Source: Gemmatimonadota bacterium
GTDB lineage: Bacteria > Latescibacterota > UBA2968
Length of the DNA stretch: 44,329 nucleotides
Reading direction: 5' to 3'
Assembly (NCBI GenBank): GCA_026706845.1
Contig: JAPOXY010000085.1
Span: 1 to 44,329 of the forward strand
Below the pieces are notes generated by a model that was not told the DNA's origin, did not search any database, and worked only from the letters and a program-made list of their open reading frames with translations. Shown here piece by piece: positions 1 to 44,329 of this stretch; position 1 is the stretch's first letter, and every line of letters begins with the position of its first letter. Both the position numbers and the translations under genes were made by a program.

Positions 1-555
1 CAAGCTGGGATTGCACGAGAGGGCCATTGCGATCATGGCGCGCTGACGCATGCCGCCTGAGAGTTCATGGGGATACGCATCGACCTGACGGTCGGGACGC
101 GGTAGGCGCACTTTGTTGAGGGCATCGATAGCGCGTTCACGAGCTTCTTTTTTGTCTGCGTTCTGATGCAGCATGATCGCCTCGGCAATTTGGTTGCCCA
201 CGGTGTGTACAGGGCTGAGAGAGGTCATAGGCTCCTGAAAGATCATGGCGATGTCATTCCCGCGAATGTCGCGCATTTGCGTGCCTTTGGGATTGAGCTG
301 TGTCAGGTCAATGGGATCGCTTTCGGGATCTTTGTGAAAGAGGATCTGTCCGTGTTCGATTTTGCCCGGGGGACTCGGGATGAGGCGCATGGTTGAAAAG
401 GCGGTGATGCTTTTTCCGCAGCCCGATTCGCCGACCAGGCCGAGGGTTTTTTCGGGTGCTATGGATAGGGATACGCCATCGACCGCGCGCACGACGCCAT
501 CGTCGGTGTGGAAATAGGTCTTGAGGTCGCGTATGTCTAAGAGCGGTTGGGTCAT
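1..555 (-). CDS. Dipeptide/oligopeptide ABC importer ATP-binding protein (partial)
   Basis: This is the N-terminal 185 codons of an OppD/DppD-type ATPase. It starts at an ATG at 555 and runs off the left edge in frame. Visible motifs are a Walker A (GESGCGKS) around residues 41-48, a Q-loop (MIFQEPMTSLSP) and the ABC signature (LSGGMRQRAMIA) close to the window edge. The protein energises import through the two permeases encoded just upstream. The start lies 3 bp after the stop of the OppC-like gene, so it is the fourth gene of an A-B-C-D operon; an OppF-type partner may lie outside the window. The family assignment is firm. The imported substrate cannot be read from the sequence. Confidence 0.95.
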   Translation of the reverse strand, partial: MTQPLLDIRDLKTYFHTDDGVVRAVDGVSLSIAPEKTLGLVGESGCGKSITAFSTMRLIPSPPGKIEHGQILFHKDPESDPIDLTQLNPKGTQMRDIRGNDIAMIFQEPMTSLSPVHTVGNQIAEAIMLHQNADKKEARERAIDALNKVRLPRPDRQVDAYPHELSGGMRQRAMIAMALSCNPSL

Positions 556-558
556 ATC

Positions 559-1701
559 TTATCTGCTCGAATACGGGTCAGCTGCATCGCGCAGGCCATC
601 GCCGAGGAAGTTGAAGGCGAGGACGGCGATGATGATGCAGACACCCGGGATGAGAAGCCAGGGATAGAGACTGAGTGAGTGAATGTTCATGGCGTCGGAT
701 AAGAGCAATCCCCAGGAGGTCATGGGGGGCTTGATGCCCAGGCCGAGAAAACTCAACGTGCTTTCGCCGAGGATGAATCCGGGAATTGCGAGGGTTGCAA
801 TGACGATGATGTGGCTGAACATGGACGGGAGCAGGTGCCGAAAAATGATGCGCCGATCTTTGGCGCCGGCCACGCGGGCGGCCAGTACAAAGTCCGCTTC
901 GCGGATGGACAGGGTTTTACCGCGTATTTCACGGGCGAGTCCGCCCCAGCCCACGAGCGCGAGTACGGTGACAATACCCATAAAGACCAGGTGCGAGGGC
1001 CATTCGGGAGGCAGTATTGCGCTGAGAGCCATGAGGATGGGGATAGATGGAAATGCAAAGATGAGTTCGATGATGCGCTGGATGATGTTGTCGATATTGC
1101 CGCCGTAATAGCCAGAGATCACACCGAGTGTAGAGCCGAGGGTGAGGCTGATGAATACGGCGAGGAGACCAATGGTGAGGGAGATGCGTCCCCCTGCGAT
1201 GATGCGCGAGAGCATGTCGCGCCCAAAGCGATCGGTGCCGAGGAGGAACATCGGATTGCCTTTGCCGGTGCCAAACAGGTGGATGTCGGTGGTAAAGAGG
1301 CCGTAGAATGTGTATTGGGCACCTCGCGCAAAGGGGTACACGGGATAGCGCACAGAGGCGTCTTCTGTATAGGCCTTGACGCCGGTTTGGAGGTCAAAAG
1401 ATTTTTTGATGCCATAGACAAAGGGCCAGTGGATGCCGTCTTGAGAGAATATGTGGATGCGCTGGGCGGGCAGGTGTACGTAGTTATAGTAGCGATGCGC
1501 CGGATCGTGTGGGCATAGAAATTCGCCCAGAAAGACGCAGACGTAGAGAAAGATAACCACGCATCCACCGATGACGCCGGCGCGGTGTTTTTTAAAACGC
1601 CGCCAAATGAGCTGGTGCTGTGAATAGGTGGCGGTGGTTGTATTTTCTTCGACGAGGGTTTCTTCGCGCTCGTCGGGAGGTGTTTCGACGACACTACTCA
1701 T
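559..1701 (-). CDS. Dipeptide/oligopeptide ABC importer permease (OppC/DppC type)
   Basis: This is a 380-residue inner-membrane permease. One membrane segment lies at about residues 43-63. A long periplasmic stretch (about 65-160) follows, then a membrane bundle. The cytoplasmic EAA loop that contacts the ATPase is visible as EADFVLAARVAGAKD followed by RHLLP, as in the BPD_transp_1 family with an OppC N-terminal segment. It is longer than the usual 290-310 residues because of the periplasmic insertion. Its ATG overlaps the end of the OppB-like gene by 8 bp, which suggests translational coupling. The role follows from family and operon position; the ligand is unknown. Confidence 0.93.
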   Translation of the reverse strand: MSSVVETPPDEREETLVEENTTTATYSQHQLIWRRFKKHRAGVIGGCVVIFLYVCVFLGEFLCPHDPAHRYYNYVHLPAQRIHIFSQDGIHWPFVYGIKKSFDLQTGVKAYTEDASVRYPVYPFARGAQYTFYGLFTTDIHLFGTGKGNPMFLLGTDRFGRDMLSRIIAGGRISLTIGLLAVFISLTLGSTLGVISGYYGGNIDNIIQRIIELIFAFPSIPILMALSAILPPEWPSHLVFMGIVTVLALVGWGGLAREIRGKTLSIREADFVLAARVAGAKDRRIIFRHLLPSMFSHIIVIATLAIPGFILGESTLSFLGLGIKPPMTSWGLLLSDAMNIHSLSLYPWLLIPGVCIIIAVLAFNFLGDGLRDAADPYSSR

Positions 1702-2692
1702 AGCGAATCCTCGGGTCGAGCCAGGCCAGGAGAATATCGGCTAATAAATTGCCGATGAGCAAGAAAGTGGCGGCCAGGAGCAGGAATGCACCTGCCAGGT
1801 ACATGTCTTGAGATGTGAGTGCTGTGAGAAAAATGGGACCGGCGGTTGGCAGGCCGAGTACGATGCCGGTGACAACGGCGCCAGAGAGCAGGTTGGGCAG
1901 TTCGAGGCCCAGGCGACTGACGAGGGGGTTGATGGCAATGCGCACGCCGTATTTGACGATGACTTTGCCTTCTTTGAGGCCCTTGGCGCGGCCGGTTTGA
2001 ATGTGTTGTTGGCCGAGTATGTCGAGCAGGTTGCCGCGCATGATGCGGATGATACCCGCTGTGCTGCCCGTGCCGATGACGATGATGGGTACCCATATAT
2101 GTTTGAGGAGATCGACAAATTTTGCCCACGTCCAGGCAGCGCCGATGTATTCGGGGGAGAGGAGCCCGCCTACGGATTCGGCTTCGAAGACGGCGACCTG
2201 AATGAACATGATGACCAGAGCCAGCAAAAAGTTTGGGGTGGCCAGGCCGATGAATCCGAGAAAGGTAAAGCCGTAATCGCCTATCGAATACTGCCGGGTG
2301 GCAGAGTAGATGCCAATGGGTATGGCGACGATCCAGGTGAAGATCAATGTGGAGAGTGTGAGTGTGAGTGTGAGGCCCAGTCGTTCGGCCAGGAGTTCCA
2401 TCACGTCCATTTCGTAAGTGAAGGATTGCCCGAAGTCGCCTTTGCTGACGATTTTCCAGATCCAGTGGATGTATTGCACATAGATCGGGTCGTTGAGGCC
2501 ATAGCGTTCGCGCAGGGCGTCGATTTGCGCCATCGCGCTTTCAGATCCGAGTTCGCCCTGTTCGGCCAATTCGGCGAGGCGAGAGGTGAGCATATCGCCC
2601 GGCGGCGCTTGTATGACCACAAAGCTGACCATTGAGATCAGGATCAACGTGGGGATCATGTGCAATAGACGACGGATGATGTAGTTGGTCAT
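1694..2692 (-). CDS. Dipeptide/oligopeptide ABC importer permease (OppB/DppB type)
   Basis: This is a 332-residue inner-membrane permease. It begins with the typical OppB start, a short basic segment (NYIIRRLLHM) running into the first membrane helix and then a periplasmic region (about residues 30-100). Five further hydrophobic segments follow. The EAA-type loop (GRAKGLKEGKVIVKYG) marks the ATPase contact. It starts 3 bp downstream of the binding-protein gene's stop and overlaps the OppC-like gene. It forms the transmembrane channel together with the OppC-like subunit. Length and architecture are normal for the family. Confidence 0.93.
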   Translation of the reverse strand: MTNYIIRRLLHMIPTLILISMVSFVVIQAPPGDMLTSRLAELAEQGELGSESAMAQIDALRERYGLNDPIYVQYIHWIWKIVSKGDFGQSFTYEMDVMELLAERLGLTLTLTLSTLIFTWIVAIPIGIYSATRQYSIGDYGFTFLGFIGLATPNFLLALVIMFIQVAVFEAESVGGLLSPEYIGAAWTWAKFVDLLKHIWVPIIVIGTGSTAGIIRIMRGNLLDILGQQHIQTGRAKGLKEGKVIVKYGVRIAINPLVSRLGLELPNLLSGAVVTGIVLGLPTAGPIFLTALTSQDMYLAGAFLLLAATFLLIGNLLADILLAWLDPRIRYE

Positions 2693-2695
2693 AGG

Positions 2696-4603
2696 CTATT
2701 GCTTTATAAATATCTGTTCGTGAAACACGGGGCGACCCCAGCCGCGGTGTACGTCGGCAGCGCTGCCCTGCATGGGGACATTGCCCAGTCGTGTGCTGGC
2801 GCCCCATATAGAGTAGGCGGATCCGACGACAATAACGGGTACGTTGTCGGTGTGGAGGTCGCGCACTTTTGTCATGTGTTCATGAACGGCTATGGGATCT
2901 ACGGTTGTCAATACTTTTTTGATGCGCATTGTGGCTTCGTGCAACCACGCGGGACCTTCTTTGGAGGCGTTGCGGTGCCAAAAGGGGACGGTGGGTGCCA
3001 TGATTGCCCAGTCATTGAGGCGGCCGAGAGGGTCGGCGGGTCCTTCGAGGCCCCAGTGGTGTATGTCGTATTCGCCGTTGAGGCGGCGGGGCCATACAAT
3101 GTCGCGCAGGGAAATGTTCAGGTTGGCTTTGATGCCTATGTCGCGCCAGTGTTCGGAGACGAGTTCAGAGACATCGACGCCGACGCCGGGGACGACGTCG
3201 ATGTTGAGTTCAAAACGCGAGCCGTCTTTGAGTTCGCGCCAACCATCGCCGTCTGTGTCGCGGTGTCCGGCTTTGTCGAGGAGGTCGCGGGATTTGTCGG
3301 GGTCGAATTTGGCGTATTTGCGATAGGCGGCTTCTGAATAGTGCGGATTAGAGGGCGCAAAGGAGTAGCCCGCGGGGTCGAGGAGGCCGTGATAGACGAT
3401 CTGGTTGATTTCTTCGCGGTTGATCGCGTATGACAGGGCTATGCGTACGTCGCGGTTGCGAAAGGCTTCTCGCAGGGCGGGTTTTGGGGTGTCCCAGTTG
3501 AGGTAATATGCCGGACCGCGGTCTGGGCCGGTGATCCGCAATTTGAATTTGCCCTTTTTTTCTTCGGTGCGCAGGGTGGGAAACATGTTGATGCGAGAGT
3601 AGCGTCCAAACAGGTCGAGTTCGCCATTGACAAATTTGAGCAGGATAACCTGGGGGTCCTGGATGACGGTGAATTCGATGCGGTCTGCATAGGGCAGTTG
3701 GTTGCCCGCTGTGTCGATTTTCCAATAATAGGGGTTGCGCGCATAGACGATGCGCTGACCGCGAATCCATTCGACGGGGACCCAGGCGGATAAGCGCGGC
3801 ATGCCGGGTTTCATGATGACCATGGCATTGGTGGCTTGTTCTCGAAATTCTTCATAGGTCGCTTCGGGGTTGTAGCGGGGGTGCAGGTGTGACAGGTGGT
3901 GTTTGGGCTGTGCGATGACGTCTGAACACAGGGCGTGTAATACGCGGCCGAGGGGTTTGGACGATGAGACTTCAAGGGTGTGGTCGTCGATTTTTTTCAG
4001 GTCAATGGGTTTGCCATCGACGACCCACACAGAGGGGGGTACGGGCTGGTTGTGGGGGCGGGCATTGTCGTCAAAGGTCATGTCGTAGTACCAGAACAAT
4101 ATGTCGTCAACTGTAAATGGTACGCCGTCAGACCATTTGATGCCTTTGCGGATTTTGAAGATTGCGGTCCGGCCTTCGTCGCGAAATTCAAAACTTTCCG
4201 CGAGGTTGTGTACGATGCTGTCGGGCATGGGACGCGCAAATCCCATGAGGTTTTCGCTCAGTGTTTTATTGACGCCCGCTGTTTGGATGATGTCGCCCGT
4301 GAGTGCGCGCCGCAAGACGCCACCGTATTGTCCGATGGTGTCCATGGGGACGACGATGAGAGGATTTTCGGGCAGGCGTTCAGATACGGGGGGGAGTTCC
4401 CCCTTTTTTACTTTTTCGGCGAGGATGGGGGCTTCATTAAAGGTGCGGTTGATGAGGATTTCCGGGTCGATTTGTACGGGTGCGCGCGTTTCGCGAATCG
4501 CCGCGTTGGATTGTGCGGCTTTACCTGTTTTTGCAAGATGCCCTGGGTCGGGTGCGAGACAACCACAGAAGATTAGGGGGATGAGAAAATAGGTTCGTTT
4601 CAT
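2696..4603 (-). CDS. Extracellular solute-binding protein family 5, probable lipoprotein
   Basis: This 635-residue protein is the substrate receptor of the importer. Residues 1-16 form a hydrophobic signal ending in FCGC, which fits a lipoprotein signal with the mature protein tethered at Cys16. The body carries the SBP_bac_5 pattern: an N-terminal GGVLRRALTGD-like strand, IKWSDGVPFTVDDILFWY, and a C-terminal region reading YDIHHWGLEGPADP. It is about 80-100 residues longer than classical OppA, partly from an extended N-terminus (residues 20-90). It is first in the operon, 3 bp before the OppB-like gene. No convincing Shine-Dalgarno site lies before its ATG. Whether it binds peptides, sugars or another solute cannot be told. 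Confidence 0.92.
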   Translation of the reverse strand: MKRTYFLIPLIFCGCLAPDPGHLAKTGKAAQSNAAIRETRAPVQIDPEILINRTFNEAPILAEKVKKGELPPVSERLPENPLIVVPMDTIGQYGGVLRRALTGDIIQTAGVNKTLSENLMGFARPMPDSIVHNLAESFEFRDEGRTAIFKIRKGIKWSDGVPFTVDDILFWYYDMTFDDNARPHNQPVPPSVWVVDGKPIDLKKIDDHTLEVSSSKPLGRVLHALCSDVIAQPKHHLSHLHPRYNPEATYEEFREQATNAMVIMKPGMPRLSAWVPVEWIRGQRIVYARNPYYWKIDTAGNQLPYADRIEFTVIQDPQVILLKFVNGELDLFGRYSRINMFPTLRTEEKKGKFKLRITGPDRGPAYYLNWDTPKPALREAFRNRDVRIALSYAINREEINQIVYHGLLDPAGYSFAPSNPHYSEAAYRKYAKFDPDKSRDLLDKAGHRDTDGDGWRELKDGSRFELNIDVVPGVGVDVSELVSEHWRDIGIKANLNISLRDIVWPRRLNGEYDIHHWGLEGPADPLGRLNDWAIMAPTVPFWHRNASKEGPAWLHEATMRIKKVLTTVDPIAVHEHMTKVRDLHTDNVPVIVVGSAYSIWGASTRLGNVPMQGSAADVHRGWGRPVFHEQIFIKQ

Positions 4604-4658
4604 AGGGGTTCTAAATTAAACAAACTGTTTCTTTTATGCGAGTTTTTTTTCTATCACC

Positions 4659-4694
4659 TTGACGGATTGGCTGTTGTGCGAGTATATTGTTTTT
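4659..4694 (+). promoter_or_regulatory. Sigma70-like promoter abutting a start codon
   Basis: TTGACG at 4659-4664 and TATATT at 4683-4688 are separated by 18 bp. The expected transcription start falls at about 4695, which is the ATG of the exonuclease gene, so the mRNA would be leaderless. There is no Shine-Dalgarno sequence before that ATG, which supports this reading. The sites are visible; promoter activity is inferred. Confidence 0.5.
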
Positions 4695-5621
4695 ATGATT
4701 TCTGATGAGATGAGAAGACGCATCGCCGCGCTCAATCGCCGCGATTTGAAACACGCAGATGAGGTTTCGGAAGCCGAGGGGCAAGTAGAGCCTGAAGTTC
4801 GGTCTGCCCGTGGAGAGAGGCGCGCGCCCGATCCCGGCGAGTTGCGCGTGATGGCTGCTGCGTCCGATGCGCGATTGCATCTCTCGCTGGACGAGGTGGC
4901 ACAGGGCGAGGAGATTCATACGCCCGCAGGCACATTTTTGCTGATTGATCAGACTGTTCAAGAGGTTCTGCGCGGTGGTGGGCGCGCGTTTGGCGCGCGA
5001 TACGAACGCGCGATTGGTGCGTTACATGAGGGCAATGTGCCGCATGATCCGTATGATACATTTCATTCTTTGATTGATGTATGCGCCGAAGATGTGATTT
5101 ACGTCGATATTGAGACGACGGGGTTGACGGCTGGTACGCCGCTGTTTTTGATTGGTGTGTTGGGGCATTTTGATGGCGATTTGCGCATCGTGCAGTTGCT
5201 GGCGCGGGATTATACGGAGGAGGCCGCGTTGTTGTCGCACTTCGTCACCATGTTGGATGCGTCAACGGTGGTTGTGAGCTTTAATGGCAAGTCGTATGAT
5301 TTGCCCTATATCCGCGACCGGTGTTTGTTTCTGGGTGTGCCGTTTCAGATGCGACAAGCACATATCGATATGTTGCATGCGGGACGTCGCATTTGGGGCA
5401 AGCAGTTGCCCAATTGCAAGTTGCAGACTCTGGAGCAATATATTTGCCGCCGCACCCGGCAAGGCGATATTCCAGGCGCGGAGATTCCCAATGCGTATCA
5501 CCGGTTTGTCAAGTCGGGAAATGCCGTGCAAATGCGCGATATTTTGTACCACAATGCGCTGGATCTGCTGACGACGACAGAGGTGTTATTGCGTGTGCTG
5601 GAGGGGAAGAGGGAAGTGTAG
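4695..5621 (+). CDS. YprB-like ribonuclease H-like (DEDD) exonuclease domain protein
   Basis: This 308-residue protein has a C-terminal RNase_H_2/YprB-type 3'-5' exonuclease fold (about residues 115-305). Catalytic acidic residues are visible: D138 and E140 in YVDIETTGL, the Asp of SFNGKSYDLPYI, and the late Asp of YHNALDLL. Residues 1-110 are charged and poorly conserved. The ATG at 4695 is preferred to an in-frame TTG at 4659, because that TTG lies inside the -35 box of the probable promoter and the promoter would start transcription at 4695. Proteins of this family act on nucleic acid, but the natural substrate is unknown. The gene is divergent from the importer operon and convergent with isocitrate dehydrogenase. 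Its stop codon lies at the edge of an inverted-repeat element. Confidence 0.85.
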   Translation: MISDEMRRRIAALNRRDLKHADEVSEAEGQVEPEVRSARGERRAPDPGELRVMAAASDARLHLSLDEVAQGEEIHTPAGTFLLIDQTVQEVLRGGGRAFGARYERAIGALHEGNVPHDPYDTFHSLIDVCAEDVIYVDIETTGLTAGTPLFLIGVLGHFDGDLRIVQLLARDYTEEAALLSHFVTMLDASTVVVSFNGKSYDLPYIRDRCLFLGVPFQMRQAHIDMLHAGRRIWGKQLPNCKLQTLEQYICRRTRQGDIPGAEIPNAYHRFVKSGNAVQMRDILYHNALDLLTTTEVLLRVLEGKREV

Positions 5622-5711
5622 GGGCGACCCCCCCGTATAAAAGCATTACGGGGCAGGCTCTGTGGTCGCCCACAGGTAATCATGAGGGACGGCACAGGGA
5701 TCGTCCTCTAC
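5618..5711. repeat. Short inverted-repeat (MITE-like) element at convergent gene ends
   Basis: Nested and adjacent inverted repeats fill the gap. GGGCGACC (5622-5629) pairs with GGTCGCCC (5664-5671). Inside it, CCCCGTA (5631-5637) pairs with TACGGGG (5647-5653). A second hairpin joins GAGGGACG (5684-5691) with CGTCCTC (5702-5708). Both ends begin GTAGRGG when read inwards, and each GTAG provides the TAG stop of the gene entering from that side. It may also serve as a bidirectional terminator, although it has no U-tract. Confidence 0.55.
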
Positions 5712-7924
5712 GCCTTGTCCAATATGGCGTTGAATGTTGCGCTCGGGCGCATGGCTGCTGTTATTTTTTCGGTGTCTGGGAGGTAATAGCCGCCCATGTC
5801 AACGGGTGGACCCTGTGCTGCATTGAGTTCGTCGATGATGGTTGTTTCATTTGCTTCGAGTTGTTGTGCCAATTTTGCAAATCGCGTTTGAAGTGCCGCG
5901 TCTTCGCTTTGTTGGGCCAGTGCTTGTGCCCAGTATAGCGCGAGGTAAAAATGGCTTCCGCGGTTGTCCAATTCGTGTACTATGCGCGAAGGCGATTTTC
6001 TGTTGTTTAAAAATACGCGGGTTGCCTCGTTTAGTGTTTCGGATAGGATGCTGGCTGTTTTGTTGTTGGTTTTATGTCCCAGGTCTTCGAGGGATGCGGC
6101 AAGGGCCAATATTTCTCCCATTGAATCCCACCTCAAATGCCCTTCTTCTACAAATTGCTGTACGTGCTTGGGGGCAGAGCCTCCGGCACCGGTTTCGAAG
6201 AGGCTTCCGCCTGCGAGAAGGGGTACAATTGAGAGCATTTTTGCACTGGTTCCCAGTTCGAGTATTGGGAACAAATCTGTGAGGTAGTCGCGCAAGACAT
6301 TGCCGGTGACGGAGATGGTGTCTTTGCCCTCTTTTGCGCGTTGCAGGGTTGCGCGCATGGCTTTTGTTGGGGACAGTATCTGGATGTCTAAACCGCTTGT
6401 GTCACAGTCTTTCAAATAGGTATCGACTTTGTCGATCAGATTTCTGTCGTGCGCTCTGTTTTCGTCCAACCAGAATATGGCCGCTGATCCGGTTATTCTC
6501 GCGCGGTTGACGGCGAGGTTGACCCAGTCCCGTATTGGAAGGTCCCTGGTCTGACACGCGCGCCAGATGTCCCCTTTTTCCACTTCGTGCTCGAGCAAGA
6601 CCTGTTCCGAAGTATCGATGACGCGAACGCGGCCGTTTGCAGGTATTTCATAAGTTTTGTCGTGCGATCCGTATTCTTCTGCTTTTTGTGCCATTAATCC
6701 CACGTTGGATACATTGCCCATTGTGGTGACATCAAATGTTCCGTGTTCTTTGTGAAAGTCGATGATTTCGCGATAGATGCGCGCATAAGAGCGGTCAGGA
6801 ATGGTGTATATGGTGTCGCGGAGTTCACCGTCGGGTCCCCACATTTGTCCGGATTCGCGGATTGCTGCGGGCATGGATGCGTCGATGATTACGTCGCTGG
6901 GTACGTGTAGATTTGTGATGCCGCGATCTGAGTTGACCATCGCGAGGGCCGGGCGATGGGTATAACAGGCGGCAATGTCGGATTCGATTTCTGCGCGTTG
7001 CGTTTCTGGCAGGCGCGCAATTTTTGTATATACTTCTCCAATGCCGTTGTCTGGGTCGATGCCGAGTTCATCAAATACAGCGGCGTGTTTTTCAAATACG
7101 TCTTTGTAATAGACAGAGACCGCGTGACCAAAGAGGATCGGGTCTGATACTTTCATCATGGTGGCTTTGAGGTGGAGTGAGAATAATACGCCTTTGTTTT
7201 TTGCATTTTCGAGTTGGGTTTCGTAAAATGCGCGCAGTGCGCGACAGTTCATGGCCATTGCATCGACGACTTCACCGGTCTGGACGGATATGTCGTCTTT
7301 GAGAACCGTTGTGTTTCCATTGCTGTCGATAAACTCGATTTTAAGCGTTCCGTCTTCTGCTGCTACGATGGATTGTTCACTGCCGTAGAAGTCTCCATCG
7401 CGCATGTATGCCACATGTGATTGGGATTCTGAGGTCCATTCGCCCATGGGATGCGGGTTGTTTTTGGCGTATTCTTTTACGGCAGAGGCCACCCTGCGAT
7501 CCGAGTTTCCCTCTCGTAAGACGGGGTTTACGGCACTTCCCAGAACTTTTGCATATCGGTCTTTAATTTCTCGCTCTGCTTCGGTTTGTGGTTCTTCTGG
7601 ATAGTCCGGGATATCATATCCCTTTTCTTGCAGTTCGCGGATTGCTGCGGTCAACTGGGGTATGGAGGCGCTGATGTTGGGCAGTTTGATGATGTTGGCT
7701 TCGGGTGTTTTTGCCAGTTCACCCAATTCCATCAGCGCATCGGATTGTTTCTGGCTTTCGGTCAAGTTTTCCGGAAAATTCGCAATGATTCTGCCGGCAA
7801 GAGAAATATCTTCTATTGTTATTTCAATGCCTGCGGGCTCTGTGAAGGTTTTGATGATTGGGAGCAGAGAGCACGTTGCCAATGCGGGTGCTTCATCGGT
7901 TTTTGTATAGACGATTGAGGCCAT
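5708..7924 (-). CDS. icd: Isocitrate dehydrogenase (NADP+), monomeric type
   Basis: This 738-residue protein matches the monomeric NADP-dependent isocitrate dehydrogenase family in length (about 740) and in sequence throughout. It oxidises isocitrate to 2-oxoglutarate and CO2 in the TCA cycle, in the cytoplasm. Recognisable blocks include the N-terminal [17 protein letters not shown], the isocitrate-binding segment [15 protein letters not shown] (about residues 122-136) followed by NPHPMGEW, and [12 protein letters not shown] in the middle. The family is unrelated in fold arrangement to the common dimeric Icd. The start at 7924 has AGGGA ten bases upstream, and a good promoter lies about 35-70 bp before it. 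The gene is monocistronic by position. Confidence 0.97.
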
Positions 7925-7965
7925 GATATTCCCTGAGTTTTGTTGTGGCGGATTTTGAAGTGCGT

Positions 7966-7995
7966 ATTATACGAGTATGGGAAGGCGTACGTCAA
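7966..7995 (-). promoter_or_regulatory. Sigma70-like promoter for isocitrate dehydrogenase
   Basis: On the minus strand TTGACG (7990-7995) and a perfect TATAAT (7966-7971) are separated by 18 bp. The predicted transcript starts near 7959, giving a leader of about 35 nt before the ATG at 7924. The spacing and the TTGACG box are the same as in the promoter at 4659. Activity is inferred. Confidence 0.6.
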
Positions 7996-8084
7996 GTAGA
8001 TATTTGCAGGATTTCGGGAACGCGGATGTTGTTTGTGAATCTAAAATGGGGATTGGGTGTTACCACAAGAGAAGGAGAAAAAGC

Positions 8085-8786
8085 ATGAATATGCGGTGGA
8101 TCATTGGTTTATTTTTTTTCGGGTGTGTTGCAGCGCAGCAGGTCTGGGCGGAGACTTCATTGGGGTTGCCGGTTGAAGGTGTTCAGACGATTGTGTTGCG
8201 CAATGAGGTGGGTAAGAACCAGATTCAGTTTGTGAGTTCGGCACCGCTGGAGGAGATTCACGGTACAGCGTCGGAGATTTCGGGTGCGTTGAAGCTGGAT
8301 CCGGCGAATGTGGAGGGTATGACGGGGAAGATTGAGGTGCAGGTTGCGAGTATGGAAACGGGTATTGAGAAGCGCGACGCGCATTTGCATAGCGCGGATT
8401 GGTTGGATGAAAAACAGTTTCCGGTGATTGTGTTTGAGATTGCGGGGTTGAAGGATGTGTCTGTGGAGACAGGGGAAGATAGGGCGTTTATTAAGGGTTT
8501 GGCTATGGGGACGTTTTCACTGCACGGGATGGATAAGGAGATGGAGATTCCTTTTGAGGCGACGTATTTGCTGGCGTCGGAGCAGACAAAGAAGCGAGCA
8601 CCGGGGGATTTTTTTGTGGTTAAGGGCGAGTTTGAGATTGCGTTGAAGGATTTTGATATTGCAGGCGCGCGCGGGCTGGTGGGCAACCGGGTTGGGAAGA
8701 AGATCGATTTGCAGACAAACTTTTTTGGTTCGACGCACCCAAAAAGGGCATACGAGATGGACGTTGATACCCCGTCTCCTCCTTGA
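8085..8786 (+). CDS. YceI-like periplasmic lipid-binding family protein
   Basis: This 233-residue protein has a signal peptide (about residues 1-22, ending VWA) and a YceI-type beta-barrel domain (about 30-210). Family features are ALKLDPANVEGMTGKIEVQV, the HLHSADWLDEKQFPVI block, and a late LKDFDI segment. YceI proteins bind isoprenoid-like lipids in the periplasm; the ligand here is not known. The start at 8085 has GAAGGAG at 8071-8077; an in-frame ATG at 7977 is rejected because it would place 36 codons before the signal peptide. From about 8751 the reading frame enters DNA homologous to the antisense of the NUDIX gene at 15133-15210. The last 11 residues or so (from YEMDV) are therefore borrowed from a fossil, and the native C-terminus was probably replaced. 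Confidence 0.88.
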   Translation: MNMRWIIGLFFFGCVAAQQVWAETSLGLPVEGVQTIVLRNEVGKNQIQFVSSAPLEEIHGTASEISGALKLDPANVEGMTGKIEVQVASMETGIEKRDAHLHSADWLDEKQFPVIVFEIAGLKDVSVETGEDRAFIKGLAMGTFSLHGMDKEMEIPFEATYLLASEQTKKRAPGDFFVVKGEFEIALKDFDIAGARGLVGNRVGKKIDLQTNFFGSTHPKRAYEMDVDTPSPP

Positions 8787-8868
8787 CTTCGCGTACTGTA
8801 GCTTGCGTTGTCGATTCACCTGAATCAATCTCATTTATATTTGCGCCTCGCCAAAAGCTGCTTCAAAT
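8751..8868 (-). pseudogene. Fossil mosaic: NUDIX fragment joined to an ABM-domain fragment
   Basis: 8751-8829 aligns with 15133-15210 inside the NUDIX gene. On the minus strand it still reads IDSGEST, then REVKEETG from the Nudix box, and then has a one-base insertion. 8840-8868 is identical over 29 nt to 11568-11596, which encodes FEAAFGEAQ of an antibiotic-biosynthesis-monooxygenase-like N-terminus. Neither piece is an intact gene. The two pieces lie 10 bp apart here, although their relatives are about 3.5 kb apart. Confidence 0.8.
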
Positions 8869-8944
8869 AAAAGTGTTCAGCACCTGCCTTGAACTGTCTA
8901 TGAAACAAGAAGTCATCCCCTCATCTATTTCGTAGCAATCGCTA

Positions 8945-9421
8945 CTATTTTATCCCCAAATCGATTTCGTAAGCCATTATCACTCTGCGCTTGCCCAGGT
9001 ACGCGATTTCTTCCATGCGAGACCATCCGAGTTTCTCGTAATAATTCGGTAGTGTTCCGGATGTGTACAGATAGAGTATCGGCCTGTTCAGCTTTCGGGT
9101 CTCTGCAATCGCACCCGCAATTAGCAATGCGCCTGCACCCCGGCGTCGAAAATTCGGAAATACGAATAATTGTGCTAACCAGGGTGCAATATCAGGACGG
9201 AGTGGCAGATCGTTTTCGATTACGTTTACGGAGCCGAGAACGGTTGCTTTTTCTACGGCTACGAGCGTGGTCGGCAGGCTCTCGGATTCGGCTGCGAAGT
9301 GGAGTAACTCGCGATATTCTTTTAGTGTGTTTCGACCTGTAAGAGGTCCCCACAGTTCAAATTGCGCCTCTGATAATGTGTCAATGGCATCGAGGTGATG
9401 TTTGATATTCTCGATTTGCAT
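8945..9421 (-). CDS. GNAT family N-acetyltransferase
   Basis: This 158-residue cytoplasmic protein has the single-domain GNAT layout. The acetyl-CoA pyrophosphate-binding motif is FRRRGAGALLI after the strand APWLAQLFVFP (about residues 82-104). A C-terminal YEKLGW motif (about 129-134) is the usual GNAT end signature. It would transfer an acetyl group from acetyl-CoA to an amine, but the acceptor cannot be predicted. It is monocistronic by position. A 10-bp inverted repeat lies 38-63 bp upstream of the start. Confidence 0.9.
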   Translation of the reverse strand: MQIENIKHHLDAIDTLSEAQFELWGPLTGRNTLKEYRELLHFAAESESLPTTLVAVEKATVLGSVNVIENDLPLRPDIAPWLAQLFVFPNFRRRGAGALLIAGAIAETRKLNRPILYLYTSGTLPNYYEKLGWSRMEEIAYLGKRRVIMAYEIDLGIK

Positions 9422-9458
9422 GGCTTATTAAGACAGGCTATTCCACATTCGTTTTTAC

Positions 9459-9484
9459 GGTACCACAATAGAATTTGTAGTACC
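9459..9484. promoter_or_regulatory. 10-bp inverted repeat upstream of the GNAT gene
   Basis: GGTACCACAA (9459-9468) faces TTGTAGTACC (9475-9484) across a 6-bp spacer with one mismatch. It lies between the DUF2442-like gene and the GNAT gene. With no T-tract after it on either strand it looks more like a dimeric operator than a terminator. The repeat is visible; the role is inferred. Confidence 0.4.
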
Positions 9485-9544
9485 TGTGCTGTCGCAATCC
9501 AAATTCCTCATTTTTTCTCATAAGCACATTGGAGTTCCTCTGCG

Positions 9545-9847
9545 TTAGCCCTCCGTCTCGACGAGAGACCAGCGCTCGCTCAGGCGCTTAAGTTCAGGAA
9601 GATGCTCAGGCCAATCGTGTAAAGTAGCTGGGTCAAAATCAGCCCCATTCGGCCATACCAGAGTATGGACCTCTGGATCAATCCGCACTTGGTTGAATAA
9701 GGATAAATCCCGAAGAGGCCCAAATAATTCACCTTCCAATATGGTCTGGAAATCAATCATCTGTTCCGTATCATCGTCAAAACAAACGCGAAGCGTATAG
9801 GGTGCGTGTATTTCAAAAAATATTACGCGATATATGGGATGATGCAT
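9545..9847 (-). CDS. DUF2442-like protein, second gene of a two-gene pair
   Basis: This small protein of about 100 residues starts at the ATG at 9847 (HHPIYRVIFF), which has AAGGAG a few bases upstream. A GTG-type start further upstream at 9913 would overlap the previous gene and is rejected. Features typical of DUF2442 are YTLRVCFDDDTEQMIDF, ILEGELFGPLRD, and a C-terminal VWPNGADFDPATLHDW. It follows the DUF4160-like gene after 11 bp. DUF4160 and DUF2442 genes often travel as a pair with toxin-antitoxin-like distribution. The biochemical function is not established, and nothing here shows which member would be the toxin. Confidence 0.85.
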   Translation of the reverse strand: MHHPIYRVIFFEIHAPYTLRVCFDDDTEQMIDFQTILEGELFGPLRDLSLFNQVRIDPEVHTLVWPNGADFDPATLHDWPEHLPELKRLSERWSLVETEG

Positions 9848-9858
9848 GTCGATCTCCT

Positions 9859-10128
9859 TTATTGAAGAGGATCTATTTTGAAAGGTGCTCGACCTGATTG
9901 TAATCGTTCCCAATCTGCCAGTAATTCTTCATGGTGTAACTCTATCCAGGCCTCAATTAGACGCTGCTGGCGCCGTGGAAGTTGACCCGCAATCAACTCA
10001 ATGGTATCAATGGCATATACCCCAACGTCTCCTTGATAATAAGCGTGAAAATGAGGTCGGTGATGAGGTGCATTAGGCTCAGCATACATACGTATTATGA
10101 TGCCGAAAAATCGGGCAATCTCTGGCAT
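9859..10128 (-). CDS. DUF4160-like protein, first gene of a two-gene pair
   Basis: This is an 89-residue protein starting at 10128 (PEIARFFGIIIRMY), with AAGGAG seven bases before the ATG. An in-frame codon at 10152 is rejected because it lies upstream of that site. The DUF4160 signature is clear: PEIARFFGIIIRMYAEP, HHRPHFHAYY and GQLPRRQQRLIEAW. The family is small and widespread and often sits beside a DUF2442 gene, as here. No catalytic mechanism is known. A candidate promoter lies just upstream. Confidence 0.87.
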   Translation of the reverse strand: MPEIARFFGIIIRMYAEPNAPHHRPHFHAYYQGDVGVYAIDTIELIAGQLPRRQQRLIEAWIELHHEELLADWERLQSGRAPFKIDPLQ

Positions 10129-10152
10129 TACACTCCTTTTCCATCCTATCAA

Positions 10153-10181
10153 AGTGTACTATTACGAATCAAAATCATCAA
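10153..10181 (-). promoter_or_regulatory. Candidate promoter for the DUF4160/DUF2442 pair
   Basis: On the minus strand TTGATG (10176-10181) and TACACT (10153-10158) are separated by 17 bp. The start codon at 10128 would then have a leader of about 20 nt containing the AAGGAG site. Only three of the six -10 bases are the most conserved ones, so this is a moderate match. Confidence 0.35.
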
Positions 10182-10292
10182 GAGAAATTCTGAGTCAACA
10201 GATTTTTGTGTATGCTCGTTTAACGGGTCACCGATGGAATGAGCTACCTGTTTGATTATTCAACTGAACCAATTGCACATATTTGGACAAGT

Positions 10293-11537
10293 TCACCTAT
10301 CTAATCCTTTACCCTCCATAAAAGATTTGAGCAGTTTTATACACTTATCCTGATTCTGCCTGTTAATATTACCAAATGTTACGTATTCTAAAGTACTAAA
10401 ACCCTGTTTATCGTGTGCGAATATACTTGCTCCTGCATGCAGAAGGAGTTTCAGACCTTCGATATTTCTTCGTTCTGCAGCCACCATTAATGGGGTTTTG
10501 CCCTGTTCATCGTTAAGCGCAAAGTCTGCACCGTGACCCAATAGCATTTTAGTAGCTTGCGTGCGGTCATATAATAGAGCAAATAGCAAGGGCGTTCTCC
10601 CCAATGGATCTCTCTGATTAACATTTATTTTGTTGTTTAACAATGTCTTTAACAATGTTGTGTCGCCCGCGCCAGCAGCCAGATGCAAGATATATCTCTC
10701 ATCTACGCCCTGTCTCAAGATTTTTCGCACGAGTTCTACATCATTTGATTCAATAATTTTCTGAAGAACGGTCTTTCCTCTTTCATCTATAGTGTTGATT
10801 TCGACAAGCGAAAGGTCTGCGCCATGATCCAATAGCATTTCAGCACATTGCGTGCGATCATATAATAGAGCAAATAGCAGTGGCGTTCTCCCCAATGGAT
10901 CCTTTTGATTGATATTTATTTTATTTTTTAAGAATGTCTTTAACAATGTTGTGTCGCCTACACTGGCAGCCAGATGTACGATATATCTTTCATCCACACC
11001 ACGTCTTAAAACTGTTCGCACGAGTTCTACATCATTTGATTCAATAATTCTCTGAAGAACGGTCCTACCTTTTTTGTCTATAGTGTTAATTTTGATTCCG
11101 TACTTTAATAATAAATCTACCATTTCGAAGTCTTCCCGTTCAAAGGCTATAAATACAGGAAGCTCGTCTTCACTATTGGGAGCCGATGGATTAGCCCCAT
11201 TTTTTAGCAAAATTTTAGCACTGTTCACATGTCCTTTATTGACTGCTGCAATCAATGCCGTTTGGTCGAAATGATCTTTGGCATGAATCTCAGCATGAGA
11301 TTCGAGCAGCATGTTTATGATGTGCTCATGACCATTCAGAGCTGCGTAAATGAGAGGTGTTCTTCCAAATCTATCCCGCTCATTTATATTTACGCCTTTC
11401 TTTAGTAAGTTTTTTACTTTGGTGGTATCTCCGATCTCTGCCGCGATATTCAACTCATTCCCCATTATATTTTGTGTATTACAAAAAAAGAGAATTGAAA
11501 AACTTCCCAGAGTTCTCAGGATAAATCTTGAATACAT
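10293..11537 (-). CDS. Exported ankyrin-repeat protein with an internal tandem duplication
   Basis: This 414-residue protein has an N-terminal hydrophobic signal (about residues 1-25) followed by ankyrin repeats to the C-terminus. Repeats read as GRTPLIYAALNGHEHIINML, DQTALIAAVNKGH and GKTPLMVAAERRNIEGLKLL. The start at 11537 has AAGGAG seven bases upstream; an ATG-led extension to 11633 reads through the remains of another gene in a shifted frame and is rejected. A 291-bp stretch (11090-10800) is repeated directly after itself (10799-10509). The encoded 97-residue blocks differ at few positions, so the duplication looks recent. Ankyrin repeats mediate protein binding; the partner is unknown. 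The gene looks more AT-rich than its neighbours, which fits acquisition by transfer. Confidence 0.85.
   Translation of the reverse strand: MYSRFILRTLGSFSILFFCNTQNIMGNELNIAAEIGDTTKVKNLLKKGVNINERDRFGRTPLIYAALNGHEHIINMLLESHAEIHAKDHFDQTALIAAVNKGHVNSAKILLKNGANPSAPNSEDELPVFIAFEREDFEMVDLLLKYGIKINTIDKKGRTVLQRIIESNDVELVRTVLRRGVDERYIVHLAASVGDTTLLKTFLKNKININQKDPLGRTPLLFALLYDRTQCAEMLLDHGADLSLVEINTIDERGKTVLQKIIESNDVELVRKILRQGVDERYILHLAAGAGDTTLLKTLLNNKINVNQRDPLGRTPLLFALLYDRTQATKMLLGHGADFALNDEQGKTPLMVAAERRNIEGLKLLLHAGASIFAHDKQGFSTLEYVTFGNINRQNQDKCIKLLKSFMEGKGLDR
10509..11090 (-). repeat. Tandem 2 x 291-bp duplication inside the ankyrin gene
   Basis: Copy 1 spans 11090-10800 and copy 2 spans 10799-10509, abutting exactly. 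Each encodes 97 residues beginning INTID and holding DPLGRTPLLFALLYDRTQ. The frame is preserved. Confidence 0.85.
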
Positions 11538-11546
11538 GGTCTTTCT

Positions 11547-11646
11547 CCTTACGACGCGATATAATTTTTTGCGCCTCGCCAAAAGCTGCTTCAAATTCCT
11601 TTTCACGCTCTGGCTTAACGTCCCATATTGCAACTTCTAAAATCAT
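11547..11646 (-). pseudogene. Truncated antibiotic-biosynthesis-monooxygenase-like gene start
   Basis: From an ATG at 11646, preceded by AAGGAACAG, the minus strand reads about 33 codons beginning ILEVAIWDVKPEREKEFEAA and then FGEAQKII. This is the usual N-terminus of small ABM (dimeric alpha-beta barrel) proteins. Around 11547 the match ends, the ankyrin gene's ribosome binding site appears, and the rest of the ABM domain (about 60 residues) is absent. The same segment recurs at 8840-8868. It appears to be a gene cut by the arrival of the ankyrin gene. Confidence 0.7.
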
Positions 11647-11689
11647 TTTCTGTTCCTTTTGTTTGTTGAGATGTCAGCCGACAAATTTC

Positions 11690-11732
11690 TCAAAAATAAA
11701 AGATTCCCGCTAAATAGCCTATTCAGCGGGAA
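11690..11732 (-). terminator. Rho-independent terminator of the P-loop kinase gene
   Basis: TTCCCGCT (11704-11711) pairs with AGCGGGAA (11725-11732). The stem continues with AATA/TATT after one mismatch and closes on a 3-nt loop. On the minus strand it is followed by TCTTTTATTTTT. The kinase stop codon (11723-11725) lies within the stem. Confidence 0.8.
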
Positions 11733-12343
11733 CTCCTGAGTATTGATAAGCACCTTTGGGTTAGCTCTGCTAAATTAGATTGTTGAACATCTACGAGAAT
11801 GAAACCATGTTGGTTGACGATTTCAATCATCTGTGCGTTATAGACGAGCGTGCGTTCCAGAAACTTATCAATCATTCTTCGTTCCCGAAGCGACTTCGAA
11901 TGATACAGGCTTTCATCGCGAATCCTCTGCCGAAAAACCTCCTCACTCCCTGTAAGCCATAATGCAGAAATATTTGCGAAGTTCAGGGTTGCTACAAGTT
12001 CGGGCCATAGCGCTGATCCTTCTATGATTAATCCCCCTCGGGAAGGATCATTGATGTGAGACGCGACAATTTCCTCAACTTTTGGCCATACATTGACCCT
12101 GTAGTGGTGGAGTACATCTTTGATTAGTTCGTCAACTGATAGGGAGAGATAGTGTTCCGCCACATGGTCGGGTACCTTTTCTGGTGCGGGTCGCCATGGT
12201 CGGCCAGGATGACGGGCAAGTGTGTCTGTGGAGATTCGGTTCCACCCCAGATTTTCGGCTATCGACTCGGATAGGGCCGACTTTCCTGAGTGGGATGAGC
12301 CGCCGATGAGAATTACTCTTAAGTGGGTAGGTACATCACGCAT
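11723..12343 (-). CDS. P-loop nucleotide kinase-like protein (AAA_33/zeta-like fold)
   Basis: This protein of about 206 residues has a clear Walker A (GGSSHSGKS, residues 14-22) and an early STDTL strand, as in P-loop small-molecule kinases. A lid-like region, RQRIRDESLYHSKSLRERR, holds several basic residues (about 140-158). The pattern resembles 2-phosphoglycerate-kinase-like or zeta-toxin-like kinases, but the phosphate acceptor cannot be identified. The ATG at 12343 is preferred to a GTG at 12403 that would overlap the upstream permease fragment; neither has a strong ribosome binding site. The gene ends in a good terminator. Confidence 0.75.
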   Translation of the reverse strand: MRDVPTHLRVILIGGSSHSGKSALSESIAENLGWNRISTDTLARHPGRPWRPAPEKVPDHVAEHYLSLSVDELIKDVLHHYRVNVWPKVEEIVASHINDPSRGGLIIEGSALWPELVATLNFANISALWLTGSEEVFRQRIRDESLYHSKSLRERRMIDKFLERTLVYNAQMIEIVNQHGFILVDVQQSNLAELTQRCLSILRSSR

Positions 12344-12399
12344 AATTTTTATTGTTCGAGCATGTGAAAAAAGTGTCCTTGAAGTCTTTATCGCTCTGT

Positions 12400-13335
12400 T
12401 CACTCGTAACGCAGCGCGTCAACCGGATTTCTGCGCGCATTCTTTAAGATGAGAAATCCTACGGTGGTCCCGGTAATGAACAGGGTTAATAATCCCGTGC
12501 CCGCAAATAGGGTGATTTCCGCCTGTGTTCGATAGGCAAATGATTCTAACCATTGGCGAATGCTCCAGTAGGCGATGGGGAGAGCAATCGCATTTGATAT
12601 AACGACCAGGAACAAAAATTCTTTTAAGAATAATCGCAAGATATTGTACTCTGAGGCACCTAATACCTTTCGGATTCCAATTTCTTTTGTGCGTCGCTCA
12701 ACCATGAATGAGACCAGGCCAAGTAGTCCCAAACAAGAGATGAGAATGGCCAATGCAGAGAATGCGCTGAAAACATGACTCAACTGAATTTCTTTCGCAT
12801 AGTTTGTGTGGTCCAGTTTTTCGTCTAAAAATGCATAGGTAAAAGGTCGTTCGGGTAGTAGTTCCTTCCACATTTGTCCAATAAATTGAAGGGTTTCACG
12901 CATATTTTGAGGGGCAATTTTGAGATACAGAAATTTCATCGAACCCTGTCGGAAGACCAGGGTGCGAAAGGATTGATTAAATTGGAGCAGGCGAGCTGTT
13001 GCGCGACCTTTTGGCGATAGTGGATGAATATTTCCAGATACCTGCAATGCGAAATGATCATCCCAAATATCCTGGCGAGGATTGAACAGCGAGGTGATAC
13101 TCCCTGTTTGTGGATCAATAGATGCTATGTCGCTTCCCTTATGCTTATTGCATAATGAACATGAAAGCGCGAGATTTTCAGAGATTGTTTGCCCACCGTG
13201 TTTTTGGGCAATGATGTGATCAATTTGGTGTGTAGAAAATGAAAATGATTGTGGAATAAGACAGTATTCGCATAGTTCATTAGCACGTTCAATAACCTGA
13301 CTACGCAGATTGGTGGGAATATATGATGAACTCAT
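12400..13335 (-). CDS. Chimeric ORF: HNH endonuclease fused to an FtsX/MacB permease C-terminus
   Basis: Residues 1 to about 122 are an HNH nuclease domain: a zinc pair C22/C25, the core HQIDH (36-40), N54 and a second pair C59/C62 followed by NKHK. Residues from about 125 to 311 match the C-terminal part of the neighbouring permeases: MKFLYLKI, LPERPFTYAFLDEKLD, RRTKEIGIRKVLGAS (215-229), three membrane helices and the final NPVDALRYE. The switch occurs near 12,965 inside what should be the end of the HNH domain (GRATARLLQFNQ). About 600 permease residues are missing. The ORF remains open across the join. The nuclease half looks complete in its active site; the permease half cannot transport alone. 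The HNH start overlaps the upstream gene's stop by one base. Confidence 0.85.
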   Translation of the reverse strand: MSSSYIPTNLRSQVIERANELCEYCLIPQSFSFSTHQIDHIIAQKHGGQTISENLALSCSLCNKHKGSDIASIDPQTGSITSLFNPRQDIWDDHFALQVSGNIHPLSPKGRATARLLQFNQSFRTLVFRQGSMKFLYLKIAPQNMRETLQFIGQMWKELLPERPFTYAFLDEKLDHTNYAKEIQLSHVFSAFSALAILISCLGLLGLVSFMVERRTKEIGIRKVLGASEYNILRLFLKEFLFLVVISNAIALPIAYWSIRQWLESFAYRTQAEITLFAGTGLLTLFITGTTVGFLILKNARRNPVDALRYE

Positions 13336-13682
13336 TAGGTCTTGAGCTTTAAGGCAGCGTTTGCTTTGGCTAACCGAATCAGATGTTCAAGATATTCATA
13401 GTGTGCCCATTCTTTTTCTTCTTCGGGCTGCAATCCCTCAGTGCGATTCTTTTTTAGCAAAGCGTCAATTCGTTTTTGTAATCTATCTGATGGTCGAAGT
13501 TCTATAATTTCTTCGGCAGAAGGAAGGGCGATCAGCTTTTCTAATATCTCCGAAGCATCTTCAAAGGTCGAATGCGCATTTGCATCAATTTTGCGAAGTC
13601 CAAGTTCTATAATTTCGGCGTGATCTTCTCTATCGCGCAACCGCGCGGCCAGATCGTCGGGAATATCCATCGTGATTTTCAT
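13335..13682 (-). CDS. Small alpha-helical protein coupled to the HNH gene
   Basis: This 115-residue protein has no recognised domain. It begins KITMDIPDDLAARLRDREDH, which resembles an antitoxin-like DNA-binding N-terminus, and continues as a charged helical region (ILEKLIALPSAEEIIELRPS, then EEEKEWAHYEYLEHLIRLAK). Its TAA stop overlaps the ATG of the HNH gene (TAATG), so the two are translated together. Proteins of this kind often precede HNH genes. A role as antitoxin or cofactor of the nuclease is a guess from this pairing. Confidence 0.7.
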   Translation of the reverse strand: MKITMDIPDDLAARLRDREDHAEIIELGLRKIDANAHSTFEDASEILEKLIALPSAEEIIELRPSDRLQKRIDALLKKNRTEGLQPEEEKEWAHYEYLEHLIRLAKANAALKLKT

Positions 13683-13727
13683 GATAGACCTCTTGATGTT
13701 TGCGGCGCAATACGGCTATTTCCCTAT

Positions 13728-13755
13728 AAAATAATCAATAATAACCGTTTTTCAA
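13728..13755 (-). promoter_or_regulatory. Candidate promoter of the HNH gene pair
   Basis: On the minus strand TTGAAA (13750-13755) and TATTTT (13728-13733) are separated by 16 bp. The leader to the ATG at 13682 would be about 39 nt. The region 13683-13980 holds no gene otherwise. Confidence 0.35.
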
Positions 13756-13916
13756 GGCTGAACTTTTTTCAGAGTGAACAAAGTCAGGCGCATTGCCTGT
13801 TATTTTGTAAAAATGCTTGTACGCTCACATCAGTAAAGAAAAAGTATTTTAATGTGCCACAGAGCTTTCAGCCTGCGGTAGAGGGACTCGATCTTCAAAG
13901 AAGTCTTAGCCTTTCC

Positions 13917-13948
13917 GTTCACTTATAACGTAACGTAGCGTGTCAACT
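13917..13948 (-). pseudogene. Relic of an FtsX/MacB permease 3' end
   Basis: The plus-strand sequence matches the last codons of intact permeases (compare 12396-12424 and 21982-22010). On the minus strand it reads VDTLRY, against VDALRYE in the paralogues. A 5-bp tandem duplication (TAACGTAACG) shifts the frame. No permease body is left upstream; the metallophosphoesterase gene ends about 30 bp away. Confidence 0.6.
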
Positions 13949-13980
13949 TAAAAATTGCTGATTCTCACACTTAGAGTTAG

Positions 13981-14730
13981 CTACTCCCGAAAGTGTTTGA
14001 TTATCCATTCGCTCGCCGGATGTCTGATCTGGATCAGTTGATCAATAACCGCTGCCTGGTCGTAGTCCACACGCCGAAAATGGATCTGGTAACCTGATTC
14101 ATCTGATTCCAAAATCACATAGCTTGCACGAAGGTCTGGGGGATGTGGATTACTCACAGAGCCGATGTTAATTGCTCGACGGCCATTGACCATTACATCT
14201 AAGGTGCGGTGGTGATGGCCTCCTATGATCAAGTCTGCATCGCAGTCGCCCAGCACAAGCGCGAGTTCCTCTTCGTTTAGACCTGCCTTGATACCCAGGC
14301 CGTCATCTCGCCCGGGTGCAGAGTGAACAGCAAGGACTCGCGTTCCGTCTGGCAGATTGGCTTCTATCTCAAGAGGCAACTCAGACAACCAGTTCAACCA
14401 ACCTGCATTTGTTATGGCACCTTGAGTCCACGAAAAAGTTGCTGCACACTCTACAAGCGCCGTCAATTTGCTTGGGTCTTTCGCGGCTTCCTGCATCGAC
14501 GGTGGGGGACGGTCAACAGCGAAGACATAACGATCTGTGTTGCCACGGATGATCCTGGTGTTTGGCAATGCGGAAACGCGTTCGAGAACTTCGACTGGAC
14601 AGGGTCCCAATGCTACAAGATCTCCGAGGATCCAATACTCATCGAATGGCTCCGAATTTGCTATGTCCTTGAGAACGGCATCAAGAGCAATGATATTTCC
14701 GTGAATGTCAGAAAAAATGGCGATTCTCAT
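13981..14730 (-). CDS. YfcE-like metallophosphoesterase
   Basis: This 249-residue cytoplasmic protein is in the calcineurin-like phosphoesterase superfamily. Metal-binding motifs are in order: D8 and H10 in FSDIHGN, D37 in ILGDLVALGP, RGNTD (N64), and a late GGHHHRTLD. NIGSVSNPHP is also typical of the YfcE/MJ0936 subfamily. Members hydrolyse phosphodiesters or phosphomonoesters; the substrate here is unknown. It starts 15 bp after the NUDIX gene stop, with AAGGAA upstream of the ATG, so the two probably form an operon that acts on phosphate compounds. Confidence 0.9.
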   Translation of the reverse strand: MRIAIFSDIHGNIIALDAVLKDIANSEPFDEYWILGDLVALGPCPVEVLERVSALPNTRIIRGNTDRYVFAVDRPPPSMQEAAKDPSKLTALVECAATFSWTQGAITNAGWLNWLSELPLEIEANLPDGTRVLAVHSAPGRDDGLGIKAGLNEEELALVLGDCDADLIIGGHHHRTLDVMVNGRRAINIGSVSNPHPPDLRASYVILESDESGYQIHFRRVDYDQAAVIDQLIQIRHPASEWIIKHFRE

Positions 14731-14745
14731 ACACAGTTCCTTGGG

Positions 14746-15309
14746 CTATTCTTTTATTACCGAAACGCCGTCAACTTCGATTTTCTCTCCGACCTGTCCT
14801 ATTTCAGTGAAATACTGTTCATAAAAGTCACTGGGCGATAAACCTGAACGGCTCAACATGTCGTATATCTCTCGGCGGCTCAGGTTCGGGGCCAGTGTCC
14901 AGACTCTGTCCTGTACGCAAGAAACGCCTGTGACCCCACGCAGAGCATCATCAATTCTTCGACGATGCCACCACGTAAACGGTTCGGGCAACTGATCTGG
15001 ACTGAAATAGCCAACATCTAAAACCTCGTTCGCTTGAGGTACCGGTTTGTCATTCTTCGGAATGGCCGCGTAAACGATCGCATGGTCACCGCCTGAGCGC
15101 CAGTTTGGACTTGAGTATATACCAACCAGGCGTACGAGATGGATGTCGATCCCCGTCTCCTCTTTGACTTCGCGTATCGCCGCTTGTGCAGTCGATTCGC
15201 CTGAATCAATTGCACCACCGGGTAATGCCCAGACCTCGACATCCTTCCGCTTAATGAGTAGAACTTGTCCGTCTGAGACAACTACTGCACTGGCTCCAAA
15301 ATTTGGCAC
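14746..15309 (-). CDS. NUDIX hydrolase
   Basis: This 187-residue protein contains a perfect Nudix box at residues 32-54 (G, five residues, E38, seven residues, then REVKEETGI). It would hydrolyse a nucleoside diphosphate linked to another moiety; the substrate is not predictable. After the Nudix domain (about 1-130) there is a C-terminal extension of about 55 residues, including SRREIYDMLSRSGLSPSDFY. The start is a GTG at 15309 with AAAGGAG about nine bases upstream. A degraded copy of its box region lies at 8751-8829. The gene is co-directional with the phosphoesterase gene. Confidence 0.92.
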   Translation of the reverse strand: MPNFGASAVVVSDGQVLLIKRKDVEVWALPGGAIDSGESTAQAAIREVKEETGIDIHLVRLVGIYSSPNWRSGGDHAIVYAAIPKNDKPVPQANEVLDVGYFSPDQLPEPFTWWHRRRIDDALRGVTGVSCVQDRVWTLAPNLSRREIYDMLSRSGLSPSDFYEQYFTEIGQVGEKIEVDGVSVIKE

Positions 15310-15473
15310 TGGTTTTTTCTCCTTTAATATTTTTGAGTCTTCTATCTATTGCATACACCTGAAATTGTCCAATAATTCAAATTTTTTGGCCTCTTCCCCG
15401 AACCTTTTGCGTTTTGAGAATATGCCAGCAATTTTAACCTGCGACAGTGGTTGAACAGAGTCCGATTTCATTC

Positions 15474-15505
15474 GAAGTAGTTCTTGAACATCACACCCTC
15501 CCGAT
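15474..15505 (-). pseudogene. Relic of an FtsX/MacB permease 5' end
   Basis: 15478-15498 nearly matches 19385-19405, the start region of the frameshifted permease gene. On the minus strand it reads GTG ATG TTC AAG AAC TAC (MFKNY), as in that gene, and then loses the match. It lies about 40 bp from the 3'-end relic of another permease, which mimics the spacing between intact permeases in the array. Confidence 0.6.
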
Positions 15506-15546
15506 AGGTCTTGCACTTAAACACCTTTCTGTGGGTTGTCCTTCTA

Positions 15547-15618
15547 ATTCACTCATAATGCAGCCCGGATGGCCTGAAAGCTGATAGTGCAGACTGCTGT
15601 TGTGAAAATCTTTAAAAT
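15547..15618 (-). pseudogene. Collapsed FtsX/MacB permease relic with two deletions
   Basis: The sequence joins three pieces of the 21986-24397 permease: its last codons (ACTCATAA-GCAGC), the segment CGGATGGC-TGAAAGCTGAT-GTGCAGA (22030-22056), and GTGCAGACTGCTGTTGTGAAA (22562 onwards). In the intact paralogue the first deleted stretch is bounded by GCAGC repeats and the second, about 512 bp, by GTGCAGA repeats. It can no longer encode a protein. Confidence 0.75.
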
Positions 15619-15652
15619 GGTTGGGTGGGCTTACAGGACGCAGGCTAACTGG

Positions 15653-16744
15653 TTAATCTTCTGATCTCTGTCCCAAAACCTCAAGAAAATCCGCATCATC
15701 TTTTACGTCTTCAAATTCAGGAAGATTAAGGAAGAATTTATAATATCCTCCTCGATTTAAAACATTGCGCTTTGTTGTTTGTTGAGCATATCTCAGGTGA
15801 TACAAAGTCTGACTTCGATCTTTTTCGGAAGCCCAGATACAGGTGGCAAGAAAAAAATGTGACCCACCGCTATCATCTTGCTCTATAGCTATTTCCAGAA
15901 GCCGTTTGGCTTGTTTATATCTTTTTGCCCACATGAGACATGCACCCAAATCATGGGCTATCCAGGCAAGGTCAGATACGGATATTTTCTTTTTTGGGTT
16001 TATGACATTTCTCTCAACGAGAGAAATTGTCTCCTCAGAAAGCTGGTCATATTGATCCCAAAAGCTCTGCTTGCGATAAACCTCAAGTTTTGTCGTAATT
16101 GCTCCAAGCCAGAATTGTATGTAATGCTTCCATTCGGGATCCTGGTTTATCTCGCCAAGTCGATTGGCTTCCGTCATAGCTTCAGGAAATTTCTCTGCCA
16201 TTGCCGCGACCTCAGATCCTGTACGTATAAATATGCAAAGATCCTGCCGGTCAATTTGGGCAGATTCCGTTTTTCCCAAAACATTGTAGTAGAGCTTAAA
16301 CCAATCTTCGCCCTGGTTTTCTACTACCCAGCATCTTGCTTGAGTACTATCAAATAGGGTTTTTACCATGTGACCAATGGTCAGTTCCGCACGCGCCCAT
16401 TTGTAAAATGCTTTCTGTTCCTCAATTGCTTCGCTGTTCCGTCTCATAACTGCGAGCGTATCAACCAAATGCCAGTTTGACCAGAATCTCTCCTCTACAT
16501 TGGGCGCAGCATCGATATATGTTCGATGAAGAGAAATGCGTTTCTCCAATCCGTCCTGTCCCAAATATCTGTAGATGTCGTCGGCTAAGTGAACTAACTC
16601 TGGAGTCAAGTGGGAATCAATTTCAGTCTCAACTTCCAGACACATTTGGCGTAATGGAGAATCGTCAGACGATAAGGGATTGGACTGCGAGTGTTCAAGA
16701 AATTCGCTGAGTCTGATACGCATTTCTTCAATATTAAGTGGCAT
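15653..16744 (-). CDS. Helical TPR-like protein of unknown function
   Basis: This is a 363-residue soluble protein with no signal peptide. It appears all-helical, with TPR-like pairs such as ERFWSNWHLVDTLAVMRRNS, the stretch AWIAHDLGACLMWAKRYKQA, and HFFLATCIWASEKDR. The start at 16744 has AAAGGGAA upstream; an ATG at 16768 is rejected as lying before that site. The C-terminal end (FLNLPEFEDVKDDADFLEVL) resembles the ends of other TPR proteins. No enzymatic motif is visible. It lies between permease relics and the frameshifted permease. A scaffold role is possible but unsupported. Confidence 0.7.
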   Translation of the reverse strand: MPLNIEEMRIRLSEFLEHSQSNPLSSDDSPLRQMCLEVETEIDSHLTPELVHLADDIYRYLGQDGLEKRISLHRTYIDAAPNVEERFWSNWHLVDTLAVMRRNSEAIEEQKAFYKWARAELTIGHMVKTLFDSTQARCWVVENQGEDWFKLYYNVLGKTESAQIDRQDLCIFIRTGSEVAAMAEKFPEAMTEANRLGEINQDPEWKHYIQFWLGAITTKLEVYRKQSFWDQYDQLSEETISLVERNVINPKKKISVSDLAWIAHDLGACLMWAKRYKQAKRLLEIAIEQDDSGGSHFFLATCIWASEKDRSQTLYHLRYAQQTTKRNVLNRGGYYKFFLNLPEFEDVKDDADFLEVLGQRSED

Positions 16745-16785
16745 TGTTGTTCCCTTTCTGCATCGCACGATGCCAGGTCTTCGGC

Positions 16786-16844
16786 TATGCCAGTGGTTTT
16801 CCCCAGACTACTCTCGTCTGCGATTGGAAACTGAGAACGCCTTC
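16786..16844 (-). repeat. 59-bp repeat, copy 1 (tail of a lost gene)
   Basis: It matches 21912-21970 at 54 of 59 positions. On the minus strand both copies read as a C-terminal peptide, EGVLSFQSQTRVVWGKPLA here, ending at a stop (TAG here, TAA in copy 2). Most differences fall where they would in coding sequence. The parent gene is absent from the window. Confidence 0.65.
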
Positions 16845-16913
16845 ATCATCAGCAAAGTCCGATAGAATGCTCGATAGCTACGATGCCGCCGATACACGAT
16901 ACCTGTCTCCTGG

Positions 16914-19399
16914 TCAGTTGTGTCGCAGTGCTATGACTGGATTTGCCAGGGACGCCCTAACAGCCTGGTACCCCACTGTTAAAAGTGCGATCAACGCCGA
17001 TAGAATACCGTTCAACACGAATAGATCCCATCCCATTGCTGTCCGATAGGCGAAGTTTTGCAACCATCCATCACCCAGTAGGCCATCGGCCAGGCGATCA
17101 AGTTGGCCACAACCACAAGCTTCAAGAACTCTTTGGACAGCATTGTCACGATGTTCAACGACGAAGCACCCAACACCTTGCGTACACCGATCTCTTTGGT
17201 TCGCCGTTCCGCTGTGAATGCGGCAAGACCAAAAAGCCCCAGGCAAGCTACCAGAATAGCCAGTCCAGAGAAGATGTGGAACATTTGTCCCAAGCGCGTC
17301 TCGGCTTCGTAAGCCAGGGCGAGTCGATCATCCAGAAACTCGAACTCAAATGGCGCGTCCGGCACAAAGCGATGCCACGTCTGTTCGAGAAATTTTATGG
17401 TTGATGGCAAATCTTTGGTATCGATTCGGAGTGCTAAATGTCGAAACCAGCCTCGGCGAAAGTAGATGCCGGTTGGCCCTATCTTTTCGTGTAAAGAACC
17501 CAACTGAAAATCCTCTATCACGCCGACGACTGTCAATTCGCCTCTCCAGAATTTCGCGGTCATCTGGCGACCGATAGGACCTGTTCTTGACGCTAAGCCA
17601 TCACCTTTCCATCCCAACATCTGGATCGCTGATTCCGTAAGCAACATATCCATATTCCGCTGATCGATTGTAGGCCCGTGAGGAATCGCATTCTCTGTGA
17701 TACGTCCTGCGACCAGGTCAATCTCAAAGGTATCCAGAAAATCTTCATCCACCTCCTGCATCGGTATGAACAGAACATCCATATTGGCATCTCCTTTCGG
17801 ATGAAGATCCCGCAAGGGTGGGCCTCCTTCCACCGTCATTCCACCTTCTCCAGTCATTCCGCGTGTCCCCATGGTAAACCGATATGCCGTAGCTTTTAGT
17901 ACGCTCGGATGCGCCAGGAATGCCTGCTTTACTGTCTCGTATCTGACAGCGAGATGTTTCAGGTAGTCAGATTCTGTTCTTGCGTGGCGAGCAAAAATTG
18001 GCATCACGATGATCTGATCGCTGCGATAGCCGAGGTTTTTAGTTCGAAGATATGAGAGTTGCTGGGAAACAGCGTCCGTACTAATCATCAGTAGAATCGA
18101 CAGCGCGAACTGAAACACCACAAGCCCTCGCCGCAACCAGACGCCACTCGCGCCTGATTGTAAGTCGGCTTTAAGTACATTACCTGGATGAAAGGCCGAG
18201 AGAAGGAATGCCGGATAGCTCCCGGCCAGTAGGGTAGTCAGAAGCCATATACCCACCAATGCAAACCACAACGAGGCGTCCATTTCCAGAGCCAAATCGC
18301 GGCCCATAAATCCGCTGAACCAGGGCAAGGTCAATTCGGCCAACGCCAGGCCCAGTACCATAGCCAGAAGCGTCAGCAGCATTGATTCTCCGAGGAATTG
18401 CAGGAACAACTGTCTCTTGAAGGCGCCAACGACTTTGCGCAAGCCCACTTCTCGTGCCCGTCTGGCAGAACGGGCGGTGGATAGATTCGTATAATTGATA
18501 CACGCAATCGCCATCATAAAGATGCCCACTGCGGTAAGCATCATGACATGGTGAATATTCCCGTTACTCTCTATGCCATAGTCCACGATCGAATACAGAT
18601 GCGATTCTGTCATAGGCTGAAGGTGATATGCGGCCATTGACTTCATATCTTCGCCGAGATACCGCGCGATAGAATTCGACATCTTGCGTTCGAGTGCCTC
18701 GACATCTGTTCCGGATTTGAGCCGAATAAATGTTGGGAAACCAGTAAACGCTGATCTGCGCAGCCAGTCGTCCCACAGGTTAAATGATCCTGGCGTGCAA
18801 TGCACCATCTCCAGATGAAGCGTGGAAGTTTTGGGTAGGTCTCTCAGTACGCCCAGGATTTGATACTCTCCTCTGACTGAGGTTTTATCAAACCGGATCA
18901 CCTTGCCTACCGGATTCTCTCGACCAAAGATTCGTCTGGCCGCCGATTCCGTTAACATTGCGGTGTATGGGGTTTTGGAAAGTGCCTGAATATCGCCTGA
19001 CACGGATGACAGGCCGAACATCTCGAAGAATCCAGCATTCACCAGGTTGACAGACAGATCAAATATTTTGTCCTCAGACCGAGCCACAACGTCTCTGGTA
19101 GATATCTTGGCCGATAATTCTACTTCCGGGAAATCCCGCACGAGAGCCGGTCCCAGTCTGCCCGATGTCGCCCAGCTAAAAGTCGATCCCGATCCCCCCG
19201 CCTTCGGTGTCTCTCGAATCACGCGATAAATGCGATCCGCTTCAGGGTAGTCTTGATCGTAGCTTAATTCATACTGAACGAATAAGTAGATTACGATAAA
19301 ACAAGCTAGCCCGACGGCCAGTCCGCAGAGGCTGATGAACGAATAGAGCTTATGCCGAAGCAGATTCCGAAAAGCGACCGTCAAGTAATTCTTGAACAT
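16914..19399 (-). pseudogene. FtsX/MacB-type ABC permease A, frameshifted near its 3' end
   Basis: The frame from 19399 encodes an N-terminal membrane helix, a MacB periplasmic domain (about 40-240), a first FtsX domain with RRAREVGLRKVVGA, a second periplasmic domain and a second FtsX domain with RRTKEIGVRKVLGAS. It then shifts after AYWVMDG and stops at 17012. The expected end (WLQNFAYRTAM through NPVIALRHN) continues in another frame to 16914. At the break, minus-strand GATGGATGG is one GATG unit short of what the paralogues require. Adding 4 bp restores 829 residues, against 803-825 for the others. The family forms efflux or lipoprotein-related transporters with an ATPase, none of which is encoded nearby. 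Loss of the last membrane helix probably inactivates it, unless the tract length varies between cells. Confidence 0.85.
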
Positions 19400-19413
19400 C
19401 ACATCCCCCTGAT

Positions 19414-21891
19414 CTATTCTGTCCGCAATGCGTTTATTGGATTGGTTGTCGCCGCTCTGAAAGCATGGAAACTGATTGTCGTGAGAGAAGCGACGATCGT
19501 AATAATTCCGCTTAAAAGAAATGGCTCTATGCCCAATTGAATCCGGTAAGGAAAGCTCTCAAGCCAGCGGCTCAGGAGATAGAATGCGATCGGCAAAGCA
19601 ATGAGATTTGAAGCGACGATCAACTTCGAAAACTCGCTGAAGAGCAATAGTACGATGTTTGATACAGAGGCGCCCAGGACCTTTCGTACGCCGATCTCTC
19701 GGGTTCGAAGTTGAATCATGAAGGATGAGAGACCGACGAGTCCTAAACAAGCAACGAAGATGGCGATTAAAGAAAATGTGCCGAAGATCTGGCCCAGTCG
19801 TATTTCTTCTCTATAGTAAAAATCCAAACGCGCATCAAGGAATTCATAGTCGAACGGACGCTGAGGGAGAAAACGGTGCCAGGTTTCTTTGAGGAATTCC
19901 AGGGTTTCGGGCACACCCTCTGATGCGATCTTCAGATGCAGGATTTTCATATTCCAGTGTTCTGTTGTGAATACGGCTGGCTCGATTTCCTCATGAAGCG
20001 TGCGTAAATGAAAGTTTTTCACAACGCCGATGATCGTTCCTCTCGTTCGTCCTGCCCATTCAAATGACTGTCCGACGGGATGAGTCAATCCCAGACGCTT
20101 TACGGCGGCTTCGTTGAGAATGAAGTACTCCTCTTGTCCCGTCCTGATTCGTTCTCGATGTGCGATGGCCGTGTACTCCCTTGGGAACGTCTTCCCATCC
20201 ACGAACGGAATTTCATACAGATCGAAAAAATCCTCATCCACTGGAAATGTCCGCATCTCCAAAAATTCAGCCATCTCTGGCGTTCTGAATTTATAGTGTG
20301 CTGACCAGTCCTGTAGATAAAATCGCGACGTTGAAGCCTTCAGAACATTGGGGTGCTCGAGGAAGCCCTGCTTTATCGTCTGAAACCGTTTTTTTAACTG
20401 GGTCCCGAGTGGTCCAAGCTCTTCGACGCTACCGGCTACCTGGAAAATTGGCAACAGGACAATATGGTCTCTATTGAACCCAAATTGCGTGCGGATAAAA
20501 GATAGCTGGCTGGATATCACCAGGGTGCCCACAATCAGAATGCTGGATATTGAGAACTGAAGGATGACCAGCACTTTTCGAAGTCGGCCTCTTTTGCTCG
20601 ATCCAAGCTGAGGGACGCCCTTGAGGGTACTCGCCGGTTGGAAACCAGAGAGGAAAATGGCCGGATAGAGTCCCGCCGTAAGGCCGACAATCAAAGCCAG
20701 TCCGAGTGACGAAACTGCAATCGAGGGGAAGTCTCCTGAACTGATGAACAGAGGTCGGTCGATAAAGGATCGGAATACAGGTAGCGTGAGCACAGTTAGA
20801 ACAAAGGCGACCAGTAGCGCAAGTAGGGACAGCAGCAGGGACTCCCCTAAGAATTGCCTGATCAGTTGGCCCCGGGTTGCTCCTACAACCTTTCGCAGTG
20901 CGACCTCTCTGTTTCGGCTGATCGACAGGGCCGTGGACAGATTCACGAAATTCATTGCGGCAATGACGAGAATAAGGACTCCGATGAGCGAGGCTTGCTC
21001 CACGGTTCCCAGGCTCCCATACGGCCGCTTGATGATATAGCTGAATGTCTGTTTGAGAATGCCGAATCGGTCTCCCGAGAGCAGATAAATGTCGGTTACA
21101 CGCTGAAGATGATAGGCATTGGTCCTCGCAATCTCCTCGCCCATATGTCTCAGCATTGCGTCATTCAGCTTTGCTTCAAGGCTCTTCAAAGAGGCGGTTT
21201 CGGAAAGGCGCAAATAGATCTCAACGCGAGCGGCTCCCCGTGGAAGCCATGTGTCCCAGTATCTGAATTCATTCCTCAGACTCTCCGGAGAGACGAGAAA
21301 ATCAAAAAAGATCGTAGATGTATTCGGGATATCCTTCAGAACACCTGCCACACAGTATTCCCCTCCGAATAAGTAGTTTTCTACTGAAAGGACCTGACCG
21401 ATGGGGTTCTCGCTTCCAAAGAATCTTTGAGCTGCGGATTGCGTTACCAGGATTGATCCCGGTTCCCTGAGCACCCGCTGGGCTGGTCCTCCGGTATGGA
21501 TGGGAAAGTGAAACGTCTCCAGAAGCCCTTCATCGGCCAGACATAAGATCTGTTCAAACACCCTGTCTTGATATTTTATCCAGGCGTCACGGCGATGCAG
21601 ACGGACGACTTGATTTACTTCTGGCATTTCTTCCCGAATAACCAGGCCAAGCGCGCCAGACAGTCGCTCTGAGTATGTGGATTGACCCTGTTCGGATCGC
21701 GTCTCTCGTAAGACGCGGTAGAGCAGATGAGAATCTTTGTGAGAGCGGTCATAACTAAACTCATGCTGGACAAAGAGCGCGATAAGCATCACAGTGGTCA
21801 TTCCTATGGCAAGTCCCGCGATATTCAATACAACATATTGCTTGTTTTTCAGCATATACCGAATCAAGACTGCGATATAGTTCTTCAGCAT
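19414..21891 (-). CDS. FtsX/MacB-type ABC permease B
   Basis: This 825-residue inner-membrane protein has two MacB-like periplasmic domains and two FtsX domains. Conserved cytoplasmic motifs are RNREVALRKVVGATRG in the first half and LRTREIGVRKVLGAS in the second. The gene ends in NPINALRTE, 11 bp before permease A begins. The ATG at 21891 has GGAG upstream. The fused two-half layout is like acidobacterial-type orphan permeases. No ABC ATPase gene is adjacent, so it must borrow one or act alone. The exported substrate is unknown. It is intact. Confidence 0.9.
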   Translation of the reverse strand: MLKNYIAVLIRYMLKNKQYVVLNIAGLAIGMTTVMLIALFVQHEFSYDRSHKDSHLLYRVLRETRSEQGQSTYSERLSGALGLVIREEMPEVNQVVRLHRRDAWIKYQDRVFEQILCLADEGLLETFHFPIHTGGPAQRVLREPGSILVTQSAAQRFFGSENPIGQVLSVENYLFGGEYCVAGVLKDIPNTSTIFFDFLVSPESLRNEFRYWDTWLPRGAARVEIYLRLSETASLKSLEAKLNDAMLRHMGEEIARTNAYHLQRVTDIYLLSGDRFGILKQTFSYIIKRPYGSLGTVEQASLIGVLILVIAAMNFVNLSTALSISRNREVALRKVVGATRGQLIRQFLGESLLLSLLALLVAFVLTVLTLPVFRSFIDRPLFISSGDFPSIAVSSLGLALIVGLTAGLYPAIFLSGFQPASTLKGVPQLGSSKRGRLRKVLVILQFSISSILIVGTLVISSQLSFIRTQFGFNRDHIVLLPIFQVAGSVEELGPLGTQLKKRFQTIKQGFLEHPNVLKASTSRFYLQDWSAHYKFRTPEMAEFLEMRTFPVDEDFFDLYEIPFVDGKTFPREYTAIAHRERIRTGQEEYFILNEAAVKRLGLTHPVGQSFEWAGRTRGTIIGVVKNFHLRTLHEEIEPAVFTTEHWNMKILHLKIASEGVPETLEFLKETWHRFLPQRPFDYEFLDARLDFYYREEIRLGQIFGTFSLIAIFVACLGLVGLSSFMIQLRTREIGVRKVLGASVSNIVLLLFSEFSKLIVASNLIALPIAFYLLSRWLESFPYRIQLGIEPFLLSGIITIVASLTTISFHAFRAATTNPINALRTE

Positions 21892-21911
21892 GAAGCGATC
21901 TCCGGAAGTCT

Positions 21912-21970
21912 TATGCCAGTGGCTTTCCCCAGACTACTTTCGTCTGTAATTGGAAACTGAGAATGCCTTC
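21912..21970 (-). repeat. 59-bp repeat, copy 2 (tail of a lost gene)
   Basis: It is the partner of 16786-16844 (54 of 59 identical). It fills most of the 94-bp gap between permeases B and C and reads EGILSFQLQTKVVWGKPLA and then TAA on the minus strand. It lies just upstream of permease B; copy 1 lies just upstream of the TPR-like gene. Confidence 0.65.
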
Positions 21971-21985
21971 GTCTTGCCTCTCCGG

Positions 21986-24397
21986 TCACTCATAACGCAG
22001 CGCATCAACTGGATTGGCGCGTGCAGCGCGGATGGCTTGAAAGCTGATGGTGCAGAATGCGATCACAAGCACCAGCAGGCTTCCGGCGAGAAAAACGCCT
22101 GGATCCAGATCAATTCGGTAGGCAAAACGGTCCAGCCAGGACCGGGTGAAGAGATATGCGGCAGGCCATGCCAGCAGACTTGCGATGATGATGAGCACTG
22201 CAAATTCCTTCAGGAGGAGAGTTAGAATATCGCCAGACGATGCTCCAAGGACTTTGCGAACGCCGATTTCTTTGGTGCGAACTTCTGTGGTGTAGGCAAT
22301 CAGGCCCAAAAGCCCCAGACAGGCGACAAAAATGGCCAGGCCCGAAAGATAAGTGAAGGCCGTCTGAGTACGCATTTCGCCGCGGTAGAAGTTGTTTAAA
22401 AAATCATCGACAAAGAGGAATTTGAAGGCGTGAGCCGGTACAAAGTCCTTCCAGACTGATGCGAGAAAGTCCAGTGTTTTGGGCAGGTTGTCCATACGCA
22501 CTTTCACGGTGACATAATCGTACTCGGGTCGATATACAAGCATCAGGGGTCGCACGGGATTGTGCAGACTGCTGTTGTGAAAGTCTTTGAAAATACCGAT
22601 GACAATGAAATCCCTACCCCAAACGCGCAGGACGGTACCCGGTTTTGCGCCGCCCAGTGCCTGAGCGGCTGTTTCGTTCAGGAGTAAGTTTAATTGATCC
22701 TTGTCAGTTAGGGTCAATGGTCTGCCTTCGAGGATGGGGATGCCATAGACCTCGGTAAATTTGTGATCCACCGACAGGTAGTGGACATTCACAGAATCTG
22801 CGTGGTCCAGCCGTCTGACCAACCAGCGGTCAGTATTATTTTCATAACCGGGCGGAGCCAGAGAAACGGTCGCGCCCAGAACGTCGGGACTTGCTTCAAA
22901 ACGGTCTCGAATGCTTTCAAAGTGCTTGCGTAAGCGTCGGTCTTCTTTAATCAGGGGCATTGTAATTAAGCCCTCTTTTGCAAACCCGAGGTCGCGTGTG
23001 CGAATATAGTTTGTTTGCTGCCAGGCAATGAGGGTACCGATGACGAGGGCTACCGAAATGGCAAATTGGAAAATGACCAGACTCCGTCGGAGTTGGGACC
23101 GTCCGCCGATCTTCTGTCCTGATCCCTTTAGAACTTGTACAGCAGCAAAAGATGATAAGAACACCGCTGGGTAGATACCGGCAGTTAGACCGACAAAAAG
23201 TGCGAGCAATGCAGCACCGACGACAGACCAGATGTTTATTTGTAAAGAAGAAATTAGCAGGTTGTTGACTGTGGGAAGGGTAAGCTCGACAATGGCAAGT
23301 GCCAAAATAGCCGATATCCCGGCGAGGAGAATTGTCTCTCCGAGAAACTGGACGACAAGCTGGGCGCGTGTGGATCCCACGGCCTTGCGCACACCAACTT
23401 CCAGGGCGCGGTTCGCTCCCCGTGCTGTGGAAAGGTTTACGAAATTGACACATGCCAGTGCCAAAATGATTGCTCCTATAAGGCCAAAAGTATAGCAGCG
23501 GTTGATGTCCCCCTGCACAAGACCGTCCTGTTGGTCCAACACATCCATCTGTAATTGGAAATCGCGTCGGGCATACAAATGCTGATGACGCAAGGGCATA
23601 AGGTCGTAGGTGTCACGCGGGTCTGCGCCATTGCCCAGATGACGGCGTGCAAAATCATGGAGTTTGGAACGAAGAGATGATAGAGAGGCATCGGGCGCGA
23701 GCCGAACAAAGGTTTTCAGAACAAGGAATTTTGTTGCGGGATACCACTGCCTTCTCCATGGTGGACTTCCGGGTCCTGAGGTTCCTTCATAAGTGATTAA
23801 CAGGTCAAACACAAACTCACCCGATGTAGCAGCCGGCTGGTCTCGGAGAATACCACCGATGTAGAAGTCGCCTTCCACCCACTTGTAGTAAATCTTGAGC
23901 GTTCGCCCGATAACTTCAGTGGTGCCAAAGAGCTTTTGTGCAAAACTTTCTGTGATATAGACGGATCCAGGTGTTAATTCGGGTGGCTGGCTTCCGTCAA
24001 TTAATGGGAAGGTGAAAAAGCGCAGGAAATTGGAGTCGGCCACAGTACCGCGCACATCAAAGCCGCGATCTTCAAGACCAGCCCACATGGGCCGCGTGAT
24101 GAAGTGGGTCATATCCTCAATTTCGGGCAATTCATCGACAAGTGTGGAGCCAGCCCGATATTGAGTGCCGAATGGATAGTATGGCAGGCCGCCACCTGAT
24201 GGGTGTACAAATCGCATTACGCGATGAATACGGTCTATGTCCCGATGATAGGCGTCATAGCTGAACTCGTGCTGCAAGAACAGACCGACGAGGATACAAG
24301 CTGCCATCCCCACGGCAAGACCAAGGATGTTGACGAGCGTGTAAAGGCGGTGTCGAAAAAGATTGCGGAAAGATGTGCGGAGATAACTCAAAATCAT
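21986..24397 (-). CDS. FtsX/MacB-type ABC permease C
   Basis: This 803-residue inner-membrane protein has the same two-half architecture as its neighbours. It begins ILSYLRTSFRNLFRHRLYTL and carries NRALEVGVRKAVGSTR in the first FtsX domain and VRTKEIGVRKVLGAS in the second, ending NPVDALRYE. The first periplasmic domain includes ITESFAQKLFGTTEVIGRTL, the conserved region before TM2. It starts at 24397 with GAGG upstream. It is intact and is the best template for the collapsed relic at 15547-15618. Substrate and ATPase partner are unknown. Confidence 0.9.
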   Translation of the reverse strand: MILSYLRTSFRNLFRHRLYTLVNILGLAVGMAACILVGLFLQHEFSYDAYHRDIDRIHRVMRFVHPSGGGLPYYPFGTQYRAGSTLVDELPEIEDMTHFITRPMWAGLEDRGFDVRGTVADSNFLRFFTFPLIDGSQPPELTPGSVYITESFAQKLFGTTEVIGRTLKIYYKWVEGDFYIGGILRDQPAATSGEFVFDLLITYEGTSGPGSPPWRRQWYPATKFLVLKTFVRLAPDASLSSLRSKLHDFARRHLGNGADPRDTYDLMPLRHQHLYARRDFQLQMDVLDQQDGLVQGDINRCYTFGLIGAIILALACVNFVNLSTARGANRALEVGVRKAVGSTRAQLVVQFLGETILLAGISAILALAIVELTLPTVNNLLISSLQINIWSVVGAALLALFVGLTAGIYPAVFLSSFAAVQVLKGSGQKIGGRSQLRRSLVIFQFAISVALVIGTLIAWQQTNYIRTRDLGFAKEGLITMPLIKEDRRLRKHFESIRDRFEASPDVLGATVSLAPPGYENNTDRWLVRRLDHADSVNVHYLSVDHKFTEVYGIPILEGRPLTLTDKDQLNLLLNETAAQALGGAKPGTVLRVWGRDFIVIGIFKDFHNSSLHNPVRPLMLVYRPEYDYVTVKVRMDNLPKTLDFLASVWKDFVPAHAFKFLFVDDFLNNFYRGEMRTQTAFTYLSGLAIFVACLGLLGLIAYTTEVRTKEIGVRKVLGASSGDILTLLLKEFAVLIIIASLLAWPAAYLFTRSWLDRFAYRIDLDPGVFLAGSLLVLVIAFCTISFQAIRAARANPVDALRYE

Positions 24398-24455
24398 TTT
24401 GGCCTCATTCTGAATTGTGAGAACATTGCTTTTTTAACGCTCTAATAGCCAATAA

Positions 24456-25079
24456 TTATTTTCCACCCGAAGCTATGAATATACCGATGCTGGCAAACTC
24501 GCTGCCACAACTCGACTGCGCTTCGCAACACGTACCGATGCTGTCAATATATATGTCTCTCAGTCCCGCGCTCTGAAACCATTCTGCGATATCTGCTCTT
24601 TTGAAACCCATCCAGCGGTCGTGGTGTTCTTCTCGCAAGAAGTCGAATTCGTGTTCGTCCAGGTCCGTGATTACCAGTTTACCGGCAGGCTTCAGGATTC
24701 GGACCATTTCTGCGATTGCTTCTGACGGGGATTCAACATGGTGGAGATACATGTTGGCAAAAGCATAATCAACTGTTGCATTGGGTATGGGCAAGTTTTG
24801 GGCTTGTCCAACGCGATAGTCAATCGTCTCAATGTCCGCAAATTTTCTCTTCATTTCTTTTAAAATTGCTTCAGACTGGTCAACTGCAATGACCTGAAGT
24901 CCCTTCTGTATCAGACCTTCGGAGATAAAGCCTGTGCCCGCGCCGATGTCAGCGGCAGTTTTGCCTTTTTGGACAGCAGCGGTAGAAAGTGCTTCTTCCC
25001 TGACTTCATCGGAGAAGAAACTTTCGCGCATTTCGTCCCAGTCCTGAGCAACGCGATCAAAGTAGTCCTTACTGTTCAT
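24456..25079 (-). CDS. Class I SAM-dependent methyltransferase with a C-terminal cysteine cluster
   Basis: This 207-residue cytoplasmic protein has a Rossmann-type SAM-binding domain: motif I DIGAGTG (44-50), an acidic residue in VIAVDQSEA (motif II), and the motif IV/V region DYAFANMYLHHVESP. It resembles UbiE/COG2226 methyltransferases. Three cysteines, C184, C185 and C191 in CCEAQSSCGSE, sit near the C-terminus in a conserved-looking segment. They could bind a metal or a thiol-reactive substrate, as arsenic methyltransferases do with other cysteines, but this is only a possibility. It lies 30 bp downstream of another methyltransferase gene, so the two may be co-transcribed. Confidence 0.88.
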   Translation of the reverse strand: MNSKDYFDRVAQDWDEMRESFFSDEVREEALSTAAVQKGKTAADIGAGTGFISEGLIQKGLQVIAVDQSEAILKEMKRKFADIETIDYRVGQAQNLPIPNATVDYAFANMYLHHVESPSEAIAEMVRILKPAGKLVITDLDEHEFDFLREEHHDRWMGFKRADIAEWFQSAGLRDIYIDSIGTCCEAQSSCGSEFASIGIFIASGGK

Positions 25080-25109
25080 TAGTGTTTATTCCTTGTGATA
25101 AAAGGTGAA

Positions 25110-25913
25110 TCAGGAATACCTGAATAGATGGGTTTGCCATCTCGATAAGGGGCTTTGTTGCGTTTGATTGAACAGCTTCAAAGAGGCTCGAGCGTCCAGG
25201 CTTTCAGATGGTTGCAATGGGTTGCAAAAGGTGTATTCGAGTCCACCTCTGTCTTCTTCAAGCGCGTATGATTCCAAACAGTGCATCAGGTCTGGTCGCG
25301 CAAGATCAAATGGAACACAATCCGTGGTCGCCAGAACGCCTTCGTGATGGAATCCCGGGACGTCTTTCTCCAGGTTGGTAATCCGCGGCATGCCGTACTG
25401 ATAGGAGATGCTGAGGAATACACAACCCCCGCTTACCAGGAATTCTCTGGCACCGCGCAGAACGATTCTTCTGTATTCGAATCCGTCATCGTTCTCGCTG
25501 GATGGTGGGTTGGCCAGGATAAAATTCACTTTTCCTTTCAGGCTTTCCAGTTCACGTCGGTCCGTGTCGGAAAATGGCTCGAAGGAGTCAGAGCGCATGA
25601 ATTTGGTTTTGGCTTCGACCCTGTTCAATCGCGCGTTCTCGCTGGCTGTCGCCACGTCTTCTTCAGAGATGTCGAATCCAACTATGCGGTTCACTTCGGG
25701 AATTCGACTGGCAGCGATGGAGAGACATCCGCCGCCACATCCCCAATCGATTCCAATACCGTGAAGCAGGTGTTTGTGTACACCGATTGCCTCAATTGAG
25801 ATACGAGTGGCTGGGGTAATAGGAGACGTTTCGGGTGGATGCTGAAGCGTGATTTCTCCAAGTCCATACGTCGCGTCATCTCTTAGAGTGGTCTGGTGTG
25901 ACGAGTGTTTCAT
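25110..25913 (-). CDS. MTS-type methyltransferase (NPP motif)
   Basis: This 267-residue cytoplasmic protein carries motif I as DWGCGGGCLSIAAS (about 56-69), an acidic GFDISEEDVATASENARLN segment (79-97), and the catalytic-type NPPS (135-138). That motif is used by methyltransferases acting on planar nitrogen atoms, such as guanine or adenine in RNA and glutamine in release factors (the MTS and PrmA/PrmC-like groups). Which substrate is used here cannot be told. It lies upstream of, and in the same direction as, the second methyltransferase gene. The start is at 25913, with AAGAAG upstream. Confidence 0.85.
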   Translation of the reverse strand: MKHSSHQTTLRDDATYGLGEITLQHPPETSPITPATRISIEAIGVHKHLLHGIGIDWGCGGGCLSIAASRIPEVNRIVGFDISEEDVATASENARLNRVEAKTKFMRSDSFEPFSDTDRRELESLKGKVNFILANPPSSENDDGFEYRRIVLRGAREFLVSGGCVFLSISYQYGMPRITNLEKDVPGFHHEGVLATTDCVPFDLARPDLMHCLESYALEEDRGGLEYTFCNPLQPSESLDARASLKLFNQTQQSPLSRWQTHLFRYS

Positions 25914-26025
25914 CGGGGCTTCTTTCTGTAAGGGAAAGTAATCAAGGTCTCTTGATCACTGCCATAATGTGAAGAAAGAGAAGGCTCTGTCTCAAGTCTC
26001 TGTATTGCATCAATAAGCGACCGGA

Positions 26026-27870
26026 TTATTTCATCAGGACGATCTGTATCTCTTTCTTCATCAGTTGGACGAAGTCAACATTGTTGGGGTCAAATCCAAA
26101 ATGCTTGTATCGTATGTTTCCTTCTTTATCAATAACTATTAAGAGGGGAATGCCTTCAACTTCGAAAAGTTGGCCGATACCCGTATCAAAAATAACGGGA
26201 AATGTGTAACCCTTTTGCTCAATGAATTTTCGGGCGACATCTTTGGATCGATCCTGACTAATTGTGAGAAAAGCAACGGATGGGTCGTTCTTGTAGAGAT
26301 TCACTAACTCTTGAAAATATGGCAATTCTGCTAAACAGGGTCCACACCACGTAGCCCAAAAGTCAAGTATTAGAACTTTGCCTTGATAGTCTGACAAAGA
26401 GACCTTTTCCCCCTCAAGGGTCTCCGCCTGGAAATCCGGTGCAGGAATACTTTTTTTGATCTGTGCTTCCGAGATTAGTTCATCAATAGTGACGACTTTT
26501 TTTTCAGGAACAGATGTTTTTAGCCCGGTAATTTGGCTTCCCAGACGCTCGGCAAACTTACGCACATTCTTATCTTCTCTTTCTGCCAAACTATTTGCGT
26601 ATGCGACCATTGCATCATCCCATTTTTCTATCTTTTCGTATGTTCTGCCCAACCAGAAATAGCCTTCAGCATCTAAAGCGGAATCACCCATTTTGCCTAT
26701 TGCTGATGACAAATGCTGAATCGCTTCCGTGTAGTCTTTTTTGACAAATTTGGCACGCCCAAGCAAACTTTCATAATACGCGTCCAACTCTTCAGAGGTC
26801 TTTGAATATTCGCTTTGGCTGCGCGGGGAAATACCTCCGTGAGTACGTCCTCACAACTGGCTTGGACCATTGAATTTTTTAGCCCTGTTAAGCAACTGGA
26901 TTGCTAATGGAATCTCTCTTTTTATTTCAATGAGTTGATAGCCCAGATATGCATAGATTTCATAGTGTCTTGAACCTGAGTTCAAAGCTTGGACTGTTAC
27001 ATCTATTGCTTTGGTTGTATCCGATTTGATCCAGTAGCGATAGAGAAATTGGTATGCTTCGAATGGTGCTCGGCGATCATAAAAAGGAGGGCGAATTTGT
27101 GTTACTTTTTGGGCCAGGGCTACAGCTTTTTGAGGATTTGTTTTTTCATAATCGCGATACAAATACACATACACATCAGAAATGGCGTAATCCGTTTGTT
27201 CCATTAAAGTCATCGTCTTTTCCAGCAATTCTATTCTTTTTTCGTCGTTTTCTTCTGACTCCGCAAGTGCGCGATAAGCCCAGCAGGCGTCGATTGAATC
27301 TGGATATGAAGTGATGATTTCGCGATACAGGTCTTGTGCGCGTTCAGATTTTCCCATAGATGCAAACAACCCTGCTTGTGCATCAAGCAATTCGATTGAA
27401 TGGGGCTGGATTTTTAATCCCTTTGAAAGGATATCTTGAGCTTTTTCATAATTTTGGTGGTATGCAAAGCGCAACTGAGTATAAGCGGGCGTAAAGGTCG
27501 AATCTACAGCTATTGCTTGCTCCAGCAGTTCAATTCTTTCTTCAGAATTCCGATCAAGAATACGAGCTAAGAGAACATATAGAACAGCATTTTGGGGGTC
27601 TTTTTTGATCCGTTCTCTGTATTCGGTGCGTATTTCTTCCTTTCTCTCAAAGAAAAAGAACTCGACATTCTGGTAATATTCATGGGGTTTTTGAAAATTA
27701 GGATCTAATTCGATGGCCTTTTTGAATGATTTGCCAGCTTTTTCCCATTCGCCTTCGTAAAGATAATCGATCCCTTGATTAAAAACCATTTCCGCTGACT
27801 CAGTAGCAAATGCGGTATTCAATGATGCAAAGACCAGAAGAAAAACAAATATGTTGATCGCTTTATACAT
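26026..27870 (-). pseudogene. TPR-thioredoxin (TlpA-like) gene interrupted by one in-frame TGA
   Basis: Two reading frames here are the same frame. The upstream part (27870-26851) has a signal peptide (about 1-22) and TPR repeats over 339 residues. The downstream part (to 26026) continues with more TPR (about 110 residues) and then a TlpA/AhpC-TSA domain with WCGPC at residues 147-151 counted from 26787. Only TGA at 26851-26853 separates them. The intervening codons (GRTHGGISPRSQSEYSKTSE) are open, so a TGG-to-TGA change explains it. The ancestral product would have 614 residues and be a periplasmic thiol-disulfide reductase with a TPR platform. The upstream start has AAGGAG. Today the downstream part could only be made by read-through or re-initiation, for example at a TTG at 26787. 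Confidence 0.75.
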
Positions 27871-27921
27871 TTTATCATCTCCTTTTTTGAGTCGAGCATG
27901 TGGATGAAAAGAATGCGTTCG

Positions 27922-30360
27922 CTACTCATCTCGCAGTGCGTCAACTGGATTGGCGCAGGCCGCACGCCAGGCTTGTCCGCCCACGGTGATGAGCACAATT
28001 CCCAGTGTCAATAGCCCTGTTGCAATGAACATGAATGGCTCCAGGTTGATACGGTAGGCGAAATCATTGAGCCAGGTGGACATGAGATAGTACGCCACTG
28101 GCCATCCGATTACGTTGGCTATGATAGTTAGCCACAGGAAATTGCGGGTTAGCAATAGGATGATATTTCCTTCCGTAGCGCCGAGTACTTTGCGAATGCC
28201 GATCTCTTTGGTGCGCTGTTGTGTGGCAAATGCGATCAATCCGAGCATTCCCAAACAGCTTATAAAGATGGACAGCGCGGCAAAAACCCCGCACACCTTT
28301 TGCAGGGTTATCTCCGACTGGTAATACGCATCGAGCACTTCGTTGAAAAATTGATACTCAAAAGGCCGGTCCGGCAAAAACTGCTTCCACACGCTTTCCA
28401 GCGCGGCGAGTTGCGCTTTCAGGTCGCCGGGTGCCAGGCGCACGGCGATTCGGTTCAAACTGGTGGAGTTTTGCAATATCATGGGTGCAATGCCGTGGTG
28501 CAGCGACTGGTTGTGGTAATCCTTAACCACGCCGATTACATGTATCTGAAACGGGCCATCTGTATAAAAAAAGGACTTGCCCACAGGATCGTCCCATCCG
28601 AGTTCCCGTGCGACTGTTTCATTGATCAATGCGGAACTTTCCCATTTGTTTTCGTCGATTTTGCGGAAGCCAGGCGGCATACCAACAAGGCTCCTGCCCG
28701 ATGCAATGGATAATCCAAACAGATCGAGATAATTGTCATCAATGCCGTTCCAATAAAGCTTGAATGTCGTATCACCATGCCCTTCGGCGCGCAAAATGAG
28801 TCTGTCCGGACCGATCTGTCCAGGCGTCATGTGAAATGCCGACGCCTTCAACACTCCCGGTTGTGTGTGCAATTCACTGAGGATTGTTTGCGCCTGTGGT
28901 CGCAGTCCGCGATCTCGCAAAAAGACCGGCAGAATGACGGTGTGTTCTTTTTTGAATCCCAGTTCTTTGGTGCGCACGAATGAGAGCTGACTATACACCA
29001 CCAGCGTCGTGATGATTAAGACTACGGATACACCGAACTGTAGCACAACCATTATCTGATTCATACTCCTGCGCTGAGACCGCAGCGAGCCTCTTAACGC
29101 GCGAATCGGCTCGAATGCAGACAAGACAAATGACGGATAGCTCCCGGCGAGCAGGCCCGTGCCCAACAGTACGCATAACGAGAGCGCCAAGACGAATACT
29201 GAACCCGCGTCGGTCAAATGCAGATCAACGTCCATGAATTCATTAAAGAAGGGCAGTGCGTCGGAGGCAAATAATACCGCCAGCACGCCTGCTAATAAGA
29301 CGATGAGCAGGGACTCGCCCAAAAATTGACCCATCAATTGCAGCCGTGTCGCACCCACGACCTTGCGCAGGCCAACTTCGCGCAGCCGATTGGCTGACCG
29401 CGCCGTTACCAGGTTGATGTAATTGATGCAGGCGATCAATAGCACGAGCAGTCCAATGAATAGCAGCGTATAGCAGCGCGTGATATCCCCGGCATTGATC
29501 TCCGCTGTGCCGTAATCCTGAATCGAGTACAGGTGGATGCGGTCGAGTGGTTGTAAATAGAAATCATAGCGTTCAGGACCGGCAAGCTGGTGATCGGCTG
29601 CAAAAGCGTGTAGTTTTTTTTGTAGTTCAGCAACATCGGCTCCCTGACGCACCAGTACATAAGTCCGCAACGGTCCGATGAACCAGGTCGAGGGCCACCC
29701 ATCCCATACCTGCTGTCGCCATCGGTTTTCCGGATATTGTTCCGATGGTTGTGGATATGTGGTGGTCAGAAAGTCGAACTGTAGCTTGTCATTTGATGTC
29801 TTTGGTTGGTCTTTCAGGATACCGGTAATTGTGAAATCGCCCTTAAACCACTTGTAGTTAATATTGACAGTTTTGCCTATCGGGTCCTCATTGCCGAATA
29901 GCTTGTGCGCCAATGTCTGGGAGAGAAACGCGGTATGGGGATCGTTGAGTCCGGTTTTGGGATCGCCGACTACCATTGGTAGGGTAAAAACATCGAATAT
30001 CTCCGCATCGGTTATGCACACGCGCGTATTGAAACCGTGCTCCTCGTTAGATGCCCACATGCCTCTGACGAGCATCCGTGTCACTGCCTCAACTTCGGGG
30101 AATTTGTCGCGCAGATGCGGAGCGACGGGCTTTGTCCCCAGGTCGTAGCGCTCGCCGCTGACATCCTTGATTTTTCGGATGACTCTGTAAATGCGGTCGC
30201 TCTTTTCGTGGTGCTGGTCAAAACGAAACTGATAACCCACATACAATACCGCCAGCAACATACACGCAATACCCACAGCCAATCCGAGGATATTCAGAAT
30301 TGAATAGAAGGCGTGCCGGCGCAGATTTCTGATTCCAACGGTGAGGTAATTCCAGAGCAT
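27922..30360 (-). CDS. FtsX/MacB-type ABC permease D
   Basis: This 812-residue inner-membrane protein has two MacB periplasmic domains and two FtsX domains. Motifs are NRLREVGLRKVVGATR in the first half and QRTKEIGIRKVLGAT in the second, ending NPVDALRDE. The ATG at 30360 has GGAGG upstream. It is divergent from the ECF sigma factor gene across 236 bp holding a tandem 21-bp repeat, so it is a good candidate target of that factor. It is intact. The closest relatives are permeases A-C in this window, with no ATPase nearby. Confidence 0.9.
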   Translation of the reverse strand: MLWNYLTVGIRNLRRHAFYSILNILGLAVGIACMLLAVLYVGYQFRFDQHHEKSDRIYRVIRKIKDVSGERYDLGTKPVAPHLRDKFPEVEAVTRMLVRGMWASNEEHGFNTRVCITDAEIFDVFTLPMVVGDPKTGLNDPHTAFLSQTLAHKLFGNEDPIGKTVNINYKWFKGDFTITGILKDQPKTSNDKLQFDFLTTTYPQPSEQYPENRWRQQVWDGWPSTWFIGPLRTYVLVRQGADVAELQKKLHAFAADHQLAGPERYDFYLQPLDRIHLYSIQDYGTAEINAGDITRCYTLLFIGLLVLLIACINYINLVTARSANRLREVGLRKVVGATRLQLMGQFLGESLLIVLLAGVLAVLFASDALPFFNEFMDVDLHLTDAGSVFVLALSLCVLLGTGLLAGSYPSFVLSAFEPIRALRGSLRSQRRSMNQIMVVLQFGVSVVLIITTLVVYSQLSFVRTKELGFKKEHTVILPVFLRDRGLRPQAQTILSELHTQPGVLKASAFHMTPGQIGPDRLILRAEGHGDTTFKLYWNGIDDNYLDLFGLSIASGRSLVGMPPGFRKIDENKWESSALINETVARELGWDDPVGKSFFYTDGPFQIHVIGVVKDYHNQSLHHGIAPMILQNSTSLNRIAVRLAPGDLKAQLAALESVWKQFLPDRPFEYQFFNEVLDAYYQSEITLQKVCGVFAALSIFISCLGMLGLIAFATQQRTKEIGIRKVLGATEGNIILLLTRNFLWLTIIANVIGWPVAYYLMSTWLNDFAYRINLEPFMFIATGLLTLGIVLITVGGQAWRAACANPVDALRDE

Positions 30361-30494
30361 ATCGGGCCTCCGTCTCTATTGCGAGGTAAAAGTACAACGG
30401 GTTATACGATTATGAAGCAAAAATTGTGCCGGAAAAGTCAAATGCTGATATAACAACAGGTTACAAAAATCACCTGAATTTGACGTCTTATAAA

Positions 30495-30536
30495 GTGTCC
30501 GATTTTGATACAGTGGTGTCCGAAAATGAACACCTG
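30495..30536. promoter_or_regulatory. Two abutting 21-bp direct repeats (operator-like)
   Basis: 30495-30515 and 30516-30536 both begin GTGTCCGA, share TGA at positions 12-14 and end in TG. The period is exactly 21 bp, two helical turns. The second copy is nearly palindromic (GTGTCC, six bases, GAACAC). The site lies between permease D and the sigma factor gene. No other GTGTCCGA pair is visible elsewhere in the window. Binding by a regulator is inferred. Confidence 0.5.
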
Positions 30537-30596
30537 GTCACCGCACTTAAGCTGTGAAAAATTCGTGAACCGTATGCCAAAAACTGAATCTATTAT

Positions 30597-31781
30597 ATGA
30601 ACGCGCGAATTGGGGTACCTCTGATGAATGATTCATTACCGGGCGACAAGACTCTGGTCGATAAAGCCTGTGGTGGCGATGAGAGAGCATTTGCCGATCT
30701 GATTAACCAGCACCGATCTCTGGTGTTTGGGGTTATACGGGCTGTGCTGCAAGATGCTGATGATACCGAAGATGCCACGCAAGAGACATTTATTCTTGCC
30801 TATCGGAATCTCAACCAGCTCGATGATGTTGGCAAGTTCTCATCCTGGCTTTATACAATTGCGCGCAACGTGGCTCTCAAATGGGTGAGAAAGCGAACCC
30901 TTGAGGCACGGGGATTATCAAGGGTGCAGGAATATCAACAGCTCGATTTTTTGCATCCTGAGAAAGTGGTGGAGTTACAGTACTTATCTGCTCTGAAGCG
31001 GGCTTTCAAATTGCTCTCTCCGGCGGATCGGATGGTCACTACGCTGTTTTATCTGGTCGGATTACATCAGAGTCAGATTGCCAGTATCCTCGGTATTCCG
31101 GTGGGTACTGTCAAGAGTCGGTTACACAGATCGCGAAAACAACTGAAAAGGAGGCTTTTAGTCATGGGAAATGGAACACTTGTAGATCATGAAAATCAGG
31201 AAGATTACGGACGCAGAGTTATTGGTGGAATGAGAGGGGTTATCCACTGGCAAAAATTGATCCAGAGCGATGGATTGGCAGATTGGCGACCCGCAAAGGG
31301 ACATACCGAAGCGTCTTTGCATCGCGTTTGGACGCGCACGGACGATGGTATCGTCGGTGAAGCAGGACCCTCAAGTGACAACGACTCTCCGCTTATTATA
31401 GGTGATTCTTCCTGGGGAAGTTATGAACTGTCGCTTCTCATTACGCCCATTTCTGGCGGCAATGCTCAGGTTTTCTTTCGAATGTCCGAAGACGAACGGT
31501 GCTGGTATTTGCTGGATTTCTTATTGGGCTGGCGGGCTGTCGCCATTAGCAAGGTTACTCCCGAGGGGCTAACAAAGCTCAGTGTGGTCAATTATCCCAT
31601 TGAGCGCGGACAGGAATACGATGTGCAAATCGCCGCCCGGGGCGCGTCTCTTACTTCATATATTGATGGCAAGTTGGTCAATCAGGTGACCGATTTTAGC
31701 TATCAATCTGGACCGATTGCGCTGAATGTGTGGGAATGCAAAACGGCTTTTCGAGATCTCCGATTCCGTCTTTTGCATTGA
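30597..31781 (+). CDS. ECF sigma factor fused to a DUF1080/LamG-like domain
   Basis: This 394-residue protein has two parts. Residues about 25-185 are an ECF sigma-70 factor: region 2 with LQDADDTEDATQETFILAY, and region 4 with a helix-turn-helix, SQIASILGIPVGTVKSRLHR. Residues about 210-394 resemble a concanavalin-like beta-sandwich of the DUF1080 type: GLADWRPAKGHTEASLHRVW, DSSWGSYELSLLI, NAQVFFRMSEDERCWYL, and FRDLRFRLL at the end. No membrane helix or anti-sigma domain is visible. Such folds bind carbohydrates or are exported hydrolases, so a sugar-sensing or protein-contact role is possible but unproven. An alternative start is ATG 30624. It is divergent from permease D. Confidence 0.85.
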   Translation: MNARIGVPLMNDSLPGDKTLVDKACGGDERAFADLINQHRSLVFGVIRAVLQDADDTEDATQETFILAYRNLNQLDDVGKFSSWLYTIARNVALKWVRKRTLEARGLSRVQEYQQLDFLHPEKVVELQYLSALKRAFKLLSPADRMVTTLFYLVGLHQSQIASILGIPVGTVKSRLHRSRKQLKRRLLVMGNGTLVDHENQEDYGRRVIGGMRGVIHWQKLIQSDGLADWRPAKGHTEASLHRVWTRTDDGIVGEAGPSSDNDSPLIIGDSSWGSYELSLLITPISGGNAQVFFRMSEDERCWYLLDFLLGWRAVAISKVTPEGLTKLSVVNYPIERGQEYDVQIAARGASLTSYIDGKLVNQVTDFSYQSGPIALNVWECKTAFRDLRFRLLH

Positions 31782-31791
31782 ATCCTTCAAT

Positions 31792-31820
31792 AAAAAAAGG
31801 AGACCGGATGATCGGTCTCC
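31792..31820 (-). terminator. Rho-independent terminator of the DUF6785 operon
   Basis: GGAGACCG (31799-31806) pairs with CGGTCTCC (31813-31820) over a 6-nt loop. On the minus strand seven T residues follow (31798-31792). It also lies just after the sigma factor stop codon, where on the plus strand it may serve as a weaker terminator. Confidence 0.88.
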
Positions 31821-32060
31821 TTAGCCCTGAGTGCGCTTGTCTCTAAATGTGGCGATTCCAAATATGATTGCCGCTGCTACGAGTATTCCCAGGGTCCAAT
31901 TTGAAGGTAAGGATAATGCAGGTACAAGTATCACTATAAAAACTCCAAGAGGACCTATAAAACGACGTAAAGATATTTGACCTTTTCGCCATTTTATGTA
32001 TCCGATTACTTGCAATGCAACCAGAATGCCTATGGCGAGGATCAGCAAGATTATATACAT
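31821..32060 (-). CDS. Small membrane protein, third gene of the DUF6785 operon
   Basis: This 79-residue protein is mostly membrane: a segment at about 1-21 (YIILLILAIGILVALQVI), a short basic cytoplasmic loop with KWRKGQISLRR, then two further hydrophobic stretches (about 34-50 and 55-69), ending FRDKRTQG. The start at 32060 has AGGAGAGG upstream. It begins 22 bp after the DUF6785-like gene and is followed directly by the operon terminator. I do not recognise the family. It could be an accessory subunit of the transporter-like proteins encoded upstream, judged only by linkage. Confidence 0.75.
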   Translation of the reverse strand: MYIILLILAIGILVALQVIGYIKWRKGQISLRRFIGPLGVFIVILVPALSLPSNWTLGILVAAAIIFGIATFRDKRTQG

Positions 32061-32082
32061 GGTTTTCCTCTCCTGAAATAAA

Positions 32083-34074
32083 TTACCACCCGTGAATCCC
32101 GTGCCCTTGATCTGGAAACCAGATTACATCTACGAGGAATGCAATGCCTATTGCAAATACAAATCCCACGATTAATCCATAACAACACGGGCGCACCCGC
32201 CGGTAGAGCAAGATCCCTCCGAATTTCAAGACCAGTAATTTGGCTAACCAGACAAGAAAAATATTAAAAATATAAATCCGCATCTGCCAGCTATACATCA
32301 CCATCAATCCCATGGGATGTACGGGCCACCAGGGAATGCGCGACTGAAGGGCGGCGAATAGTAGCGCACCTGCGGTGCCCAATAAGTATGTGCCGATTTT
32401 TTCAGTGTCTGGAACAGTCCGATCTGTATTGGCAACCTCTCCGGCAATAATGTTGTAGCGCTCCCGAGCAGAACCCTCCAGTGCCCAGGAATGAAAGCTG
32501 GCACCGCCCCAGGTATAACACAACCAGATCGTATAAGAGCCGCCGATGATCACCCCGAGGAGTACACCCGCCCAGATCAAGCGATTGGTTTTTGTCGATC
32601 CCGCCATTACCCGATCGATATTGGGCAGTGCCGTTGGCACGCGCCAGCCCGCCAGCAAGCGGTGGTTCACCATATGCGTGCTTACCAGCGTAGCGGTTGA
32701 CATATTGCGCGTGCCTACAAACATATCGCCCAGTATGGTTGTTCCACCTGCCCAAAAGGGAAATAAATACGCAAAGCCAACAGCCGCCAGCAATTTCATA
32801 GATACAAAAATGCCGATCCAAAATGCCGTCATCCACAGCACCAGTGTCACTGGGCCATTTCCCGACTGATATAGCCAGAATGCCATGTACAATAATCCGC
32901 ATCCCAGCGCCAATACCGTCCCTCGCGGCGATAGAATCACCGTCTCAGATGGCGTTCTCTGAACGGGTTTTCGCACCTGATGCCAGACCTGTCTCAAATG
33001 TCCTCGCGCCACCCACAGGCCCCAAATAGCCAGACCGGCCATTGCGCCGTTTGAGAACAAACTGAGAATGGCACTGCCATCCGCTGTCTGGCCTTCTAAC
33101 CCGATTGTAAATCCCACGCGGTTCATTCCGTACTGCGCGCCCATTCCCAGCACAAACATCGACCAGATGCTGAATAGAATGTTCAGATCGCACAGAAAGG
33201 TAAATCCCATTAGCGTGGGTAGAATGCGGTAGGAAAAGGCGAAGGGTGAGAGGTGTCGCGATAGCTGGACGCCGCGCCGTCCACCGCGTCCAAACATGGG
33301 GTCAAAAATTGAGATGCGGGGAAAATCGGGGATGAAGTATTCTCCGATGTTCCATAAAAGGGGTATTGCTGCGATAAAAAATCCCGCCCAAAATGCCTTG
33401 CTTCGCATAAAGGCAGGCCAACCCGGTTTTCGATCAAATCCTTCGGTGAGTTCCAGGGAGACTTCGGCGAGGGGATAGACCAGGCGTTCGTGTTGCGCCC
33501 ATTGTTTTTGAAATAATGCGGTCAATCCCAGGCCAATGGCCGTGATTGCAAGGGCGATGGATCCCGCCCAGAATATTGGTCCCAACCACGCGCCCCAGGG
33601 TACGTCTGACCACAGCCCCTGATAGAAGCCATCGACCACACCCGGACTGTTCAATGGCAGCATCCAGTTGGGCAAGTCGTCAAAGTACAGTTCTTCCCAG
33701 CGATTCTCCGGCGAGGCAAAATAACGCGGTGCGGCCATCATGCCGGCCCATTGCGTTGCCCAGTTAAAACCAGCGAACAAACCGCCGACCCACAAGAGGC
33801 AAAATAGCACCCGCATCTCTGTTGCCGATAGTGATAACCGGGGCCAAAAGCGCTTTAATATGGAGTTGCCCAAAAGCCAGAATACGAAGGGCAATAATAC
33901 GGTCATTGGCAGATTGGACATTGCCAGGAGACCGGATCGGGTGCTCAATTCTACATAGGTTGACATCACGCACGTAAATACCAGCGTGCCTACCATCGCC
34001 AATACAGCGGTTTTGCGCACCCGGCTCTCTGTTTCTGTATCTGGAATTTCAACGCGATTTGGCGTTTGTGACAA
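32083..34074 (-). CDS. DUF6785/DUF6784-like polytopic membrane protein B
   Basis: This 663-residue inner-membrane protein has about a dozen hydrophobic segments. It is an evident paralogue of the product of the gene before it, sharing SPENRWEEL, the QKQWAQHERLVYPLAEV block, NRVGFTIGLEGQTA, WWPVHPMGLM and VWLAKLLVLKFGG. The layout fits the DUF6785 (N-terminal) and DUF6784 (C-terminal) pair, which resembles oligopeptide-transporter-like proteins; transport is inferred. A TTG at 34074 with GGAGG seven bases before it is the likely start, 14 bp after the previous stop. Substrate unknown. Confidence 0.85.
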   Translation of the reverse strand: MSQTPNRVEIPDTETESRVRKTAVLAMVGTLVFTCVMSTYVELSTRSGLLAMSNLPMTVLLPFVFWLLGNSILKRFWPRLSLSATEMRVLFCLLWVGGLFAGFNWATQWAGMMAAPRYFASPENRWEELYFDDLPNWMLPLNSPGVVDGFYQGLWSDVPWGAWLGPIFWAGSIALAITAIGLGLTALFQKQWAQHERLVYPLAEVSLELTEGFDRKPGWPAFMRSKAFWAGFFIAAIPLLWNIGEYFIPDFPRISIFDPMFGRGGRRGVQLSRHLSPFAFSYRILPTLMGFTFLCDLNILFSIWSMFVLGMGAQYGMNRVGFTIGLEGQTADGSAILSLFSNGAMAGLAIWGLWVARGHLRQVWHQVRKPVQRTPSETVILSPRGTVLALGCGLLYMAFWLYQSGNGPVTLVLWMTAFWIGIFVSMKLLAAVGFAYLFPFWAGGTTILGDMFVGTRNMSTATLVSTHMVNHRLLAGWRVPTALPNIDRVMAGSTKTNRLIWAGVLLGVIIGGSYTIWLCYTWGGASFHSWALEGSARERYNIIAGEVANTDRTVPDTEKIGTYLLGTAGALLFAALQSRIPWWPVHPMGLMVMYSWQMRIYIFNIFLVWLAKLLVLKFGGILLYRRVRPCCYGLIVGFVFAIGIAFLVDVIWFPDQGHGIHGW

Positions 34075-34088
34075 TTGGGCCTCCTACA

Positions 34089-36053
34089 TTACCATCCGTG
34101 TACGAAATGTCGGTTCAATGGAAACCAGATCGCATCTACTATTGTTGAAGCTCCCACTCCCACCAGATATCCCACCACAATACCGTACCAGAATGGCAGC
34201 GATCGCCGGTAGAGGCTTACCCCGCCAAAGCGCAATGTCAATGACTTGGCCAGCCATACGATGAATATCCCAAATCCGTAGCGAAATCGGCTGTCTGGAA
34301 AAGCCAGACCGAACGGGTGAATCGGCCAGGCCGCGTACCGCATGCCCAAGAGCGTCAATAATCCCGCCTCGGCAATACCCAAAAGCCACACTATGGTTTT
34401 GTCCAGATCGAAATACGCTGGCTGTGTTCCTTCAATCAGCGACACTTGTCTGACCATGTGTCGCCAGTCGGGCATATAGGCATGATTCAAGCCGCCTTCC
34501 ATGTAGCACAGATAAAGCTGTGCGGCACAGGCCACTGCAAATGCCCCCAGGAGGGCGACGGGCAACACACCTGCGATGGTCCATGAGCGCTGCAGCCCAT
34601 TGCCCAGGAGCTTAAAAAAATGAGGGATTGCCGGCACAGATAGCATGCGGGCTGGCGCTCCGGCAAGGGCGTTTCGGCTCACCACTATCAAACCCGTCAA
34701 ATCCCGGCTCGAAATATTTAATGTCCCGTAGAGCGCCTTCATAATCTGCCACCCTTTTTCTCCCTGGGGCGCGAGGAATACGTAGCCCGTGGCTGCCGCA
34801 AATTTGGTTACGCCGAGGTAGATGACGAATAGAAGGCCCATCTGCACCATTGCCGAGGGCAGGCTGATGCCCATTGAGAGCAAAAAACCCGTAAAAAAAA
34901 TCGTGGTACTTAAAAATCCCAGCCAGGCCGTGCGATAGGACACGGGTACCCCATCGTCTTGGGAGCGCAGGTCTCCAAAAGCCTTGTGTAGTGTCTCCTT
35001 CAAGTGATCTCGGGCCACCCATACCGACCAGATAACCAGAAAAACCAGTGCGCCGTGTGCCTCCAGCATCAAAATTTCTTCGGGCGTAGCTGTCTGGCCC
35101 TGCAACCCGATCGTAAAGCCCGTGCGGTTCATCACTGTCATCTTAAATGCATTGACGAGGAAAAAAAACCAGAAACTCATCAAGATATTCAGCGGGCACA
35201 AATAGGCCAGTCCCATCATCAGCGGGTGAATGCGCAAATAGATCGTGGGAATATACTGTCCCGTATCTACCGCTGTGGTCAGCCAGTGGTCGTAGATCGT
35301 GATGCGGGGCAATGTCAGGACAAAATAGCCGGTGATATTCCAGAAAATCACGCCGGCTATACACGCAAACCCGGCCCAGAAAACCCAGTCTTTGAATACG
35401 TCGGGAACCCGGCTTCCCTCGGATTCTTCCAGGAGTGCCAGGGGTACTGTAGCAAGGGGAAATGACAGGCGCTCGTGCAGGAGCCACTGTTTGTAGAATA
35501 GCACGCTGGCAAAAAATCCGGCGAGTACCAGAGATAGACTCCCCACAAACCACCAGAACAGCGGAACGACCCAGTGTGCCCAGGGAATCTCGTCTCTGTG
35601 TTCCAATCCCACGTATAGTCGCTCTACTACTTCGCTGCCCCGATCCATAAATAACCACCGGGGCAAGTACTGACCCGCTACTTCCCAGAATCGGTTTTCG
35701 GGTGAAGAAAACGCCGCGGGTGCCGAAATATCCGTGATTAAATACCCTACCCACCCGATTGCGGGCACAGTGGCGACCATCCACACAATCCCAAAAATCG
35801 TCACTACTTCGCTGCGCGATAGGGCAAATCGTGGCGCTGCCAGTTTCAACGCGGTATTTATCCCGATCCACACCACCAGGGGCAGCAAGGCGGTTACGGG
35901 CAAAAAACTCTTCATCAAATTTCGCCCGTAATAAGTCGCAAAAAGACATACCCCTGCAATTGTGATCATCGCCAAAATAAAGGCTCTGAGCGTCATGCCC
36001 TGGGGTTCTGCAACTGTCTCTGGTGCCTCAGTTGTGCGTTCGGAAATCGCCAC
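34089..36053 (-). CDS. DUF6785/DUF6784-like polytopic membrane protein A
   Basis: This 654-residue inner-membrane protein is the first gene of the operon. Shared blocks with protein B include SPENRFWEVAGQYLPRW, KQWLLHERLSFPLATVPLAL, MNRTGFTIGLQGQTATPEE and WPIHPFGLAFPDSRF, followed by IVWLAKSLTLRFGG. The start is a GTG at 36053. It lies about 30 bp downstream of the PorV-cassette terminator. Two divergent copies in one operon suggest a heterodimer or two related transporters. Family membership is recognised from sequence; function is unknown. Confidence 0.85.
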   Translation of the reverse strand: MAISERTTEAPETVAEPQGMTLRAFILAMITIAGVCLFATYYGRNLMKSFLPVTALLPLVVWIGINTALKLAAPRFALSRSEVVTIFGIVWMVATVPAIGWVGYLITDISAPAAFSSPENRFWEVAGQYLPRWLFMDRGSEVVERLYVGLEHRDEIPWAHWVVPLFWWFVGSLSLVLAGFFASVLFYKQWLLHERLSFPLATVPLALLEESEGSRVPDVFKDWVFWAGFACIAGVIFWNITGYFVLTLPRITIYDHWLTTAVDTGQYIPTIYLRIHPLMMGLAYLCPLNILMSFWFFFLVNAFKMTVMNRTGFTIGLQGQTATPEEILMLEAHGALVFLVIWSVWVARDHLKETLHKAFGDLRSQDDGVPVSYRTAWLGFLSTTIFFTGFLLSMGISLPSAMVQMGLLFVIYLGVTKFAAATGYVFLAPQGEKGWQIMKALYGTLNISSRDLTGLIVVSRNALAGAPARMLSVPAIPHFFKLLGNGLQRSWTIAGVLPVALLGAFAVACAAQLYLCYMEGGLNHAYMPDWRHMVRQVSLIEGTQPAYFDLDKTIVWLLGIAEAGLLTLLGMRYAAWPIHPFGLAFPDSRFRYGFGIFIVWLAKSLTLRFGGVSLYRRSLPFWYGIVVGYLVGVGASTIVDAIWFPLNRHFVHGW

Positions 36054-36083
36054 GACAAATCCATTGAGCGTGTGATTTTTTCA

Positions 36084-36128
36084 TAAAAAAATAGGCGCCG
36101 ACGGATGAGGGTACTCCGCCAGGCGCCT
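36084..36128 (-). terminator. Rho-independent terminator of the TonB-PorV cassette
   Basis: AGGCGCC (36093-36099) pairs with GGCGCCT (36122-36128), with an inner CGG/CCG pairing. On the minus strand the stem is followed by an A plus a run of seven T residues (36091-36085). It closes the cassette before the DUF6785 operon. Confidence 0.85.
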
Positions 36129-36153
36129 GTGTACGACGGATGCAAACGCGAAT

Positions 36154-37227
36154 TTAGTTCCCAAAGTCAAATCCGACCGTCACGACATGTACTGAACCCA
36201 GACGGCCAAATTCGATATAGGCGTAGTCCACGCTGATCCCGTATTGATCGCGCTTCAGATTGAGGCCCCCGCCAGCGGTGAGGCCCTCTTCGTCGTAGTT
36301 GAAGCGGTACCCGCCGCGGATATAGGCCAGGTTTCGCAATCCGTATTCGGCGGCTATGTGCATTTTTTCGTCGCCGTCATTGGGATGCGTAAACTCGGTT
36401 GCTACCGTGAGGAGATGGGGCTGATCTTCTGACTGTTCGACCAGATCAAAAGCCGCACCGAGTTTGAATACCATGGGCATTCGCACTTGCGATGGCGGTA
36501 TTTGAATCTGTTCGTCGTATTTGGTGAATTCGGTATCGGGACCGAAATTCTGCCCGAGCATGGCAATCCGCAAGCTTTTGATGCCGGTGTGATAGTACGT
36601 GCCGATATCAATGGCCCAGTTGCCGGTGGTGGCATCGTCTAAGGTTTCCTGGAAGTATTTCGCCGTGCCGCCCACCTGCAAGCGGTCTGTGATGCGCCGG
36701 GCGTAATTGATGCCCACGGCGAGGTCGCCGCCCGAAAACGTGCCCAGGCCTTCTATAACGGGCTGGGTGCGGCCCAGTGTTTCGCCATCGGGACCAAATA
36801 GTTCCTGGTTTTCTGTGCGCACCATATCCCCGTAATCAAGGGTACTGATACTGAGGCCGAAAACACCCCACTGGTCAAAATTTTTGACCACAGCACCGGA
36901 ATAATAGGTGATGTCGGCAATCCAGTTCATGCTGCTGCCCGAAAGGCTGATATTTGTTACGTCTGAGATAGTAGATGGATTGGTCAATGCGGCGTTGGCG
37001 TCTGCCTTGCTCAATACCGTTGCAATACCTCCCAGACTCGCCATGCGCGCCGAGGAGGGCAATTTGGCAAATTGCCAGCCCGACCGTCCCACGCGGCTAT
37101 AGGGCAGAGCCTCGACGCCTGGGCCTACCTCTGCCTCGAACCGCCGCTGCGCGAACCCCTCGCTTGCAAATCCCACCACGAGCAAAAGGATCGGAATTAT
37201 TGTCCATTTAAATGTACAACGTTTCAT
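36154..37227 (-). CDS. PorV/PorQ-family outer-membrane beta-barrel protein
   Basis: This 357-residue protein has a signal peptide (about 1-26, ending GFAQ). The conserved PorV start follows: LPSSARMASLGGIATVLSKA, then ANAALTNPSTIS. The remainder alternates short beta strands typical of a porin-like barrel, for example GGDLAVGINYARRITDRLQV, GTAKYFQETLDD and LKRDQYGISVDYAYIEF. In the type IX system PorV/PorQ-like barrels help move cargo to the surface, and here it follows a sorting-domain protein. It starts 12 bp after that gene's stop with GGAGG upstream, and a terminator follows. Confidence 0.9.
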   Translation of the reverse strand: MKRCTFKWTIIPILLLVVGFASEGFAQRRFEAEVGPGVEALPYSRVGRSGWQFAKLPSSARMASLGGIATVLSKADANAALTNPSTISDVTNISLSGSSMNWIADITYYSGAVVKNFDQWGVFGLSISTLDYGDMVRTENQELFGPDGETLGRTQPVIEGLGTFSGGDLAVGINYARRITDRLQVGGTAKYFQETLDDATTGNWAIDIGTYYHTGIKSLRIAMLGQNFGPDTEFTKYDEQIQIPPSQVRMPMVFKLGAAFDLVEQSEDQPHLLTVATEFTHPNDGDEKMHIAAEYGLRNLAYIRGGYRFNYDEEGLTAGGGLNLKRDQYGISVDYAYIEFGRLGSVHVVTVGFDFGN

Positions 37228-37239
37228 TATAGCCTCCGC

Positions 37240-39309
37240 TTATCGAATGATCATGAATTTCCCAACGTGGGACTGGCCTTCTTGTCCCGCGACGTGAGAG
37301 GTTACGTGATAGATGTAAAGTCCCGCGGCCGGGCTTTCGGAAAAGTCCGTTTGGAGATAATTGCCATCTGCTTGACTGCCCCAGGTGGTTTCTCCAAAAC
37401 CGTCGTGTTCAATAATTTTTATTAAATCGCCCGCAAGCGTGTAAATCCGGATGGTGCATTTGGCCGGGATATTTACAAAAGCCAGGCGGTTGTTCTGAGA
37501 TGCATCCAGCAACCCGCTTCGCTGGCGGAAGGGATTGGGCACGACGCGGATCTGGGTCATATCATCTGATGGTGCTTTGGGGGCTTCCGTAGCAAAAAAC
37601 GTATAGGCCGTTATGCCGCTTTCCAGTCCGTGCCTATCGTAGGAGGTCACCGCAAAGCGAAAGGGGATACCGGGGTCTGTCTCGGCTTGATAAACGATCT
37701 TATCGCCCTGCTTATAAGCTGCGGCTTCTGAAGCGGAAATATCCTCAAGCAGTTCCCAAGGACCGGTGATGTGAATTTCTGATCGGTAAACCCGATATCC
37801 GGCAAAGTCATTTTCACCTGTGCCCGGGTCCTGGTAATTGTCCGGAACGGCTTGCCATGCCAGGGTGAAACCCTGTGTCCCGGTACTGGCGTCGGCAAAT
37901 GGCTCAGCCTCCAGCTTGGGGTATCCGTCTTCGACAAATGGCTGGGTTCCCACAAGGGGAGGTGGATACTGATCGGCGGGTAGCTTGTAATCATTTGCTA
38001 TCAATTCCAGAGCCGAATCCCAGTTTTGCTTCAACGCAGCAATACCTTCTGCCTGGTATCGTTGTGCGGCTTCTAATCCGCCGCGTTGCGACACATTGCG
38101 GTCCATCTCGCCAAAACAATAGAGGATGATCAGTTCAATTTCATCGCCGGGCTGAAAATTGTAGGGACCAATATAGGAATACAGCATGGGGGATCGCTCG
38201 AAGAGATTGCCATCCACCGATCCGTCTTTGGGACGGGATGGGTCGTTCCAGAGGTCAATCCAACTCGCCCGTTCCTGATCATGTGAAAATGCCAGCAAAT
38301 CCTGTTCCCAGCTTTGTCCGGCCCACAGACGTCCGGATTCGCGCGCTGGTACGCGCGCATCGCTCATCCTGCCCGCGAAGTTGCCCGTCCGTGTTGCGGA
38401 TTCAGCCGCAGCGAGGATATTGTAATGGGGTTCTTCGGGCTGACCGTTGTAAGTCAGATTTAGAATGCCCCACGCCCGGGCTTCTGGTTCGTAGAGTCTG
38501 CGGTCCAGAGACCCGGCTTCGGTGATATTGCCGGGGTCACCCCCATCGCCGGTCACGTCTCCCGGCGGCTCGAATATGTTAAACGAAATGGGCGCGCTTT
38601 CAGTGGTCGGCCACTGCACATCGTCGTAGAATATGAAAATTTTCCGTTCCGGATCCCAGTCGAATTGCATGTCGTTCTTGAACTTGAAGGCGTTGTTCAC
38701 GAGCTGACCGTTGTTGTACTGAACCTGAGCGGGAAAACACATGTAGAAATCTTCAAAGGGTACGTCATCGACATGTTTGATCTTGATCTTGTGGATGACA
38801 AAATCGTCGTATTTAGGCACACTCCACACCATTGTCTTGGTGGTGATCTGCATTGCTCCCATTGGATCGGCCGGGCTGGCTGGATTCATTTTGAACGTCT
38901 GGAAAACCCCTTCGCCCCATTGCTCGGCCTCGTTGGTACCGCCTGGTCCCACAAAATTGTAATTGTAATTGTTGACCATGGGCGTTACGGCACCGCCAAA
39001 AGACACAATGCTCCGTTCTGTTAAGTTGATCTTGACCCGCCGCCCCTGATTGTTGACCCAGATCCAGGGCGCAATCATGTCCATGTGATCCGGTGCTTGA
39101 TAATAGCCGGGATACGACAGAACATTGGGAATCGCCGTTTCTGCGTAATTCGCCGCGGTACTCGTGCCCCACCACAATCTTCCGGCGGTAAACTCGATTG
39201 GGTTGTTGCCCACGAGTTGGCTTTCGGGCACCTGAGCATTTACAACCTCCGGCAACATCAGCACGAGGCACATCACCCAGAGTGGGAGAAGCCTGCGTAT
39301 TGCATTCAT
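37240..39309 (-). CDS. Large exported protein with a C-terminal T9SS-type sorting domain
   Basis: This 689-residue protein has a signal peptide (about 1-25) and a large N-terminal region of unknown fold. A fibronectin-III-like segment at about 460-590 includes GFTLAWQAVPDN and AGYRVYRSE. The last 90 residues match type-A sorting domains: IRVVPNPFR, IRIYTLAGDLIKIIEHDG, AAGLYIYHVTSH and a final KFMIIR. The protein probably reaches the cell surface or medium. It follows the TonB receptor gene by 77 bp and overlaps none. Fixed order receptor, sorting-domain protein, PorV suggests it is the surface partner of the receptor. Its ligand is unknown. AAGGAG lies before the ATG at 39309. Confidence 0.85.
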   Translation of the reverse strand: MNAIRRLLPLWVMCLVLMLPEVVNAQVPESQLVGNNPIEFTAGRLWWGTSTAANYAETAIPNVLSYPGYYQAPDHMDMIAPWIWVNNQGRRVKINLTERSIVSFGGAVTPMVNNYNYNFVGPGGTNEAEQWGEGVFQTFKMNPASPADPMGAMQITTKTMVWSVPKYDDFVIHKIKIKHVDDVPFEDFYMCFPAQVQYNNGQLVNNAFKFKNDMQFDWDPERKIFIFYDDVQWPTTESAPISFNIFEPPGDVTGDGGDPGNITEAGSLDRRLYEPEARAWGILNLTYNGQPEEPHYNILAAAESATRTGNFAGRMSDARVPARESGRLWAGQSWEQDLLAFSHDQERASWIDLWNDPSRPKDGSVDGNLFERSPMLYSYIGPYNFQPGDEIELIILYCFGEMDRNVSQRGGLEAAQRYQAEGIAALKQNWDSALELIANDYKLPADQYPPPLVGTQPFVEDGYPKLEAEPFADASTGTQGFTLAWQAVPDNYQDPGTGENDFAGYRVYRSEIHITGPWELLEDISASEAAAYKQGDKIVYQAETDPGIPFRFAVTSYDRHGLESGITAYTFFATEAPKAPSDDMTQIRVVPNPFRQRSGLLDASQNNRLAFVNIPAKCTIRIYTLAGDLIKIIEHDGFGETTWGSQADGNYLQTDFSESPAAGLYIYHVTSHVAGQEGQSHVGKFMIIR

Positions 39310-39386
39310 TTAATACTCCTTTGTTATTTGAGAGTGTTGAGAACTCTTGGGCCGGGTATCGCCCATCCGACACCCGGCTATTTTTG

Positions 39387-42300
39387 CTAATAATCAATCG
39401 ATAGCGAGAAGAACAACTCTCTCGGGTTCAGGTCTGGACGGTAAATCGTCCACTGATTCGGCTCCACCCATTCGGCTGAAGCACCATCTGGCGTCAGATA
39501 GGAGGCTTTTATCACGGGCATTTCGCCCTTTTCAATGTAGTTGAACAAATCTTGTCCGCCGAACAGTTTCAGGATTTTGTTGTTGAAGACATTGTGTATG
39601 TCTATTGCGAATTCGCCCTTCATTCCACCCACCAGTTCGAAACGCTTGGAGAGACGCGCATTGGTGCGGTGATAGGGTTTCCACGATCGGTTCAGCGGTT
39701 CGGTGCTCGTATCGCCGGGCGGATGATAGGTGTATCGCTGCGCCGAAGCATAGGTATAGTGCATATTCAAGAACCAGTTCCCCATCACCGGGCCGTAGTT
39801 GTTGGGCGTGCTGAGCAATGCATTGAGCTTAAACGTGTTGTGCGGGTTCCACAACTCCAGATTGTTCTCGCCGGATCCGTGATAGCGATCCCTTCCAAGT
39901 TGCTTGATCGAACCGTCTGGTTGTTGGATGGGAATATAGAGGGCCGTCGGACCATAGGCACCCGTGCTGGAATAGGACAGATCGTATTTGAGCTGGAGGC
40001 GCACATTTTGCCAGCGCTTGGTACTCAATTCCAGTTCCAGACCGCGTGCATCCAGGCGTGCTCCCGCCATCGAGAAAGCGCCCCGGTTGGTAAACCCACT
40101 CTGAGGCGTTTGCTTCTGCGGATTGTTGGGATCCATAAACAAAGTGAATTGAAGCGTTGAACTGTTGCCGGTTTCTTCCTCACGTCCCTGTCGGAAACCT
40201 CGCCTTGTCAGATCCTTGGCGTCTTTGTAATACATGGTTACATCCAGACCGAGCGCCCCGGCAATATCCTGATCAAAGCCCACTTCGTACTGGATCATCT
40301 TTTCGAACCCGATCTCCGGGTTGCCACCTGTACCCCACCAGTGGATATAGTTGTAATCCTCGTTGGGATTTGCATCGTAGTTGGGTGGCAGTTGAACGCT
40401 CGGATCAGAGGGTGCCCCGCGGTTCCAGATGGCCTTATTCCCGGCAATTTTTACCCAGGGAGGTCGCTGGTTAAAATGTCCGTACATAAAGTGCAATACG
40501 GTGCTCGCGGTAATGGGATGTGCGATGCCCACGCGGGGTGAAAGCGCGACCTGTAGCGGTGTCTTGGCGGCATGGGGACCGTCCGGATCAAAGGACAGAA
40601 TTCCGCCCGCAATATTGCCATCGGTAATACTCGACAGCGCGTAGGGATCCCAAAGGATGTAATTCACGTTCCGGTTGGCGTTGAACATGTCCAGGCGCAA
40701 GCCGAGGTTTACGATCATGCCTTCGGCTTCGATTTGATCCTGCACATAAGCGGTGAAATCCCAGGGGCTATAATCCCTGTTTGGCACCTTGTTAAAGGGT
40801 TGTGAAGCCGATCCAAATTGCCCACCGTACCAGGTATCGATATACTGCGGATCGAATGATAGGCCCGCCTTGACCAGATTGTGTTCGTTGACCTGGCTGG
40901 TCAGATCAAAATTGATTGATGTTCGCCAGGTATTGGCGAACAGTTTGGCGTTATCTCTCGGCCATTGCCACCGCCGTCCGCCAGTGCTGACCGGACTGGT
41001 GGGGAACCAGGTGGGTTCCAAAAACACCGGGGTTCGATCAAGTTGATCCTGGAATAAGACGGGATTCGTATCCAGGTTTTCGTAATGCGCGTCGTAATCC
41101 ATTCGGTAGTGCTGAATGCGGAAATCCATAAATGTGCGCGGACTGAAGACGTGCGTCAGTTTTAACATTGCCGCATTCGTCCGAATATACTGTGGAGGCG
41201 GCACGCGCGAGTTATTGCCGGTAATTACGCTGTTGCCGTTCGAATTCCATTTCTCTCTCTGAAAAGGCGTTCGGATTCCACCCGATGGAAGATTCCCCAT
41301 TGAACCACCCATATCGTCGGACGACATGTAAGACAATCTGGGCTGACCGCTGTTATCGGTGCCCTGGTGGTTGAACGATGCCGTGATTTTGGTGTTCTGG
41401 GTCAGGTTGTAATTCAATTTGGCGAGCGCACTCCATTCGGGGCTGTATTTGAAAACGCTCGGCCACCTGGTTACACCTCGCAAATACTTGCCGCTTAGCA
41501 ACAGATCCATATTGGAGGAGATGGGACCGAAAGCAGCGCCTTCCCACTCCCACTGGTCCAGATCTGCGTAATTGCCCATGTCTTCCGGTGGTGTTGTGAA
41601 TTCCTGATATTTCTGCCAGTTGAACTCAGGTGTAGGATTTTGGCCCTGCTCTGTCCAGTAGTTATTCCAGGAGGCTCCCATGTCGTTTTTATCGAAGAAC
41701 TCTTTGGTGATTACCTGGTTCTCGACATTTTCTTCGCTGTAAATATTGCGGCCCCAGTGGTACTTCCCGCGCGGGCGCAGGCGCGCTTTGGCAGTCGTGT
41801 GCCAGCGGTCTCGCGCTGATCGCGTTACGATGTTGATGATCCCATCGTTGGCCCGGCCGTATTCCGCGTTGTATCCACCAGTGAGTATTTCCATTTCCTG
41901 GATGGCCGCGGTATTGGTCACGACAAAGCTGGATTGGGTATTGCCGTCCCGCACATCCACGCCATCTATAATATAGGCGGCGGTGAAGCCATATCCTCCG
42001 CGGATACTTCCCCGAACCCCCACTCCAGATTGGGTTTCCACGGCCTCTTCCACGGAATTAGCCCAACTCAATTCCAGGTCCATCGTCGTCATCGCCTGCT
42101 TGCTCCCCGTGAGGTCGAGTTCTACGGGGGGGCGTTCGGCCATGACCAGTATCTCGGCTGCTTCAAGGGTTTCTTCACTCAATGTAAAATTGAGTTTTGT
42201 GGTCTGGTCAATTTTTACGCGGACATCGGTCTGTGTGACTTTCGCATAACCCACCATTGATGCCTGTACTTCCCGCACACCAGGGGGGACGTTGAGGATA

Positions 42301-42485
42301 AAATAATTGCCATCGGCGTCTGTTGTCGCACCCAGACGGGTGCCAAGCACGACGACGTTTGCGCCGGGCAATACTTCTCCCGATTTGGCGTCTTTTATTA
42401 CGCCAGCAACCTTTCCCGTGGTACCTGCAAAGGCTTGAGATACCAGGCAAAGGGAAATGATACACAGCAAACACATTCGCTTCAT
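39387..42485 (-). CDS. TonB-dependent receptor with an N-terminal carboxypeptidase-regulatory-like domain
   Basis: This 1032-residue outer-membrane protein has a signal peptide (about 1-20). A carboxypeptidase-regulatory-like beta-sandwich (about 24-110, GVIKDAKSGEVLPGANVVVL) precedes the plug domain (about 115-220, with AYIIDGVDVRDGN and EILTGGYNAEYGRANDGIIN). The rest is a 22-strand-type barrel ending in FFSLSIDY, with a terminal aromatic residue. TonB energises uptake of the ligand across the outer membrane. It is first in the cassette; AAGGAG precedes the ATG at 42485. The ligand cannot be predicted. No TonB/ExbBD genes lie in the window. Confidence 0.92.
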   Translation of the reverse strand: MKRMCLLCIISLCLVSQAFAGTTGKVAGVIKDAKSGEVLPGANVVVLGTRLGATTDADGNYFILNVPPGVREVQASMVGYAKVTQTDVRVKIDQTTKLNFTLSEETLEAAEILVMAERPPVELDLTGSKQAMTTMDLELSWANSVEEAVETQSGVGVRGSIRGGYGFTAAYIIDGVDVRDGNTQSSFVVTNTAAIQEMEILTGGYNAEYGRANDGIINIVTRSARDRWHTTAKARLRPRGKYHWGRNIYSEENVENQVITKEFFDKNDMGASWNNYWTEQGQNPTPEFNWQKYQEFTTPPEDMGNYADLDQWEWEGAAFGPISSNMDLLLSGKYLRGVTRWPSVFKYSPEWSALAKLNYNLTQNTKITASFNHQGTDNSGQPRLSYMSSDDMGGSMGNLPSGGIRTPFQREKWNSNGNSVITGNNSRVPPPQYIRTNAAMLKLTHVFSPRTFMDFRIQHYRMDYDAHYENLDTNPVLFQDQLDRTPVFLEPTWFPTSPVSTGGRRWQWPRDNAKLFANTWRTSINFDLTSQVNEHNLVKAGLSFDPQYIDTWYGGQFGSASQPFNKVPNRDYSPWDFTAYVQDQIEAEGMIVNLGLRLDMFNANRNVNYILWDPYALSSITDGNIAGGILSFDPDGPHAAKTPLQVALSPRVGIAHPITASTVLHFMYGHFNQRPPWVKIAGNKAIWNRGAPSDPSVQLPPNYDANPNEDYNYIHWWGTGGNPEIGFEKMIQYEVGFDQDIAGALGLDVTMYYKDAKDLTRRGFRQGREEETGNSSTLQFTLFMDPNNPQKQTPQSGFTNRGAFSMAGARLDARGLELELSTKRWQNVRLQLKYDLSYSSTGAYGPTALYIPIQQPDGSIKQLGRDRYHGSGENNLELWNPHNTFKLNALLSTPNNYGPVMGNWFLNMHYTYASAQRYTYHPPGDTSTEPLNRSWKPYHRTNARLSKRFELVGGMKGEFAIDIHNVFNNKILKLFGGQDLFNYIEKGEMPVIKASYLTPDGASAEWVEPNQWTIYRPDLNPRELFFSLSIDY

Positions 42486-42589
42486 GTGTCAACTCCTTTG
42501 TTTGTGGTTTTGACGAGGATGACTTCCCCGCCTGACGATTTGGTTTTCATCAAAATCTATAAACTCTCATTCCCTGAAGACCTCCTTTC

Positions 42590-43393
42590 TCAGGGTAAAT
42601 TGTCCGATCTCAATATCCAGTCCAACGGGGTCCAGTCCTTTTGGGGTGGTCCCGTTTTCGGGACGTATTGGTATTCGGGGTCTGCCCTCAGCCATCCGTG
42701 AAACCCAACGCGGACGTGGTCGCCCCGGTTGGCGGAAGATGCGTGTACCATTAGATAATGGCATATCGCCACATCGCCTGCCTGTGCGACGACGGGGATT
42801 GGATCGTTGAGGGGGATGTCCGGCGCGCCTGTGCTGCCGGTTGTGCGCCATTTTTCCCCGAGGTCGATGTTGTTGGTATAAGCCCACGAAAATACCTGTC
42901 GCGGGCTGCCCGGCCATACGGTGAATGCGCCGTCGTGTGCATTTGTGTCTGTGAGGTAGGCCATGACGAGGAGGAGAAAGTGGGTGGGATAGACCGTGAG
43001 GCCATTGCCCTGGCGCGTGCCGTCGATATGCGCGCCGCCCGGTTCAAATTTTTTGGGTCCTGGCTGCGGAAATCGCAATATAGGGCTTAATCCCGGCTCA
43101 TTGGTGACAGCCGGTCCGGCGAGTTCACGCACGATAGCTTTCAATTTGGGCGAGACACACATGGTCCGATCAATTGCAATGCCTTCCTGAGTTACATGCA
43201 TGCCATTTTTGTCTTTGGGCCATGTTTTTGACTCATCGGGCACGATGCCGGTTTTGTGTTTTAATTCTTTTAGTCCCGCACGCACGCGGCCCGGATCAAC
43301 CAGTCCCGGGACGATGACAAATCCGTCATTCACAAATTGCGCGACCTGCGCTTGTGTGAGGTGCGCTGTGCCTTGTGGCTTGGAAATAGACAT
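42590..43393 (-). CDS. Phytanoyl-CoA dioxygenase (PhyH)-like Fe(II)/2-oxoglutarate enzyme
   Basis: This 267-residue cytoplasmic protein belongs to the PhyH family of iron/2-oxoglutarate oxygenases. The metal-binding facial triad is visible: H122 and D124 in GGAHIDG, and H217 in VHASSANRG, with R228 a likely 2-oxoglutarate-binding residue. The N-terminal QVAQFVNDGFVIVPGLVDP is typical. The ATG at 43393 is chosen: a longer open frame to 43828 only overlaps the SDR gene in another frame and lacks family similarity. It lies 29 bp after the SDR stop, so the two are probably co-transcribed and may act on the same small molecule. The substrate is unknown. Confidence 0.9.
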   Translation of the reverse strand: MSISKPQGTAHLTQAQVAQFVNDGFVIVPGLVDPGRVRAGLKELKHKTGIVPDESKTWPKDKNGMHVTQEGIAIDRTMCVSPKLKAIVRELAGPAVTNEPGLSPILRFPQPGPKKFEPGGAHIDGTRQGNGLTVYPTHFLLLVMAYLTDTNAHDGAFTVWPGSPRQVFSWAYTNNIDLGEKWRTTGSTGAPDIPLNDPIPVVAQAGDVAICHYLMVHASSANRGDHVRVGFHGWLRADPEYQYVPKTGPPQKDWTPLDWILRSDNLP

Positions 43394-43422
43394 GGGAATA
43401 TCCCGAGGTTTTGAGGTTGGTA

Positions 43423-44142
43423 TTACAATCCCGCGGGTAAGAGAATGAGTTCGGGTATTCGCGCACGCGAGGGCGTGGTCGCCACATACAGGCATGCATC
43501 GGCTACGTCTTCTGGTTTTAAGGCTTTGGCCATGACTTCTGGGGGCGTGGGTACGGGGCGCTTTAAGACGATGGGCGTGTCGCACAATCCGGGGAAGATT
43601 ACTGTGGTGCGAATGCCGTTTTCCTGTTCTTCCTGGAATGTCCCGTGCGCCAGGCCAGACATGCCGTGTTTGGATGCCTGATAAGATACGCCGGAGACAT
43701 CGGGCGATTGTACGCATCCAGAAGATAGATAGATGATCAGGCCCGATTGCTGTTTTCGCATGGTGGGCAATACTGCTTTTGTGCAGTTGAATGCGCCGGT
43801 CAGATTTGTGCCGATCATCATTTCCCACGTTTCGTGGGTCAATACTTCAAGGCTGCGGTCCGGGATGTTCGTTCCCGTGGCGTACACGAGAATATCGATT
43901 TGCCCGAATTTATCCAGTGTCGTCTGGATTAAGTGGTTTACCTGTTCTACATCCCGCGCGTCTGTGGGACAGGCGATTGCGCGGTTTCCTATTTCTGCTG
44001 ATAGGTTGTCTAATTTGTCTTTGCTTCGCGCTGCCAGTACCACGCTGGCACCTGCCTGGGCATAAGATCGCGCGGTCGCTTTTCCCATTCCCGAACTGCT
44101 TCCCACAATTATAGCGACTTTGTTCTCCAGCGCGTGATGCAT
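43423..44142 (-). CDS. SDR-family NAD(P)-dependent oxidoreductase
   Basis: This 239-residue cytoplasmic protein is a classical short-chain dehydrogenase. The nucleotide-binding motif is GSSSGMG (14-20). The catalytic residues are N113, S140 or S141, Y154 and K158 (YQASK). The usual NAG motif is replaced by YATGT at 87-91. The chosen ATG at 44142 has AAGGAG upstream; an in-frame ATG at 44199 lies in the AT-rich leader and is rejected. It probably oxidises a secondary alcohol or reduces a ketone, with the PhyH-like enzyme downstream. The substrate is unknown. The leader 44143-44220 is very AT-rich. Confidence 0.92.
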   Translation of the reverse strand: MHHALENKVAIIVGSSSGMGKATARSYAQAGASVVLAARSKDKLDNLSAEIGNRAIACPTDARDVEQVNHLIQTTLDKFGQIDILVYATGTNIPDRSLEVLTHETWEMMIGTNLTGAFNCTKAVLPTMRKQQSGLIIYLSSGCVQSPDVSGVSYQASKHGMSGLAHGTFQEEQENGIRTTVIFPGLCDTPIVLKRPVPTPPEVMAKALKPEDVADACLYVATTPSRARIPELILLPAGL

Positions 44143-44224
44143 GGGCTTCTCCTTCAGGTTGGACTCATTCGAATATATAATATTATATATATAAAGCAAC
44201 GAGCAAATATAAAGTAATAAGGTC

Positions 44225-44329
44225 TGTGACTACTCCCAACGATAGAGCAGTTGGGCTTCTTGGCGGTCAAGCCACCTGACGTTGTAGCCCCAACGTCAAT
44301 ATGTTTATCGCAGCATTGTGGTCTCTGTC
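44225..44329 (-). ncRNA. Probable omega-RNA (TnpB guide RNA), 3' part
   Basis: In IS200/IS605 elements the TnpB guide RNA overlaps the 3' end of tnpB and the right end, with the guide lying in the flanking DNA. The region here has the required hairpin at 44235-44255. This is inferred from the family; no expression is visible in sequence. Confidence 0.35.
44267..44329 (-). CDS. tnpB: TnpB RNA-guided nuclease/transposase accessory protein (C-terminal end only)
   Basis: The last 20 codons read DRDHNAAINILTLGL and then QRQVA, followed by TGA at 44267-44269. DRDxNAAxNI is the C-terminal signature of TnpB (IS605 OrfB), where the Asp belongs to the RuvC-like nuclease. The rest of the gene lies beyond the right edge. 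The C-terminal tail after the motif is short. Family TnpB proteins cleave DNA guided by the omega-RNA; intactness cannot be judged here. Confidence 0.85.
   Translation of the reverse strand, partial: DRDHNAAINILTLGLQRQVA

Follow-up and report, generated by a model that had tools for sequence, protein, structure and literature searches.

A DUF1080-fused ECF sigma factor and a sigma-54-type permease unit probably form two independent switches in one intergenic region of a Latescibacterota genome

We identify an ECF sigma factor fused to a C-terminal PF06439 (DUF1080) domain in an uncultured Latescibacterota genome, divergent from a MacB/FtsX-type permease gene. We propose that the shared intergenic region carries two independent switches, one firing leftward through sigma-54 into the permease unit and one rightward through an ECF-type promoter into the fusion gene, whose product would be gated by its own tail (probability about 0.7). 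The window, that is, the whole stretch of DNA analysed, is a 44,329-nucleotide contig (C85) of the host genome (G000; 5.46 Mb in 279 contigs). In the public genome collection, the closest relatives that bear a name come from uncultured Latescibacteria/Latescibacterota, and their fusion proteins are 94% and 92% identical.

The joining of a sigma factor to a PF06439 domain, read from motifs in the initial annotation, is confirmed. Within the longest open reading frame (30597-31781, plus strand, 394 residues), profile searches place sigma-70 region 2 at residues 35-101 (30699-30899; PF04542, Sigma70_r2, E 1.9e-17) and region 4 at residues 132-183 (30990-31145; PF08281, Sigma70_r4_2, E 6.7e-13); region 3 is absent, as in ECF sigma factors, and TIGR02937 matches at 90.3 bits (cut-off 42.9). 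The PF06439 domain (DUF1080 / 3-keto-disaccharide hydrolase, CBM66-like; 31248-31769, residues 218-391) aligns over profile positions 2-187 of 187 (E 3.7e-11), at 43.9 bits against a curated cut-off of 26.8. Its sequence also matches the levanase CBM66 beta-sandwich in the PDB (E 6.3e-8; profile E 6.9e-7), in keeping with the concanavalin-like extension first described, and weakly the putative glycosyl hydrolase 3hbk (E 0.001). The structure prediction proposed with that annotation was less informative: AlphaFold models of the whole fusion and of the tail alone were of low confidence (mean pLDDT 50-59 over the best part of the tail, 30 when the tail was modelled by itself), which makes them unsuitable for a fold search; no pocket or sigma-tail interface is seen in them, and the CBM66 match stands by sequence.

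As initially noted, the fusion contains no membrane segment (the highest Kyte-Doolittle mean over 19 residues is 1.2). The tail carries no signal peptide, the sigma domain being the N-terminus, and because there is no hydrophobic segment the tail should sit in the cytoplasm. Translation probably begins at ATG 30624, giving a gene at 30624-31781 (385 residues), rather than at ATG 30597, since the latter follows the -10 element by only 4 bp and, in relatives, 1 bp is missing between the two codons; a Shine-Dalgarno-like GGGGT (GGAGT in several relatives) is found at 30612-30616. The gene stops just before an intrinsic terminator-like hairpin (31797-31822, minus strand) of the convergent DUF6785/DUF6784 unit, with no further gene on its own strand. 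No anti-sigma gene was found beside it, its neighbours in the window being the permease and the DUF6785 protein.

Intact fusions occur in 9 of the 64 Latescibacterota genomes surveyed, as ten copies. Orthologues in the same genus (G000, G001, G002, G006, G007 and G010) are 91-95% identical; more distant ones are found in G017 (71%) and in G041 and G045 (48-49%), and the second copy in G001 is a 41% paralog. The G009 copy is broken by an assembly gap, and the G011 copy has decayed, its sigma part carrying stops and frameshifts while the tail frame is still intact. Four further same-genus genomes (G003, G004, G005, G008) gave no tail-profile match at E 1e-20. No full-length fusion was the top match in 246 additional genomes from the group of a Planctomycetota-labelled record, where the top full-profile matches were sigma-only; a scan of public genome contigs beyond Latescibacterota-like records likewise returned sigma-only top matches, with rare or diverged fusions still possible.

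Across four comparisons within the genus, the tail has a dN/dS of 0.08-0.14 and the sigma part one of 0.19-0.44; the tail is therefore maintained by selection, and by this estimate purifying selection is stronger on it than on the sigma part. Its core (GW/VVN/YIDGKLVNQ) is conserved, and several genomes encode standalone cousins that bear a signal peptide. The tail resembles these secreted cousins from their mature N-terminus onwards (EDYGR..IGGM.G.I.W), a pattern that would fit the attachment of a secreted domain to the end of a sigma factor. In a tree of the tail domain the fused copies cluster but are poorly resolved (support 59/0). One secreted cousin (L049:6438-7772) is itself joined to a GDSL/SGNH hydrolase.

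The fusion gene is preceded by a predicted ECF-type promoter with a GAAC-containing -35, GTGAACC-N17-TCTAT (30565-30593, plus strand). Each of the ten intact fusions, the most divergent at 41% identity, has the GTGAACC-N17 motif in front, with TCTAT, TCTAC or TCATAT as the -10; the 48% and 41% identical fusions retain it where DNA farther upstream has no evident similarity, and the G011 pseudogene keeps the GTGAACC half. Because this promoter is conserved at every intact fusion, we consider it probable that the gene autoregulates, the promoter presumably being recognized by its own product. Genome-wide pattern searches, the source of all whole-genome motif counts given here, returned one exact GTGAACC-N17-TCTAT match in G000, before the fusion gene, two in G001, both at fusions, one each at the fusion in G002, G010 and G017, and two in G006, one of them at the fusion. 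A wider ECF regulon was considered and rejected: with one mismatch allowed, the 25 sites in G000 show no clear excess, because the ECF-less genomes G003, G005 and G008 give 19, 18 and 11. These motif searches found no ECF target other than the gene itself, and the most economical reading is that the gene regulates itself and has few if any further strict-motif targets.

On the other side of the intergenic region, the divergent gene at 27922-30360 (minus strand) encodes the permease reported initially (MacB_PCD E 1.4e-35, FtsX E 1.7e-23), the first gene of a leftward, putatively sigma-54-dependent unit. It is ADOP-like, related to TIGR03434 (E 1.3e-94) but not a strict member, at 318 bits against a 622-bit cut-off. 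Elsewhere in the window, one open reading frame (12400-13335, minus strand) combines an HNH endonuclease domain with an FtsX permease end and looks like what is left of a permease, fused to a different gene.

A sigma-54 -24/-12 promoter of the permease is predicted at 30416-30431 on the minus strand, CGGCACAATTTTTGCT (GG-N10-GC), with GG and GC kept in seven aligned same-genus loci. The repeat lies 63 bp from it and comprises two 21-mers, likewise read on the minus strand: GTGTCCGATTTTGATACAGTG (30495-30515), a degenerate enhancer half nearer the sigma-54 promoter and read as serving it, and GTGTCCGAAAATGAACACCTG (30516-30536), an imperfect palindrome that is perfect in G001 (GTGTCC-N6-GGACAC). 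Their positions and abutment are as first annotated, but as repeats they are looser than was thought, agreeing at 13 of 21 positions with only the 8-mer GTGTCCGA exact; two occurrences of that 8-mer in 44 kb, against 1.35 expected, are an ordinary frequency.

The genome search suggested by the initial annotation did uncover further copies near permease genes. The exact 18-mer GTGTCCGAAAATGAACAC is present at eight sites in the host genome; a ninth site has a variant, GTGTCCGAAAACGGACAC. As a 39-bp tandem pattern, the element has 9 sites each in G000 and G003, 6 in G005, 2 in G008, 7 in G001, 13 each in G002 and G007, and 4 in G017; G011, G041 and G045 have none, and a reversed control pattern gave zero sites in any genome searched. 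Among 35 element loci of distinct sequence, 30 have a sigma-54 promoter 62-64 bp away that scores 9-12 of 12 and never lies on the other side, against a background expectation of about 0.0009 promoter per locus; many of these loci are orthologous between genomes and so do not represent 35 independent events, and, same-genus loci being closely related, their conservation partly reflects shared ancestry. A MacB/FtsX homologue lies at most 1.4 kb downstream in 27 of the 35, and at one locus (L066) the element drives a beta-propeller protein gene ahead of the permease. An ABC ATPase gene stands under the element and a sigma-54 promoter in G000, G002 and G005 (L068, 1678-2352, 98% identical in G002 and G005; also L213 and L227). 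As read by eye, at two loci (L209 and L225, in G008 and G017) the element precedes a plain ECF gene, with a gene for a membrane-fusion-like protein behind it, and at the G008 locus the sigma-54 promoter is 74 bp from the element.

The host genome encodes rpoN and about 20 strong bEBP (sigma-54 activator) domains, and no bEBP locus has a copy of the element, or a permease homologue, closer than about 1.5 kb. Given a GG-N10-GC promoter and upstream palindromic sites at conserved spacing, the pattern of sigma-54/bEBP control, the repeat is almost certainly a sigma-54 enhancer element, and in the window it is oriented towards the permease and away from the ECF gene.

Comparison of related loci indicates that the two units are separable. 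At the syntenic locus of G003 the methyltransferase and permease genes are still present to the left and the DUF6785 gene to the right, as are 126 bp at 90% identity to window 30412-30537, from the sigma-54 promoter through the end of the second repeat. Homology stops at about 30537, and the ECF fusion is replaced by a toxin-antitoxin-like pair (L226:1617-2274) made up of a Gp49/HigB-like toxin gene with an HTH gene. The permease beside the ECF gene is gone in G007, where this regulatory region points at a methyltransferase gene instead, and G017 has a 147-residue permease remnant downstream of the ECF gene and no element at that locus. At the level of whole genomes, G003, G005 and G008 have the element without the ECF fusion, and G041 and G045 the reverse. 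Repeat and permease thus make up one module, and the ECF gene with its own promoter a second.

This bears directly on the proposal of the initial annotation, a one-component sugar-responsive sigma factor acting through the 21-bp repeats to control the divergent permease array. The divergent pairing of fusion and permease, seen in the window and also in G001, G002, G006, G010 and G009, fits that proposal, but the enhancer is found at many permease loci with no such ECF gene nearby and in genomes that lack the ECF, the permease has no GTGAACC-N17-TCTAT promoter upstream, and the G007 neighbour of the ECF gene is a methyltransferase. In G041, G045 and the G001 paralog the fusion lacks both repeat and permease linkage, an outcome that the annotation had itself named as refuting its model. 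We consider control of the permease array by the fusion very improbable, and we have rejected the repeat as an ECF operator, since the element persists in ECF-less genomes and at the G003 locus.

We propose instead that, leftward, an activator presumed to be of the NtrC type would bind the two tandem palindromic sites at 30495-30536, and sigma-54 holoenzyme at 30416-30431 would then transcribe the permease unit, which would belong to a permease regulon spread across the genome. Rightward, the ECF gene would be transcribed from 30565-30593, with its own product as the simplest candidate for the sigma factor involved, and the DUF1080/CBM66-like tail would gate the sigma domains in the cytoplasm on a carbohydrate-like ligand, replacing an anti-sigma factor. 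C-terminal extensions that replace anti-sigma factors are established for other ECF groups, and ECFs with extensions usually lack an adjacent anti-sigma gene (PMC8999054). By analogy with the ECF41/CorE extensions described there, we give about even odds to the tail being a cytoplasmic ligand-responsive gate, in which both ligand sensing and the direction of gating are presumed. A more specific version, a cytoplasmic one-component sigma factor that senses a sugar (or 3-keto-sugar), has its own gene as main target and has captured an exported glycan-recognition domain as an intracellular gate, is offered tentatively.

Other roles for the tail must be weighed against gating. The tail could be an active cytoplasmic enzyme of the 3-keto-glycoside hydrolase type whose sigma part mainly drives its own synthesis, a serious rival because relatives of the tail include enzymes, the 3-ketoglycoside hydrolases of PF06439 (PMC9007349), as well as binding modules (CBM66). 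The tail is the better conserved half of the fusion, the strict promoter motif occurs almost only at the fusion gene, and in G011 the tail reading frame has outlasted the sigma part, all of which suit an enzyme. However, the tail scores 44-46 bits against 148-164 bits for three other PF06439 copies in the host genome, its nearest solved relative by sequence is the binding module, and characterised relatives are thought to be periplasmic (PMC9007349); we regard catalysis as unlikely. The tail might also serve protein-protein interaction or stability with no ligand sensing, as proposed for the TPR-bearing ECF42 proteins, and Latescibacterota do fuse ECF sigma factors to TPR, HEAT, TPR plus HATPase_c and beta-clamp-like domains. 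Against this, the tail core is common to the signal-peptide-bearing cousins, which suggests a conserved ligand site and not a sigma-specific interface, and we hold an interaction module to be improbable.

Several known systems come close to this locus. ECF41 (SnoaL-like), ECF42 (TPR) and ECF238/CorE likewise combine ECF domains with a soluble extension and no adjoining anti-sigma gene (PMC8999054), but the PF06439/CBM66-like extension is not named in the sections of that 2022 review considered here; PF06439 stands where ECF41 has its SnoaL-like C-terminal domain. ECF52/SCO4117 also unites a sigma factor and a carbohydrate-binding domain in one protein, with a zinc-finger anti-sigma domain and membrane helices between them that put the sugar domain outside, whereas the fusion has neither zinc finger nor membrane helix. 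By profile and PDB sequence match, the tail belongs to the same domain family as the PF06439 3-ketoglycoside hydrolases and the levanase CBM66, which are mostly exported, while this copy sits behind a sigma factor without a signal peptide. DUF1080 is also found on another signalling protein, the Ser/Thr kinases of Planctomycetota, where it is periplasmic, across the membrane (PMC11032199), whereas the fusion tail should be cytoplasmic. Sigma-54 promoters before FtsX/COG0577 permeases and an ABC ATPase have been described in other classes (PMC12316311); the Latescibacterota loci have a defined 39-bp tandem enhancer whose spacing is fixed. Within the literature collection searched, no paper brings the ECF and DUF1080 terms together. 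ECFs with extensions and sigma-54-controlled FtsX-like permeases are thus known, and the present locus contributes a PF06439 extension and a lineage-specific sigma-54 version.

Other unusual ECF architectures were encountered in these genomes. The host genome encodes an ECF with a C-terminal DNA polymerase III beta sliding clamp-like domain (L051:6466-7848, contig C82; PDB 7ybd, E 2.6e-5), G015 a similar one (L052:5137-6495, contig C33; DNA_pol3_beta_3, E 4e-4), and several relatives have ECF matches in open frames of similar length (463-465 residues). This clamp-like architecture recalls phage T4, whose late sigma factor gp55 works with the clamp gp45. Further Latescibacterota ECFs (L021, L031 and L032) are fused to TPR, to HEAT repeats and to TPR plus a histidine-kinase-type ATPase domain.

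In ECF sigma factors, sensing of the outside usually runs through anti-sigma factors in the membrane. If our reading is correct, a soluble ECF whose sensor is a sugar domain in the same protein would make a compact ligand-gated sigma factor, and if it also senses a sugar and targets itself, ligand binding would set a self-amplifying switch. The 39-bp element places scattered orphan-type permeases and a single ABC ATPase gene in one regulon. Because this ATPase (L068, L213, L227) shares the element and a sigma-54 promoter with them, it is a candidate for the missing ATPase of the permeases that have no adjoining ATPase gene.
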